DNA of 64,000 nucleotides from Cyanobacterium sp. uoEpiScrs1. GTDB taxonomy: Bacteria; Cyanobacteriota; Cyanobacteriia; Cyanobacteriales; Microcystaceae. Below the pieces are notes generated by a model. That model worked only from the letters and a program-made list of their open reading frames with translations. It did not search any database and was not told where the DNA came from. Every line of letters begins with the position of its first letter. The stretch's first letter is position 1. The stretch lies in the NCBI RefSeq assembly GCF_947331815.1, contig NZ_OX373462.1, positions 1,227,376-1,291,375 of the forward strand, given 5' to 3'. The position numbers and the translations under genes are program-made. Below, one piece after another: positions 1 to 64,000 of this stretch.

Positions 1-43
1 ATGAATAGATAATTAATAGTTTAATTAACTTAGTTTAATTGAC

Positions 44-101
44 TAAAAAGTGAGTCAAGGTCTTATCTCTATAGAACTACACTATTAAACCTTGCTCACT
101 T
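44..101 (-). terminator. Terminator of the SpoIID-domain gene
   Basis: An imperfect inverted repeat has arms at 48-61 and 89-101, a 13-bp stem with one bulged base. Read on the minus strand it is followed by TTTTTAG. It lies about 28 bp past the stop of the SpoIID-domain gene, as a Rho-independent terminator should. The 27-nt loop is long, so efficiency is uncertain. Confidence 0.55.
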
Positions 102-128
102 GATAGACATCACTACACTAACCAAGTC

Positions 129-1277
129 CTAATTTAAAGTTGTTAACTGAGCATTTTGATAGTAATGTTTGACAATTTGATCATAAGGGATACCTTGTTC
201 TGCTAAGTAATGACTACCCCATTGACTCAGACCAATACCGTGCCCATAGCCCCTGCCATGAATTTGAAATGTTTCATCATTGGCAGAAACGGTAAATAAA
301 GTACTCTTAAGATTAAGAGCTTTGCGTAAATTATCATCAGTAATGTTTTTAGAACCGCGAGTTCCTACTACCTTCAAGGTGATGATACGTCCGTGAGGGG
401 TCGTTCTCTGGGGAATCAAGGATTGTACTGCTCCTATACCGCCGATAAGTTTTCCCATTTGATTAGCACTAAAAGATTTACGCCATTGGAAAACGGGAGC
501 GAGTTGATCATAGTCCACAACGCCGCGCAAATAAGGTAAAGGAGAACTCCAGACATCTTCAACATTTTCAGTATGACCTCCAGATGAAGAATGGAAAGCG
601 GCCAAAATGACTTTACCCTTGTGGGTCAATACTTGACCGGCTGTCCCATTAACAGCTTTATGGGTTGTAACAAATTCTGTTTCTAACCCCTTATAAACCT
701 GGGTTTTAGTGGTTGTATCAAGATCGTAGTAACGACTCTTTGCCTTGGAACTTTTGTATAGAGCGTAAGTGCGGGCAACTACAGCCTGAGACTTGAGAGC
801 TTCCATGGGCCAGGTTGGATAAGCTTCAGCCCCTACCACACTGTAAAGATACTCCTCTAAATCAACTAAATTAACTGCCATCACGCCATTTCCCTTGCGT
901 ATTAATCTTACTTTGCCCCGATACCAGCGATCGCCGATCCAAATAGAGCCATTTTCAGTAGGTTCAATAACAATTTGATTGGAATTCCATTGATTGAGAT
1001 TTACCCCATCATGACGAGGTTTCACAGCAAAAGCCTCTAACCGAGTCAATTCTCCTAATTTGCGGCCTACCCCATCACGGACTAGAGCAGAAGTAGAACT
1101 TCCTACCTTGAGAGTATTAACGTCTTTTTTTATAACAACTCTTAACTCAGTAGCCCCTTGAACTGGAAAACTCAAAATCATCCAAGTTAATCCTATTAAC
1201 CAGCCACAGCGACTCAACAAAATCCGTGATAGTTGGAATGTCCAGACTCTAGAAGCTAAATCATGGTTTTGTGACAT
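129..1277 (-). CDS. SpoIID/LytB-domain protein, cell-wall hydrolase or amidase enhancer type
   Basis: This is a SpoIID/LytB family protein. In Bacillus, members cut or help cut peptidoglycan; cyanobacterial members are presumed to act on the periplasmic wall. I chose the ATG at 1277 (382 residues) because GAGGAG sits 9 bases before it; an upstream in-frame ATG at 1310 lacks this. A membrane-spanning signal-like segment follows (ILLSRCGWLIGLTWMILSF). The core motif GAEAYPTWPMEALKSQAVVA places the family's catalytic-type Glu near residue 151. SSSGGHTENVEDVW and the C-terminal GRGYGHGIGLSQWG are family hallmarks. It reads as intact. A decayed relative lies directly upstream on the same strand, so the two were probably a tandem pair. 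The exact wall substrate cannot be read from sequence. Confidence 0.9.
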   Translation of the reverse strand: MSQNHDLASRVWTFQLSRILLSRCGWLIGLTWMILSFPVQGATELRVVIKKDVNTLKVGSSTSALVRDGVGRKLGELTRLEAFAVKPRHDGVNLNQWNSNQIVIEPTENGSIWIGDRWYRGKVRLIRKGNGVMAVNLVDLEEYLYSVVGAEAYPTWPMEALKSQAVVARTYALYKSSKAKSRYYDLDTTTKTQVYKGLETEFVTTHKAVNGTAGQVLTHKGKVILAAFHSSSGGHTENVEDVWSSPLPYLRGVVDYDQLAPVFQWRKSFSANQMGKLIGGIGAVQSLIPQRTTPHGRIITLKVVGTRGSKNITDDNLRKALNLKSTLFTVSANDETFQIHGRGYGHGIGLSQWGSHYLAEQGIPYDQIVKHYYQNAQLTTLN

Positions 1278-1429
1278 TTGCTTATTCTCCTCACATACAT
1301 TCACAAACATGAAAATCTTATCGTAAAATTTGAGTACTTTGAGAAATGCCTAGATGAACCCCAAAAAACTTGAATGAATGGACTAGATAAGTTTAACCAT
1401 ATGAAGGTCCTTCTCTAGATAGACTAATA

Positions 1430-1700
1430 TTAATTATTTTCGCACTATTTCCATAGCTGACTAATCGTGCATTATATCGAAATTAGGAACTACCACTCTT
1501 AAATCAATCCATTGCTTGGTAGGCTTAGTGGCAACTTAATTGAAATACTATCAGTTGAGACTTACTCCACCACAATGATATTTCACGGTAAAAGCTTCTG
1601 ACTAAATCAATTTTCTAAATTTATTGATTACCTCACTGCCAACTAACACAGCAGGAGAACTCCCCGTCTGTAGAGTGTACCATAAGCAACTTTTAATATC
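1430..1700 (-). pseudogene. Decayed tandem copy of the SpoIID-domain gene, N-terminal half only
   Basis: No open frame exists here, but the DNA aligns without gaps to the functional neighbour. Bases 1582-1661 match 1021-1100 at 54 of 80 positions by hand count. Similarity appears to continue, more weakly, down to about 1430. The matched part of the neighbour is roughly its residues 50-130, just before the catalytic core. The conceptual minus-strand translation carries stops, and no sequence resembling the core motif is seen. The copy therefore seems to have lost its C-terminal part as well as its frame. It could be a recent duplicate or, given the divergence, an older paralog. The boundaries are approximate. 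Confidence 0.7.
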
Positions 1701-2192
1701 GTCGAAAAAAAAACAGGCTACTCTCTAGTAGAGGAATTACCTTTAAGGGGCTAGGTAACCGCAATCAATATTAAACTTACCATGTTTGATGATAATTGGA
1801 TAAGACGTGTATATAGTTAATAAAACCAATCTCTATGATCAAAATATCTATCATAGACTTCAACAGCATTATGATTTAGATAATAAAAAGATAGATTACT
1901 GATTTTTAGTGATTTGGGTAATATTAAAGATACTATAGAGCTGCTTTAAGAAACAGAAATGATCTCTATTTGATCTCTATTTGATATCTGATTAGACATT
2001 AACCCCCACACGCTAATTTAAACAGATCCTACGAAACTAAGTTTTTAGGTTTTATCTTAAAAATTAAGGTAAATTGCTCATGGTTAGCTCACATCCGATA
2101 CAATTTATCCAAAAGTTGCTTAGTGATCAGGTTAAGTTTGATTTAAGGTCTCTTATTGTAAACCGACAGAATATTCTTATCAAGAAACTTCA
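1701..2192. other. Gap before gyrA
   Basis: This AT-rich stretch has no credible gene. The only pattern noticed is an 11-bp unit (TGATCTCTATT) repeated back to back at 1960-1981. The gyrA promoter must lie in the right part, but I could not place it with confidence. Confidence 0.5.
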
Positions 2193-4709
2193 ATGACAAG
2201 ACAGCTAAATGTATTAGGGACGGGTAAAATTATCCCAACCGCATTGCATACAGAAATGCAACGCTCTTATCTTGAATATGCCATGAGCGTCATTGTTGGG
2301 CGTGCTTTACCTGATGTTCGTGATGGACTTAAACCTGTTCACCGACGCATTTTATATGCAATGTATGAATTGGGGTTAACTCATGATCGCCCTTTTCGTA
2401 AATGCGCTAGGGTAGTTGGAGATGTGTTAGGGAAATATCATCCCCATGGTGATCAGGCAGTATATGACACTCTGGTGCGGATGGTACAAGATTTTTCGAG
2501 TCGTTATCCTCTTCTATCAGGTCACGGAAACTTTGGTTCGGTGGATAATGATCCTCCTGCTGCAATGCGTTATACAGAAACACGGCTATCTACCATTGCT
2601 GATCGCGGGATGTTAAACGATATCAGTAATTCAATTGTCGATTTTACCAATAATTTCGACAATTCTCAACAAGAACCGGTTGTTTTACCCGCTCAACTTC
2701 CCATTTTACTCCTCAATGGATGCACCGGAATTGCTGTAGGAATGGCGACAAGTATTCCCCCCCATAATTTAGGAGAATTAGTTGATGGGTTGATTGCTCT
2801 GATTGATAACCCTAATCTATCTAATGAGAAGTTATGGAAAATTATTCCTGGACCTGACTTTCCCACTGGAGGGCAGATTATCGATACAAATGGCATTAAG
2901 GAAGCCTACGCAACAGGACGAGGTATGATTCCTGTTCGAGGAGTAGCCCGTATTGAAACTCTAAATGTAGGACGGCGACGACGTAAGGAACGTACTGCCA
3001 TTATCGTCACCGAATTGCCTTATCAAGTCAATAAGTCTAGTTGGATCGAAAAAATGGCAGATCTGGTTAACCAAGGAAGTTTAGAGGGCATTGCCGATAT
3101 TAGGGATGAGAGCGATCGCACGGGAATGCGGGTTGTTATTGAACTAAAGCGAGATGCTAACTACAATACAGTATTGAAAGATCTTTACAAAAAAACTGCT
3201 CTGCAAAGTAATTTTGGGATGATTTCATTAGCTTTAGTGGATAATAAACCTTGTCAGCTTTCCTTGCGTCAGTTATTAGAAGAATTCTTAAAATTTCGAG
3301 AGCAAACCCTAAAACGACAATACGGACATGAGTTGAAGGAAACACAAAATCATGTTCATTTGCTGGAGGGATTATTAATAGCTCTCAATAATCTTGATCA
3401 AGTTATTGACATTCTACGGAATGCTGCTGATGGAACTACCGCTAAATTTAGATTTAAAAAGGAATTAGAAATTAGTGACGCTCAAGCTAATGCTATTTTG
3501 TCCATGCCAATGCGCCGTTTAACAGGTTTAGAACAACAAAAGTTACAAGCCGAATACTACGAATTACAAGCTCGTATTAATGAATTAGAAACACTATTAA
3601 ATGATCGTCATGAACTATTAAAAACACTCAAGAAAGATTTGCGATCACTAAAACGCAATTTCGGCGATTCTCGTCGCACTAAAATAATCACTCCTACCAA
3701 AGATGTAAAAACAAAATCAACGAAAAGTAATTCTGAACTTAAATCATCTCTCTCTAAACAAAAGAATAATTCAGAAAAAAAATTAAAATCTTCAGATTTA
3801 TCCCAATCATTAGCCGCCTTCTCTTTTGAGAAACCTCCTAAAAATGCAATCTTAGAGGTTACATATAATAGTGAAGCAGCTTGGCGATTACCCGGTACTA
3901 AAGGACTCAATCACCTTGTCTATTCTGCAACTATTGGACAAAAAAATGAGTTAATAGTGATTACTGATACTAGTAAAGCTTATCCTGTCACTGTAGAGGA
4001 TATTCCTTCCGTTAAGATTCAACCAATTTCTCTGTTAAGTCTTTTAGCGAAAGGAACACAACGAGATGTAAGCCGGGTCATTTATTCGGGGTTCCTACCG
4101 CAGCAGCTAGAAGGCCAAGATTTGTTGTTATTAACTAAATTTGGACGTATTAAACGCATTGCTATGTCTCAATTAACAAGTTTAACTAATCGAGGATTAG
4201 TGTTGGTAAAACTTAAAGAAGGTGATCGTCTTGACTATGCCTGTCCTACTAAAGAAGGGCAAGAGGTAGTGATTGCTACGTCAGGAGGACGTATATTGCG
4301 GCTTTTAGTTACTGACGAAATGATTGGCGTAATGGGACGAAATGCCCAGGGAAATCAGGCATTAAAATACCGTTATGGAGAAACTTTAGCCGGTTGTGTT
4401 ACCCTGAATCCAGGAGAAGATGTTTTTGTGATTTCCAGTCTCGGTTATGGCAAACGCTTATCTTTAAAAGACATTAGAACAGGAAGATTAGGGGATATTG
4501 GTCATCAATGTTTACAGTTTAAGAGTAGAACAGATTGTTTAGGAGGGATAATACTGGCTAAAGACGAAGGGGAAATTACCTTACTGACAGATCGCAACCG
4601 TTCTTTAGTCCTGCCGATTAATTCAATTCCATTTTGTGGTAAAGATGGCGCAGGGGATAAATTGGTAAAACTTCAATCAGAGGAAACAATTATTACCGTA
4701 TTAAGCTGA
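2193..4709 (+). CDS. gyrA: Type IIA DNA topoisomerase subunit A (DNA gyrase A / ParC-like)
   Basis: This is the DNA-cutting subunit of a type II topoisomerase, acting with a GyrB/ParE partner that is not in this window. The 838-residue length is typical. The N-terminal winged-helix region contains [20 protein letters not shown] and the catalytic Tyr at residue 127 within [10 protein letters not shown]. The [17 protein letters not shown] segment is also standard. A Lys/Ser-rich linker (about residues 490-550) joins the C-terminal beta-pinwheel. I could not find the canonical GyrA box (QRRGGRG type) that gyrases need for negative supercoiling. Cyanobacteria usually have two GyrA-like proteins, and this one may be the ParC-like paralog. 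The ATG follows GAAACTTCA, with no strong ribosome site. Confidence 0.92.
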
Positions 4710-5472
4710 ATGAGTCCTAAGCACGCTGTCTGCACTCAATGTGATAGAAGAAGGGTTTTATCTTTTTTAGGATAGGACAAGTTATGCGGAGACCTTATTA
4801 TGAAAGGAGATTGTTGTCTGTAGTAATGTAACTTAATCTAACTAGCTGACTATACAATTTGTACTGACATGTTAAAAGAGTTCATAAATCTGAAAGTAAA
4901 TTGAAGCTTAAAGAGAGAAAGGGAAGCAGCCCAAATTTATCTCAATGTCTAAACGATAATATCTTTGTTTAAAAAACAATCTCCTTTTTTAAAATTTTCT
5001 ATCCCATTGTTATTTTTATATTTTTAAGGATTTTAGAGCTATTTCTCTGGATAAAAATCATATAATTAGCTTTAATCATTAATGTAGATAAACAATACCG
5101 CTAGTTTTTTGTAGGTTTATATTTTACAGTTGTTATTATGTGATATTACCTTCATCCTAATATTTAACAAGTGAGACGCTAAACTTCTGTTCCAATTTGC
5201 ATTAATACTACTTTTAGGTTAAGCAATGTATCATGCATTTATTTTTAACACTTGAGATTATTTTTTACCTTTTAGATACTAATTTTATAAATTAAGTAAC
5301 TAATATAATTACTTGGCGAAGTAAATTTTTCTACCAATAACTATTTTCACAAGTAACTTTACGACTAGAATAAATATTGGGTATTTACTTTCTCCAACTG
5401 CCCGCGAGAGCCGCGTAAAAACTTTTGATGTGGATAGCAGTTGTAACTTTAGCCTTTGACAGTTAACCCTTC
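4710..5472. other. Gap between convergent gyrA and glgX
   Basis: About 760 bp of AT-rich DNA between two convergent genes. I see no ORF of credible composition, no RNA gene and no strong hairpin. It may be remnant DNA of a lost gene, but nothing is recognisable. Confidence 0.5.
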
Positions 5473-7560
5473 TCAAGGTGTAGGTTTAACCATCAAAACT
5501 ACAGAGGAGCGCCCTCGAACACGATACTTATGATTTTTAACAGGATAAGCTGTATCTAATTTACAGCAACTCTTGGATAAAGGTAAAGCTGTGTCAATGA
5601 TACGATGCCAACAACCTTCATGATCCAAAACGGGCAATTCAAATTCTAAAGATTTCCAGTAAGCATTCAGCATTACGTATAAATGTTCATCTGCCTCAGG
5701 ATGACGCATACTAAAAGCCAAACAACGTGAATGGTAGGACCAGTCAGGATGCCTTAATTCAGTTCCATGCCAACTAATTTGAGGATAAGAAAAATCCATA
5801 TAGGTGACTTCTAACCGTTGTTTTTGACGGAATAATTGTAGCCCCTGGGTGAAGTGAGTTAATTTTCTGAAAAAGCACCATAAATCAAATTGTCGATCCA
5901 CGTCATCCCAATCAAACCAGCTTAGTTCATTATTCTGGCAATAAACATTATTATTTCCTTTGCTAGTTCGACCTACCTCATCTCCCATTAAAATCATTGG
6001 GGTTCCTTGGGAAATGAACAGAATAGTTAGAAAATTTTTAATCTGTTGTAAGCGTAAGGAATTAATTTTAGGATTATCAGTTTTTCCTTCCACTCCACAA
6101 TTCCAACTGAAGTTATCATTGCATCCATCGCAGCTATTTTCTCCATTAGCTTCATTATGCTTTTCATTATAGGAAACCAAGTCATTAAGACTAAAGCCAT
6201 CGTGACATGTAACAAAGTTAATACTACGGTTGGTATCCATATCCACGCGGTGGTAAATATCAGGACTGCCTAAAACCCTTGCTGCTAGATAGGGAACCAT
6301 TCCTAAATCCCCTTTTACAAAGCGTCGAACGTCATCTCGAAATGGTCCATTCCACTCAGCAAACCAGTCCGCTAACTCTACAAACCGACCTACATCATAG
6401 AGTCCGGCAGCATCCCAAGCTTCAGCAATAAGTTTAGTTCCCGCTAAAATAGGATCAGATTCAATCACCCATAGTAAGTCTAATGCTTGGCGATCTTTAA
6501 TAGGATTTCCAATAGCATCTCTAGTCAAAATTGAAGCCAAATCAAAGCGAAATCCATCAATATGCATTTCCGATACCCAGTAACGCAGAGAGTCTAAAAT
6601 TAAACGGGCAACAATGGGATGATTACCCCTAAAAGTATTGCCACAACCGCTATAATTTTTGTAATGGGCTAAGTCTTCGGCTTCCAGAATATAATAAGTT
6701 GCATTATCTATGCCTCTAAAACAAAGGGTGGGTCCTCTTTCATCCCCTTCTGCAGTATGGTTGAAGACTACGTCTAAAATTACTTCAATTCCTGCTTTAT
6801 GTAACGCCTTAACCATATCTCGAAATTCGTTAAGAGGTCCTAGAGAACTCTTGTCAGAACTATAGATACTGTGAGGAGTAAAAAAGTTAATAGTACTATA
6901 ACCCCAGTAATTTGTTAGTCCAGGTCTAGCATCTTCGAGATCAAAATAGTGAATTGGTAACAATTCAACCGCTGTAATGCCTAGACTCTTGAGATAGGGT
7001 ATTTTTTGAATTAATCCAGCATAGGTGCCCTGTTTATCAGATTCTAAACCAGAATTAGGATTACGGGTGAATCCTCCCACATGCATTTCATAGATGATAC
7101 TTTGTGAGTAGGGAATGCGTAAGGGGTGATCGCCTTCCCAGTCATAACTACTGTTGTCAATAACAACATTGCGTAATGCTTGGGCACAGTTGTCTCCGGG
7201 TTGGAGAGCAGCATTCCTCTTATAGATAGAAGACCCGACAATAGCCCTAGCATAGGGATCTAAAAGGACCTTATTCGCATCAAATCGATGACCACTTTCC
7301 GGCTCAAATGGACCATGAACCCGATAGGCGTATACTTGTCCAGCTGTCAACCCAGGTATGAAAATATGCCAATAGTAATGTGTACGGTTTATTTCTCGTT
7401 TTAAAACCAGGATATGGGAGGGACGAGGAGCTTTAGATTCTTTAAAGAGAAGCAGTTCAACAACTGTAGCGTGTTTGGAAAAGAGACAGAAGTTAACACC
7501 TTCTGGATAGACAGTAGCACCAAGAGGATAACTTTTGCCAGGTTGGGTACTAAGGGTCAT
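5473..7560 (-). CDS. glgX: Glycogen debranching enzyme, isoamylase/GlgX type (GH13)
   Basis: The enzyme hydrolyses alpha-1,6 branch points in glycogen so that the store can be broken down. It is 695 residues, the normal length. An N-terminal CBM48-like domain (about residues 10-110) precedes the GH13 barrel. Barrel motifs are DVVFNHT (263-269), DGFRFD with nucleophile Asp340, AEAWD with acid/base Glu380, and TCHDG with Asp454, so the catalytic triad is complete. The ATG at 7560 begins MTLSTQPGKSYPLGA, as in homologs. It stands alone, convergent with gyrA. Its retention implies that the cell still makes or receives glycogen-like glucan. Confidence 0.96.
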   Translation of the reverse strand: MTLSTQPGKSYPLGATVYPEGVNFCLFSKHATVVELLLFKESKAPRPSHILVLKREINRTHYYWHIFIPGLTAGQVYAYRVHGPFEPESGHRFDANKVLLDPYARAIVGSSIYKRNAALQPGDNCAQALRNVVIDNSSYDWEGDHPLRIPYSQSIIYEMHVGGFTRNPNSGLESDKQGTYAGLIQKIPYLKSLGITAVELLPIHYFDLEDARPGLTNYWGYSTINFFTPHSIYSSDKSSLGPLNEFRDMVKALHKAGIEVILDVVFNHTAEGDERGPTLCFRGIDNATYYILEAEDLAHYKNYSGCGNTFRGNHPIVARLILDSLRYWVSEMHIDGFRFDLASILTRDAIGNPIKDRQALDLLWVIESDPILAGTKLIAEAWDAAGLYDVGRFVELADWFAEWNGPFRDDVRRFVKGDLGMVPYLAARVLGSPDIYHRVDMDTNRSINFVTCHDGFSLNDLVSYNEKHNEANGENSCDGCNDNFSWNCGVEGKTDNPKINSLRLQQIKNFLTILFISQGTPMILMGDEVGRTSKGNNNVYCQNNELSWFDWDDVDRQFDLWCFFRKLTHFTQGLQLFRQKQRLEVTYMDFSYPQISWHGTELRHPDWSYHSRCLAFSMRHPEADEHLYVMLNAYWKSLEFELPVLDHEGCWHRIIDTALPLSKSCCKLDTAYPVKNHKYRVRGRSSVVLMVKPTP

Positions 7561-7821
7561 GGTGCAATTAACATTTTAGACTTTTATATTAAGTTCCTTT
7601 TGGAAGTCTATCTTGGGTTCGCAAGCAATCACTTTTTTATTTAGTATCTTTTTAGATCAATAAGTCAGAATAGTTTGTATATTATTGATACAAATTGCTA
7701 AATAATAGAAAACGCTATTTTTTATCAAAAATGCGAATTTTAGAATATAAATTGAACCTAGATAATTGCTAATTACACAGTTCACGCTAAATCTACCACA
7801 AACACAATATTTCACTAATTT

Positions 7822-7843
7822 TCCCCTAGAAATAACTAGGGGA
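7822..7843. terminator. Short hairpin downstream of sufE
   Basis: A perfect 8-bp inverted repeat (TCCCCTAG / CTAGGGGA, loop AAATAA) begins 7 bp past the sufE stop. No T-run follows on the minus strand, so it may be a weak terminator or an mRNA 3-prime stabiliser. Confidence 0.35.
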
Positions 7844-7849
7844 GTCACT

Positions 7850-8290
7850 CTATACTGATGTTTCTCTTTGTAATTCTAGCGCTTTCTTTTTCATTAGTTG
7901 AAATATATTGTAAAAGCCATTAGCACGAGAGGGGGTAAGGCTAACCTTTAACCCTGTCTCTTCAATAAAATCAGGAGAAATTTGTAAAATTTCAGTAGGT
8001 GCTAAGCCATTCAACCCCTCAATTAGAAAGGAAACTAACCCTTTGACTAATTGAGCATCAGAATCTCCCCTATACCAAACTTTTCCATCTTCCAGATAAG
8101 CGGCAATGTAAACTTGAGAAACACAGCCTTGAACTTTATTTTCAGGGGTTTTATTTTTTTCTGACATTGATTCTAGCCTTTTAGCATACCATAGTAATTG
8201 TTCATAGCGTTTTTTAGGGTCAGAACGCTTTTTAAACTTCTGGACAATTGCATCAAGATTGGGAGGTAACGAGATTGGAAATGATGACAT
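7850..8290 (-). CDS. sufE: SufE family sulfur-acceptor protein
   Basis: SufE takes the persulfide sulfur from a cysteine desulfurase and passes it to the Suf Fe-S scaffold. The ORF extends upstream to 8380, but family similarity begins at the ATG at 8290 (MSSFPISLPPNLD), giving 146 residues. The acceptor Cys is residue 56 in VQGCVSQVY. The C-terminal half carries SPSRANGFYNIF-type sequence usual for SufE. A cysteine desulfurase lies divergently 650 bp away, a plausible donor. No strong ribosome site precedes the start. Confidence 0.93.
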   Translation of the reverse strand: MSSFPISLPPNLDAIVQKFKKRSDPKKRYEQLLWYAKRLESMSEKNKTPENKVQGCVSQVYIAAYLEDGKVWYRGDSDAQLVKGLVSFLIEGLNGLAPTEILQISPDFIEETGLKVSLTPSRANGFYNIFQLMKKKALELQRETSV

Positions 8291-8941
8291 AATTCTAGTT
8301 TTTAAGTGGTAAACATTATTTACGTTAAATCTAACTATAACTATGCTACCTACTCCTGAGAACTTATAATAATCGACCAATTAGAGGAAACAATTTCCAA
8401 ACTTCTTCTGAGATAGGAAAAATACTAGGAAACTAAGGTTTTTAAGGTGTTTTATCTTAGCAAAATAGATTGTAAAAGACTCTATAGACAAATAATCGTT
8501 ACGTCGAGAAACGAAAAGATATGTCATGTATGGCGACATGATATATTCAACAACTTCACTGATGAATTCAAGCGCAAGCCACATGGGAAGATATCGGTGA
8601 TAGGAACTCATTGGGTTGAGAACTATACCTAGAAATATTAATCTTACAAGCCCGTAAAGTTTTTAAATAGTTAGTTAATAAACAAATATCCTAACTTTGA
8701 TTACAAGAGACTTAGGTATAATCAACTTTACCACTAGCATAACTATGACGTGATAATATCGTTTAATTTGTCATGGACAGAGAATTTTACTCGTTCCAGA
8801 CGCACTCATTTCCGATGAAGAGTATAATATATTTGAGCCTTTTTATATTTAATTTTTTTTAATGACTTCAGTTGTTTAATTTTCTTTAATCTTCGAATTT
8901 GCTTTTTGTTAAGTTCCTGACTGTTTCCACTAGTGAATATA
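8291..8941. other. Divergent gap between sufE and the cysteine desulfurase gene
   Basis: This must hold the promoters of both divergent genes. TATAAT at about 8822-8827 is a possible -10 element for the rightward gene, without a good -35. Short overlapping frames at 8381-8632 on both strands look random. No regulator site was recognised. Confidence 0.4.
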
Positions 8942-10123
8942 ATGCAAATTTATCTTGACTACAGTGCAACTACACCCCCTCGCCTGGAAGTGATGGCTAA
9001 AGTCGGGGAAATACTAAGATGTCAATGGGGAAATCCTTCAAGTTTGCATACCTGGGGACAACGGACAGCTACCATACTTGAAACTGCTAGATATCAAGTG
9101 GCGAGTTTAATCAATGCTCCTAATGTTAACTCCATCATTTTTACATCAGGAGGGACAGAAGCGAATAATTTAGCCTTGTGGGGAATAGCCAAACAATATT
9201 TAATTCCCCAACATTTGATTATTTCATCAGTTGAACATTCTGCAATCTCAGAAACTGCTGAACTTTTGAATCAAAGAGGATGGCAAGTAACAATATTACC
9301 CGTTGACTATCAAGGACGAGTAAATCCATTGGATCTCAAAGAATCGATTCGACCAAATACAGTGCTTATTTCTACTATATATGGACAAAGTGAAGTTGGA
9401 ACGATACAACCAATTAGGGAATTAGCCAAAATTGCTCGTTCTCATGGGGTACTTTTTCACACCGATGCAGTACAAGTGGCCGGTAGATTACCCATAGATG
9501 TACAGCACTTGGGGATAGATCTATTATCTCTCTCAGGTCATAAAATTTATGGAATTCAAGGGGCAGGAGCCCTATATGTGCGTTCAGGGGTAGAAATTTC
9601 TCCCTTGTTGGGAGGTGGAGGACAAGAAAGGGGACTACGCTCAGGAACTCAAGCCGTCCCAGCTATTGCTGGGTTAGGAGTTGCTGCTGAACTAGCTGCC
9701 TCGGAAATGGATTGGGAAATCCCTCGTTTAACGATGCTACGTGACCGTCTTTTCGAACTTATGACCGACTGTCCCTATCTAACTCCTACAGGTGACAGAT
9801 TATATCGTCTACCCCATCATGTTAGTTTTGTTCTAACTAATCCATCGAGTAATGATAACCAAAAGCGAATAACAGGGAAAACTATTGTTCGTCAGCTTAA
9901 TTTAGCTGGAATTGGCATTAGTGCAGGATCAGCTTGTCATAGCGGGAAATTGAATCCGAGCCCAATTTTATTGGCTATGGGTTATTCTAAGACAGAAGGA
10001 CTGGGGGGGATTCGACTCACCTTAGGACGGGAAGTTATTTTGGAAGATATTGAATGGACTGCTATGGTTCTGAAACAGATCCTTAATCGACTACTGCAAC
10101 CATTGGTTTTTGTCAAACATTAA
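8942..10123 (+). CDS. Cysteine desulfurase, NifS/IscS type
   Basis: This PLP enzyme converts cysteine to alanine and an enzyme persulfide that feeds Fe-S cluster assembly and tRNA thiolation. I prefer the ATG at 8942 (MQIYLDYSATTPP), which matches homologs; a GTG at 8933 would add three residues. Numbered from the GTG, the PLP Lys is 204 (SLSGHKIYG), the cofactor-stacking His is 102 (SVEHSA), and the active Cys is 335 (SAGSACHSGKL). The long Cys loop is class I, as in NifS/IscS. Whether it serves nitrogenase, general Fe-S assembly or both cannot be decided here, because no nif or isc genes are in the window. SufE is divergent upstream. Confidence 0.94.
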   Translation: MQIYLDYSATTPPRLEVMAKVGEILRCQWGNPSSLHTWGQRTATILETARYQVASLINAPNVNSIIFTSGGTEANNLALWGIAKQYLIPQHLIISSVEHSAISETAELLNQRGWQVTILPVDYQGRVNPLDLKESIRPNTVLISTIYGQSEVGTIQPIRELAKIARSHGVLFHTDAVQVAGRLPIDVQHLGIDLLSLSGHKIYGIQGAGALYVRSGVEISPLLGGGGQERGLRSGTQAVPAIAGLGVAAELAASEMDWEIPRLTMLRDRLFELMTDCPYLTPTGDRLYRLPHHVSFVLTNPSSNDNQKRITGKTIVRQLNLAGIGISAGSACHSGKLNPSPILLAMGYSKTEGLGGIRLTLGREVILEDIEWTAMVLKQILNRLLQPLVFVKH

Positions 10124-10249
10124 TTCGATAGAATTAATGCCTGAGAATGTTAGGCTTTTCTTAAAAAAGAAACAAGGAGATTTGCAATGTTTCTATGAAA
10201 AGATAATTGTTATCTTGTTATCAATTCGCTGGTTAACAGTTAATATTCT

Positions 10250-11530
10250 ATGTCCAAGACCCCTGAACCTCATTCTTTCAACAAAACTACAGACCGTTTA
10301 ACTGAGCAAAATAATAAAAATAGCATCTCACCTAAAATAGGGATGAGTGTTTCTTCCAATCTGTCAACTCAACTACCACAAAAAAACTCATCTTCTACCG
10401 CACAACCTCAACCTTTGTATCTACATGAAGTGGAATCCTCTAATCCTTGGTTACTTTTAACCACAGCGGCAATTATGGGACTAGGATTAGGATTTAATAT
10501 TTCTTGGTTGGGATTTTCGGCGGGAATTATAGCTTTATTGTTATCTCTACAGATTATAATACCATCTATCCGAGATTGGACAATTCGCTATTTGACCTCC
10601 CGAGAACGTAACACTTTAATTGGATTTTTGGTATTTATCTTGGCTATTACTGGACTAGCAAAATATGTTGGCTTTTATCAAAAAGTGGGAGAGTGGCTTA
10701 ATCGGTTTAAATATGACGAATTTGGCTCCTGGGCTGAATGGATAGGGGCATTGGGTCAAATTATGATTGCTTTACTTGCAGTTTATGTTGCCTGGGCTCA
10801 GTATGTCATTTCTAAAGATTTAACCATTCAACAAAACCGTATTACTCAACAACAAACTATTGATACCTACTTTCAAGGAATTTCTGATCTAGTTCTTAAC
10901 GAAGAAGGCATGCTTGAAGATTGGCCACAAGAACGTTCCATCGCCGAAGGAAGAACAGGAGCTATTCTCAGTAGTGTTGATGAGGTAGGAAAAGCAAAAA
11001 TCTTACGTTTTCTATCACAGTCAAAATTATTAACTCCCTTAATGCGAGATGGTCGTTTGGGCCGACCTATGCTTGACGGTTTTGGAGGATACGCTGAAGA
11101 TCGAGCTAATGGGGTACGAGTTATTAATTTAGGAGTGATGTTAGCCGGGGCAGATTTATCGGGTCAAGATTTACGCTGGACAGATTTAAGTGAAGCTAAT
11201 ATGGTGCGTGCTGATTTAAGTTGGTGTGATCTCATTAAAGCTAATTTGTCCAGAACTGTTCTTTATGATGCTAATTTAAAAGGCTCAGATCTTAAAGAGA
11301 CTCGTTTGTTTTATGGTTCTGTCGAAACTGCAAGTCCCCGTTCGCGTAGCTTTCCTCCCAATTATGAAACAGGTGCTTATACAGGAGTAGTTCTGGAGAA
11401 CTGTAATCTGATGGCAATTCAAAATCTCACTGAAGAACAACGTTATTATTGCTGTGCTTGGGGAGGAGAGAAAACCCGTGCAACTATTTCGGGTGGATGT
11501 TACGATATTCCCAATAAACTAGCCCGGTAA
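10250..11530 (+). CDS. Membrane protein with pentapeptide repeats
   Basis: A 426-residue protein with a polar Ser/Thr/Gln-rich N terminus (about 1-60), two closely spaced membrane segments (about 65-105), a third near 120-140 and a fourth near 165-190. A soluble region follows, ending in A(D/N)LxX pentapeptide repeats (about residues 300-350: AGADLSGQDLRWTDLSEAN and on). Pentapeptide repeats form a right-handed quadrilateral beta helix. Such cyanobacterial proteins are common and mostly uncharacterised. The Cys-containing tail (CAWGGEKTRATISGGCYD) follows the repeats. The ATG has no clear ribosome site. It lies 126 bp after the desulfurase and could share its transcript. Function unknown. Confidence 0.85.
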   Translation: MSKTPEPHSFNKTTDRLTEQNNKNSISPKIGMSVSSNLSTQLPQKNSSSTAQPQPLYLHEVESSNPWLLLTTAAIMGLGLGFNISWLGFSAGIIALLLSLQIIIPSIRDWTIRYLTSRERNTLIGFLVFILAITGLAKYVGFYQKVGEWLNRFKYDEFGSWAEWIGALGQIMIALLAVYVAWAQYVISKDLTIQQNRITQQQTIDTYFQGISDLVLNEEGMLEDWPQERSIAEGRTGAILSSVDEVGKAKILRFLSQSKLLTPLMRDGRLGRPMLDGFGGYAEDRANGVRVINLGVMLAGADLSGQDLRWTDLSEANMVRADLSWCDLIKANLSRTVLYDANLKGSDLKETRLFYGSVETASPRSRSFPPNYETGAYTGVVLENCNLMAIQNLTEEQRYYCCAWGGEKTRATISGGCYDIPNKLAR

Positions 11531-12044
11531 ACTACCTCGCTTGTTATGGTTTAAGTCAGCGATTCTCGACTAATTAGAGGTTAGGCTTAGAGAAATAAAA
11601 AATAGAAATATTACCTTCCAGCTTTTTTATATCTTCCCTATTGAAAGTAAAGGTACAAAATAATCGTAATTGCGTAAGCATTGATTTACAATGCCTATCG
11701 GCATCTTTATGTTTTTATTTTGGTCGATATAGTAGTGTTCATAAATCCAGTTTATCAACCAAAGAAGTGAGTTATCAAGGTAATCTACATATAGATGATT
11801 TAGATATATCAGATAAATTTTAAAACTAGATTGCTATTTTTTTCAAAAAAACATTCAATTTAATTAATGATAAGTTAAAAGTTTATATTAGGTTTACAAG
11901 TGATTATTTTTTTTGTTAAGTTAAATTTTTAGTATGTTTTTTTATTATTATTTAACCTAAAATAATAGTCTTTATTTTTTGTAGAGATAAGTTTATGTAT
12001 AGACTCATACTTTAATTTAGTTCTGAGTTTTTCTTGTCTAGCTC
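11531..12044. other. Gap between two convergent genes
   Basis: About 510 bp, very T-rich in the right half. A 60-codon frame at 11641-11823 starts at a TTG and has no recognisable motif or ribosome site, so I do not call it a gene. No strong terminator hairpin was found. Confidence 0.45.
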
Positions 12045-13433
12045 CTAATTTCGCTTAAACAAAAAAACATTATCTTGTTCATGAATAGAGGTAAAATTTT
12101 TATTTTCTTTTAATCGTTCAACTAAATCAATAACAGTTTTTTTAGAATTTGGCCAGCTCGGATGATGAACATTTAGCAAAACATATTCAAAATTATTAAT
12201 GTTGATAGACTCCGTGTCTTTAATTCCTAATTTCACTACAGGACGCTGGGTTAGATGAGGGGCAATTTGAGGAGACGTTAAAACTTTTACTTGAGGAGGT
12301 ACTAACTTAACTCCTTGTTTCATCGCCCACAACGTGTCTAATTGTTCTAAATATTTTGAGCCAAAATAGCTATATTTAGCTAATACCAAAAAAATAACTA
12401 AAGACCACATGATGATTAATTTACGACATTGTGGCAATTCTTTTTTTGCTGCTAATGTATAAATATTTGATAATAATAGAAAAGGTAGAATTGGTAATGA
12501 ATACTGATGAACTAAATCCTTTTGAGGTTGATAATCAGTTAATAAATTTAATCCCAACTGGGGAATAGCTGCAACCATTGGAGTTAAATAACGAGGATAT
12601 AAACCCCAAATCACAGGTAAAACTAATAGAATCAAATATTCAAAGTTGGCTGAAGTGAAAATTCTACTAAACACGGCACTAGGATCTAATAAAGAGTTTT
12701 TTATAATTTCTCCAACAGAATTTCCTAAAAATGAATAACGTCCCAATGCGGCAACTTTAGAGCCACTAAACTGAGGAATAATGACTTGAGTTGCAATACA
12801 AAACCAGAATACTCCTAACCCTAATGCCACACTACCACAAAGGCGTTTTCTCTCAAACAAAAATAACCACAGTCCCATAGCTGCAATAGTTAAAGATAGT
12901 ACAGCTTTGCAACTCAAAATTGTAATTATAGCAAACAAAAAATACAAAAATTTGTTATTTTTTGCCCACAATATTCCCCAAAACAAAAGAGGTAAAGCAA
13001 TGACTTCGGAATGAAAATCAAATATGTTGATATTAAAAACTAAAGGATAAAGTAAATAAACCTCTGACATAGTTAAAGCTAACTTTTTTTGTAGTCCTGC
13101 TTGTTGTGCTAATTTATAAACAGGAAAAGTCCCTGACCCTAGAGCGATTGCTTGAATAGCAAATAACCAATGTATATTAGGACAAATTGCATAAAATAAT
13201 GCTAAAGGGTAAAGGATAAAAGCAGCATGATCTCCCACAATATGATCATCGGAAAAGGAAACTATCGGAGTTTTTCCTTGACTAATTAAAAAAACTGCTT
13301 GATCAAACCACCCCAAATCTAAAGCATTCGATTGAAATAAAAAATGACGTAAACTTGCAAATAAGAAGAATATTATTATGCTTACACTGGTAATAATCCA
13401 CAACCAATAAAGATTACTATCTTTCTCTTTCAT
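12045..13433 (-). CDS. DUF2079 polytopic membrane protein
   Basis: A 462-residue protein with about ten hydrophobic segments. The N-terminal ALDLGWFDQAVFLISQGKTP and SFSDDHIVGDHAAFILYPLA are signatures of DUF2079, whose members resemble GT-C glycosyltransferases; the acidic DLGWFD and GDH motifs in the first large loop would be the catalytic-type site. The C-terminal about 90 residues are soluble (KLVPPQVKVLTSPQIAPHLT). The substrate is unknown; a polyprenyl-linked sugar is a guess from the fold. The ATG at 13433 gives MKEKDSN followed at once by membrane segment 1. A PIG-V-like protein, also GT-C type, lies upstream on the same strand 516 bp away. Confidence 0.85.
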   Translation of the reverse strand: MKEKDSNLYWLWIITSVSIIIFFLFASLRHFLFQSNALDLGWFDQAVFLISQGKTPIVSFSDDHIVGDHAAFILYPLALFYAICPNIHWLFAIQAIALGSGTFPVYKLAQQAGLQKKLALTMSEVYLLYPLVFNINIFDFHSEVIALPLLFWGILWAKNNKFLYFLFAIITILSCKAVLSLTIAAMGLWLFLFERKRLCGSVALGLGVFWFCIATQVIIPQFSGSKVAALGRYSFLGNSVGEIIKNSLLDPSAVFSRIFTSANFEYLILLVLPVIWGLYPRYLTPMVAAIPQLGLNLLTDYQPQKDLVHQYSLPILPFLLLSNIYTLAAKKELPQCRKLIIMWSLVIFLVLAKYSYFGSKYLEQLDTLWAMKQGVKLVPPQVKVLTSPQIAPHLTQRPVVKLGIKDTESININNFEYVLLNVHHPSWPNSKKTVIDLVERLKENKNFTSIHEQDNVFLFKRN

Positions 13434-13949
13434 ACACTAACCATAATCAAGATAACATCCTATGACAGCTTAACTATTTTAGTAAAAAAATACAAAAAAG
13501 TTAAATAAAACCAGATGATAGGAAGAATATAGACATTTTTAGTTATAAGGGTTGAGAGAAAACATCGAAATAGTGCTCCTTAGATAAGAGATAAACTTGC
13601 AGTTACCTGTTTGTTCCCTTTTGCTACTGAAGATATTCCGCATCTCACTCAAATTAGTGACAGCTGGATAACTGGCATTATAGACATGTTAGACACAACA
13701 GTTAAATAAAATAATAACTCAGTCATAACACTTCTGATAAGTGGCAAGTATCTTGAATATATCTCTTAGAGAGGTATCATAAATTATATTTAACAACCAT
13801 GACTTTTAAAACACGCAATGAATACCTTACTTAATAACTTACCAATTTTTACTAGGTCAAAACTTTTAAATCTTGAACTAAAATATCTCTTTTAAATAAA
13901 GAAGATTGAATTGATTAAAATATAATGTGGTTGACCATTGTAGACTGCA
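13434..13949. other. Gap between two membrane-protein genes
   Basis: About 516 bp without a gene. The middle part (about 13570-13690) is less AT-rich than its flanks and could be old coding sequence, but stops occur in all frames I tried and I could not match it to a family. Confidence 0.4.
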
Positions 13950-15230
13950 CTATGCAACCCAAAGATGTTGAGCAAAACGAATTGAAAAGCTAACTAATAA
14001 AACAGTATAGAACCCTATCGTGGCATATCCCCAACGAGGATGATTTGAGAGTACAATTCCTAACCCTAGGCTTAGAGAAACAATCCCATAAGCCAAACGA
14101 CTCAAAGAAATGGTACTACCAGATGCTAATAACAATCCTAAAGCCGAAAATCCATAAACAACTACAACAAAACTGAGCCGATTACGTAAGTACCACAGTA
14201 AATAAACTCCACCTAAAACGGATATCGTATTGAGAAAAGGATCACCAATTAGTAACCATAACAAAAACAGTAACCCACAACAACTATAATCAAAACAAGT
14301 TGACCCTAGATAGTCACGATAATACCATAGAACATAAGCAATTACACTTAATAATAATAATAATAAAGGATGCAATAAATCCCATAAATTATCATAATGC
14401 CACTGACTTCTCCCTGTAGTAATTTCAACTAACATAGTCCCCCATCCTTGCCAATCAATGCCACGGCTACGGTTCCATTGAGTATGCTGAACAGTAATGA
14501 ATGCTAAAGGATCATTAAACTGTATCCAACAATAGCCACTGTACAGTAAAACCCCTAATGTACTACCAAAACTCGTTATATAGGCAGTAATAGGGATGCG
14601 TTTATACCATGCTGTAATTAAAAAGGCGGGAATTAAAGCTAGCCCTGTAATGCGGGTTGCAGTTGCCAACATTCCCCATGCTGCAGCCTGTAAATAAGAC
14701 TGACGATCAAAAGCCCACAAAGAAGCGGCACTTAAAAATAGGAATAGTCCTTCCGTATAGACAACTGCGGTAAATAATGAGAGAGGACACCAGGCTAAAA
14801 TAGTCGTTGTCCAGTGTGCCGCCCTGACACCATTTGTTCTTTCTACCCAATGAAAAACAATAAATAAGGTTCCTAAAAAGGCTAAATTGTTAATCAAGGT
14901 TCCCGCTATTTCCGCTGATAATCCTAACCCCATTACAATTCTGATGGTTAAGGGAAAAAAAGGAAAAAAAGCAACGTTAGCTCCCGGTAACGTTCCGATG
15001 CCATCATAATTGGCTGTAGCAATTTTTTGATAGAAATTACTGTCCCAAGCAGAAAAGACCTCCCATCCCCATTCCGCCTGAATTCCACCTGAAGGGGCGT
15101 CGAGTAATGGTGCAATCCCTAACATCCCTACAATAATTAGCCCTCGACTCAATAGCCAAATTGCAATAATGAACCATAAGGATTGCCCAAAAAATTGTTC
15201 TAAATTCTGAGTACCGACTTTCAACTTCAT
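13950..15230 (-). CDS. PIG-V/Gpi18-like membrane mannosyltransferase family protein
   Basis: A 426-residue polytopic protein. The first extracytoplasmic loop holds EVFSAWDSNFYQKIA followed by NVAFFPFFPLTIR, matching the WDxxxY and FFPxxP pattern of the PIG-V/Gpi18 family (GT-C fold mannosyltransferases that use dolichol-phosphate mannose in eukaryotes). TRITGLALIPAFL matches the conserved R-x-x-G-L block. Bacterial members have unknown acceptors, possibly envelope glycolipids or glycoproteins. The ATG at 15230 is preceded by no strong ribosome site. A reasonable reading is that this and the DUF2079 protein decorate the cell envelope, but sequence alone does not show it. Confidence 0.82.
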   Translation of the reverse strand: MKLKVGTQNLEQFFGQSLWFIIAIWLLSRGLIIVGMLGIAPLLDAPSGGIQAEWGWEVFSAWDSNFYQKIATANYDGIGTLPGANVAFFPFFPLTIRIVMGLGLSAEIAGTLINNLAFLGTLFIVFHWVERTNGVRAAHWTTTILAWCPLSLFTAVVYTEGLFLFLSAASLWAFDRQSYLQAAAWGMLATATRITGLALIPAFLITAWYKRIPITAYITSFGSTLGVLLYSGYCWIQFNDPLAFITVQHTQWNRSRGIDWQGWGTMLVEITTGRSQWHYDNLWDLLHPLLLLLLSVIAYVLWYYRDYLGSTCFDYSCCGLLFLLWLLIGDPFLNTISVLGGVYLLWYLRNRLSFVVVVYGFSALGLLLASGSTISLSRLAYGIVSLSLGLGIVLSNHPRWGYATIGFYTVLLVSFSIRFAQHLWVA

Positions 15231-16574
15231 CTTTGTCTTAATTAGAGACTCCTGAGAGAGTTACTAAATCAATGTAACGCTAAATCTCCGCAATCTTTTC
15301 TTAAAATATGCTAATAACATGGACTCATTTGTCCTGAAGGAATTTAACCTCGAGTTGTTGTTCCAAGATTTGTCCATAATGTCTAATTTACTTAGTCATT
15401 GAAGGATTTATCTAGCTGCAATCCTCTCTTTCTAAGACTTCGCATGTTTTTTTAATAACTACTAAGTTTTCTAGTTTATTCATACTCCTTACTATTGCAC
15501 TGTTTTTAAACTGAGCAAAATCTATACAAAAAGATATCTTAGTAACTCATTTATTGTCATAGATGTCGATAATCAACACATTTTCTAAATTAACTAACTT
15601 TAAAAAACAAACTACTAATTTCTATTAATTTTATACTATCAATATACAATCAGGGATTTTAATTTAGTTCAAAAGAAACTTTAAAAATCGTCTAAAAAAG
15701 AGTAAATATCAAGATAAATCTTTTCTTCCAAAAAATAGATTATCCTAAAATCACTCATATTATTCAAACCTAGATAAATTTTAGTCATAATTTTTGTATA
15801 TCTTGTATCGTAGTAGGATGGTGAATAATTGCCACCTTACCAGTCTAGGATGAGATTACAGAAAAATATTAAGATATTGATTGTCGGAATCAAGTTAAAA
15901 TTATGTTAGAACAATATGATGGACGTGAGTTTTTTTATAGTTTATTCAGAAATAGAATGCTGGTAAACCATCCCTAGATTATATTATAGTCACTGTCGAA
16001 ATAACTTTCATCCTTGTTACTATGTGAAAGCATTGGAATGGTTTATAAAGAAATACTCTCGTTTAGTCTTGATCATGTATAGATTAGCTTGTACAATAAA
16101 TAACCAATAATCATATCTATTTTAGTTTTTTTTGTATCCTATTTTGACTGCAAATTGTTAAGTTTTAACTTTGAAAATATGATAATTTTTATAAAAAATC
16201 TAGAATGATAAACCATAGTACTTTTAGTTGGTGAAATATTAATAGATTATTCTTGATTATGATTCATAAACCAAGGTATTTCCCAATCCTTTTCGTTCAC
16301 TAATACTTTCTCCTTTTTATTATAAAATAATCTAGAGTAGACTTGTTCACTTCCGTATTATCTCGTAATTTACTTTACCTTAAAAATATAGCGTCTACAT
16401 ATAGTTTACTCTACCATGCTTTTAGCGAGCTAGACTTTAATTAAAATCAATTAATAATTAAATTTCTGTATAGCAAAATTACACAAAGTTGAGAGCTAAG
16501 ATAAACTTAAATAAGAAGTAAAGATTTACCAGTTTTTATCATGAAGTTAATTTTTAAAACTAAAAACTATATTT
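15231..16574. other. Gene-free stretch before the pst cluster
   Basis: About 1.3 kb, strongly AT-rich, between divergent genes. The only frame of note is a 24-codon one near 15904-15977 (MLEQYDGREFFYSLFRN), too short to support. No second phosphate-binding protein gene (sphX) was seen, although such genes often sit beside pst in relatives. I consider most of it eroded DNA. Confidence 0.45.
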
Positions 16575-16593
16575 CTTAACCTATTGTTTACCA
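16575..16593 (+). promoter_or_regulatory. Candidate Pho box upstream of pstS
   Basis: CTTAACCT (16575-16582) and GTTTACCA (16586-16593) are 8-bp units with 3-bp spacing, the layout of cyanobacterial Pho boxes (consensus PyTTAAPyPy(T/A) in direct repeat). The first unit is perfect and the second is close; a third unit (TTCGTTAA) is poor. The site ends about 66 bp before the pstS ATG. It implies control by a PhoB/SphR-type regulator under phosphate limitation. Confidence 0.55.
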
Positions 16594-16659
16594 AAATTCG
16601 TTAATTTCTGTTTGAATGTTCATTATGTAAATAACTTTAATGTATAAAACATCTAAAAT

Positions 16660-17784
16660 ATGTTAGAAATCCCCAAACTTAGACGAATTCCTTTTTTTTT
16701 CACATTTTCCCTATCAATACTGGCCTTAATAGTAATTTTAGGTGCTTGTGGTGATAAGACTGATGATGATAGCTCTATCGGAGGTAAAGTAACTCTAACC
16801 GGTGCAGGAGCCTCTTTTCCTGCGCCTCTCTATCAAAACTGGTTTGTCCAACTAAATCGAGAGATACCTGAACTTCAAGTTAATTATCAGTCTATAGGTA
16901 GTGGCGCAGGGGTGGAACAATTTGCCATCGGAACAGTAGACTTTGGTGCTAGTGATGTAGCAATGACAGACAAAGAAATCGCCAAAGTTTCTAGAGGAGT
17001 GATATTGCTACCCATGACTGCTGGAAGTATCGTGATGGCTTACAATCTTTCTGGAGTGAAAGGTCTAAAATTATCCCGAGAAGCCTATGTAGGAATCATG
17101 CAAGGCAGTATTACTAACTGGAATGATCCCAAAATTATTGAAGTTAACCCTAATTTAACCTTACCTAGTCAACCAATTACCGTTGTTCACCGTTCTGATG
17201 GTAGTGGAACCACTGAAGTCTTTACTAAACATCTAAGTGCGATTAGTTCAGAGTGGAAAACTATAATTGGCAAAGGAAAAAGCGTGGAATGGCCCACCAT
17301 CAAGGGTAAATTTATTGGTGGCAAAGGAAATGAAGGAGTAACCACCACTATTCAACAAAACGAAGGAACCATCGGCTATATTGAGTATGGCTATGCAAAG
17401 AATAATGGTCTAACTATGGCAGCTTTAGAGAATTCATCAGGGAACTATATAGAGCCCAATGACGAGTCAGCCAAACATACTTTAGAATCAGTTACTCTTC
17501 CTGACAACCTACGAGCCTTCATCACAGATCCTAAAGGAAAGCAATCCTATCCTATTGTGTCCTACACTTGGATATTAGCTTACAAGCAATATGAAGATCC
17601 CAAAAAAGCGATCGCTATGGAAGCCATGGTTGAACATGCGTTAAACTATGGACAAGAGGCTAGTAAGAAACTCGGTTATGTTTCCTTGCCTCCTAGTGTT
17701 AAAGAAAAAGTAGCCGCGGCCGCTGATGTAATTAGTCCAGATTACACTATCGAGCTCAGAAAAGCGGATAGTTTTCTAGATTAA
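16660..17784 (+). CDS. pstS: Phosphate ABC transporter, substrate-binding lipoprotein PstS
   Basis: PstS captures phosphate in the periplasm and delivers it to PstCA. The 374-residue protein has a signal peptide ending in the lipobox LGAC (Cys30), so it should be lipid-anchored. The mature part begins GKVTLTGAGASFPAPLYQNW, the PstS hallmark, with GSGAGVEQF and HRSDGSGTTEVF forming the phosphate-binding loops. It is the first gene of pstS-pstC-pstA-pstB-pstB, all in one direction with a 224-bp gap before pstC. A candidate Pho box lies upstream. Confidence 0.97.
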   Translation: MLEIPKLRRIPFFFTFSLSILALIVILGACGDKTDDDSSIGGKVTLTGAGASFPAPLYQNWFVQLNREIPELQVNYQSIGSGAGVEQFAIGTVDFGASDVAMTDKEIAKVSRGVILLPMTAGSIVMAYNLSGVKGLKLSREAYVGIMQGSITNWNDPKIIEVNPNLTLPSQPITVVHRSDGSGTTEVFTKHLSAISSEWKTIIGKGKSVEWPTIKGKFIGGKGNEGVTTTIQQNEGTIGYIEYGYAKNNGLTMAALENSSGNYIEPNDESAKHTLESVTLPDNLRAFITDPKGKQSYPIVSYTWILAYKQYEDPKKAIAMEAMVEHALNYGQEASKKLGYVSLPPSVKEKVAAAADVISPDYTIELRKADSFLD

Positions 17785-18008
17785 TGTCCTGCATTGACTA
17801 AGTAAAATTACTGATTGATTTTCCCTAGTCCTTTTCACAAAACTAAATAACCTGAGTTCATGGTTCAAGAATCTTCAACGTAGGAATCAGGAGTAGGAGT
17901 TTCCGATTGCCGTAGGGCTTCTGTGGATTTGACCTATGGTAGACTCAGGTACACAAGTCATAGGAGCAAATTGTTGTTTATTACTTTCGACTTGGTTATT
18001 CTTGAATT

Positions 18009-18977
18009 ATGATTGCACCTATCACTTCTAAGTTTAAACAAACTGGAGTTGGCGTTCGCTCTGGTCTAGAAAAAACCTTCGATACTGGTTTTATCTGGCT
18101 AACCTTAGCCTTTGCTGTCAGTATTGGACTAATTTTATTGTCCATTACTGTTGTAATTATTGTGCAAGCTTGGCCAGCCATTCGGGCCTATGGACTTGAT
18201 TTTATTACTAATAGTGCTTGGAATCCCGTCATAGGAAAGGAGAAATTCGGAGCGTTATCAGTTATTTATGGTACTCTGGTAAGTTCTTTTATTTCCCTAT
18301 TCATCGCTGTTCCTTTAGGGATAGGAACAGCACTGTTCTTAAGTGAAAATTTTATACCTCTTAAATTTCGTACTCCTTTGGTGTTAATGGTGGAACTTTT
18401 AGCTGCCATTCCTAGTGTAGTGTACGGGTTATGGGGTATTTTTGTCTTAATTCCTATTATCAACCCCGTTAGTTCCTGGTTATACCACAATCTTGGTTGG
18501 ATTCCCTTTTTTGCGACCCCTTCTGCCGGACCTGGAATGTTACCTGCGGGAATCGTTCTTTCTATTATGATTTTACCTATCATAACGACAATTTCTCGCG
18601 ACTCGTTAGCTTCTTTGCCTCCTGAATTACGTCAAGCTTCTTTAGGTTTGGGAGCAACTCGTTGGGAAACAATTTTCCGCGTGTTGATTCCATCAGCTAT
18701 TTCAGGAATTGTTGGGGGAATTATGTTAGCTCTTGGTCGTGCAATGGGAGAAACAATGGCAGTTACGATGATCATCGGGAATGCCAATAAGATCAGTATT
18801 TCTCTGCTTGACCCAGCAAACACTATTTCCTCCCTTTTAGCCAATCAATTTGCCGAAGCATCAGGAATGCAGGTTTCTGCCCTGATGTATGCTGCCTTGA
18901 TCTTGATGATTTTGACCTTAATTGTTAATGTTGCAGCTGATTGCATTGTTACTCAGGTGCGAGCTAAATATCGGTAA
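18009..18977 (+). CDS. pstC: Phosphate ABC transporter permease PstC
   Basis: PstC and PstA form the membrane channel of the high-affinity phosphate importer. The 322-residue protein has about six membrane segments. The coupling-loop region reads SLASLPPELRQASLGLGATRWETIFRVLIP, an EAA-type motif (near residues 200-230) that contacts PstB. GRAMGETMAVTMIIGN is typical of PstC. The ATG follows a 224-bp spacer after pstS and lacks a strong ribosome site. pstA follows after 58 bp. Confidence 0.96.
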   Translation: MIAPITSKFKQTGVGVRSGLEKTFDTGFIWLTLAFAVSIGLILLSITVVIIVQAWPAIRAYGLDFITNSAWNPVIGKEKFGALSVIYGTLVSSFISLFIAVPLGIGTALFLSENFIPLKFRTPLVLMVELLAAIPSVVYGLWGIFVLIPIINPVSSWLYHNLGWIPFFATPSAGPGMLPAGIVLSIMILPIITTISRDSLASLPPELRQASLGLGATRWETIFRVLIPSAISGIVGGIMLALGRAMGETMAVTMIIGNANKISISLLDPANTISSLLANQFAEASGMQVSALMYAALILMILTLIVNVAADCIVTQVRAKYR

Positions 18978-19035
18978 AAAATAAATGGTAAAAATATAAG
19001 CCTTTTCTTCATTATTGTTTTACTTTGCACAAAAA

Positions 19036-19920
19036 ATGACTGATTCAAGTATCACTGAGATTGGTTTAAGTCTAAGAAAGAAACCAGGTAGCTCTCGTTC
19101 CCTCTTTGACAGTTTCTGGACAGCGTTGGTCTCCTTATGTATGATCATTACTCTTATTCCATTAGTTGCAGTTCTCATCTTCGTGATGGTTCAAGGGTTA
19201 GCGCGGATTAACATAGATTTATTTACTAAGCTTCCCCCACCGCCTGGACTATCGCAAGGGGGTATTGCTAATGCTATTCTTGGGACTTTACTAACTGTAG
19301 GGTTAGCAACTATTATTGCTGTTCCCATTGGAGTACTGACTGCTGTTTATCTATCGGAATTTAGTACAGGGAATAAAATCGCTCGTTGGGTCCGTTTTGC
19401 GACTAATGTTCTCAGTGGAGTGCCTTCGATTATTGCTGGCATTTTCGCTTATGGTTTATTAGTTGCCACAAAAATCGTCGGGTTTTCCGCTGTTGCAGGA
19501 GGATTAGCCTTAGCTGTATTAATGTTACCTACTATTATCCGGACAACGGACGAAGCTTTACAACTTGTTCCTCAAGAGATCCGTTGGGCAGCCTTTGGGC
19601 TGGGGGCCTATAATTACCAAACGGTCTTAAAAGTCGTTCTTCCTGCGGCTGTTCCTGCTATTTTAACTGGAATAACCTTAGCGATCGCCCGTGCAGCAGG
19701 AGAAACTGCCCCTTTAATTTTTACTGCTTTGTTTTCAAACTTTTGGCCTAAGGGAATTTTTGAGCCTATTGCCACCCTATCAGTGTTAGTTTATAACAAT
19801 GCTATTGTCCCTTTTAAACCTCAACAAGAATTGGCCTGGGCAGGATCTTTAATTTTGGTCTTGTTAGTGCTAATTACTAGTATGGCCGCTCGTTGGGCAA
19901 CTCGACAAGAAACCTATTAA
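19036..19920 (+). CDS. pstA: Phosphate ABC transporter permease PstA
   Basis: PstA is the second channel subunit of the phosphate importer. The ORF opens at a TTG at 19015, but the ATG at 19036 (MTDSSITEIG) is more likely, giving 294 residues. About six membrane segments are visible. The EAA-type coupling loop LQLVPQEIRWAAFGLGAYNY and ARAAGETAPLIFTAL are the PstA counterparts of the PstC motifs. A HIP1 octamer (GCGATCGC) lies inside the gene at 19681. pstB begins 33 bp after the stop. Confidence 0.96.
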   Translation: MTDSSITEIGLSLRKKPGSSRSLFDSFWTALVSLCMIITLIPLVAVLIFVMVQGLARINIDLFTKLPPPPGLSQGGIANAILGTLLTVGLATIIAVPIGVLTAVYLSEFSTGNKIARWVRFATNVLSGVPSIIAGIFAYGLLVATKIVGFSAVAGGLALAVLMLPTIIRTTDEALQLVPQEIRWAAFGLGAYNYQTVLKVVLPAAVPAILTGITLAIARAAGETAPLIFTALFSNFWPKGIFEPIATLSVLVYNNAIVPFKPQQELAWAGSLILVLLVLITSMAARWATRQETY

Positions 19921-19953
19921 TAGTGAACAGTTAATTAATCATAGAGAACTTTA

Positions 19954-20763
19954 ATGACAGATCATGACATTTTGGATTCTATTGAAACAGAAACAGTTTT
20001 TAGCTTAGAAAATGTTGATATCTTCTATGGAGATTATCGCGCGGTTCGAGATATTACTTTTACCATTCCCAAGAATAAGGTGACTGCTTTTATCGGTCCT
20101 TCGGGGTGTGGAAAAAGTACCATTCTACGGTGTCTAAATCGACTCAACGATTTAATCGAAATATTCCACCTGACGGGAACAATTACTTACCATGGACAAA
20201 ATCTCTATGACCCTGACATTGATTCCGTAGAAGTAAGAAAAAGGATTGGAATGGTTTTCCAAAAACCCAATCCTTTCCCGAAAACCATTTACGATAACAT
20301 TGTTTACGGAGCTAGGATAAATAATTATGAGGGAGATTTCGATGAATTAGTAGAGACTTCCCTAAAACGGTCCGCCCTTTGGGATGAAGTTAAAGATAAA
20401 TTGCAAGATAATGGCCTTTCTTTATCAGGAGGACAACAGCAACGTCTATGTATTGCGAGAACCATTGCTGCTCAACCGGAAGTAATTTTAATGGACGAAC
20501 CCTGCTCAGCTCTTGATCCTATCTCAACCTTAAAAGTTGAAGAATTAATACACGAACTTAAGAAACGGTACACCATTGTAATAGTTACTCACAATATGCA
20601 GCAAGCAACCCGAGTAGCTGACTTAACCGCTTTTTTTAATACTGAAGTAACAGAAAAAGGAAGTAAAGTCGGTTATCTTGTAGAATACGATATAACTAAA
20701 ACTATTTTCGGTAGTTCTCGTCAACAGGATACCAAAGATTACATTAATGGTCGATTTGGCTAG
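19954..20763 (+). CDS. pstB: Phosphate ABC transporter ATPase PstB, first copy
   Basis: This is the ATP-hydrolysing subunit of the phosphate importer, on the cytoplasmic face. In 269 residues it shows the Walker [10 protein letters not shown] (48-56), the Q-loop [17 protein letters not shown], the signature [16 protein letters not shown], the Walker [14 protein letters not shown] and the H-loop VTHNM, so it is complete. A second PstB follows. Paired pstB genes are common in cyanobacterial pst clusters. No phoU gene follows, so the usual signalling partner is absent from this locus. Confidence 0.96.
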
Positions 20764-20886
20764 AAGAGATGAGGAAAAAAAGGGGAGAGTAGATGATAAC
20801 TGTATAACTAATAAAGTACCTCGAGCAGTAGTTTAAATAATAAGTAATGGACTTTATATAAATTTTAGGAGAGTCTAATAAAAATT

Positions 20887-21675
20887 ATGGTGGCTGATAC
20901 AGAAGCAGTTTTAAAGACTACAAATCTTAATGTTTTTTACGGTTATAGTTTAGCAGTTAGAGAGGTTTCCTTAGATATTTTTAAAAATAAAGTTGTGGCT
21001 TTTATTGGTCCTTCAGGTTGCGGAAAAAGTACTGTTCTTCGTTGTTTTAATCGAATGAATGATTTAATTCCCAATGCTAGAATCGACGGCAAAATAACCT
21101 TTAAAGGAAGCGATATTTATGCAGATAAGGTTGATCCTACAGACTTACGTTGTCGTATTGGCATGGTATTTCAAAAACCCAATCCTTTTCCAAAGTCTAT
21201 TTATGAAAATATTGCGTTTGGGGCAAGATTAAATGGATTTAAGGGAGATATGGATGAATTAGTAGAAATATCCTTAAAAAAAGCTGTACTTTGGGATGAA
21301 ATTAAAGATCAATTAATGCAAAGTGGACTTGCCTTATCGGGAGGACAACAGCAACGTCTGTGCATTGCGAGAACTATTGCCGTTAAACCAGAGGTTATCC
21401 TAATGGATGAACCATGTGCTGCTCTTGATCCCATTTCTACTCTTAAAATAGAAGAACTAATCCACGAACTAAAGCAGCAATACACTATCGTTATAGTTAC
21501 TCATAATATGCAACAGGCATTAAGAGTATCCGACTTTACTGCCTTTTATAATGCAGAAGCTACTAATAAAAAGGAAAAAGTCGGCTATTTAGCAGAATAT
21601 GATAAAACAGAGGTTATTTTTCAAGCTCCAACTCAGGAAACAACAAAGGACTATGTAAGTGGACGGTTTGGTTAA
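20887..21675 (+). CDS. pstB: Phosphate ABC transporter ATPase PstB, second copy
   Basis: A 262-residue paralog of the preceding ATPase with all motifs intact: Walker [10 protein letters not shown] (41-49), [33 protein letters not shown] and [21 protein letters not shown] precedes the ATG by a rather long spacing of about 14 bases. The two copies differ mainly at their N termini and at positions around the helical domain (for example [18 protein letters not shown] against [18 protein letters not shown]), so this is not a recent duplication. Keeping both copies in a shrinking genome suggests that both are used. Confidence 0.95.
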
Positions 21676-22123
21676 AATTGATATAAATATCAGCTCTTGC
21701 TATACTTGTAGCAATCAAAAGATTTTATACCTTGCAGTATAGATTACCCTTGAATCTGGAGAAACAATGAATAAGTTTTTATTTGTTTCGTACTGTAATC
21801 TGGAAAAGTAAGTATTACAAAAATTACACGATTACTCCTTTTTTTGTAAAAGATAAGTCTATATACGATAGATAAAAATAAGAGATTTAATATAATTGGT
21901 AAAGGTATTTTTATTCTCTATAATATTTGCGATTTTATCTTTTTACAGATTAACTTCATTTACTTAACTACTAAAGAAGTATTCTCTATTATTTAAAATT
22001 TAAATGTTTCCTTTTTTATAAGTTTGTTTAAACAATATTATGAGATTTATTTATACTATTGTTTAACTTGAAGTGTTAATTAAACAAATTAGAAGTATTT
22101 ATTCAATCAAATGATGTTAAATG
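21676..22123. other. Gap after the pst cluster
   Basis: About 450 bp between convergent genes. A weak stem (TTGCTA / TAGCAA) lies near 21698-21716 and could end pst transcription, but no clear T-run follows. Otherwise nothing was seen. Confidence 0.4.
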
Positions 22124-23233
22124 TTAATATTCACAATCTTTTCTAGCACTTAATATTGATTCAATAGTCCGTAATAATTTTTCCTGATTCCATTGATAGG
22201 ATAAACTAGCGGCAATTGCACATCCTCCAGATCCAACACCCTCTTTAACAAATCCTTGTTCGTATGCTGATAATTGAGGATAGAAAGACTCAGCAAAACT
22301 TAACTGAGTCCCCAACAGGGGAACCCCACTGATCATCTTAGCTAACCCAATTGTATCCCCTGTGGAATCTTCGACAACCCAACGAGTTGTTCCTACAATA
22401 ATTTGGTCTAAATTAGCATGTTTTTGAAAATTTTTAACGATTGCCTTGATCAAGGCATAGACTGCTAACATTTGGGTTCCTCCAGATAAAATTACTCCCA
22501 TTTTATGGCTAGCGGTGATTGCCATACCCGCCGCCACAATTTGCATTGGATCACCGACCGCAGCAACAAGAGAAAATGGATTTATAGGCCGAAAAACAGG
22601 GTAAAATCCAGCTTTAGTGAGTCCAGACTGAACAATAGACCATTTTTGCTGATGATTACAGTGAGAATGACTGCTATTAACTTTCCCAATAGCATTAAAG
22701 CCTAGTCCTGTGAGAATTGCTAGAGCAGTGGTAGTTCCCCCCACAACACATTCACTTAAAATTAAATAGGAGTTAGGATACTTTTTAGCTATTTTTTCCC
22801 CCCATTGTAATCCTTGCTGAAATAGATGATGAATGACAGTTAAAGGTAAGGCTTTTCCTGTTGTCAGACAATTAGCAGTAATCCCTTTTAAATTAAAATT
22901 AGGGACAGAAGGAGAGAGTGGTAAACCAGCATTAAACAGATAAATAGGAATGTTAAGAGCTTCTAAAATAGCACGGGTGATAAATACTGGTGAAACCCCC
23001 TTAGTTAAGGGAGGTAAAGGATGTTGATAATGAGATTGAACCCCCTTAACTAAAAATTCTGCATCGGCGATGGCTGTATATTTTCGGTCTTCTGGCGTAG
23101 CTCCAGCCGCAGAGATTCCTGGGATTAATCCTGTAGATGTAAACCCTAAAATACACGCAAAAACTGGATAAGAATTTTGATGAAATTCTAGCCATTGATT
23201 ACCCTTACTTTGTTGTGTATAAACTTGAATCAC
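22124..23233 (-). CDS. cobT: CobT-like nicotinate-nucleotide phosphoribosyltransferase family protein (cyanobacterial type)
   Basis: CobT makes alpha-ribazole phosphate from dimethylbenzimidazole and nicotinate mononucleotide for the lower ligand of cobalamin. This 369-residue protein belongs to the divergent archaeal/cyanobacterial branch rather than the classical Salmonella CobT. Visible blocks are FTSTGLIPGISAAGATPEDRK, the glycine-rich SECVVGGTTTALAILTG, and VGDPMQIVAAGMAITAS. Cyanobacteria often make pseudocobalamin, so the true base substrate is uncertain. A DUF2232 membrane protein lies 65 bp upstream on the same strand, so the two may share a transcript. cbiD lies 4 kb away. Confidence 0.85.
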   Translation of the reverse strand: MIQVYTQQSKGNQWLEFHQNSYPVFACILGFTSTGLIPGISAAGATPEDRKYTAIADAEFLVKGVQSHYQHPLPPLTKGVSPVFITRAILEALNIPIYLFNAGLPLSPSVPNFNLKGITANCLTTGKALPLTVIHHLFQQGLQWGEKIAKKYPNSYLILSECVVGGTTTALAILTGLGFNAIGKVNSSHSHCNHQQKWSIVQSGLTKAGFYPVFRPINPFSLVAAVGDPMQIVAAGMAITASHKMGVILSGGTQMLAVYALIKAIVKNFQKHANLDQIIVGTTRWVVEDSTGDTIGLAKMISGVPLLGTQLSFAESFYPQLSAYEQGFVKEGVGSGGCAIAASLSYQWNQEKLLRTIESILSARKDCEY

Positions 23234-23298
23234 TTGTTTTTAACACCTATTTTAAAAAAAATAAAACGTTACCTTTCACTGTTTTAGACTTTAAATTA

Positions 23299-24087
23299 TT
23301 ACTTATAATCTAAAATTCTTTGAATCCATCGAGGAGGCTGAGGAATAGGATTTCCTAGTTTGTCTAAAATTAACACAGCAACTAAATGAACAGCAGACAT
23401 ATAAATTAAACTATTAAAAACAACTAATCCAATAGTCAGTAACTGAATGAGATAAAAACTAGGTTGAGACAAAATTCCTAATTTAATAAATAACCATTGA
23501 GCTAATTCAGTAATTTGGGTAGTCATATATTGCCATAAATCTTCTCCTAATAAAATTGAAAACAACCAAAAACGAAAAAAGAAGCCAAATGTTCCAATTA
23601 ACGCCCCTGTTACCATAGAGAATAGCCAACTGCTTCCATATCGCCAACAACACCCTAATTGCACTCCCATTAAGCCGTAAGGCATCAAAAAAACAATACT
23701 ACGGGTAGGACCCATTAATACTGTCAATAACAAGCCAGACACTAATGCTCCCATCCAAGCAGCGCGATATCCCCAGCGCAAATAGATTAAAGCAATGGGA
23801 ATAGGAAACAAAATTTTTAAAAAAGGACCGAGAGGAAAATAATAATTAATTAACCAGATTAAACTACAAGCACTAGAGAGAAAAGCTGTTTCCACTATGA
23901 CTAAAGTGCTACTTTGTTTAACTTTAGACAAGGATAAAGGTCGAATTATTGTGGAATTAGATGTAGACGCACTAACTTTTTCTTGAGTATCATCAGTGTC
24001 ATCATTAACCCAATTAGACTCACTATCGGTTAAAATATTAGGTTCCAACCCGGATCCTTGATTAGCGTTATCAGAAGAGTAGTTCAT
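23299..24087 (-). CDS. DUF2232 membrane protein
   Basis: A 262-residue protein with an acidic, Ser-rich cytoplasmic-type N terminus (about 1-60) and six or so membrane segments. PIALIYLRWGYRAAWMGALVSG and the MGPTRSIVFLMPYGLMG block match the DUF2232 family, related in topology to small energy-coupling-factor S components and YybS-like proteins. The C terminus ends NPIPQPPRWIQRILDYK, common in cyanobacterial members. It precedes the CobT-like gene on the same strand by 65 bp. A transport role for a cobalamin precursor is an attractive guess from that neighbour but not shown. Confidence 0.82.
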   Translation of the reverse strand: MNYSSDNANQGSGLEPNILTDSESNWVNDDTDDTQEKVSASTSNSTIIRPLSLSKVKQSSTLVIVETAFLSSACSLIWLINYYFPLGPFLKILFPIPIALIYLRWGYRAAWMGALVSGLLLTVLMGPTRSIVFLMPYGLMGVQLGCCWRYGSSWLFSMVTGALIGTFGFFFRFWLFSILLGEDLWQYMTTQITELAQWLFIKLGILSQPSFYLIQLLTIGLVVFNSLIYMSAVHLVAVLILDKLGNPIPQPPRWIQRILDYK

Positions 24088-24856
24088 TAAATAAAATTAT
24101 CTAGTTGAGATTTCAAAAAAATAAAGCAATGATTAATCATAAGTCATATATATTCTAATTATTTTAGTATCAGTAGACTACGTATTAATTGTATTACAAG
24201 TAGCTAATAAGTTTCATAATTATTCGTATAGAAGTTTTATATAAACCAAACAATGAGTACTTATAATTTTAAAACGACAATTTAGTTCTTGATTGGAATA
24301 TAAGCGAGAGTAGATAATGCCTAATTTTTCAAAAAAAGTTAACTATATACAATGCTTAAGTTATCGAACAATAAATGTATAATTCTCAAAAAATATAGCA
24401 AAAAATAAAATCTTAGCTTGTTTTAATAGCTTTAAATAATAATCATATCAAGTAATACATAAGATAACCTTAGCTTTCTTATTTTCTGAGTAAACTAATA
24501 TTTTATTGTATGTCTAGAGTGGACAGTTTCAAAAATAAAATATTTTTATCGATTAAATATTCCAGCACAATAAGTATTTTACTATTATGTAAATAATCCT
24601 AAAAACATTTACAAACTAAGTTAATAAATTTTAAATTGTGTTAATACTAGAGGGATATGATTTTCTATATTTAAGATAATAAACAGATTGTAGGCAATTA
24701 TTATTGTAGTTTTTTTGTTAATGGAATGCATTTAACATAACAGTACTCAATTTTAACATCTAATTTTAGATCAGATTATTTGTCCTGTTAAATTTTTTTT
24801 AAATAAATTTTTCTTTAAATAAACAATGTCCAACAGCTAATAAAGCTGGAATAATA
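24088..24856. other. Gene-free gap between radA and the DUF2232 gene
   Basis: About 770 bp of very AT-rich DNA. It lies upstream of the DUF2232 gene, so its promoter should be at the left end. I saw no decayed gene, RNA gene or repeat. Confidence 0.45.
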
Positions 24857-24890
24857 GAAGACGAAGAAAATGCTAATTTTCTTCGTCTTC
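24857..24890 (-). terminator. Hairpin overlapping the radA stop codon
   Basis: Arms at 24857-24870 and 24877-24890 (GAAGACGAAGAAAA and its exact complement) form a perfect 14-bp stem with a 6-nt loop. The right arm encodes the last radA residues (DEDEEN), and the stop codon is in the loop region. On the minus strand it is followed by TATTATT, a poor T-run. It is probably a terminator. Confidence 0.6.
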
Positions 24891-26411
24891 ATTAATATCT
24901 TGTGTTCCTGCTTCAACTTTATGTTGGGGTGGAATTGCAGCGATAATAGCATCAATCACTTTGTTGATCGCAATGATTTCTAAGCCTATGTCATCAGCAA
25001 AAGTCTGACCCTTAGGCACAATTGCCCGCTTAAAGCCTAACTTAGCTGCTTCTTTAAGACGTAATTCCATTTGGGACACAAGCCGAACTTGTCCCCCTAA
25101 TCCTACTTCACCAATCAAGACGGTGCGAGGATCAACTACCCGGTCACGAAAACTGGCCACTACAGCAATCGCAACTCCCAGATCAGCAGCTGGCTCTTCT
25201 ACTCCTAACCCACCAGCAGATGCAACATAAGCATCTAATTTCGATAATGGAATACCTACCCGCTTTTCCAAGACAGCTAGAATCTGTTGTAAGCGATTGT
25301 AATCGACTCCAGTAGTGGAACGACGAGGGGAAGAATAACTCGTAGGGCTAACTAATGCTTGCAATTCTACCACTAAAGGACGGGTTCCTTCACAAGCGAC
25401 TACAGTAGCAGTTCCCGGGGCAAATTCATCACGATTGCCTAGAAATAATTCCGAAGGATTAAGAACTTCTACCAACCCATGTTCAGCCATTTCAAAAATC
25501 CCAATTTCATGGGTCGCCCCAAAGCGATTTTTAACAGATCTGAGAAGACGGTGGGAAGCATAACGGTCACCCTCAAAATATAGAACTGTATCTACTAAAT
25601 GTTCAAGCACTCTTGGTCCAGCAATCGCGCCTTCTTTAGTTACATGACCAACAATTAGTAGGGTTATATTCTCTCGTTTAGCTACTTGCATCAACGCTGA
25701 AGTACACTCACGGACTTGGGCAACTGAGCCGGGGGCTGAAGTTAAAGCAGCAAAATAAAGAGTTTGTATGCTATCGATAACAGCAACTTGTGGCTTTAAT
25801 GATTCTAACTCTCTCAGAATTTCTTCTAGATCCGTTTCTGGTAAAACATAAAGGTTCGCACGGGTGTTGTTTGTCTCTGAATTTACTGATTTTGATTCTT
25901 TGAGTTCTTGACTATTACTGTCAAAGTCATTGGTCGTTGTTGTTTCTTTAACCCCTAATCGGGAAGCCCTTAATTTCACTTGTTGCCCTGATTCTTCAGC
26001 GGATACATAGAGAATTCGAGGTAATCTTTGGGATAATTGGTTAGCAGTTTGTAGCAGTAAAGTGGACTTCCCAATTCCTGGATCACCTCCAATCAAAACA
26101 AGAGAACCAGGAACCACACCCCCACCGAGAACTCTGTCTAATTCTTCATATCCCGACGGAAACCTAATTTGTTCCTCTTGGGTAATTGCCGAAAATGGAA
26201 CTGAAATTCGAGGTTTAGGGTGTGCAGGTAGAGAAGTCTGCGAACGGGCGTTAGATTGCCATCCTCCTCGTAAAATACTTCCTGATGGACTAGAGTTAAT
26301 AACTTGTTCTTCCAAAGTCCCATAAACTCCGCAACTAGGGCATTTACCAAACCACTGAGGAGATTCTGCACCACAAGTATTACAAACATGAATGGTTCGA
26401 GATTTTACCAT
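24873..26411 (-). CDS. radA: DNA repair protein RadA (Sms)
   Basis: RadA is a RecA-like, DnaB-type helicase that promotes branch migration in recombinational repair. The 512-residue protein opens with a zinc finger (Cys10, Cys13, Cys24, Cys27). Walker A GGDPGIGKST is at 108-117, the RadA-specific KNRFG at 294-298, and a Lon-like C-terminal domain follows. A low-complexity insert at about 157-184 (TTTNDFDSNSQELKESK) is unusual between the first beta strands of the ATPase. The gene is divergent from rpaB. Retention of repair functions is notable in a genome that looks reduced. Confidence 0.97.
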   Translation of the reverse strand: MVKSRTIHVCNTCGAESPQWFGKCPSCGVYGTLEEQVINSSPSGSILRGGWQSNARSQTSLPAHPKPRISVPFSAITQEEQIRFPSGYEELDRVLGGGVVPGSLVLIGGDPGIGKSTLLLQTANQLSQRLPRILYVSAEESGQQVKLRASRLGVKETTTTNDFDSNSQELKESKSVNSETNNTRANLYVLPETDLEEILRELESLKPQVAVIDSIQTLYFAALTSAPGSVAQVRECTSALMQVAKRENITLLIVGHVTKEGAIAGPRVLEHLVDTVLYFEGDRYASHRLLRSVKNRFGATHEIGIFEMAEHGLVEVLNPSELFLGNRDEFAPGTATVVACEGTRPLVVELQALVSPTSYSSPRRSTTGVDYNRLQQILAVLEKRVGIPLSKLDAYVASAGGLGVEEPAADLGVAIAVVASFRDRVVDPRTVLIGEVGLGGQVRLVSQMELRLKEAAKLGFKRAIVPKGQTFADDIGLEIIAINKVIDAIIAAIPPQHKVEAGTQDINEDEEN

Positions 26412-26570
26412 AATGTCTTTTTTAAGAAAGGTTAAAAAAACTTAAAAAACTAGCTAGTTAGACTCCAAGATAATTAGAAAATGATAGGGGGTATACTGTT
26501 TCAGTATTCCATTTACAATCGTCCCTACGGGGGAGAGGATCCATATTTATTGAGTTCACCATAATGGGAA

Positions 26571-26593
26571 AGCGATATTCTAGAAATATCGCT
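26571..26593. promoter_or_regulatory. Inverted repeat upstream of rpaB
   Basis: AGCGATATT and AATATCGCT flank a 5-nt loop (CTAGA), a perfect 9-bp inverted repeat that ends 47 bp before the rpaB start. It could be an operator or a 5-prime UTR hairpin. It is not followed by a T-run. Confidence 0.4.
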
Positions 26594-26640
26594 ATGTTAC
26601 TTAAAAGTCAGAAATTTTACATTAAGGAGTATTGGGCAAA

Positions 26641-27372
26641 TTGGAAATTCATAAAGAGAAAATTTTAGTTGTTGATGATGAAGCCAGCATCCGTCGCATT
26701 TTAGAAACTCGTTTATCTATGATTGGTTACGATGTGGTCACAGCTGCCGATGGGGAAGAAGCTTTAGATACTTTTCATAAGGCCGATCCTGATTTAGTTG
26801 TTTTGGATGTCATGATGCCTAAGCTTGATGGTTATGGTGTCTGTCAAGAGTTACGCAAAGAATCGGATATCCCTATCATCATGTTAACTGCTTTGGGAGA
26901 TGTTGCTGATCGTATTACAGGGTTAGAGTTAGGAGCTGATGATTATGTAGTCAAACCTTTTTCTCCTAAGGAATTAGAAGCAAGAATCAGATCTGTATTA
27001 CGACGGGCTGATAAAAATGGAACTTCAGGAATCCCCAGTTCAGGGGTTATTTATATCGGATCAATTAGAATTGATACGAACAAACGTCAAGTTTACAAAG
27101 GAGACGAACGCATCCGCTTGACGGGGATGGAATTTAGTCTATTAGAGTTGTTGGTTAGTCGCTCAGGTGAACCTTTTTCTCGTTCAGAAATTCTACAGGA
27201 GGTCTGGGGATATACTCCAGAACGTCATGTGGATACCCGTGTAGTTGATGTTCATATTTCCCGTCTAAGGGCAAAATTAGAGGATGATCCGAGTAACCCT
27301 GAGTTGATTCTGACAGCGAGGGGAACTGGCTATCTTTTTCAACGTATTTTAGAGTTAGGAGAAGAGTTGTGA
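26641..27372 (+). CDS. rpaB: Response regulator RpaB (Ycf27), OmpR family
   Basis: RpaB is an essential cyanobacterial regulator that represses or activates light-stress and photosynthesis genes through HLR1 sites. The receiver domain has acidic DDE, phospho-acceptor Asp56 (VVLDVMMPK) and Lys105; the OmpR winged helix ends RLRAKLEDDPSNPELILTARGTGY. No ATG exists near the start. Two in-frame TTG codons occur at 26632 and 26641. AAGGAG at 26624-26629 is 11 bases from the second and only 2 from the first, and RpaB homologs begin close to EIHKEKILVVDDE, so I chose 26641 (243 residues). The gene is divergent from radA. Confidence 0.95.
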   Translation: MEIHKEKILVVDDEASIRRILETRLSMIGYDVVTAADGEEALDTFHKADPDLVVLDVMMPKLDGYGVCQELRKESDIPIIMLTALGDVADRITGLELGADDYVVKPFSPKELEARIRSVLRRADKNGTSGIPSSGVIYIGSIRIDTNKRQVYKGDERIRLTGMEFSLLELLVSRSGEPFSRSEILQEVWGYTPERHVDTRVVDVHISRLRAKLEDDPSNPELILTARGTGYLFQRILELGEEL

Positions 27373-27485
27373 CTGCTCCCCGTCAAGCTAAAGCTCTGGC
27401 GGGAACAAAATACTTAATTTTTGTCTAACTAATTTGTAAAGCTAATTGCTTAATTTGTGTACGGATATTTCATCCGATGTTTTTG

Positions 27486-28622
27486 CTACTTGCAGACTTC
27501 ATTGCTCATAATCATTTTTCCGTAGTTACTACTAACAATGATAGAGCGGTCACCTCCAAACAAAACTGAGCCTATTTTTACATCGACATTAGTATGTTTA
27601 CGAATATAAGCTCGACTTTTTTGATCAATTGTTTGAGCTATAGACTGATATATTTTCTCAGTCCAGTTGCTTTCCATTCTTTTATCATAGTCTTGTAATA
27701 ATTTTAATCCATTGTCAGTGGTAGAACTTTTTAAAAGTTGTTGCAACCTAATAGTTGGATAGCCCATTTTCACTCCATGAGCAACTAAGATTTCTAATCT
27801 TCCATCAGCTAAGTTATTATGTGTGTGGAAAATTCCGCCAGCTAATTTAATTAATTTGCCATGATAGCCAAACAGTAGAATATAAGCTACTTTTTGAAAT
27901 CCAGCCGCTACTAATAAAGGTCCTAACCAGTTTGCGGTCTTAATTACTTTTTTGGGATTTATTCCTTGTTTTATTGCTAAACTTAAACCATTTTCCCCCA
28001 AACAAAATACTAAACTATTAAACTGTTTAGCTTTAGCAGCTAATTCCTTCTGATATGCTGTTAACTGATTGGCAGCAGTTAAGGGTCTAGAAATACCAGT
28101 AGTTCCTAACAAAGAAAGTCCTTTTACTACTCCAAATGATTCATTAGATGTTCTTCTAGCTAATTTTTTTCCTTGCGGTAAAATAATAGTTACAATAATG
28201 CTTTCCGTTGGCTTGAGATATTTTTTAAGATTTTCCTGTAATATTTTTTTTGCATAAGAGTAAATAGCGTATTTCCCATTGTTGTTAACCTGAATACCAA
28301 TTCCTTCGCCTCCTTTAACCAAAATTTGTTTACAAACATCTACTTGAGTGTGTTTATCTAATTCAACTAGTACCCAAACTGGAGTATTTCTGGTTAAATC
28401 TAAATTGTCTCCTGGATCACTTCTTGTAATGGCTAAAGCCGAATTAAAACTAATTTTAGCTACTTGTTCAATTGGAATATCAACTACTTTAGACGGTTTA
28501 ATTAAATCCACAGAGACAGTATTATTAATATCTTTTTTTTGAAGATGACCTAAAGCTGCAATTGCTGATGCACAAGCAAATACAGGTAACGTATAGCCAG
28601 AACGAAGAGATTCATTAATCAT
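27486..28622 (-). CDS. cbiD: Cobalt-precorrin-5B C1-methyltransferase CbiD
   Basis: CbiD methylates C1 of the corrin ring in the anaerobic (early cobalt insertion) cobalamin pathway. The 378-residue protein has the N-terminal LRSGYTLPVFACASAIAAL of cyanobacterial CbiD, ITRSDPGDNLDLT, and the glycine motif VKGGEGIGIQ, followed by PITAANQ-like SRPLTAANQLTAYQ. Its ATG overlaps the trhO stop in an ATGA arrangement, so translation is coupled. Together with the CobT-like gene it shows that at least part of corrinoid synthesis survives. Confidence 0.93.
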   Translation of the reverse strand: MINESLRSGYTLPVFACASAIAALGHLQKKDINNTVSVDLIKPSKVVDIPIEQVAKISFNSALAITRSDPGDNLDLTRNTPVWVLVELDKHTQVDVCKQILVKGGEGIGIQVNNNGKYAIYSYAKKILQENLKKYLKPTESIIVTIILPQGKKLARRTSNESFGVVKGLSLLGTTGISRPLTAANQLTAYQKELAAKAKQFNSLVFCLGENGLSLAIKQGINPKKVIKTANWLGPLLVAAGFQKVAYILLFGYHGKLIKLAGGIFHTHNNLADGRLEILVAHGVKMGYPTIRLQQLLKSSTTDNGLKLLQDYDKRMESNWTEKIYQSIAQTIDQKSRAYIRKHTNVDVKIGSVLFGGDRSIIVSSNYGKMIMSNEVCK

Positions 28623-29512
28623 TGTTTATTTCGTTGATTAGCTAATTTTAATTGTCGTTGTTTTTCTCGTTGGCGTTCTATCTTTTTTAAAGATAAATTG
28701 GAAATACAGTTAGGACAAGATACTCCTTCTTCATACTCTAAATATAATTTATCTATTTCAGAAATTGGATGACCACAACTAAGACATATTTCATAACTGC
28801 CTTTCTCTAAATTATGTTTAACTGCCACTCTTTTATCAAAAACGAAACATTCTCCATCCCATAAGCTTTGTTCTGCTTTTACTTTTTCTAGATATTTTAA
28901 AATTCCTCCTTTGAGATGATATACTTCCTTAAATCCTTGACTAATTAGGAAAGAAGTGGCTTTCTCACAACGAATCCCCCCTGTACAAAACATAGCCACT
29001 TTTTTATGTTGAGATGGATTAAGATTTTGGGCAACATAATTAGGAAATTCACGAAAACAATTAGTTTTAGGATTAATTGCTCCTTTAAAGCTTCCCATCT
29101 CGACCTCATAATTATTACGGGTATCAATGACTAAAATATCTGGTTCAGAAATTAAATGGTTCCAGTCATTATAGTCAACATATGTCCCGACCTTTTCAAA
29201 CGAATTTATATCTGGAACTCCTAGAGTAACAATCTCTTTTTTCAATCTAACTTTCATTCGTTCAAACGGTAAATAATCTACAGGTGCTTCTTTTGTCTCT
29301 AGGTCAGTTAAACGAGGATCACAACGTAAGTAAGTCATTACAGCATCAAGTCCGTGACGAGATCCCACAATGGTTCCATTTATCCCTTCTTTGGCTAATA
29401 GGATTGTGCCTTTAATGGCTTTCTGGTAGCAAAATTCTAGTAATGGTTTTTGCTTTGTTTCAAAATCCGCTAATGTCACAAATTTATAGAAGGTGGCAAC
29501 GATTTGATTCAT
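28619..29512 (-). CDS. trhO: tRNA uridine(34) hydroxylase TrhO (rhodanese-domain protein)
   Basis: TrhO hydroxylates U34 in tRNA anticodons on the way to 5-methoxyuridine type modifications. The 297-residue protein has an N-terminal acylphosphatase-like domain (1-100), then a rhodanese domain whose loop MFCTGGIRCEKA carries catalytic Cys176. A C-terminal Cys4 zinc-ribbon-like region is Cys243, Cys246, Cys266 and Cys269. The substrate tRNAs include those for Ala and Pro in Escherichia coli. By coincidence or not, tRNA-Ala(TGC) lies divergently 110 bp away. cbiD overlaps its 3-prime end by 4 bases. Confidence 0.93.
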   Translation of the reverse strand: MNQIVATFYKFVTLADFETKQKPLLEFCYQKAIKGTILLAKEGINGTIVGSRHGLDAVMTYLRCDPRLTDLETKEAPVDYLPFERMKVRLKKEIVTLGVPDINSFEKVGTYVDYNDWNHLISEPDILVIDTRNNYEVEMGSFKGAINPKTNCFREFPNYVAQNLNPSQHKKVAMFCTGGIRCEKATSFLISQGFKEVYHLKGGILKYLEKVKAEQSLWDGECFVFDKRVAVKHNLEKGSYEICLSCGHPISEIDKLYLEYEEGVSCPNCISNLSLKKIERQREKQRQLKLANQRNKQ

Positions 29513-29622
29513 AGGAAGGTAGTTTGAAATAACTTGTCATTTTAATGATTCTATGTGTATAATAACGAGGTGGACAAGTTCTTGGAAACTTTTCATGAAT
29601 TGTCTATCTGATAAGATGATAT

Positions 29623-29695
29623 GGGGGTATAGCTCAGTTGGTAGAGCGCCTGCTTTGCAAGCAGGACGTCAGCGGTTCAAGTCCGCTTACCTCCA
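29623..29695 (+). tRNA. tRNA-Ala(TGC)
   Basis: The 73-nt cloverleaf is complete. The acceptor stem GGGGGTA pairs with TACCTCC, with one G-T pair. The D arm is GCTCAGTTGGTAGAGC, the anticodon stem-loop CCTGCTTTGCAAGCAGG with anticodon TGC, and the T arm GCGGTTCAAGTCCGC. The discriminator is A, and CCA is not encoded, as is usual in cyanobacteria. Confidence 0.97.
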
Positions 29696-30151
29696 TTTAG
29701 TTGTTCTTTTTTTACAATTTAGCCCGATGTTTGACTAACTAGGTGTCAAATAATAGTACAGAACAAAGAGTATTGATTAGATGTTGCCGTAACTATTAGG
29801 ATTTTTAAGTAAATATAGATATTTAAGTTTTAGGAATAGTGCATTATCTTTTCTTCATCGTTAAAACTCCTTAATTTAAAAAGATAATGGTTCCCTCTAA
29901 TATGACAATGTATTAGTGACTGTTAACTTTTTTCTTTATAAACACTGACAAAACAAAAACCAGAAGAAAGTCGTTCTCTGTTTAGTTAAATTCATATATA
30001 TATGCTGAGATTAGGTGGAAAAATTATTGTATTAAAAATAAAAATTAAGATATTATTTCTTGTAAAGAAATAGAAATATCGAAAATAAAAAAACTTATAC
30101 GATAAATAATCACTTAACAAGAAGTTTTAATTACTACTTATTAAGTCTACT

Positions 30152-30210
30152 GAAAAGTATCTTATAAGTTAATATAAAATTTAGTTATATTAACTTATAA
30201 GATACTTTTC
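30152..30210. repeat. Perfect 26-bp inverted repeat
   Basis: Arms 30152-30177 and 30185-30210 are exact complements around a 7-nt loop (AATTTAG). The outer end is GAAAAGTATC and the inner end AATATAA. It is flanked by no gene within 450 bp. It could be an orphan terminator or the stem of a small RNA. Confidence 0.85.
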
Positions 30211-30352
30211 TTCAATAATCGAACTAGTAAAATTTTTACTGTTTAAAACAACTAATCTAAATATCTATTTTTCTGTTATTGTTATATTACAATCTATAAT
30301 ATTTTTGTTTTTCAGGACTGTAATTAGTAGTATAAAAGAATCTAAAAATTTC

Positions 30353-30396
30353 CTATAATAGGGTAAAAAATAAAAGTATTTTTCACCCTATTATAG
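30353..30396. repeat. Inverted repeat, 12-bp arms
   Basis: CTATAATAGGGT (30353-30364) and ACCCTATTATAG (30385-30396) are exact complements. The inner A-run and T-run extend the stem after one bulged base. It may be an orphan terminator of a lost gene or RNA. Confidence 0.7.
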
Positions 30397-30700
30397 CAGT
30401 TATAATTCATACGCTATTTAGCAAAACTATTGTTCTTTAATTAAATTATATTTTTTTATTCAAGTTATATTTTTTACCTATAATTATTTTTTATTCTTTA
30501 TTCTTTATTCTTAATCTTATTATGCCTTGTCTTTTTTCGTAAACAATTAAGTGTAAAAGTTTGGCATAACTATTTAAATATAGTTTAGTAAAGCCCCAAA
30601 ATAAATTTTTTATTATTTATACCTCGTGGGATTGATGATCTTAGCTGAAATAAAATATCATAAAGTCTTTATACTGTTATCTCTAACGTCATGAAGGATT

Positions 30701-30727
30701 AAGCCTCTCCTTTTTAGGGAAAGGCTT
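30701..30727 (-). terminator. Hairpin downstream of the lipoprotein gene
   Basis: AAGCCTCTCC and GGAAAGGCTT pair with one mismatch around a 7-nt loop, 31 bp past the lipoprotein stop. It has no strong T-run, so this is a probable but weak terminator. Confidence 0.5.
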
Positions 30728-30758
30728 GAAAACTAGTTATGGCTTAAAAGTTAGAGTG

Positions 30759-31625
30759 TCAGCGTCTTCTACCACTAAAATTACGAGAACGAGAACGTGA
30801 CCGAGGATAACTGCTACCAAAACCTCTCCTCCGTTGGGTAGTTGGCTTAGACCTTCCAGAGGTTCTTAGCCGACTCGAGCCTATCCCTGAACCACTTGAT
30901 TTGGTAGAATTAGGAAAATTTTTACGGGTTGAAGAGGTTGAAGAAGATCGTCTTAGATTTCCTGAAGTCCGTAGTATCTTACGATTTTTTACAGCTGCCG
31001 GAGGAGCATTGTATTTGCTTCGGTAGCTATCAACTGCTTGAGTATAAGTGTTTCCGTGACCGCCATATCCCCTTATAATACCTCCTGATTGATACATGGG
31101 AGGAACATAGTAGCGAGGGCTAAATAGTAAACTTCCTACTGCTTGACCCGCTAACGCCCCAGCAAAAGGTGTCCAAAAATTGGATTCCCTATGCACTACT
31201 ACGGTTTGCTGTTGTCCAGTTTGAGGGTTAGTTTGGGTTTCAGTTACGGTATGAACATATTCAATTTTAAAGTCTTTGGTGAGGAACATAATAGCGTCAT
31301 TAATTCCGGTAATTTCGACCGAAGTTTTATCCCCATTAGCGATTTGTTCATCTGTCAATTGTGCCATTTGTAAGTCAGCAGTCTGATAGACAGAAGATTT
31401 TCCTCGAGGTGTATTTAACAGTATCAGGGTATAGGTGCCATCTGCATCATCATAGCTTGCCTGTTGTACTGGATAAGTTCCTTTATCTACTTGGTTAGGA
31501 GAAATAACTAGTGAACTCTTATTGGTGGGAGAAGACTGTTGAGTCGAAGTTGTTGACGAACCACAGGCTACTGTCGTCCAACATAGAGCTACGATCATTA
31601 AAATAGTAATAAATCTACGTGACAT
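30759..31625 (-). CDS. Cyanobacterial lipoprotein of unknown function, basic Ser/Arg-rich tail
   Basis: A 288-residue protein with a signal peptide ending in VACG (lipobox Cys21), so it is probably an envelope lipoprotein. Residues 40-110 form a compact domain (YTLILLNTPRGKSSVYQTADLQ). Around 145-175 is a Gly/Ala and aromatic segment (FAGALAGQAVGSLLFSPRYY). The last about 80 residues are low-complexity, Ser/Arg/Gly-rich and strongly basic. The pattern recalls conserved cyanobacterial hypothetical proteins, but I do not know the function. It lies 27 bp after the DUF1517 gene on the same strand, so they very probably share a transcript. Confidence 0.8.
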   Translation of the reverse strand: MSRRFITILMIVALCWTTVACGSSTTSTQQSSPTNKSSLVISPNQVDKGTYPVQQASYDDADGTYTLILLNTPRGKSSVYQTADLQMAQLTDEQIANGDKTSVEITGINDAIMFLTKDFKIEYVHTVTETQTNPQTGQQQTVVVHRESNFWTPFAGALAGQAVGSLLFSPRYYVPPMYQSGGIIRGYGGHGNTYTQAVDSYRSKYNAPPAAVKNRKILRTSGNLRRSSSTSSTRKNFPNSTKSSGSGIGSSRLRTSGRSKPTTQRRRGFGSSYPRSRSRSRNFSGRRR

Positions 31626-31652
31626 AGGTTTAGATTATTAGATTAGGATTGT

Positions 31653-32258
31653 TCATAAATAAACGAGTTCTGAAAAATTAAGCAATAGTTGATCATTAGT
31701 AAGTTCGTCACCCAACTGAGCGGGGGAAAAGTGAATTTGTATCGCTTCTAAAACCCCTTGATAATTGAGATTAATAAGGGCTTTAAGTCCTTTTTCTAAG
31801 GCTAAGCGATCAGCTAAATTAGTTTCTAATTCAGGCGCTTCACCTTTAAAGGCTACTATGATCATAACAACTACATTACTAGTCATAGGAAGGGACAAAG
31901 GGGTATTTGCATCACTGGTAAAACTGTCAAACTCTGGTCCACTGAGATAACGTTGGGCAGAATCAGTAAATAATTCGGTTATATAATCCCCTGCCTCTTC
32001 TTCTTTCCAAAAAACATCCCCTTCATTGGCCGCTGATCGCCAATAAATAGACATTTCTAGGATTTTTTCGCAGATAATAGCTAAGCATTCTCCTAACACA
32101 CCTAAATCGCCTTCGGATTCTAGAGCCTCCTGAGAAGTATTGTTAAGAACTCCTAAAAGAGTGGCGACTTCATCTCCGGCAAGATGGATGAAAATACGAG
32201 AGACTACAAAACGGTTTTTCCCTGTCCACTTATTAAAGCGATTACCTAAAGAACTCAT
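31653..32258 (-). CDS. DUF1517-family protein, short form
   Basis: A 201-residue protein that matches the C-terminal half of DUF1517, a family of cyanobacterial and plastid proteins. The segment NVVVMIIVAFKGEAPELETN, then LADRLALEKGLKALINLNYQ and the FSPAQLGDELTNDQLLLNFSELV ending correspond to its usual tail. No signal peptide or membrane segment is present, unlike long members that carry an N-terminal membrane anchor. AAGGAAA precedes the ATG by about 10 bases. It sits between the Ycf66-like gene (71 bp upstream) and the lipoprotein gene (27 bp downstream), which suggests a three-gene operon of unknown envelope or membrane role. Confidence 0.75.
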   Translation of the reverse strand: MSSLGNRFNKWTGKNRFVVSRIFIHLAGDEVATLLGVLNNTSQEALESEGDLGVLGECLAIICEKILEMSIYWRSAANEGDVFWKEEEAGDYITELFTDSAQRYLSGPEFDSFTSDANTPLSLPMTSNVVVMIIVAFKGEAPELETNLADRLALEKGLKALINLNYQGVLEAIQIHFSPAQLGDELTNDQLLLNFSELVYL

Positions 32259-32329
32259 GATAGTATTTTCCTTTACTATAGATAATTGAAAGAGAGATAG
32301 GAAAATTTTCAGTATATAATTGTTAAGAA

Positions 32330-33781
32330 CTAACTTGATTTTTCATTATTTCCATCTGACTGTTTGTCTTCTTCTTGGTCTTGAGCAAACATCTCTAACA
32401 GATCGAAAGAAGATGATTCTGTTTCAAGACTGTCCGTGTCTAATTTAATCTCTTGTAAGTCTTTTCTGGTAAGAGATTCATCTGTTTTAGATTGATCATC
32501 TGTACCCATCGTTAGTATTTTTTCAAATTCTTCTCGGCTGATTTTCTCCGAAAAAACAGGTTCTTTTAAAGTTTCCTGTGTATCTTCTTGTAATTGTTCG
32601 ATCTCAAAAGTTTTTTGGTTTATTTCTGGTGTAATTTCTGTCTCTTCAAGGATTGTTTTTATTGTTCTAGGTTGTTCTGAAAAATCAAAGTTATTCTCCT
32701 TTACTTGTTGAGTCGCAAATTTGTCTTGTTCCTCTGGTATTTCTGTTATTTCATCTTCTACAACTATTGTATTTTTAGAAATTGCTTCAAATGGTTCAGG
32801 TTTATTCAAAATGTCAGACTTTTCCGAGTCTTCTTTTTTATTGACATCCAATTCCTGTCGATTAGATGATTTAGTAATTATTTCTGGCTGTGGTTGAGAG
32901 TTCAGGTTTCTAAACTTAAATAGAGACCTTAAAGAGGACATTAAGGGGAAGTTTTTCTTTTTATGTTTTTTAAGTTCTAATTCAACGGGGGTGGAAGATC
33001 CGGATTTGGTTTCGGTTTCTACAATGGGAGTTTCTGTTGGTTTTTCTATCAGTAGGGATGAAGGAAGTTCTTCATCCGAAATTAACAATTCAGATACTTT
33101 TTCAGAAGAGGTTTCTCTAATTTCTGTTTCTTCTATTAAGGAAATCGTTTCTGTTGACTCTTCTACGGATCCTTCTGTTGACTCTTCTACGGATCCTTCT
33201 GTTGACTCTTCTACGGATCCTTCTGTTGACTCTTCTACGGATCCTTCTGTTGACTCTTCTACGGATCCTTCTGTTGACTCTTCTGCGGATCCTTCTGTTG
33301 ACTCTTGAATAAAGGTCTCTTCTATTCCTAGAAAGGCTTTTTCTTCAGTAGATATCTCTTTAGAGACTGGCTGAGAAAATTCTCTTGTCAAGAGTTCTTT
33401 CCCGTCTGTTCCTGTCTCTATTATTGGGGATGGAGTATTATTCGTAGTAGTAGAGTTTATTTGGAATCCTAAACGGTTTTTCACCCAACGTAGAACAGAA
33501 AAACCAGTTAGAGCAGTTTGGTTTTCGGGGTAAGCAGTTACCCGTCTCAACTGCACTGTTTGCCATCCGAAAGATACTACCAAGATAACTGCCGCTAACT
33601 GTCCCAATAAAATTCCACCAGTGATGCGCTCAGCACATATCCATAAAACTAGGGCATAAAATAGACCAACACCACTCCAAAGAAAATCGTCTTGACGATG
33701 CAATTTAGGTAACAAGAAAGCTGATAAATACAAACTTATGCTAGTGAAGGCGATGACAATTGCTAGGATGTAGGCCAACAT
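32330..33781 (-). CDS. Ycf66-like membrane protein with long acidic, repeat-bearing tail
   Basis: The first about 85 residues (MLAYILAIVIAF to SFGWQTVQLRRV) carry three membrane segments with the Ycf66 pattern. The rest is a hydrophilic, Glu/Ser/Thr-rich, probably disordered tail. Ycf66 is known from plastids and cyanobacteria, but its function is unclear. I chose the ATG at 33781 because the family begins at this membrane segment and AAGGAG lies 11 bases before it; an ATG at 33826 would add 15 polar residues. Within the tail an eight-residue unit EESTEGSV is repeated six times with one variant. The gene is divergent from tamB. Confidence 0.75.
   Translation of the reverse strand: MLAYILAIVIAFTSISLYLSAFLLPKLHRQDDFLWSGVGLFYALVLWICAERITGGILLGQLAAVILVVSFGWQTVQLRRVTAYPENQTALTGFSVLRWVKNRLGFQINSTTTNNTPSPIIETGTDGKELLTREFSQPVSKEISTEEKAFLGIEETFIQESTEGSAEESTEGSVEESTEGSVEESTEGSVEESTEGSVEESTEGSVEESTETISLIEETEIRETSSEKVSELLISDEELPSSLLIEKPTETPIVETETKSGSSTPVELELKKHKKKNFPLMSSLRSLFKFRNLNSQPQPEIITKSSNRQELDVNKKEDSEKSDILNKPEPFEAISKNTIVVEDEITEIPEEQDKFATQQVKENNFDFSEQPRTIKTILEETEITPEINQKTFEIEQLQEDTQETLKEPVFSEKISREEFEKILTMGTDDQSKTDESLTRKDLQEIKLDTDSLETESSSFDLLEMFAQDQEEDKQSDGNNEKSS
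33151..33306. repeat. 24-bp tandem repeat inside the Ycf66-like gene
   Basis: Six full copies of a 24-bp unit (CTGTTGACTC TTCTACGGAT CCTT on the plus strand) and a partial seventh run head to tail. Only one copy differs (TCTGCGGAT). Near-identity at the DNA level points to recent slippage or active homogenisation. On the minus strand it encodes the octapeptide EESTEGSV. Confidence 0.95.
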
Positions 33782-33967
33782 CGAATGGGTTACTCCTTGG
33801 GTATTCTCTTTATTATTGTGAGGCATCTTGCCTCTTATTGTTCATTGGATTCACGATCCAGTTTTTCACTTACCAGTTTTCCACTTAAGTAAGTTAGATT
33901 AGTTAGCAAATTCCTTGACTGCGGTTGTCTCCTCACACTTGATGTTTTTTATAGTTAAGAAACTTCT

Positions 33968-36900
33968 ATGAGTCAATCGCCGCTTCCTCCTAATTCTCCG
34001 TCCAACTATTTGAGTCATCTGCTAAGAATAGCTAGAAAACCTTATAATGTTGCGATCGGACTTACTTCTGTAAGCATTATTATCATTGGCTACACAGGGT
34101 TAAGTCTTTTTCTTCACAAATATCTTCCTCCTTGGCTGGAAAAACAAGTTAGTTATCTGATTAATCGTCCTGTCAATATTGATGAACTTCATGGCTTTTC
34201 TTTGACTCGTCTGTATTTGGGCTCTACTTCTGTGCCACAAACGCCTGATCATCCTAATCAACTCGTTGCTAATCGTACTGTTGTTCATTTTAATCCCATA
34301 GCTATTCTCTTAAAAAGAACTTTAGTGATTAAAATTGTACCTGAAGATGTTGAAATTGAGTTACATCAATATTCTGAAGGAGATTTACTAAAGGGAGAGA
34401 TAACAGATGAGATTATTCCTCTAAAATTAGACCTTATTTTTGACACTAAAAATGTTGCTATTAAGATCTTTCCTAAAAAGACAAATAATTTACTAATGGC
34501 AACTCTTACTGGACAAGTAAGATACAGTGAAATTACAAAATCAAAGTTAGATTACGATATTAATTTGGCATTACTTGGTAGTGAAATTTCTCTCAAAGGA
34601 GAAACAGTTATTGAAACTAAGGAAAGTCAATTAAAATTAGCTATTACTAAATTAGACTTTAGTCAATTAACACCTCTTATTATCAATTCTCCTATTCAAT
34701 TAAACCAAGGAGATATTGAAGCAGATTTAAATATTAATTTTCCTTCTATTGATAAACTATCTAAAACTAAGGCTAAAGGAAACATTTACTTAGAAAATGT
34801 CGAAGGTAAAATTTTATTGTTTGACAAGCCTTTGCAAGCCTTTGCGAATGTTTCTTTTCAAGATAAAAAAATATTAATTAAAAATGCGCAGGCAAGTTTA
34901 GGGAATATTAATGCTAGTTTATCTGGCCAATATAGTTGGAATACTGGATATAATCTAGAAGCTAATATTAGTGGATTAAGCTGGAATAATATTCAGGCAA
35001 TTAATCCAATTAAGTTTCCCGTAGAAATCGATGGAGAATTACAAGCACAATTAAGTTTAATAGGGATGTTTAATTCTCCTTTATTAAGGGGGAAGATAGA
35101 AAACATAGATTTAATAAAAATTGCTCATACTAAAATAAAAAAAATTACTATTGACTTTCAAAGTAATTTAGATTATTTCTTGTTACAAGATTTATCTATT
35201 GTCCCTGAAGCTGGAGGAAGAATTACGGCTAAAGGTATAGTTAAACATCAAATAAGTCAATCTATTACTGGTGGAAAATCAATTAACTGGGAAAATATTC
35301 CTTTTGAATTAGATTTCAATACTAAACTACCAACTAAACGACTAGTAAATGATTACTATAAGTTACCAGTGACAATAAACTTAAATAGTCTAAAAGCACA
35401 AGGAAATATAAAAGGGCGATTAGCTAATCCTAAAGGTTTTATAGAATGGAATACAACTGGAAATTTAAATGCTACCAACACTAAAATTATAAGTCAAGGT
35501 AAGTTTTTGATACAGAATAATGATATTGTTCTTAACAATATAGAGTTAGTGACCCAAAAAGGAAAAATAATTATAAATGGTAGTGGAAATTTAAAAAATA
35601 AGAAATGGCAAGCTCATCTAAATTCTAGTTCTTTGGATTTAACTCCATTTATTTCAGTCATCTGTAATACAAAAAGTAGAAAGTATTTTAATAATATTTT
35701 TATAAAAACTGTGAATATTAGAATAGGAGGTAACCTTGACAAATTTTGGAAAAGATCTATTAATTTATCTTCTAACTTAGTTTTTGCGCTAAATAATGGT
35801 AATTTTGTTATTAATACTCAATTAAAACAAGCTCAATTTACAACATCAGTAACTGGTACAAAACTTATAGGAAGTTTTGTACCAGTTACTGATGTTGTTA
35901 CACCAATTATATTGAAAAAATTTTATTTAAATTTGTCAGGAAACATAGAAAAAATTTTACAGAAATCTTCAATTAATATTGATGCAATTAAAGGTAATTC
36001 TGATTTAGAAATAGAAATAGCTAAGAGCATTTTCAAGACTGAAACAACCTGGCAAAATGGTATTTTTCAAGGGATTGCTGAGCTAGAATCGTTATCTCTC
36101 AATCAATTTATCTCTCAGCTACCAGTTCCTGTTCTATTAACTAATAGTAGAATTAACTTTTTAGGAAGTCTACAGTCTCTACTATTTTTTAGGAAGACCT
36201 CTAATGTTGATGACTTTCAAGTAAATGCCAACACGCAATTTAAAATTGCTGATGGAACCGTTACAGCTATTAGTAAGTTAAACCAAGGAAAAATTACTGT
36301 TAATGCGATAGCTACTCCCTTATCAATCTCTAGTCTTGTACCCAGAGTTTCTATTCCTATTAAAGTAAAAAAGACATATGTTAATTTAACAGGATACTTG
36401 TCAGATTTACTAGCTTTTAACTTTAATACTGTGCAAGGAAATGCTCAGATAAAACTCGGAATTGCAAAAAAAGAAATTGCTACATCAATTAAATTGAGAA
36501 ATAATCAGTGGCAAACTAATATTATTGCTGAGCAACTAGATTTGTCAATCTTAAAAAATCAATTATTGTTCTCAAAAATAACTGAGCCAATGCCAATTAA
36601 TGCAGAAGTTAATCTGTTAGGAACTTTAGAATCGCTATTGTCACCTGACTCTATGATTCCTATCCAAGCTACTGATATAGTAGTAAAAACGGGAGAACAA
36701 AACATAAGAGCTAACGGAAATATAACTCTGACTAATTTTATTGATAATTTTGATATTGCTTCTGTCAGCCTAAATATTGAGACACAAGCTGATTTAAAAT
36801 TTATACCTATCACAGAATTCTTAAATAAAATAACTCTTAATAGACAGCTCTTACCTCAAACCATTAATTTAGCAGGAAAAGGAAAATTTCAAGGTAGTTT

Positions 36901-39900
36901 AACAGGTAAAAATTTGTTGACATCTTCTTTATTAGAGAACAATCTTCAATTAAAAGGCAACTTAGATTTATTAGATTTTACATTTAATGAACTGAATTTT
37001 GAATCTATTTTAAAAGGAGAAATTAATTTAGTAGCAGGAGAAGTAATTTCTCTTGATTTACGAGGAAAAAAAGATGTTATTGCTACTGTTTTTACTTCTT
37101 CTACACAACAAAAATATTTATTTCCCTACATTCCAGAATCCTTTAATATAAGTCAAAAATATAAAAACTCTTCCCCAGTTACTGTTAAAGGAAATCGTCA
37201 AGATGCTCGCCTAGTTGCTAAAGTTCAAAACTTTCCTTTAAAACAATTAAGACTGTCTCCAATTAGTAATTATGGTTTGACTGACTATTTAGGAGGGAAA
37301 ATAAATATCGATTTAGAAATTGATTTGTTAACTTTTGAAAGTAGAGGTAAACTAGACATTATTGATATTAATTTAGGTGAAGTTTTTAAAAATAATTTAC
37401 AAGTTAATTGGATTTATCAAGATGACTATATTACTTTAACAAAAGCAACCATAAAATCAGAAAAAAATGACTACATAATCAATGGGAAAATAGGGTTAAT
37501 AACAGGAGAAATTCAAGGAAGTTTAAAGGTAAATAAAGGTTATATACAAGATTTTTTAACTGTTCTAAAAATTTATGATTTTGATAGTATTTTGCGATTA
37601 TTGCAGTCTAAAAAATATTCTCTATCACATTTTAAGCAGGTGATTCCTCAATCTATTGGGGAAATAAATACTCGGCTTTCAGAACAAGTTAATCAGTTGT
37701 GGGAAAATGACAAAAATATCAAAGAAATTGCTATAGAAAAACAAGCTAGGCACTCACCGCAAGAATTAGATATTAAAGGTGAGTTTAGTGGAAAAATTTT
37801 TCTATCTGGAACTTTTAAAGTTCCAAAAATAACTTTTCAATTTGAGGGAAAAAATTGGGAATGGATCTCTCAAGCACCGACCCCCTCTATTGTTAATCCC
37901 CTAGGGTTTGTCCTTGAAAGTTCTCCAGTAATTTATTTTAAAAAGTTAGCAATTACAGGAAAATTAGAAAATGGAACTATTAACATAAATCCTATTATTG
38001 AGCTTAACAAAAGTTTGATTCAAGCTAATCTTAGTTTAACGTATGATAATAATCAGTTTTATTTACAACCTTCAACTTTTAGCTTTAACAATCTTGCTTT
38101 AGATACGGTACGTAGTTTAATAGTTATTCCCGAGGATATTAATGGTAATATTGATTTGGTAGGAGATCTCACTGGAAGTTTAAGAAAACCAAAAATAAAT
38201 GGAATATTCTCTTTTAAACAAGGGGCTATTAATGCTCGATTACTTAGACAAAATTTTCAAGGTAATTTTACATATAGTAATGCACAATTAGAACTAAAAA
38301 TAGACGAGCCTGATTTTATTCAAGCTTATGCCCGCTTTTCTTTGCCTGTTAAAACGGATAATAATAATCGATTTAAAATTAACATTCAACTAGAAACTAG
38401 GGCTTTTTCTTTACTAGAAATTTTAACTAAAGAACAAGTCAGTTGGATTAAAGGAGAAGGAAAAATATACATTGATCTAAGTGGTAAAATTAATATGAGT
38501 GATGAATTAAAAGTGATTTTTGATTCTAATAGTATGCTAATTTTAGATCTGAAATCAATGATTTTTAAGAGCGATTTATTGCCAAATATTTTAACCTTAA
38601 ATGGGAAAGTAGCCCTACAAAATGGCAAAATTAAAGTAAATAAGCTAATAGGTAAGTTAGGAGAGATAACTATTAATGCTATAGGAATACTACCCTTGTT
38701 TTCTTCATCATTTATAGATGTTGATAGTGCCATTCCTCTAAGTATTAATTTGACGCAAAACCAAGTAAATAATGATTTCTTATATCAAGGAATTGCTGAT
38801 GCTTTAATTCTCATCAAGGGATCAGTTTTTAGCCCTATAATTGAAGGAGAAATACAGTTAAATCAGGGAAAGATTGTAGTTCCTAATTTTATTTATAGTT
38901 TGTATAAAAAAACAAAATCACCAATTCTAGAAAAGTGGATAAAAAGAATGATTTCCCCAGAAGAAGTAATTCTTCTTCCAAAAATTAACGAATTTATAGT
39001 TTCAATTAAAGAAGTTGAAATTGAGCAAAAAAATATTAATCCCAAATTTAGTTTTAACGTTAGTGGTAATCTAAGTTTAAGTGGTCAGTTAACTAGTCTT
39101 TCTTTGCCAGGGTTACTTGCTCTAAAACCGTCTGGAAAAGTTTATATCAATAGAGGAAAAGTCAATATTCCTGTAACTCGCGTTTTTATTCCTCGTCAAT
39201 CTAAAAACACTATTACTTTTTTACCAGAAAAAGGATTATTAAATCCCTATATAGATCTAGAATTTAAACTTTATATATTGAATATTGCTTTAAGGACAAT
39301 TAATGCTAACGAAGTCGCCGATGATATTGTTCAAAGTGGTCGCTCTCAATCAGTAGAAATTACTATAGGAATTAAAGGAGATGCTGACCAGTTACTTCCT
39401 AATCTTGGTAATAAGTTAGAAGAAGTTTGTAAATTAAGACCAGATAATTATCGCCCTATTCCCAAAACTTCAGCAATTAATCCTAATAAATTGAGGCAGT
39501 TAGTTAACTGTATTCAGATCAATAATTTAGGTGCCAACTCAATTCGGGACTTACTACAATCTCCTATTGTTTCTTTTTCTAGTAGTCCTCGTTTAAGCAG
39601 TAGTGAGTTACTAACGCTTTTTGGGACACAACTTCCTAATTTAATTGAGCAATTACAACAACAAAATTCAGCCCAATTAGTAGAAGCAGGACTACCCCAA
39701 GTTGCAATTGTACTGTTTCCCTTTTTACAAGATTGGATTTTTGAGCTAAATGAAACAACTAATCACCTAGGAAAAGAGTGGGGAATGGGAAATTTACGCT
39801 TGTATCCTGTCTTAGAAAAAGTATATGAACTTGAAGATGATTCACTAATTCGGTTTTCCTATGATTACTCATTTAATGAAGTAATTATCCGTTATGAGAA

Positions 39901-39910
39901 CAAATTTTAA
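33968..39910 (+). CDS. tamB: TamB-like translocation and assembly module protein (DUF490)
   Basis: TamB-type proteins bridge the inner and outer membranes and move phospholipid or assist outer-membrane protein insertion; the plastid relative is TIC236. This 1980-residue protein has one N-terminal membrane segment (about 28-48) and then a very long series of beta-rich units, seen as recurring patterns such as VNLTGYLSDLL, INFLGSLQSLL and VNLLGTLESLL. The C-terminal DUF490 domain ends LIRFSYDYSFNEVIIRYENKF, with the alternating beta pattern expected. It is one intact frame. A perfect 27-bp inverted repeat lies within it (listed separately). It is divergent from the Ycf66-like gene. Confidence 0.92.
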   Translation: MSQSPLPPNSPSNYLSHLLRIARKPYNVAIGLTSVSIIIIGYTGLSLFLHKYLPPWLEKQVSYLINRPVNIDELHGFSLTRLYLGSTSVPQTPDHPNQLVANRTVVHFNPIAILLKRTLVIKIVPEDVEIELHQYSEGDLLKGEITDEIIPLKLDLIFDTKNVAIKIFPKKTNNLLMATLTGQVRYSEITKSKLDYDINLALLGSEISLKGETVIETKESQLKLAITKLDFSQLTPLIINSPIQLNQGDIEADLNINFPSIDKLSKTKAKGNIYLENVEGKILLFDKPLQAFANVSFQDKKILIKNAQASLGNINASLSGQYSWNTGYNLEANISGLSWNNIQAINPIKFPVEIDGELQAQLSLIGMFNSPLLRGKIENIDLIKIAHTKIKKITIDFQSNLDYFLLQDLSIVPEAGGRITAKGIVKHQISQSITGGKSINWENIPFELDFNTKLPTKRLVNDYYKLPVTINLNSLKAQGNIKGRLANPKGFIEWNTTGNLNATNTKIISQGKFLIQNNDIVLNNIELVTQKGKIIINGSGNLKNKKWQAHLNSSSLDLTPFISVICNTKSRKYFNNIFIKTVNIRIGGNLDKFWKRSINLSSNLVFALNNGNFVINTQLKQAQFTTSVTGTKLIGSFVPVTDVVTPIILKKFYLNLSGNIEKILQKSSINIDAIKGNSDLEIEIAKSIFKTETTWQNGIFQGIAELESLSLNQFISQLPVPVLLTNSRINFLGSLQSLLFFRKTSNVDDFQVNANTQFKIADGTVTAISKLNQGKITVNAIATPLSISSLVPRVSIPIKVKKTYVNLTGYLSDLLAFNFNTVQGNAQIKLGIAKKEIATSIKLRNNQWQTNIIAEQLDLSILKNQLLFSKITEPMPINAEVNLLGTLESLLSPDSMIPIQATDIVVKTGEQNIRANGNITLTNFIDNFDIASVSLNIETQADLKFIPITEFLNKITLNRQLLPQTINLAGKGKFQGSLTGKNLLTSSLLENNLQLKGNLDLLDFTFNELNFESILKGEINLVAGEVISLDLRGKKDVIATVFTSSTQQKYLFPYIPESFNISQKYKNSSPVTVKGNRQDARLVAKVQNFPLKQLRLSPISNYGLTDYLGGKINIDLEIDLLTFESRGKLDIIDINLGEVFKNNLQVNWIYQDDYITLTKATIKSEKNDYIINGKIGLITGEIQGSLKVNKGYIQDFLTVLKIYDFDSILRLLQSKKYSLSHFKQVIPQSIGEINTRLSEQVNQLWENDKNIKEIAIEKQARHSPQELDIKGEFSGKIFLSGTFKVPKITFQFEGKNWEWISQAPTPSIVNPLGFVLESSPVIYFKKLAITGKLENGTININPIIELNKSLIQANLSLTYDNNQFYLQPSTFSFNNLALDTVRSLIVIPEDINGNIDLVGDLTGSLRKPKINGIFSFKQGAINARLLRQNFQGNFTYSNAQLELKIDEPDFIQAYARFSLPVKTDNNNRFKINIQLETRAFSLLEILTKEQVSWIKGEGKIYIDLSGKINMSDELKVIFDSNSMLILDLKSMIFKSDLLPNILTLNGKVALQNGKIKVNKLIGKLGEITINAIGILPLFSSSFIDVDSAIPLSINLTQNQVNNDFLYQGIADALILIKGSVFSPIIEGEIQLNQGKIVVPNFIYSLYKKTKSPILEKWIKRMISPEEVILLPKINEFIVSIKEVEIEQKNINPKFSFNVSGNLSLSGQLTSLSLPGLLALKPSGKVYINRGKVNIPVTRVFIPRQSKNTITFLPEKGLLNPYIDLEFKLYILNIALRTINANEVADDIVQSGRSQSVEITIGIKGDADQLLPNLGNKLEEVCKLRPDNYRPIPKTSAINPNKLRQLVNCIQINNLGANSIRDLLQSPIVSFSSSPRLSSSELLTLFGTQLPNLIEQLQQQNSAQLVEAGLPQVAIVLFPFLQDWIFELNETTNHLGKEWGMGNLRLYPVLEKVYELEDDSLIRFSYDYSFNEVIIRYENKF
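35840..35898. repeat. Perfect 27-bp inverted repeat within tamB
   Basis: Arms 35840-35866 and 35872-35898 are exact complements around the loop ATAGG. They encode about residues 625-644 of TamB and keep the frame open. No T-run follows, so a terminator is unlikely. The left arm begins ACAACATCAGTAACTGGTAC. Confidence 0.9.
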
Positions 39911-40358
39911 TAAAATATTTAAACTAAATTATATTTATAATCAAATATTGCTTTTTCAAAATCATAAATCAGGGATTTAAAGTAGGCAATAGACAACATT
40001 AATAATCCATTTGTTATTAACTGAAAATCTGTCCAATTAAGTCATACAAATATAGTTATTTTCTTGAAAAAGCAAGGTTGCTTAGTTGTTTAAATCTAAA
40101 TAAAATTCTTCAATCAAACAAATACAAGTAATTTATCAAATAAAGAATTGACAAATATATAAATACTTGTAATCATAATATATTTAATGTAATTTTTTTT
40201 GATTAGATTTACTGTTAACTTATTAAATAAAATACAGTTTATAAAGTATAAGTTAGCAAATCAAATTAACTAACCTTTTATCTCCCTAAATTTTATTTAA
40301 ACTTACATTTTATTTATTATTTTTGGTACTGGTATGATGTCTCAGTTTAATAAACATT
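39911..40358. other. Gap between convergent tamB and dnaK
   Basis: About 450 bp of AT-rich DNA with no gene. No strong tamB terminator was found; only the dnaK hairpin at its right edge stands out. Confidence 0.45.
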
Positions 40359-40390
40359 AGAAACCCCGACTCGTAAGAGTCGGGGTTTCT
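40359..40390 (-). terminator. Rho-independent-type terminator of dnaK
   Basis: AGAAACCCCGACTC and GAGTCGGGGTTTCT are perfect 14-bp arms around a GTAA loop. This GC-rich stem stands out in AT-rich DNA and begins 34 bp past the dnaK stop. It may also stop transcription arriving from tamB. Confidence 0.8.
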
Positions 40391-40423
40391 AAAACTAAAA
40401 CTAAGTGAGAAGTTTGAAGTGAG

Positions 40424-42349
40424 TTATTTAGTTTCTGAAAATTCGGCATCAATTACATCGTCGCCACCTTTGGAAGAACTACCAGAATCTTGATCAGAAC
40501 TTGTATCACTTCCAGGTGTTGCACTGTCAGAAGGAGTTTGTCCACCCGCTTGTTGATACACACTAGTACCAATGCTATAGAGAAGTTGCTGTAAATCCGG
40601 CATAACAGTTTTGATAGTTTCTTCGTCTTCTTTATCGATAGCTTCTCTAAGTTTATTAACTAATTCTTCAGCTTTAGTTTTATCAGCTGCAGGAATTTTA
40701 TCTCCCAGTTCTTTGAGTTGCTTGTCTGCTTGATAGACCAAAGAATCGGCCTCATTTCTACGGTCAATTTTCTCTCGACGCTCCTTATCAACTGTAGCAT
40801 TTGCCTCAGCTTCTTGTACCATGCGGTCAACTTCTGTATCAGGTAAGGTAGAAGCCCCAGTAATACTAATCGACTGTTCCTTACCTGTTCCCTTATCTTT
40901 CGCGTTTACATTAAGAATACCGTCCGCATTAATATCGAAGGTAACCTCAATTTGAGGAACACCACGGGGTGCAGGAGGGATACCATCGAGACGAAAAGTT
41001 CCTAAACTTTTGTTATCTCGCGACATTTCTCGTTCTCCTTGAAGAACACTGATTTCTACATTTGCCTGTCCATCTTGTGCAGTAGAAAAGACCTCAGACT
41101 TTTTGGTAGGAATAGTGGTGTTACGAGGAATAATCTTAGTCATGACACCACCAAGAGTTTCTACTCCAAGAGATAAAGGCGTTACGTCAAGGAGCAAGAT
41201 ATCTTTAACTTCTCCGGACAGGACCCCTCCTTGAATTGCTGCACCTACAGCAACTACTTCATCTGGATTAACTCCTTGGTTGGGATCTTTTCCTAAAACT
41301 TTTTTAACTAATTCTTGTACGGCAGGAATGCGAGTAGAACCACCGACTAAGACGACTTCGTCAATATCATTGTTGCTGACTTTGGCATCTTTCATCGAAT
41401 TTTGCACAGGAATCCCACAACGATCAATTAAGTCAGAACAGAGGTCTTCAAATTTAGCTCGTGTTAACGTTGTATCAAGATGTTTAGGCCCCTCTTGAGT
41501 AGCTGTAATAAAAGGAAGGTTAATTTCAGCTTGGGTAACCCCAGACAGTTCAATTTTTGCTTTCTCCGCGGCCTCCGTTAGACGTTGTAGGGCTTGTTTA
41601 TCTTGTCTTAAGTCTACCCCCTCATTCGCTTTAAATTCTGCAGCTAAATAATCTACAATTTTCTTATCAAAATCGTCTCCCCCTAGATGAGTATCTCCGG
41701 AGGTGGCTAATACTTCAAAAACACCATCTCCTACCTCTAAAATGGAAACGTCAAACGTTCCTCCTCCTAAATCAAATACCAAAATAGTTTCATTACTCTT
41801 TTTATCCAATCCATAAGCTAGAGATGCTGCCGTTGGTTCGTTGATAATACGTTTAACTTCAATCCCAGCAATTTTCCCAGCATCTTTAGTTGCCTGGCGT
41901 TGAGAGTCATTAAAGTACGCAGGAACGGTGATAACTGCTTCTGTAACTGTTTCTCCTAAATATTTACTTGCGTCATCTACTAATTTACGGAGAACTTGGG
42001 CGGAAATTTCTTCGGGGGCAAATTGCTTGCCTTGCGACGGACAATCTAATTTAACGTTACCATTACTGTCTTTGTTAACTTTGTAGGAAACTTCCGTGGT
42101 TTCAGTGTTAACTTCGCTGTGTTTACGTCCTATGAAGCGTTTAACGGAATAAAATGTATTTTCGGGGTTCATCACCGCTTGACGTTTAGCAATTTGTCCT
42201 ACCAAGCGATCATCATTTTTTGCATAAGCTACCACTGAGGGTGTGGTACGAAATCCTTCAGTATTGGCAATGACAGTAGGTTTCCCTCCTTCCATAACCG
42301 CCACACACGAGTTGGTGGTTCCTAAGTCAATTCCAACAACTTTGCCCAT
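40424..42349 (-). CDS. dnaK: Molecular chaperone DnaK (Hsp70)
   Basis: DnaK binds exposed hydrophobic segments of proteins in an ATP-driven cycle with DnaJ and GrpE, neither of which is adjacent. The 641-residue length is normal. The nucleotide domain has [17 protein letters not shown] at the start, [15 protein letters not shown] and [13 protein letters not shown]. The substrate domain has [14 protein letters not shown]. The disordered C terminus ends [14 protein letters not shown], close to the usual DnaK end. It resembles the main housekeeping DnaK of cyanobacteria. The ATG is preceded by TTGGAG. A structured leader may lie about 100 bp upstream. Confidence 0.97.
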
Positions 42350-42446
42350 ATTAGATGCAACTCCAAGATAACTATAAGAATAAAATGATACTGAACTTGA
42401 ATAAAAACCATATGATATTTTGGGGATTACATTGAGTAAGTTCAGT

Positions 42447-42518
42447 CACCCATATCTATAGTGACGGCAGTAGGTCTGTCTTAGGTAGTGTAGTTTTCCG
42501 AACCTAAGATGACGGGTG
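42447..42518 (-). promoter_or_regulatory. Candidate structured leader upstream of dnaK
   Basis: Nested inverted repeats: inner arms TCTTAGGT (42479-42486) and ACCTAAGA (42502-42509), outer arms CACCC (42447-42451) and GGGTG (42514-42518). The stretch is clearly richer in GC than the surrounding AT-rich gap. Read on the minus strand it begins about 100 bp upstream of dnaK. It may be a 5-prime UTR structure or a promoter element. Confidence 0.4.
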
Positions 42519-43292
42519 GAAAATATAAACAAAAGTACAAAAGTACAAAATCAAAAAGTTCAAGTTAACTTAGTATAACGATACAACGTATCTTTATCGT
42601 ATAGAATGGATAACTTTATTCCCAGTTAATTATACATTTAAATAAAAATCTAATCAACTCTAGTACTTATATTTCCTATTCAAATATTTTAAATAAAAAC
42701 AATTTTTTATTTAGACTAAAATAGAATAAATTAATAAAATATAAAATTAAAATAGATAAAATTATGGAATTTACAATGTATTTTATTAATCAATATTTGT
42801 TCTATAAAAATATATTATTCTAACAAGATTTTTAGCTTGCTTTAACACACTTGCTTTTAATTTATAAATTTAATAGAATATATTATATTTCTGTCTATTT
42901 TTGTTTGATTTTAATGGTAGTATGTTTTTTGTATAATCAAATACCTGACACAGCTTATAGCAAAATACATGAAGTTTAATTGACAGAATTAGTTGAGTAT
43001 ATCTAGAAAAAATTCAAATAAATTACAATGTTTAAATAAGTGTTTTGTTCTTAAAAATACTTGTGTATTTAAAGGTTATTTGCTAATCCAACAGGCAAAG
43101 CTTTTATATTATTTTTGTTTAAATTGTCTATTCATAATATATTAAATTTTTAAACAACAGTTAAATGTTTTTTGCTATTATATGTTTAATCTAAAATATT
43201 CCTAAATTGTTTCTTGTATTAATAAGTTGTATATATAATTCTTCTATACAATTTAATTGTTAATAACTAATGTGAGTTTTTAGTAAATATTT

Positions 43293-43329
43293 AAACAGTG
43301 TTATTTTCTGATAAATAACACTGTTTTTT
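43293..43329 (+). terminator. Orphan Rho-independent-type terminator
   Basis: AAACAGTGTTATTT (43293-43306) and its exact complement (43313-43326) surround a 6-nt loop, and the stem runs into a T-run (43324-43329). Orientation fits the plus strand. No gene lies within 900 bp upstream, so it may end a small RNA or be left over from a lost gene. Confidence 0.65.
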
Positions 43330-43888
43330 AAAATTATTTAAACTTAATATGTATAAATTTTAATATATATTTTTTTGTGAAGTTATTTTTTAAACTAAAT
43401 AAAAATTAGAAGCAGAATTAGTCTTTTTCTAATGTTTATTTTTCTGTATACTTGAGCACTTATTTCTTGTAGAAAAATATAGTCCTCTTAGACTGTATCT
43501 ATAATATTAAATTATTTTGCCTCAATTAAAGAATAATTACTCTATCCATGAACAAACAATTTTCTATTTTTTATCACTTTATAATGCCTAAATATATAAT
43601 CAATATAACTATGGCTGACTTGGAAATAATCTACAAATTTATTACAAGTTGCAAATAGCTTATTTTAACTCAAGATAGTGACTAACGCTCAACTGCTGGA
43701 ATTGTAGATAGAAGTAACTAGTCTAAGTTATTTTTTGATTAAGAGTTTACCCTAAAAACTTCTTATACTTTTTGTACTGTCGTTCTAAGATAAAAACTAA
43801 AATCTCTATAAATAAACCTTTAGGATTATTATGATGGTTATATGTTAAGAATAACTAAGAGGACCTCTTCTCACGCGTACTTTAATCC

Positions 43889-45136
43889 GTGACTATTCTT
43901 AATACTTTTAGAGCTCTTGACCGAGATAAACGACGTAACTTCTCACTTTTATTTAGTATAGGACTACTATTTTGGACTAGCTTGACTAGTCTTCTCCCCA
44001 TCCTGCCTGTTTACATTGAAGATATTGGTGGGACAACGACTCAAATTGGGTTAGTTATGGGAAGTTTTGCTATTGGATTAATTGGCTCTCGTACCTGGTT
44101 AGGATACTTAGCTGATGGGCATAGTCGTAAATTAGTAGTTCGCATTGGTATGTTAATCACTGCACTGGCTCCTATCGGCTATCTTTTAGTTAAGTCAGTT
44201 TATCTATTGATTGCTATTCGTACCTTTCACGGCATTAGTTTAGCGGCTTTTACTACCGGCTATAGTGCGTTAATCACAGATTTATCTCCCATTAAACAGC
44301 GAGGTAAACTTATAGGTTATATGAGTTTAGGGGCTCCAGTTGGCATGGCAGTCGGACCAGCTATGGGAACTTTTTTGAAGGAATATCAGGGATATCAGCT
44401 ATTCTTCCTAATAAGTGCTGGTATAGGATTTTGGGGTTATTTACTCGCTTCTCAGATTCGGGAGAATCCTCGTCATCGTGACATAAACGTAAACTCAACG
44501 ATATCCGAGGTACCTCCTCGAAATTTTAAGCAGTTGTTAAGCAGTCCCTCAATTTTGGTTCCGACTATTGTTCTGTTATTGATTGGATTAGTCTTTGGTA
44601 CACTAATAGTATTTTTACCATTATTTTTACGGGAAACTGCTTTTGGATTAAGTCCTGGATTATTCTATACTACTGTTGCTGTTGCTAGTTTTATCGTGCG
44701 GGTTATTTCGGGACAAGCATCTGATCGCTATGGTAGGGGACTATTTATCACTATTAGTTTGGTTAGTTACGTTGTTTCTATGGGTTTTTTAACAAAAGCT
44801 CAAAGTGCCAGAGATTTACTCTTAGGAGCTATTTTTGAAGGAATAGGAGCGGGAATGCTAATTCCCATGATGATTTCACTTATTTCTGATAGATCTTTTC
44901 CGTCTGAACGAGGTCTAGTCTACTCGGTATGTATGGGAGGATTTGACTTAGGGCTAGCCATAGCAGGTCCAATTTTAGGGATTTTGGGACAAACGATAAG
45001 TTATCGTTCCATGTTCGCCTTAGCCGGCAGTTTGGCCATCATCGCCATGATATTATTTATCAGTCAGTCTAATAAGAGTCTTAAACATTCCCTCAGTTTT
45101 GCTTTAGGACAAGAAAGGGATTTATATTCCCTGTAA
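43889..45136 (+). CDS. Major facilitator superfamily transporter
   Basis: A 415-residue protein with about twelve membrane segments in two halves. The loop between helices 2 and 3 reads GYLADGHSRKLVVRIG, and its counterpart in the second half is GQASDRYGRGLFITIS, both standard MFS loop motifs. The half-way loop near residues 195-215 is hydrophilic. The likely start is a GTG at 43889; no better ATG is nearby and the ribosome site is weak. The substrate cannot be read; drug or metabolite efflux is the common role of this subgroup. A GT4 glycosyltransferase follows on the same strand. Confidence 0.88.
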   Translation: MTILNTFRALDRDKRRNFSLLFSIGLLFWTSLTSLLPILPVYIEDIGGTTTQIGLVMGSFAIGLIGSRTWLGYLADGHSRKLVVRIGMLITALAPIGYLLVKSVYLLIAIRTFHGISLAAFTTGYSALITDLSPIKQRGKLIGYMSLGAPVGMAVGPAMGTFLKEYQGYQLFFLISAGIGFWGYLLASQIRENPRHRDINVNSTISEVPPRNFKQLLSSPSILVPTIVLLLIGLVFGTLIVFLPLFLRETAFGLSPGLFYTTVAVASFIVRVISGQASDRYGRGLFITISLVSYVVSMGFLTKAQSARDLLLGAIFEGIGAGMLIPMMISLISDRSFPSERGLVYSVCMGGFDLGLAIAGPILGILGQTISYRSMFALAGSLAIIAMILFISQSNKSLKHSLSFALGQERDLYSL

Positions 45137-45170
45137 ATCTATTGAGTTGATTAATCAACTCAATAGATTT
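45135..45170 (+). terminator. Terminator overlapping the MFS stop codon
   Basis: AAATCTATTGAGTTGATT followed directly by its exact complement forms a perfect 36-nt palindrome, followed by TTTTCT. It begins on the last bases of the MFS stop codon, a compact Rho-independent-type terminator. Confidence 0.8.
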
Positions 45171-45298
45171 TTTCTATAGATTAATTTCCAAATATCTAGC
45201 TTTAAGATAAGTAGATTTCACCTACGACTACTGATGTTATCAAATGCAAATTTGCGGTATATTTAATCTATTTAACTTAATTAAATCTCTTTATCTGA

Positions 45299-46450
45299 AT
45301 GCATATTGCTTGGCTAGGGAAAAAATCTCCTTTCTGTGGAAATGTTACCTATGGTCGGGAAGTGACCAATGCCCTTCTAGATCGAGGATACAACGTCAGT
45401 TTTCTTCATTTTGCCCAAGAAGAAGTTCATACATCTAATTGGCCAGATTGTCCGGAAGTTTTTCTTCCCTTCTTATATAAGTCTCAGATTTATACGATTC
45501 CAACGCCAGGATCAAACAAAATTTTGATAAAGTCTTTAGAGGATCTCAAACCCGATTTGGTTCATGCTTCTTTGACCCTTTCTCCTTTAGATTTTCGACT
45601 TCCTGAGATTTGTCAAATTCTCAATTTACCTCTGATAGCAACTTTTCATCCTGCCTTTGATAGTAAACTTCGTAATCTTAAATCAAGTACTCAATTTTTA
45701 ACCTATCAATTTTATGCACCGTTTTTAGCTCACTATGACAGAGTCATCGTTTTTTCTCAGTCACAACGAGATTTACTAATTAAATTAGGAGTTCCTCCTG
45801 AAAAATTAGCGGTAATTCCCAATGGAGTACATACAGACAAATACTCTCCTGGTATTTCTTATCTTAAATCCAGGTTTTTTGCCAAACGTCTTTTTATTTA
45901 CGTGGGACGTATCGCTACCGAAAAAAATGTTGAGGCATTGCTCAAGGCGTGGAAACACACTAACATGGGGTCGAAAAGTAAATTACTCATGATGGGAGAT
46001 GGTCCCTTAAAAGCCTCGTTAGAACCGTTTTACGGAACTGAACATGGTATTCATTGGTTAGGTTTTATTGCTGATGAACAACAACGTATCGATATCCTAC
46101 GGGGAGCTGACGTATTTATCCTTCCCTCGTTAGTAGAAGGGTTGTCTCTGTCCCTTCTTGAAGCTATGTCCTGTGGATTAGCTTGTGTGGCAACAGATGC
46201 GGGGGCTGACGGGGAAGTTTTGGCTGATGGGGCGGGTATTGTGCTTAATACCCAAGGGGTAACGACTCAGTTAAAAACGTTACTTCCTCTATTTCAAGAT
46301 CACCCGGATATTACTCAACTTTTAGGACAGAAAGCACGAAAAAGGGTTTTAGAAAAATATAATCTTAGTGATAATATTAATCAACTGGAACAGTTATATA
46401 CTCAGGCTCTACAACAATCCAGTGTTACTGTTATGGGTTCTTCCTTTTAA
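45299..46450 (+). CDS. Glycosyltransferase, family GT4
   Basis: A 383-residue GT-B fold enzyme. The N-terminal domain has HIAWLGKKSPFCGNVTYGREV, a sugar-acceptor type opening. The C-terminal domain has VIPNGVHTDKYSP, FIYVGRIATEKNVEALLKAW and LPSLVEGLSLSLLEAMSCG, where the EX7E pair binds the nucleotide sugar. The GRxxxEKN motif is typical of GT4 enzymes that use UDP-glucose, GDP-mannose or similar donors, such as sulfolipid or glycolipid synthases. The substrate is not determined. A strong terminator after the MFS gene separates the two, so it probably has its own promoter. Confidence 0.92.
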   Translation: MHIAWLGKKSPFCGNVTYGREVTNALLDRGYNVSFLHFAQEEVHTSNWPDCPEVFLPFLYKSQIYTIPTPGSNKILIKSLEDLKPDLVHASLTLSPLDFRLPEICQILNLPLIATFHPAFDSKLRNLKSSTQFLTYQFYAPFLAHYDRVIVFSQSQRDLLIKLGVPPEKLAVIPNGVHTDKYSPGISYLKSRFFAKRLFIYVGRIATEKNVEALLKAWKHTNMGSKSKLLMMGDGPLKASLEPFYGTEHGIHWLGFIADEQQRIDILRGADVFILPSLVEGLSLSLLEAMSCGLACVATDAGADGEVLADGAGIVLNTQGVTTQLKTLLPLFQDHPDITQLLGQKARKRVLEKYNLSDNINQLEQLYTQALQQSSVTVMGSSF

Positions 46451-47391
46451 ATTTTGATTAAAAAACTCTTTATTTTTTTCTCAGAAAGCAATAGGTTACT
46501 ATCTTGAGTGTGGCTAGGCTTACTAACCGCAGATATTTTATAAATTAACGCCCTCAAATCTTGTTAATCTTAGTCATTATAACCAACAGCTTCTAATGAT
46601 TGTATCATTTTAAATGCAATTAGAAGAAAAGATGATATCAGCCCAGTAAGAAGTTAATCTAGACTCGGGAAATATAAGGATAGAGAGAAAATTAAATTTT
46701 GAAACTTTAATTTTCAAAAGCTGATATTAAATACTTACCAGTTAAATATATATTAATACTAATATATTACATCCCGAAAGGAATTGGTAAACAAACGGTA
46801 ATAAACCACTAGTATTAAACTACTAGAAACTAAATAAAAAAATGTCATATCAGAATACGGACACCATGAAGTCTTAGCTATCAATGAGATAGTTTCTTCC
46901 GCGGAGTGAGATAAGCGTAAATTATACTGAGATAGAGTTAGAAAAAGCCAATTAAGATACTTACATCCTATCGGATAAAGTCAAGAGAAGAGTTAGATTA
47001 ACTAAAATATTAACAATTTGGCCAAAGCTATAAAAGAGTTGGTAACATACCTGAATCGTATCATTTAAGTTTGTGCTATTGATGTCCAAATAGTTTAGGG
47101 ATAAATCAATATAGTTATAGCCGACGGGAGAGAAACTTAAGCTAATCAAGACTTAAAGGAAGTTAAAATTTAGAAAGGTAGTCAGGTTCTAAAGATTTAT
47201 GTCCATCTGAGTAACAAGTCATTGATACTAATAAAATTCGTGATGGTTGCTAAATTGCATGTTAATGTTATTAACCTCCTTTTAATTAATAAACCAAATA
47301 AGGTAAAAAATAAGAATAATATCCTTAGAGTGAGCAAGAGTAATAGGAGCTGAAACTATCAAAAAATTAAATTTTGTGTCTTCCCTAGAAG
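46451..47391. other. Gap between convergent GT4 and serS genes
   Basis: About 940 bp. The part at 46850-47240 is less AT-rich than usual for the gaps. A 62-codon minus-strand frame at 46961-47149 has a hydrophobic C-terminal part, but I do not recognise it. It may be a decayed gene. No terminator for serS was found. Confidence 0.4.
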
Positions 47392-48675
47392 TTAAAGGAT
47401 ATCTCGTTTGAGATATGGTTGTAGAACATCAGGAACCTTAATAGTTCCATCTGAGTTCTGATAATTCTCTAAAATAGCAGCCATGGTGCGACCAACTGCT
47501 AACCCTGAACCATTTAAGGTATGGACATATTGAGTTCCTTTTTCCCCTTTTTCTCTGAAGCGAATATTAGCTCGCCTTCCCTGAAAATCTCCACAATTGG
47601 AACAACTTGAGATCTCTCGATAAGTTCCTGATGATGGTAACCAGACCTCTAGATCGTAACATTTATTTGCCCCAAACCCTAAATCCCCTGTACACAGTTC
47701 CAAAACTCGATAAGGTAATTTTAAAGCCTGTAAAATGGCTTCAGCATTTTCCACTAAAGTTTGATGTTCTGCTTCAGAAGTTTGAGGATGAACAATCTTT
47801 ACTAACTCTACCTTATTAAATTGATGAAGGCGAATTAATCCACGGGTATCCTTTCCATAACTCCCTGCTTCTCGTCGAAAACAAGGAGTATAAGCGCAAT
47901 GCTTTAGGGGAAGCTGTTCCGCTTCCAAGATTTCATCTCTATACAAGTTGGTTAGAGGTACTTCTGCAGTGGGGGTTAACCAGAGGTCATCTTCGCTGCA
48001 TTTAAAGCTTTCTTCTGCAAATTTTGGTAATTGTCCAGTTCCCTTTAAAGAGGTGCTATTAATCAAGACAGGGGGCATTACCTCAATATAACCGGCTTCT
48101 AGTTGGCTATTCAGCATAAAATTGATTAGAGCACGTTCTAAGGCTGCTCCTGTCCCCATCAAAGCAATAAAACGACTTTGGGCTATTTTGACTGCCCTTT
48201 CCACCTCCAAAATTCCTAATCTTTCAGCTATTTCCCAGTGAGGTAGAATTTCAATTTTCGGTAAATATTCGTCTCCCCAGCGGCGGACTTCCACATTTTC
48301 TGTCTCATTGTTGCCCAGGGGAGTTGAGTCACTTGGAAGGTTAGGAAGTTGGAGTAATAAAGTTTCTATTTCAGTCTTTAATTCTTTTTCTTGGGGTTCT
48401 AATACACCTAGTTGTTTTTTTAGGTCATTTCCTTCAGTTTTAAGAATTTTGATTTCTTCCCCTTTGGGTTGACTACCATTTTTAATTTTTTGTCCAATGA
48501 GTCTTCCAATTTCATTACTACGAGCTTGTAATTGGGTTCGAGTCACTTCTAATTCTCGCGATGCACGATCACGCTCTAAAATAGAGCTTAAATTATATTC
48601 ACTGGAACTACTGCGACGATTTAGACGTTCTTGAACGTATTCTGGATTTTCTCGAATTTGTTTTAGATCTAACAT
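47392..48675 (-). CDS. serS: Seryl-tRNA synthetase
   Basis: SerRS charges tRNA-Ser and tRNA-Sec with serine. The 427-residue protein has the N-terminal antiparallel coiled-coil arm (about 25-105, [20 protein letters not shown]) that grips the long variable arm of tRNA-Ser. The class II core has motif 2 ([20 protein letters not shown]) and motif 3 ([19 protein letters not shown]). Serine-binding [10 protein letters not shown] is present. The length is normal and all motifs are intact. The ATG at 48675 begins [14 protein letters not shown], as in homologs. It is transcribed alone. Confidence 0.97.
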
Positions 48676-49632
48676 AGAATACTCAATCCTTTAACTAGAA
48701 TTTTTCCTCTGTTAGGATAGCTGATTTTGGGCAACGTATTGAAATGCTCCTTATTTATTCTTTAACTCTAGGTTAAACAAATAAAATAGCTTTTTTTAAA
48801 AAAGCCATAGAACGTCTGCCAATATATTAATCGTTATTTTATTAAAATTTTAAGATGGTATTATTGGCAATGGAGATATTGCAAGTTTTGGCATTTTATG
48901 AAAATAAAATTAAAAATAAACTTTATTTTCATGAAAATTATTTAGGTGGTCATGGTTTTGATAAAAATACTACTAAAACTTTTCTTCGAAAAGTGTAATT
49001 GGTTTACATCAAAAAAATAAAGGTGATTATTGTTAATAACTGAAATAGAGATTGTAGTTTAAATCAGTCGTATTAAAGCTAAAAAAGCTTAATATAGAAA
49101 AATAATAATTTTAATTCAACTAAATTGTTTTTTATGAAAATTATTAATAATGTTAGTTAACAGAAAGCACTTATCTAATAATAATTACAATATTTAATTA
49201 TTTTACTATTTAAATCAACCACTATTTTTAACAATAAAATTTAAATAATTTCTTACTTAATAAGCATCAAGATTCTGGAGTAGTTGATGATAACTATTCA
49301 ATACACTACATATTTCGTAGCTCTAAATCAGTTGAATTTTATTATTTGTTAATTCAATAAGTTTTTGTAAACTTTTGCTAGCGTTATTAACGCTACTCAT
49401 TAGAGTTATTAAATAGTCAATGTATTTTGAAGTTTCTTGAGCTAGTACAAAACTGTATGATATGATTCGATTTTTTTATTGATAACTGTACATATTTAGT
49501 TGTCAACATTAGAGTAGAAACTATTTTTTTATTATAAAATATACTAATAATCGTATAGTAAAGAATGACACTTATTAAGTATCTCGTATCAACATATTGC
49601 TAAAAGACTAGTTTTGCTTAATTTTTTTGTCT
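48676..49632. other. Gene-free divergent gap between serS and mtnA
   Basis: About 950 bp of AT-rich DNA holding both promoters. An imperfect stem with 11-bp arms (ATGAAAATAAA, 48898-48908, with 48922-48932) is the only structure noticed. No gene remnant is identifiable. Confidence 0.45.
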
Positions 49633-50685
49633 ATGAAATCTACAATTCTTCCTATCTGTCCAGTATTTTGGAGTGAAGACAAAGTATTGCTTATTGATCA
49701 AACGATGTTGCCTCACGAATATGCCTTGGTAGAAATTACCCGTTATGAGGATATGGCTGAAGCCATTAAAACTATGGTTGTCAGAGGTGCGCCGGCTATT
49801 GGGATTGCAGCGGCATATGGCATGTACTTAGGAGCAAGAGCAATTCAGACACAACAAGTGGATAAATTTTTAATACATCTTGAAATTGTAGCTCAAAAAC
49901 TGAGAGAAACTCGCCCAACGGCTGTTAATCTATTCTGGGCAATTTCTCGGATGTTGAGGACAGCCTATAAAAGTGTAGAACCGGTAGAAGAAATTAAGAA
50001 GATTCTACTAAAAACAGCTCAAACTATTCAAGCAGAAGATTTGCAAACCTGTCATAAAATTGGTCAATTCAGCTTAAAAGCGTTACCCAATAGCCCTCAG
50101 AAATTAACCCTCCTTACTCATTGTAATGCGGGTGCATTAGCAACAGCCGGATATGGAACAGCTTTGGGAGTAGTTCGTTCAGCTTGGACTAGAGGGAGAT
50201 TAAAAAGAGTCTATGCTGATGAAACTCGGCCCCGTTTTCAGGGAGCTAAATTAACTGCCTGGGAATGTGTACAAGAAGGTATTCCAGTTACTGTTATCAG
50301 TGATAATATGGCTGCCTATTGTATGAAATTAGGAAAGATTGATGCAGTAGTAGTGGGAGCTGACAGAATTGCCGCAAATGGGGATACTGCTAATAAAATT
50401 GGGACATATGCTTTAGCAGTTGCAGCGAAGATGCACAATATTCCCTTTTTCGTTGCGGCTCCTTTATCTACTATTGATTTTAACTTAGAAAATGGGGACC
50501 AAATCCCTGTTGAAGAACGTCATCCATCCGAGATCTATCAGATGTCAGAGACCCGACTTTGTCCTGAAGGGGTCGATTACTATAATCCAGCTTTTGATAT
50601 CATGCCAGCCAGTTTAATTGATGCTTTTTTTACGGAAAAAGGAGTTATTAAACCGAATAAACTTTTGAGGCTCAAAAATAGTTAA
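49633..50685 (+). CDS. mtnA: S-methyl-5-thioribose-1-phosphate isomerase MtnA
   Basis: MtnA turns methylthioribose-1-phosphate into methylthioribulose-1-phosphate in methionine salvage. I use the ATG at 49633 ([13 protein letters not shown], 350 residues); a TTG at 49627 is possible but weaker. [17 protein letters not shown] binds the substrate phosphate. The catalytic Cys is residue 164 ([10 protein letters not shown]), and the acid is Asp244 ([16 protein letters not shown]), 80 residues apart as in Bacillus MtnA. No other mtn gene is adjacent, so the rest of the pathway must lie elsewhere. Confidence 0.96.
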
Positions 50686-50890
50686 TTCTCGCCACTAAGT
50701 ACACTTATAAGTATTTAGTAATAAATATATAACTATTTTATATATTTATTACTAAAATATTAAGTTGACTCTTACAATTACGATTTACTTAAACTAATTT
50801 TCTAATTTAATTTAGATGTGAGCTAAAAATATGGAACAATAAAAAGGATTTGATTAAATTCAAAATAACCAATTATCGTAACGAATCTCT

Positions 50891-51412
50891 ATGTCAACTG
50901 TAACTAATACTGATACTACTCAGACCTCTCAAGAATCAAGTAAAAATAAAAAAGAATTAACGGAAAGTTTGTCTATTAAAACAACTTTTACTGTTCAAGA
51001 AATTCAAGAATTACTTCCCCATCGCTATCCTTTTGCATTGGTTGATCGCATTATTGATTATGTACCTGGAGAAAAAGCTGTCGGTATTAAAAATGTAACC
51101 ATTAATGAGCAATTCTTCATGGGACACATTCCTGCTCGTCCTATCATGCCAGGAGTATTAATTGTTGAATCTATGGCGCAAGTTGGAGGGGTTATTTTAA
51201 CTTTACTTCCTGATATGAAAGGTCAATTTTTTGCTTTTGCAGGTATTGATAAAGTTCGTTTTCGTCTTCCCGTAGTTCCAGGAGATCAGTTAATTATGAC
51301 GGTAGAATTATTAACATTTAAACGGAATCGCATTGCCAAGATGAAAGGACAAGGTGTAGTTAATAAACATATAGTTGTACAGGCAGATATGTTATTTTCT
51401 CGAATTGATTAA
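50891..51412 (+). CDS. fabZ: 3-hydroxyacyl-ACP dehydratase FabZ
   Basis: FabZ dehydrates beta-hydroxyacyl-ACP in type II fatty acid synthesis. The 173-residue protein has a 30-residue Ser/Thr/Lys-rich N-terminal extension before the hotdog fold begins at [20 protein letters not shown]. Catalytic His79 lies in [15 protein letters not shown] and Glu93 in [10 protein letters not shown], with the family's normal 14-residue spacing. In many cyanobacteria fabZ sits between lpxC and lpxA; here it stands alone, with lpxD 9 kb away. An ATG at 50891 without a clear ribosome site is the best start. Confidence 0.96.
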
Positions 51413-52113
51413 CTTCTTAAACTATTATTTAGTAATCTGGCTGTTTTAAGATAAATTAAGATCCATTAATATATCTGATTGTCTTGACAAATAATGCAAA
51501 TTTTAAAACAGGGTCTAAATAGAGAAAATAAACAAAAAAAGTAACTTAGTCCTTGTTGCTATTGTCAGATTACTAAATAATAGTTAATTCAAGATGAATG
51601 AACCCCTGAGTTGAGATAATCCCTAAGATTTCTCTAAGTCATTAAATTAATATAAAATAATTTAACGATATTTTCTATTGTTTGATTGATCGATGATCAA
51701 TATTGATCATTTTCAAAGTAATTTTTATCATCTAATTCTATAGCTGCCATTTCACATAGATAGTATTTTTATACTGCTAAGAAATCAAGTATGTCTTTAA
51801 AAGACATTTATATTATAGTGGGATATCTTTGTCTTTGTTAATCTTTATACTTTTTATTGGTATATTTTTTAAATACTAGTTCATAAAATATATCTTACAC
51901 AACAAGAAATAAGCAAAGAATAAAAAATAAATTGAAAATTTAATAATTAGTATTAAAAACCATGAGAAATCTAAACATATATTCAAGGACTTATATATTA
52001 TGTTTAATACGAAAATAATAAAATACATTAATGAATGATTGAAATTAATTTAAATTTAATATCTTCTTCGTCAAGAATTAACTTTATTTTTTATATTGTC
52101 ATGTGTAGAAATT
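51413..52113. other. Gap between convergent fabZ and mgtE
   Basis: About 700 bp of AT-rich DNA. No gene, RNA or strong hairpin seen. Confidence 0.45.
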
Positions 52114-53502
52114 TTAAATTCTTAAAAATAGTCGAGCCAAATTAAGATAGATTAAAAGACCTAAAATATCAACAATAGTAGTAATAAAAGGAGCAGACAT
52201 TAATGCAGGATCTAAACCAAAAGACTTAAAAATATAGGGAAATGCTGCACCCGTTGTTGCAGCAATTATAGTAATTACTAGTAAACTAATTCCTACAGTC
52301 AAACCCACTTCGTGATGTCCCAAAAATAAAAAAATACAAATAATGACTAATGGTCCCAAAATAATCCCCAATAATCCGCCACTAAGTAATTCACGAAGGA
52401 TAACACTAACTGGTTTTTTGTCTCTTAAAGCTTCTGTACTTAATCCTCTAATGACGACAGTCGAAGATTGTGCTCCTACATTTCCTCCTGCACCGATTAG
52501 TAAAGGTGTAAAAAAAGCTAAAGCAACAGCTTCATCTAATACTGTCTCATACTGACTCATAATAATTACAGTTACTGAGTTAGTTATTAACAATAATAAC
52601 AGCCAAGGAATTCTTTTTTTTACCACCTCAAATAATCCCACTTGAAAGTAGTTATCTCCCTGGGATTCTACTGCTCCCATTTTATAAAAATCTTCGGTTG
52701 CCTCTTCTTGTATAATATCAATAACGTCATCAACAGTAATAACTCCTAAAAGATTTTCATCTTTATCTACAATCGGTAAAGCTAATAAATCATAACGTTG
52801 AATAAGTCTAGCAACCTCTTCTTGATCAGTATTAGTATAAGTATAAATGACATCCTGTGTCATTATTTCCCCCAAGGTTTGATCTGGTTCAGCGATAATC
52901 AAATCTTTAAGAGATAAAATACCAATGAGACGTTTATTAGTGTCCGTTACGTAAATATAATAATTAACTTCTGATTTATGAGCTACTGTCCTTAGTTTCT
53001 CTTGTGCTTTTGTTGCTGTCAAATGTTCTTTGAGAGCAATATATTCAGGAGTCATAAGTCGCCCGGCATTGTCACTTTGATACCCTAATAAAAGAGCAGT
53101 GAATTCTCGTTCTTTCGGAGCAATCTGAGCAATTAACCTTCGAACTAGTTTAGGTGGTAATTCGTCAAATAATTTAGCCCGATCATCCGGTGACATATCA
53201 TTAACAATAGCGATAGCTTCTTGATCATGAAATTCTTTAATTAATGACTGTTGTACTATCGGATCAAGATATTCATAAACATCTATTGCTTCTGATTTTG
53301 TTAAAAGACGAAAAGCTATAATCTGTAAGGTTTTTGGTAATTCTTCAATCGCCTCAGCAATATCCACAGGTTGAACAGGAACAAGTAAAGTTTTAACACC
53401 TTCATAGTTTTTCTGCTCTAGTAAAAGTTGAAGTTGAATACGAACTAACTCTCTAAGTTCACTATGAGAACCAATAGGAGTGGATATATCAGTATTCATC
53501 AT
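52114..53502 (-). CDS. mgtE: Magnesium transporter MgtE
   Basis: MgtE is a magnesium-gated channel for magnesium uptake. The 462-residue protein shows the standard plan: an N-terminal helical superhelix domain (about 20-135, with NDMSPDDRAKLFDELPP), two CBS domains (about 140-260) that sense internal magnesium, then a plug helix and five membrane segments. The pore region reads FFTPLLIGAGGNVGAQSSTVVIRGL, the signature of the family. The C terminus ends after the last membrane helix. The ATG at 53502 is followed directly by another (MMNTD), and ATACTCCTTT on the plus strand gives an AAGGAG site 9-12 bases before them. Confidence 0.96.
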   Translation of the reverse strand: MMNTDISTPIGSHSELRELVRIQLQLLLEQKNYEGVKTLLVPVQPVDIAEAIEELPKTLQIIAFRLLTKSEAIDVYEYLDPIVQQSLIKEFHDQEAIAIVNDMSPDDRAKLFDELPPKLVRRLIAQIAPKEREFTALLLGYQSDNAGRLMTPEYIALKEHLTATKAQEKLRTVAHKSEVNYYIYVTDTNKRLIGILSLKDLIIAEPDQTLGEIMTQDVIYTYTNTDQEEVARLIQRYDLLALPIVDKDENLLGVITVDDVIDIIQEEATEDFYKMGAVESQGDNYFQVGLFEVVKKRIPWLLLLLITNSVTVIIMSQYETVLDEAVALAFFTPLLIGAGGNVGAQSSTVVIRGLSTEALRDKKPVSVILRELLSGGLLGIILGPLVIICIFLFLGHHEVGLTVGISLLVITIIAATTGAAFPYIFKSFGLDPALMSAPFITTIVDILGLLIYLNLARLFLRI

Positions 53503-53857
53503 TATTAATACTCCTTTATATATAAATTTAGACTTTTTTAGACTTTACTTAGTTTAAATGCAAAACAGCTTATTGCTAAAAATTATTTAAGCTATAATTA
53601 TCAAGTTCTAGAATTGTATTTACATTCTTTGACTAATAAAATAATTATACTTTGTACTATAAATAATGATAATTAGCTGTTTAATTTTTAGAACTCATTA
53701 ACAGGGAAAATATTTTATATATTACGAATATTGTTGGTTATGGTAATATATTAGTCCAAGGGAAAACTAATCATGTCAGAGTAAGGTGTAAGATACAACC
53801 TATATAAAAATGGTTAGTCAAGCCAAACTTTTTAGTAAACTTAATAATGCATTAAAC
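53503..53857. other. Divergent gap between mgtE and ilvH
   Basis: Short AT-rich stretch with the promoters of both genes. The ilvH frame is open from 53810, but those 16 codons are not part of the family. No known magnesium riboswitch pattern was recognised. Confidence 0.4.
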
Positions 53858-54388
53858 ATGAAACATACCCTATCTGTTTTAGTTGAAGACGAAGCCGGAG
53901 TTTTGACTCGAATTGCAGGCTTATTTGCCCGTCGTGGCTTTAATATTGAAAGTTTAGCTGTTGGCCCTGCCGAAACAGTAGGAGTGTCCCGTATAATTAT
54001 GGTCGTGCCTGGAGATAAGGATAGTATTGAGCAGTTGACGAAACAATTGTACAAGCTAATTAATGTCCTTAAAGTTAATGACATTACCCAGACTCCCTGC
54101 GTAGAAAGGGAATTGATACTCGTCAAAGTTAATGCATCGGCTTCTAATCGTGCTGAAGTGATTGAACTAGCTCAAGTATTTCGATCCAAAATTGTCGATA
54201 TTTCGGAAGAGGCAGTTACAATCGAAGTAGTAGGTGACCCTGGTAAAATTGTGGCAATTGTCCAAATGTTAAACAAGTTTGGGCTCAAGGAAATAGCACG
54301 AACTGGAAAAGTTGCTCTAGTACGGGAATCTGGTGTTAACACAGAATATCTAAAATCTCTTGAAGCAAAACTTCAAACTTTGTCTTGA
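53858..54388 (+). CDS. ilvH: Acetolactate synthase small (regulatory) subunit
   Basis: IlvH binds the catalytic IlvB subunit and confers feedback inhibition by valine at the first step of branched-chain amino acid synthesis. The frame opens at 53810, but homologs begin [20 protein letters not shown], which fits the ATG at 53858 (176 residues). The N-terminal ACT domain (about 1-75) contains [14 protein letters not shown]; the C-terminal domain has [16 protein letters not shown]. Its last 16 bases overlap the 3-prime end of the small minus-strand gene. The catalytic subunit is not in this window. Confidence 0.95.
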
Positions 54389-54588
54389 TAAATTGACTGG
54401 AGTAAATTTTCCAATTGTTCCTCTCGACAGAGTTCAATTAAACAATCGAAAGCCTCTAATAATTTTGCGCAACTATCTCCATGCATAGGACTTAACCCCC
54501 AAACGTCGTCGACCCAATCTTGTGGATGAGTGTCCTCAAAAATTAAACGTTCTAGAAGTTGTTTAGCTTCAATTTTGGAAATAGTCAT
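54373..54588 (-). CDS. Small conserved-type protein, function unknown
   Basis: A 71-residue acidic protein ([20 protein letters not shown]), predicted helical, with the distinctive segment [19 protein letters not shown]. Its composition is protein-like (Trp and Cys present, sensible helical periodicity) and unlike the random frames in the gaps, so I believe it is real. It overlaps the ilvH end tail to tail by 16 bp. It has no membrane segment, metal motif or strong ribosome site. I do not recognise a family. Confidence 0.55.
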
Positions 54589-55002
54589 TTTTGCTAAAAA
54601 TCACCAAAATTATTATTTTCATGACTGAAAAATCCGAGAATACAAGCCCCCGGTTTTTAACTATGGGAATAAGCTCGACAGACAATTTATTACAGTCTCA
54701 CAAAGTCTATACTAGCTTATATCGACGCTGATAAAATTAACATAAAATAATACTCTGCGAATCTAAGGTTAAACAAAAAGAGTATACACCTTAAATCATT
54801 GAGGAGACAACAAGAAGATTTCAATTAGTCCAGAATAAACACGGAATATTTCAAAAATATTTAAACTCGAGTTTTGGACATAATTAGTAACATCGGATTA
54901 GAAAACTGGTACAAGCATTTGTAGAGATTGCTTCGCAACTACTGGTTATTTACCTAAATGACAGCAAGATGTGTCTAGATACTTGACAAGAAGCTCTCGA
55001 GA
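54589..55002. other. Gap between two minus-strand small genes
   Basis: About 410 bp. Nothing recognisable; the middle part (54650-54730) is slightly richer in GC. No terminator hairpin stands out. Confidence 0.4.
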
Positions 55003-55374
55003 CTAATTCAACTCATATCGGTATTGTTTTAGGTCACTAAAAGAAACTATTTCTAACGCTCTAACATGGGTTGCTTCTAGAATAACTTGGGGAGCAACTC
55101 CAGCGTTCAAGGCTTCTTGCCAGCGTGACGCACATAAACACCAATGATCACCTGGTCTTAACCCAGAAAAATTATAATGAGGAATAGGAGTACTAAGATC
55201 ATTGCCCTGAGATTTAGTAAATTCTAGAAATGCTGAACTTATTTTTGCACAGACAACATGGGCTCCATAATCTTGACTTCCTGTACGACAATAGCCATCT
55301 CGATAATATCCTGTCATCGGGGAAGTGCAGCAAGCAATTAATTCGGTCCCTAAGACGTTTTTAGGTTTTGTCAT
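55003..55374 (-). CDS. DUF2237 family protein
   Basis: A 123-residue soluble protein. It contains NVLGTELIACCTSPMTGYYR, a conserved opening with paired Cys, GYCRTGSQDYGAHVVCA, SQGNDLSTPIPHYNFSGLRP, and GDHWCLCASRWQEALNAGVA with CxC. This is the DUF2237 pattern found in many bacteria and some plants. The several conserved Cys and His suggest metal binding or redox, but no function is established to my knowledge. The ATG at 55374 lies after GGAGTATAGAG on the minus strand. No operon partner is apparent. Confidence 0.88.
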   Translation of the reverse strand: MTKPKNVLGTELIACCTSPMTGYYRDGYCRTGSQDYGAHVVCAKISSAFLEFTKSQGNDLSTPIPHYNFSGLRPGDHWCLCASRWQEALNAGVAPQVILEATHVRALEIVSFSDLKQYRYELN

Positions 55375-55437
55375 CTCTATACTCCTATTTAAAGAACCAG
55401 CTCTCGAGGGTATCCTATCATATTAGTGTCAAAAAAT

Positions 55438-55485
55438 ATAACTTTGAACTTAATTTAATTATAATTAAATTAAGTTCAAAGTTAT
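55438..55485. repeat. Perfect 48-nt palindrome
   Basis: The 24-nt arm 55438-55461 (begins ATAACTTTGAAC) is followed directly by its exact complement 55462-55485. It lies 64 bp upstream of the DUF2237 start, so it is not that gene's terminator. Such a palindrome can extrude as a cruciform or end a transcript from another unit. Confidence 0.9.
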
Positions 55486-56360
55486 CAGAAGATATCGAAT
55501 ACTATCAATCTATACCAATGAATAAATAGAGAAAACTATGAACTACTTATCCTGAAGTCATTGTATAAGTGGTAGAAGCAGTTTTTCAAAAAAACACTTG
55601 TTTTACATAATTTTTGTATCCTGAATAATAAATGATGTTACTTAACACTCAAAACTAAACTTATGTAATTAATATTATAGATGAATCATGAAATTACTAT
55701 AGTTAGTAAAAAAGATTTAATTACCTATGATTATTCAACCAATTAATTAACTCTTAGATAGTATATTGTAATATCAAGTTATATAATAATATATTATGTT
55801 CAAGCAATTAACAATGACATATATTACTCTCATAAATTGGCTTGTTTTTATCAATTTTATTGTTTGTATTTTTATATTTATATCCTGGGCATTTATACAA
55901 CCTTTAATAAAGAATAGAATATTTTTTATAACTACGGAACTGAAACTTATAGTTGAATGCCAAAAATAATCAAATAGTTTAGCTGACTTCAAAATAAGCT
56001 ATAATATATAGAAAAATTTTCTATATATTATAGTTAAAGTATATACGAAAATCAGTTTAATAGATTAATATTGTTTAATATTGCCAATCATTGTACATCA
56101 GAATAATTTAAGTATAGAATGAAAATATCATATATACAAATATTATTTTTTAAACAATTAATTGGCTACAAACTAAATTGATTTATATAAAAATTGATTG
56201 ATTATTTTACTGTTAAAGCGTCATCTATTGTTACTCACTTGCTTAAAACATAAAAGCTTATCTAAACTAGACATGATATAGAATTAATAATTTAAATCTT
56301 AAAATAATCTTCATTTATATAAAAGTCAATATTATTTATAGATAAGACCTATATTAAGGC

Positions 56361-56405
56361 AGTATTTCTATTGTAGAATCAGGATGATTCTACAATAGAA
56401 ATACT
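56361..56405. repeat. Perfect 20-bp inverted repeat
   Basis: AGTATTTCTATTGTAGAATC (56361-56380) and its exact complement (56386-56405) surround the loop AGGAT. No T-run follows on the plus strand (TAATT). No gene is near on either side. Confidence 0.9.
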
Positions 56406-56807
56406 TAATTAAATCAATGATACTATCAGAAATGATTTATAATCCTATAGTTAAATAACTAAATATTTTTATATATCAACAACATATTAGATAAAAGATT
56501 TTTATATTATTTATTTTTTTATTTATGATTAAAAATTGCTTTAGTTCAAGACAGTTAACTACTAAAAAAATCATAAAAAACATAGATTTAAAAATAAGAG
56601 AAGTCAAGTCAAAATAAGGAATAACCTTAAAATAAAAAGATAAAAATTGTTGGATATTAGACACTGATCAATAGTTAACAAATAATTCACAGTAGTATTT
56701 TCTAGTTATCCATCATCGACTGATAACTAACGTTAAATTACAAAATATAGCAGATATTGTTACATTAAAGAGTAGACATAATCAATTACTCATAGGAGAC
56801 GAGTATT

Positions 56808-57308
56808 ATGAACTGGCGTGGGTCTATAGAGATTAAAGAGCGTATTTTTGGAACCTTAGTTTATTGTTTCGCTATTTTCGACACAATATTTTTTAGTAAC
56901 TTTTTGGTCAACCAATTTCCTATTTTTAGCTTATTTTTATTACCAGGTTTACCCATTGCAGTTGTTTACCAATTCTCTGTTCAATTGTTTGGGATGTTTG
57001 GTAGCTTTTTAGTTTTTATAATTCTCTTTTTAGGAATAGTTCGCAATGATAGAATTAGCCACTTTGTCCGCTACAATACTATGCAGAGTATTTTAATTGG
57101 AATTCTACTATCGTTAATCAGATTGATTATGCAATGGGTTCTCGTACCCGCTTTCGGAAATGGTGGTCTGCTGATAGAAACTCTATATAATGTCGTATTT
57201 TTAGGTTCAATTACAGTTTCCTACTATTCAATGGTTCAATCAGTTCTAGGACGTTACGCTGAAATTCCTACAATTTCTGAGGCGGCATATTCCCAAGTTC
57301 GTTACTAG
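56808..57308 (+). CDS. Tic20-like membrane protein
   Basis: A 166-residue protein with four membrane segments, matching the Tic20 family. Plastid Tic20 is a core part of the protein-import channel; the cyanobacterial role is not known. Visible markers are KERIFGTLVYCFAIFDTIFF, the HFVRYNTMQSILIGILLSL segment, which is the most conserved part, and a terminal helix. TAGGAGACGAG stands about 9 bases before the ATG, a good ribosome site. Its 3-prime end overlaps the FAH-family gene on the other strand by 41 bp. Confidence 0.88.
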   Translation: MNWRGSIEIKERIFGTLVYCFAIFDTIFFSNFLVNQFPIFSLFLLPGLPIAVVYQFSVQLFGMFGSFLVFIILFLGIVRNDRISHFVRYNTMQSILIGILLSLIRLIMQWVLVPAFGNGGLLIETLYNVVFLGSITVSYYSMVQSVLGRYAEIPTISEAAYSQVRY

Positions 57309-58095
57309 AAATTTGAGGTACAAAAGCAGGCATTACAGGATTTTCTAAACTGCCAATCCCTTCAATTTCAACTCTAATCTTATCTCCTATTTTAACTGGG
57401 CCTACCCCTTCTGGAGTACCTGTAAAAACAACATCCCCTGGCATCAAAGTCATAATATGGGAAATATAAGAAACCACAGCTTGCGGTGAAAAAACCATCT
57501 CATGAATTAACGCTGACTGTCGAGGCTCAGGGTCGTCATTGACGAAAGTTTGTATTCTAGCTCCCGCACTTAATTCTCTTACAATCCAAGGACCGAGAGG
57601 ACAAAAGCTGTCAAACCCTTTTGCTCTTGTCCATTGATCATCTTTTCTTTGTAGATCACGAGCGGTGACGTCATTAGCAATTGTATATCCCCAGATTTTT
57701 GTACGGGCCTGTTGAGGGGAACAATTTTTAGTGATCTCGCCCATCACTAGGGCCAATTCTCCCTCATAGTCAACCCGTTGAGACTGAGGAGGATAGTAAA
57801 TTGGTTGACTATCAGGGGTTAGGGTTGAAGGAGGCTTGAGAAATAATAGAGGTTCCTGAGGAACTATATTACCAAGTTCAGCAGTATGGGCACGGTAATT
57901 TCTCCCTACTGCTATGATTTTGGAAGGAAAACAAGGGGCTAATAGATGATAATTATCAGCTCCTAAAGTAGTTTCAGTCAGTTGTCCCCCCTGCCAGGGA
58001 GCAGTATTTAAAACTGTCACTGTACGATCAGGATTAAGGGAGCCGTAGTGGATTTTTCCTTGAGCCGTTTTGACTCTAACATAGCGTTGCGCCAT
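57268..58095 (-). CDS. Fumarylacetoacetate hydrolase (FAH) family protein
   Basis: A 275-residue protein with the FAH C-terminal fold. It contains IAVGRNYRAHTAELG, the acidic metal site in VDYEGELALVMGE, TIANDVTARDLQRKDDQWTR, the KGFDSFCPLGPWI block, and TGTPEGVGPVKIGD. Family members hydrolyse or decarboxylate beta-keto acids such as acylpyruvates or oxaloacetate; the exact substrate is not readable here. Tyrosine degradation is unlikely, as no related genes are adjacent. Its end overlaps the Tic20-like gene by 41 bp, tail to tail. Confidence 0.92.
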   Translation of the reverse strand: MAQRYVRVKTAQGKIHYGSLNPDRTVTVLNTAPWQGGQLTETTLGADNYHLLAPCFPSKIIAVGRNYRAHTAELGNIVPQEPLLFLKPPSTLTPDSQPIYYPPQSQRVDYEGELALVMGEITKNCSPQQARTKIWGYTIANDVTARDLQRKDDQWTRAKGFDSFCPLGPWIVRELSAGARIQTFVNDDPEPRQSALIHEMVFSPQAVVSYISHIMTLMPGDVVFTGTPEGVGPVKIGDKIRVEIEGIGSLENPVMPAFVPQISSNELGNMPPQKL

Positions 58096-58264
58096 AGCAG
58101 TATAGGGTCAGTTGAATAGATTTAAGTCGATAGGGTAACAGATATACTAGCGCTAAATCTTTTAATCGTAGTATGATTTTATTTGGATTTGTCCAAAAGA
58201 CTTCCCTTGCTTCTCAGACTTAAAGCTATAGAGAAGCCAACTTGTCCACAAGGAGATTATCGTT

Positions 58265-58636
58265 ATGAATGAAAGTTACGAAATGTTATACATTCTGCGC
58301 CCCAGTTTATCAGAAGAGCAGGTGCAGCAAGAAGTAAGTAAATATGAAGATTTTCTAAAGGAGTATGATGTAATTGATCTCCAAACTAAAATTTGGGGTA
58401 AGCGGCGACTAGCTTATCCAATTCAACGATACTTTGATGGAATTTATGTTCAAATGAATTACCAAGGGGAGGGACTTCAAGTAGCCCCTTTAGAACGGGC
58501 AATGCGCTTAAGTGACGAGGTGATTCGCTATTTAACTATCAAGGTCAATAAAACTAAGTCAAAAGAACTAGATATTAAAGAACTAGATGTTAACGCTGAA
58601 GTCCAAGAAGAACTTGAACAAGTTGTTGACACTTAA
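58265..58636 (+). CDS. rpsF: 30S ribosomal protein S6
   Basis: S6 binds 16S rRNA with S18 in the platform of the small subunit. The 123-residue protein starts [20 protein letters not shown], includes [20 protein letters not shown], and ends its domain with [11 protein letters not shown]. An acidic tail of about 25 residues ([19 protein letters not shown]) extends beyond the core, as in many cyanobacteria. AAGGAG lies 10 bases before the ATG. No rpsR or ssb follows, unlike the operon in many bacteria. Confidence 0.97.
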
Positions 58637-58927
58637 AAGTTAACAGATTAGCTGTTGGAATAAAATGTATATGGGGGTTACGGGTGGTTTATTCAAAATT
58701 TATGATGGACTCTCTCCCCAATACTGCTCTAGTGTTCTAGCCGTAAGTAGTGTCCGTCTTAAAAACCTTGTGTTAGAATTGATACATCTATAAAACTCAT
58801 TTATAAACTAGTTTGTTGTTGTAAGTATTTAGAAGAAATGGCACAGTTCTTAAGGTAGTTCTGCTGCCTATCTAACAAGCATCACAGAAAACCGATTGAA
58901 CATATTAATCAGGAGCGGCCTGTACCG

Positions 58928-59065
58928 ATGGACTACTTGGAGAAAGTTTTGGAAAAGCTCAAAGAATGGGCACAAAAATTGATCGAAACGTTACTAGGTC
59001 CACAAACCGAACCTGAACCTGAGCCTCTCCCTGTCCCTGTTAACGACCCACGGCACTGCCGCTAA
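58928..59065 (+). CDS. 45-residue mini-protein upstream of aroQ
   Basis: A short, complete frame encodes an amphipathic Lys/Glu helix (MDYLEKVLEKLKEWAQKLIE), a turn at LLGPQ, then a Pro/Glu tail (TEPEPEPLPVPVNDPRHCR). An AGGAG lies about 12 bases before the ATG. Its GC content is about 48% (66 of 138 bases), well above the surrounding AT-rich DNA, and codons such as CTC, CCC, CGG and CGC appear, which argues for purifying selection. It ends 16 bp before the likely aroQ start, so the two probably share a transcript. I do not recognise a function; the shape suggests a small helix that binds a partner or a membrane surface. Confidence 0.72.
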   Translation: MDYLEKVLEKLKEWAQKLIETLLGPQTEPEPEPLPVPVNDPRHCR

Positions 59066-59081
59066 GCATGGTTGATCTTAA

Positions 59082-59546
59082 GTGTATTCAGAAACTTTTA
59101 AGCGACTTAATATTTTGGTTCTTCACGGTCCTAACCTAAATCTGTTAGGAAAACGAGAACCGTCTATTTATGGTTCTGTCACTTTAGAGAGTATAAATTG
59201 TCTTTTAAAAAATGAGGCGAGCTCCCTTGTACTTGATCTAGAATGTGTGCAGTCTAACCACGAAGGGGTTTTAGTCGATGTTATCCACGATTCTTTGAAT
59301 AAGCATCAAGGGATTATCATTAATGCTGGAGCCTATACCCACACTAGTATTGCGATTAGGGATGCCTTGTCTGCAGTTAATATTCCTACTGTTGAGGTTC
59401 ATATGAGTAATATTTATAAACGGGAGGATTTTCGTAGTTATTCTTATATTTCTGCTGTTGTGGTCGGACAAATTAGTGGTTTTGGTGTACAGAGTTATAA
59501 ATTAGGATTATATGCTTTAGTTGATTTTCTTAGAAATGGGAAGTAA
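59082..59546 (+). CDS. aroQ: Type II 3-dehydroquinate dehydratase
   Basis: AroQ dehydrates 3-dehydroquinate to 3-dehydroshikimate in the shikimate pathway. The start is probably GTG at 59082 (154 residues); the ATG at 59068 is in another frame. Active-site features are LHGPNLNLLGKREPSIYG with catalytic Tyr30 and Arg25, NAGAYTHTS with Asn81, and VEVHMSNIYKRE with His107. SGFGVQSYKLGLYAL closes the fold. The mini-gene is 16 bp upstream and no ribosome site separates them, so translation may be coupled. Confidence 0.95.
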   Translation: MYSETFKRLNILVLHGPNLNLLGKREPSIYGSVTLESINCLLKNEASSLVLDLECVQSNHEGVLVDVIHDSLNKHQGIIINAGAYTHTSIAIRDALSAVNIPTVEVHMSNIYKREDFRSYSYISAVVVGQISGFGVQSYKLGLYALVDFLRNGK

Positions 59547-59644
59547 AGAAAATTTCTTTATGGAATAGCAATAGGATGAACAATTTTTTGTCAGAAAATT
59601 AAGAGTAGGACTTATTGAAAATAATAAAGTGTATCTGTTTCGAC

Positions 59645-59678
59645 TATCTTCAACTATCAGATATCTTCAACTATCAGA
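59645..59678. repeat. 17-bp tandem duplication
   Basis: TATCTTCAACTATCAGA occurs twice head to tail (59645-59661 and 59662-59678). A simple slippage product in a gene-free gap. Confidence 0.85.
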
Positions 59679-60244
59679 GATAGTAAACTTCTAAATCTCG
59701 AATTGCTGTTAGAATAGCTATATAATTAGCAATTAACCGAACTGTGACCATGCTAACAGACTAATTAGGCATCCGACAAAGAATGATACAGTGATACATC
59801 AATAGTGGTATCTTTATTTTCGATGTAAATTGTCTCTCCCCGACTAAGGTCATGTCATAATGGTTCGATAAGAATTATGTTGATTCTTCTGCGTCGATAT
59901 TTAGAACTAATTTATACATCTAACTGACAATTAACTCTCTAAGGGTTAATATAGATATGGCTGTAGAAATAACATGATTTATTAAGAGCGGAGATCTCTC
60001 TCAACTGAATAGCTTGGTAAAAACACTTCAACCTGTTAATTAATGAGGTTCCTTCAGTCTATTATCGATTTATAGTGAATGGTATATCAGTTATAATTAA
60101 TCTAATAACTAAAAGAATAGTCTTTAGAGCCAGAATAAAAGCAATTAAAATACTATAAATAAATTATTTAAAAGTATTAAACGTACCTCAATATATAGTA
60201 ACTACAGTAAAAAAGCAATCAATATGAATAAACAGTTGAAAGAG

Positions 60245-60293
60245 AAAACTAGGTTGGTTATTATTTATTACAAGTAATAACCAACCTAGTTTT
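60245..60293. terminator. Long hairpin, probable bidirectional terminator for lpxD and aroQ
   Basis: AAAACTAGGTTGGTTATTA (60245-60263) and its exact complement (60275-60293) form a 19-bp stem with an 11-nt loop, ending in TTTT on the plus strand and in TTTT on the minus strand. It is 65 bp past the lpxD stop. A shorter partial copy of one arm (AAAACTAGGTT) recurs at about 60311. Confidence 0.7.
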
Positions 60294-60358
60294 TAAGTTT
60301 TAATCTTAGAAAACTAGGTTATTGTAGTAGACAAAAGTCTTAATAATTCATCAACAGT

Positions 60359-61405
60359 TTAACTACCTTCAATTTTTTTTTGTAGACGCTTTAGTGTTTG
60401 ATATATTTCAGGGAGACGTTTATAGATGGCAGAAGCCTTAAGATATAATTTATTAGGAACTGCCGGGCTGCTAGAAACTATTTCTCCTGAAGAGATATCA
60501 TGAGGGATGCCTGTTTGAGCTGTAGCAATAACTCCGTCACCGATTTTAGCTTTATTTGCTACCCCAACCTGTCCGGCTAAGATTACATTGTTCCCCAACT
60601 TAACGCCTCCAGCTAAACCCACTTGTCCGGCTAAAGCACAATTTTCGCCAATTTGGCAACTATGGGCAACATGGACTAAATTATCTAGCTTGGTATTACG
60701 TCCAATATTAGTCGTTCCTACAGCAGGGCGATCAATAGTACTATTACAGCCAACTTCTACTCCGTCTTTGAGAATTACATACCCTGATTGTTCCATCTTA
60801 AACCAACCTTGAGGGGTGGGTACAAATCCAAAACCCTCTGACCCGATAACTGCTCCACTATGAATCACACAATTAGAACCAGTTTGTGTACATTCGTGAA
60901 TAGTACAGTTAGCATGAAGAATAGTATAACTACCAATAGAAACATGTGGATAAATAACTACATTGGGATAAATACAGACATTATCTCCTATAGTCACATC
61001 TCGTTCAATGACCACATGGGGACCAATATAAATGTCTTTGCCAAGCTTGACCGAGGGATCAATGACGGCATTTGGATGAATTCCAGGAGCAGGGCGAAAA
61101 GGTTGATAAAACAAACTAATCACCTGAGCGAACATTAAACGAGGTTCTTGGGTAGCTATCCAAGCAATTCCTTTTTTACTCGCTTGGTTTTGCAATGTCT
61201 CATCAATGGGTAATATTAAGGCACTGGCTGCTGTTTTATCAACCATAGTGGCAAATTTATTTCCATCAATATAGCTAAGTTGTCCTGTTATCGCTTCATC
61301 GACAGGGGCAAGTCCAATAATATTAGGGTTATTATGGGGATGTTTAGTTAAGCTAGAATCGATAACTGCAGGATTAAGCTTCTCAGTAATTTCATTGAAC
61401 TTCAT
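60359..61405 (-). CDS. lpxD: UDP-3-O-acylglucosamine N-acyltransferase LpxD
   Basis: LpxD adds the N-linked acyl chain in lipid A synthesis, so the cell keeps a lipopolysaccharide outer membrane. The 348-residue protein has an N-terminal UDP-binding domain (about 1-105) and a left-handed beta helix of hexapeptide repeats (about 108-310, for example [20 protein letters not shown]). Catalytic His248 lies in [21 protein letters not shown] is 9-10 bases before the ATG. FabZ, which supplies the pathway's acyl precursors, is 9 kb away. Confidence 0.96.
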
Positions 61406-61710
61406 CGTTAATTTTCCTTAAAAACCGATTAAATTTTAGGAAGTTGTTAGTCATTCTTCTGTAAAACTCTGACAACAACAATTATGGCAAAGATTTAAAA
61501 AACTTTGGACCAAGTAATTAGACTAAAATGAAACCTTATTATCTAGAGTTACTTTTTAAAAAAAAAGTTAGTTCACTCAGTAGGCTAAGTCTAGAGTAAA
61601 TGATAAGCTGGTTTAGATATTATCTAAACAATTGCTCACCGCTTATTATCATCGATAATAGATGATTGACAGTAAGCCTTATACCGTTAACCGTACAATT
61701 AAGAACACAC

Positions 61711-61941
61711 ATGAAAGTTGGCGATCGCGTCCGTGTTATGGCATCTACTATTGTTTACCATTTCCCTCAGCATAAAAAACAGCCCTTCGATCTCAAAGGG
61801 ATGGAAGGAGAAATCATTAATATTATTACAAATTGGCAAGGAAGGCCGGTTAGCGCCAATTTTCCCATCTTAGTCAAATTTGATAAACGGTTTAAGGCTC
61901 ATTTTCGGGATCGTGAACTAGAATTGATCGAATCAGAATAA
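61711..61941 (+). CDS. ftrV: Ferredoxin-thioredoxin reductase, variable chain
   Basis: The variable chain supports the catalytic FTR subunit, which passes electrons from ferredoxin to thioredoxin. The 76-residue protein starts MKVGDRVRVMASTIVYHFPQ and includes FDLKGMEGEIINIITNWQGR, with the SH3-like beta barrel fold and a C-terminal FRDRELELIESE. The frame opens upstream at 61666, but the ATG at 61711 matches the family. A HIP1 octamer (GCGATCGC) overlaps codons 4-6. It links the cell to ferredoxin-based redox control, normally light driven. Confidence 0.93.
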   Translation: MKVGDRVRVMASTIVYHFPQHKKQPFDLKGMEGEIINIITNWQGRPVSANFPILVKFDKRFKAHFRDRELELIESE

Positions 61942-63611
61942 GATTTTACCTAGACTTGGGGAGAATAACTCGTAGAAACTTCCCAAGAGTCAATCGGACA
62001 TAATTTGTGTCGCAATTAAACTTTACCGACAATTTTCTATCACGGCTTGAACTTAAAAAGAATTTCTTGGTTAGATAAAAATTTTTCTGACTGTTTCTCA
62101 TCATAGAATAGATTAACTTAAATATAATAATTATGGACATATTAAGATGATTATTGAAACAAATAGCTAAAGTAAATGAAACAGAAAAAATTATTGAATT
62201 AAGAGACAATCATTATCCGCAGTTTTGAGTTGATCCAGTATATGGCTATATCTTATCTAGATATATTAAAAACTTCAGTGTATAGTGTCTAAGTTTGTTT
62301 ATCTCTATAGACTGTTTGAGAATATTTCTGGTATTACTCAGATAATATAATATGGTTTGCTGCCAATCTTGACTATCTAATGAATCTATCCTAATTTAGT
62401 TTTTATTTTTTTTGTATCGTTGTTACGATAGCATTCATAGTCGGAATAGTTTTCAATGAAAACGATAAATTTTTTAGCCGATCTCACAGGAAAAGTTAGA
62501 GCTAATTGATCCATAAAGTTAAATAACATAATAGATGGATAGAGATTTTAACCTAATTATCGATCCTAATGTTATATATTTATCCTAGTCTATGTGCTGA
62601 TAACGGTCTCCAATGTCTAATGAGACTAAACCAAAACAGCTGTTGCTTGCTCTTTTCTTTCTTAATTAATTTTAATATTTTCAATCATATTCCAAAGGAA
62701 AACTTATATTTTTATCTTACTTAATAAATATAAATTGTTATTGTGTTTTTTTTACAAAAAGGGAAATATAATCAATTCATGAAAAAACTAGATTAATTAT
62801 CCTGATTGATTTTTATCAAAGTCTCTAATATTATTAATACCTAAGAAAATTTAAAACCATGTATATTATTCCTTATCTTTTTGACATACAGGTTCTTTGT
62901 TTAACTTCTAGAAGGCTATAATACTTTTGAAAAATTATTTTTTATAATACCTTTATTTAAGATGGTTACCTTATCATTTCGTGTTCTATTTTTATAGCAA
63001 ATTTTAACTAAACTGAATTAGATCAAACTACTAAAATAATCTTGCTAAAGAATCGTACTAATGGAACTATAATAATTCTTAAAAATATCAGTTATTTTTT
63101 CCTTGATATAGAACGGAGTAAGCTGAATGACTAACTCGTCCATCGGTCATAATTACCTTCGATACTTTTACTACAAAAATATGGCTTTAACAAAATCGCT
63201 CTTGCAATAGGTTCCATAAACCCAGATAGTTCTCAAAGTAGCATAGTGATTATTATACTTTTAAACTATTACTGTCTAGTCAAGTTTACTTTAACTATAG
63301 ATATTAAGGAGATTAGTCGAATTATTTTTCAGACAAGAGGTACGTTTTTACTATCAAAGACTTGTTTTAGACTTTATTAATAAGAGTATAAGCTACAACA
63401 TTGATGATCATATAAGATTTGATTGCTTGTGTTTCCTTGTAAATACGCTAATGTTGAACTAAATCAATACCTCTAGAGTCTGCTATAATTTTTGACCTTA
63501 TTGTCCGTCAGCTTCTATTAATACAATGTTTGACATGAGGTTTCTTATAGTAAGAACTATCAAGAGAATGGGGAGCATTATTCTAAAGGGTTAAATATTT
63601 CTTCCATCTTC
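61942..63611. other. 1.7-kb gene-free region
   Basis: The longest gap in the window, between convergent genes. An 87-codon minus-strand frame at 61946-62209 starts in AT-rich sequence, has no recognisable motif, and is rejected. The stretch 63300-63600 is somewhat coding-like in composition but full of stops. No hairpin or RNA gene recognised. Confidence 0.45.
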
Positions 63612-64000
63612 TTAAACAGTCCAATAACTCAATTTCCATTTATTAGTGTGAAAAACCACTGCGCCTTGATAATTAGAGTGCGGTATTAAAAAGGATATAT
63701 TCCAGTTCAACAGAGACTGATTATTAGGTAACTTAAGAAATTTAGGAAAGGAGTCAAGAGAAACTTCTACTTGATCAAGTCCTCTCCCAATCCCTTCTCC
63801 TATAGCTTTTAGATAAGCTTCCTTAGCTGTCCAAAGTTTAAAAAATGTTTTTTCTAGGGTAGGAGGAGTTAGAAGACTAATATGATTATATTCTCGGGAG
63901 CAAAAAAAGCGTTTGGCTAATTTCTTGGCTTCTGATACGGAACGAATATATTCAAGATCAACTCCTATGACATGGTTGTAGGTTACACCATAAATTGCTA
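63612..64000 (-). CDS. 4'-phosphopantetheinyl transferase, C-terminal part (runs off the window edge)
   Basis: The enzyme moves phosphopantetheine from CoA to acyl or peptidyl carrier proteins. Only the last 128 codons are here. The frame from the right edge reads AIYGVTYNHVIGVDLEYIRS, where GVDLE holds the magnesium ligands, then LWTAKEAYLKAIGEGIGRGL, the Lys-rich motif of Sfp/HetI-type transferases. It ends with SYWTV and a TAA at 63612-63614. It looks intact as far as it is visible. In cyanobacteria one Sfp-type enzyme often serves both fatty-acid and other carrier proteins. Confidence 0.9.
   Translation of the reverse strand, partial: AIYGVTYNHVIGVDLEYIRSVSEAKKLAKRFFCSREYNHISLLTPPTLEKTFFKLWTAKEAYLKAIGEGIGRGLDQVEVSLDSFPKFLKLPNNQSLLNWNISFLIPHSNYQGAVVFHTNKWKLSYWTV

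Follow-up and report, generated by a model that had tools for sequence, protein, structure and literature searches.

A probable template-switch origin for a perfect inverted repeat in a tamB-like gene of a likely diatom endosymbiont

A perfect 27-bp inverted repeat within a tamB-like gene of a cyanobacterium, probably the endosymbiont of the diatom Epithemia pelagica (UHM3201; genome G000), is very likely explained by a single short-range template-switch mutation, as judged by comparison with the orthologous genes of other species. It would be an unusually clean natural example of such a switch in a bacterium, with about 11 codons rewritten, apparently in one step, and the reading frame kept. 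The mechanism as such is already established (PMC8604942, PMC7202029, PMC8794818), and the interesting part is the wider genomic pattern: in samples of four related genomes, perfect hairpins, for the most part lineage-specific, and inverted spacers occur in DNA of little apparent function. The genomic context of the tamB case therefore merits proper study.

A 27-bp inverted repeat in a tamB-like gene

The window, i.e. the whole 64-kb stretch of DNA that was analysed, spans positions 1227376-1291375 of a single 2,483,960-base contig. An original prediction, made from the letters of this stretch, had described two exactly complementary 27-nt arms around a 5-nt loop at 35840-35898, lying within one open frame at residues about 625-644. 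Direct examination bears out both statements: the arms are 100% complementary, and the repeat occupies codons 625-644 of an intact reading frame (Table 1). Chance had been called a very improbable source of arms of this length, and indeed perfect arms reached at most 15 bp in 60 windows of 64 kb simulated with Markov models (orders 1-3, 20 windows per order, spacer at most 30 nt).

Table 1. The inverted repeat, its host gene and the related protein repeat (window coordinates)
Feature	Position	Strand	Description and basis
tamB-like ORF	33968..39910	+	1980 aa, intact; host of the proposed event; ORF list, Pfam on orthologues, dN/dS
Left arm, codons 625-633	35840..35866	+	Probably ancestral, putative copy template; T-S-x-T-G common to 6 of 7 usable relatives
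Spacer ATAGG	35867..35871	+	Inverted relative to the inferred ancestor; CCTTT or CCTAT in relatives
Right arm	35872..35898	+	Probably new, copied from the left arm as its reverse complement; net gain of 3 nt
Related internal protein repeat	36221..36442	+	PLS-type motif in the corresponding position; segment-against-segment BLASTP

The host ORF is named after its orthologues, since two of these (L005 and L007) pass the curated cut-off of the Pfam TamB model (PF04357); the window protein itself gave no TamB hit against Pfam, the only match being DUF5907 at E 0.096. Its gene-wide dN/dS against four relatives is 0.26-0.32, which indicates that the gene stays under purifying selection. In G005 the tamB matches (L022 / L008), from an open frame of 1912 aa, leave out residues 762-827 of the window protein.

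A search of the genome with the repeat sequence returned two hits only, the site itself on each strand. This bears on the idea that a mobile or selfish palindrome, of the Rickettsia palindromic element or MITE type, was inserted here. Although protein-coding palindromes are known in Rickettsia (PMC6649704), the tamB repeat is single-copy and brought a net gain of merely 3 nt. Moreover, the 67 repeats of at least 14 bp in the 400-kb sample of this genome yielded four cross-hits at E <=1e-3, one of them with more than two places, and no related multi-copy insertions or repeat family were found in that sample. We regard such an insertion as exceedingly improbable.

Fold-back chimeras exist as a class, and they raise the question of an assembly or library artefact. 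We consider this extremely unlikely, as the reading frame is intact and inverted spacers occur in other genomes too. The probable source assembly is, in addition, described as a circular contig from PacBio HiFi reads (PMC11167328).

Folding the mRNA, a check proposed along with the original prediction, gave a very stable structure (181-nt region around the repeat, MFE -50.9 kcal/mol, z = -7.0). This stability, together with the purifying selection on the gene, would suit the alternative of a selected RNA or DNA hairpin, acting in ribosome pausing or mRNA protection, as that prediction had suggested, or in regulation, and maintained by compensating changes. The relatives do not support it: the stem is absent from all five compared, in which 9-11 of the 27 arm columns pair, not above background in the four so tested (mean 7.4-7.8), and a conserved stem with compensating changes was looked for in these five and not found. 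The tract also differs at the amino-acid level, with pN of 0.54-0.59 as against a gene-wide 0.14-0.20 in the same three relatives. A selected hairpin is thus very unlikely; no selected function was detected for the repeat, which has the look of a scar that the gene tolerates, left by a process with traces elsewhere in these genomes too.

Direction and proposed mechanism of the change

Codon alignment covered seven usable of eight relatives (L009, from G008, was left out as out of frame), all of them other species at 50-75% protein identity, from which we infer the ancestral state. The T-S-x-T-G of the left arm is missing only from the distant L011, and the spacer codon is proline (CCN) in all seven, with no proline there in the window. 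The residues of the relatives, such as LPLSLL-SANIFIP, stand in the window as LIGSFVPVTDVVTP, one codon longer. Against five relatives the right arm has mismatches at 11-17 of its 27 positions, a count that ranks among the highest 0.7-4.2% of windows in the gene; the left arm has 7-9 of 27, which is unremarkable for the gene, with differences in its inner part too. Positions differing from all four close relatives number 10 of 27 in the right arm and 4 in the left, the mean being 3.2, and the maximum of this count over the scanned 2.25 kb of the gene (13) falls across the spacer and both inner arms. The conserved left arm, the lost spacer proline and the novel right arm together indicate, on this comparison, that the left arm is ancestral and that the right arm and spacer were overwritten, the changes being clustered in the replaced arm.

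The related internal repeat of the same protein, to which the original prediction had drawn attention, is real (25/79 identical, E = 6e-9 in that single BLASTP comparison). It had been read as a sign of an altered left arm; however, its segment ATPLSISSLVP carries the PLS-type motif that the relatives show at the spacer and right arm, and it therefore indicates that the right arm is the one that changed.

The orientation of the spacer bears on the same question. Compared with five relatives, it matches at 0 of 5 positions as it stands and at 4-5 of 5 as its reverse complement, in every one of them; this inversion is the mark of the inter-strand form of template switching. Because the spacer is inverted, the whole 32-nt tract at 35867-35898 reads as the ancestral left arm and spacer in reverse complement, which a single inter-strand switch would be expected to leave behind. 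The left arm and spacer of the relatives, reverse-complemented, match this tract at 22-24 of 32 positions, the top score among the 32-mers searched in the gene of that relative (for G005 the first 2.28 kb only), and the linear counterpart in the relatives matches it at 12-17 of 29 (3-nt gap allowed). Within the window the reverse-complement copy of the adjoining sequence is complete (27/27). The net change is the replacement of 29 nt by 32 nt, adding one codon in frame, and in comparison with these other species the changes are confined to the branch of the window. The alignment of tamB from relatives, which had been suggested as a check, supports a template switch; the left arm is kept by six of the seven. 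Of the original proposal the mechanism stands, strongly supported, and the direction does not: it had the left arm overwritten by a copy of the right, and the codon alignment and the spacer and tract matches show the reverse.

We posit that, during replication, the growing strand would have copied through the left arm to about 35866 and then paired with complementary letters close by on the opposite strand, immediately to the right of the spacer, with AAACTT pairing with an ancestral AAGTTT as the possible primer. Synthesis would then have run back through the spacer and left arm, over about 32 nt, before the strand returned to its proper template, leaving the left arm, an inverted spacer and a reverse-complement copy of the left arm, with 29 nt turned into 32 nt. 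The inter-strand route is suggested by the inverted spacer; both sides of the proposed 6-nt primer occur together in none of the five relatives, and the low pairing of the arms in the relatives, at background level in the four so tested, likewise speaks against an older repeat as primer. The ancestral arm, the inverted spacer, the gain of 3 nt and the absence of the stem from five relatives come from the comparison with those relatives. A single event, the inter-strand route and the primer are what we infer beyond it, and since the ancestor is reconstructed from species 50-75% identical and not from a sister strain, several steps are possible.

A non-replicative route, either a small inversion or the repair of a break by fold-back synthesis in place of a polymerase switch at the fork, could give the same end product, and fold-back priming at breaks has been described (PMC10622511). 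A pure inversion, however, would preserve the letters of both old arms, whereas here 29 nt of the inferred ancestor were lost and 27 nt doubled. We consider a non-replicative origin unlikely, with the qualification that break-primed synthesis with a return to the template is hard to distinguish from a template switch.

The template switch proposed for tamB finds parallels in several known systems. In yeast, spacer inversion has been explained by an intermolecular switch while the first arm is being replicated, and at REG2 arm conversion and spacer inversion occurred together inside a protein gene, as in tamB (PMC8604942). There, a 5-bp arm with a 5-bp spacer became a 16-bp perfect arm; the tamB case differs in being bacterial, in its longer arm (27 bp), in its net gain of one codon and in that its starting repeat is putative (PMC8604942). 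It likewise resembles the quasipalindrome-associated template-switch mutations of E. coli, in which an imperfect inverted repeat is made perfect, although the E. coli reporters score intramolecular switches in an 18-bp quasi-palindrome and the tamB spacer points to an inter-strand one (PMC7202029). In rRNA genes, one template-switch event can make a perfect stem, creating or maintaining RNA hairpins, and loop inversions have been reported, bacteria included; those cases lie in structured RNA genes, whereas tamB is a protein gene and most of the other cases described here are non-genic (PMC8794818). Finally, the mitochondria of Nematomorpha have perfect inverted repeats inside protein genes, but these reach 284 bp and both of their arms encode conserved residues, as only the left arm does in tamB (PMC6649704).

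Inverted repeats in the symbiont genomes

The tamB repeat is one of 12 perfect inverted repeats in the window with arms of at least 12 bp and spacers of at most 30 nt, where about 0.5 would be expected. For the wider comparison we drew 400 kb per genome, corresponding to 13-16% of each symbiont genome. The four symbionts, so termed by match or inference, are G000, G001 (3,072,807 bases), G003 (2,794,318) and G005 (3,020,309). G003 was taken as the spheroid body of Epithemia turgida, G005 as that of Rhopalodia gibberula and G006 (4,679,413 bases) as the free-living Cyanothece PCC 8801 (PMC5638926). G001 was grouped with the symbionts on account of its collinearity with G000 (281,583 of 400,000 bases covered by blastn), a size similar to that of G003 and G005, and a scarcity of long ORFs equal to theirs.

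Perfect repeats of at least 14 bp number 67 in G000, 64 in G001, 63 in G003 and 45 in G005 (239 in all), as opposed to 15 in the free-living G006, and Markov-3 simulations, three per 400-kb sample over the five samples, yielded 0 or 1. A plain ORF rule classes 229 of the 239 symbiont repeats as non-genic, the genic ones numbering 4, 1, 4 and 1 in G000, G001, G003 and G005. At the same size, the symbionts have 0-1 mirror repeats and 5-19 direct repeats, against 6 and 19 in G006, so that their excess over G006 lies in inverted repeats. A 200-kb sample of G002 (G002:C81, L123-L132) had no perfect inverted repeat of at least 12 bp, terminator-like ones included.

We rejected a terminator origin for the bulk of the symbiont repeats, although 5, 3, 6 and 5 of them (G000, G001, G003 and G005, respectively) lie within 60 nt of a 3' end and may be terminators. 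Where a 3' end exists, it lies at a median distance of 307 nt in G000 and of 504-778 nt in the other symbionts, and T-rich tails are found in 10/61, 11/62, 6/58 and 8/44 repeats in the same order. Across tandem, convergent and divergent gaps, the non-genic repeats are distributed as 25/19/17 of 61 in G000 (base shares 0.41/0.28/0.31), 20/16/26 of 62 in G001 (0.42/0.29/0.29), 26/14/18 of 58 in G003 (0.39/0.31/0.30) and 17/16/11 of 44 in G005 (0.41/0.32/0.27). With 26 of 62 against a share of 0.29 in G001, divergent gaps are, if anything, over-represented; in such gaps the four symbionts together have 72 repeats per 187 kb, and G006 has 1 per 20 kb. A 3' neighbour is present for 14 of the 15 repeats of G006, the median distance of 50 nt being that expected of terminators, and 3 of 15 have a T-rich tail.

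A further sample (L133-L152) came from the reduced genome G020 (1,491,611 bases), of another genus of the same family, which we take to be possibly UCYN-A. Its 400 kb hold 41 repeats of at least 14 bp, with arms of up to 46 bp, but of the 32 that have a 3' neighbour, 22 are no more than 60 nt from the gene end, in contrast to the diatom symbionts, and a terminator origin is not rejected there. Since most of its repeats are near gene ends, G020 represents a different case or a functional subset.

Spacer orientation, possible causes and individual repeats

A homologous stretch spanning the repeat was present in another sample for 137 of the 239 repeats. From these, 110 sites with flank identity of at least 0.7 entered a test of the arms, and 87 with a testable spacer of at least 4 nt a test of the spacer. 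Only 7 of the 110 well-flanked sites are nearly fully paired in the homologue, so that most of the tested repeats are lineage-specific. Compared with another species, 16 of the 87 spacers are inverted and 38 direct, the rest being ambiguous, as against 5 inverted of 1445 random segments of the same length (Fisher p = 5e-17). Repeats with short arms (8-9 bp) form a stricter control than random segments, and the inverted fraction by rising arm length runs 34/804 (8-9 bp), 11/138, 4/35, 6/46 and 10/40 (at least 18 bp). The short-arm baseline is 33/522 outside ORFs and 1/282 inside; because it is higher outside, the rise there over this control is about fourfold, to 9/36. Inside ORFs the longer classes are small (2/47, 1/7, 0/6 and 1/4), the last inverted spacer being that of tamB.

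The asymmetry of the arms is modest in bulk and speaks partly against the replacement of one arm. Over the 110 sites the mean arm difference is 0.153 versus 0.109 in controls (p = 3e-5), but the better-conserved arm stands at 0.807 versus 0.874, and strong asymmetry is seen at 12 sites. As the better arm lies below the controls and strong asymmetry is rare, it is the spacer test that carries the wider claim. Pairing at homologous sites is 0.594 versus 0.277 in controls; we rejected this as proof, taken by itself, of older quasi-palindromes, since shared letters alone would give about 0.53-0.55.

These observations allow a broader reading, which we advance tentatively: the genomes of N2-fixing diatom endosymbionts may be a natural record of bacterial template switching, in which perfect hairpins and spacer flips form often and unselected in DNA that is decaying, now and then rewriting a stretch of protein in a single step, as proposed for tamB, at a rate that may exceed that of free-living relatives. 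Relaxed selection on much non-functional DNA may suffice for the pattern; a higher template-switch rate in the symbionts is possible. We rejected the loss of a hairpin-processing or repair enzyme as the cause, no tested loss singling out the symbionts: sbcC was found in 9/9 genomes and recJ, mutS, sbcD and recG in 7/7 each, the four symbionts included. xseA (ExoVII) had no match in eight of nine genomes, namely the four symbionts, G006, G008, G011 and G012. Being unmatched in the free-living G006 too, it does not separate the symbionts from free-living relatives; its sole match is in G002, on another contig than the repeat-free sample.

Among 1,565 bacterial genomes, those rich in inverted repeats were reported to be more often endosymbionts (PMC10434271). 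The main text of a later survey of 118,019 genomes does not contain the terms 'template switch', 'symbiont' or 'cyanobacteri' (PMC13155455, term search), and among the papers listed by a literature search that took in few subscription journals, and hence is weak evidence of absence, none was on template switching in these symbionts. If the pattern holds, the rate and the switch-point rules would be measurable in a natural bacterial lineage. It also cautions against assuming a regulatory role for every perfect hairpin in such genomes.

Besides tamB, two coding repeats have one arm closer to the relatives than the other. At G000 1294121 the relatives agree with the left arm at 10-11 of 12 positions and with the right at 4-6; at G001 650802 they agree with the right arm at 15-16 of 18 positions and with the left at 11. 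The four symbionts have 23 further coding repeats of at least 12 bp, many of them ambiguous. Apparently the same coding hairpin is found in L061 near 6000 (G001 1006000) and L120 near 18554 (G005 998554), its spacer reading GTTG in one species and CAAC in the other, so that within an ORF the spacer is cleanly flipped.

Several other repeats of the window deserve mention. A perfect 48-bp palindrome with no spacer lies at 55438-55485, outside large ORFs, and further perfect repeats are found at 30152-30210 (26-bp arms), 56361-56405 (21 bp) and 60245-60293 (19 bp). Downstream of tamB, at 40357-40392, there is a 16-bp hairpin with a 4-nt spacer and half G+C, of which 12-14 of 16 pairs are kept in three relatives and whose spacer is inverted relative to one of these. 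On the other side of the gene, a minus-strand ORF at 32330-33826 (498 aa) contains ESTEGSVE-type tandem repeats at about 33150-33310.
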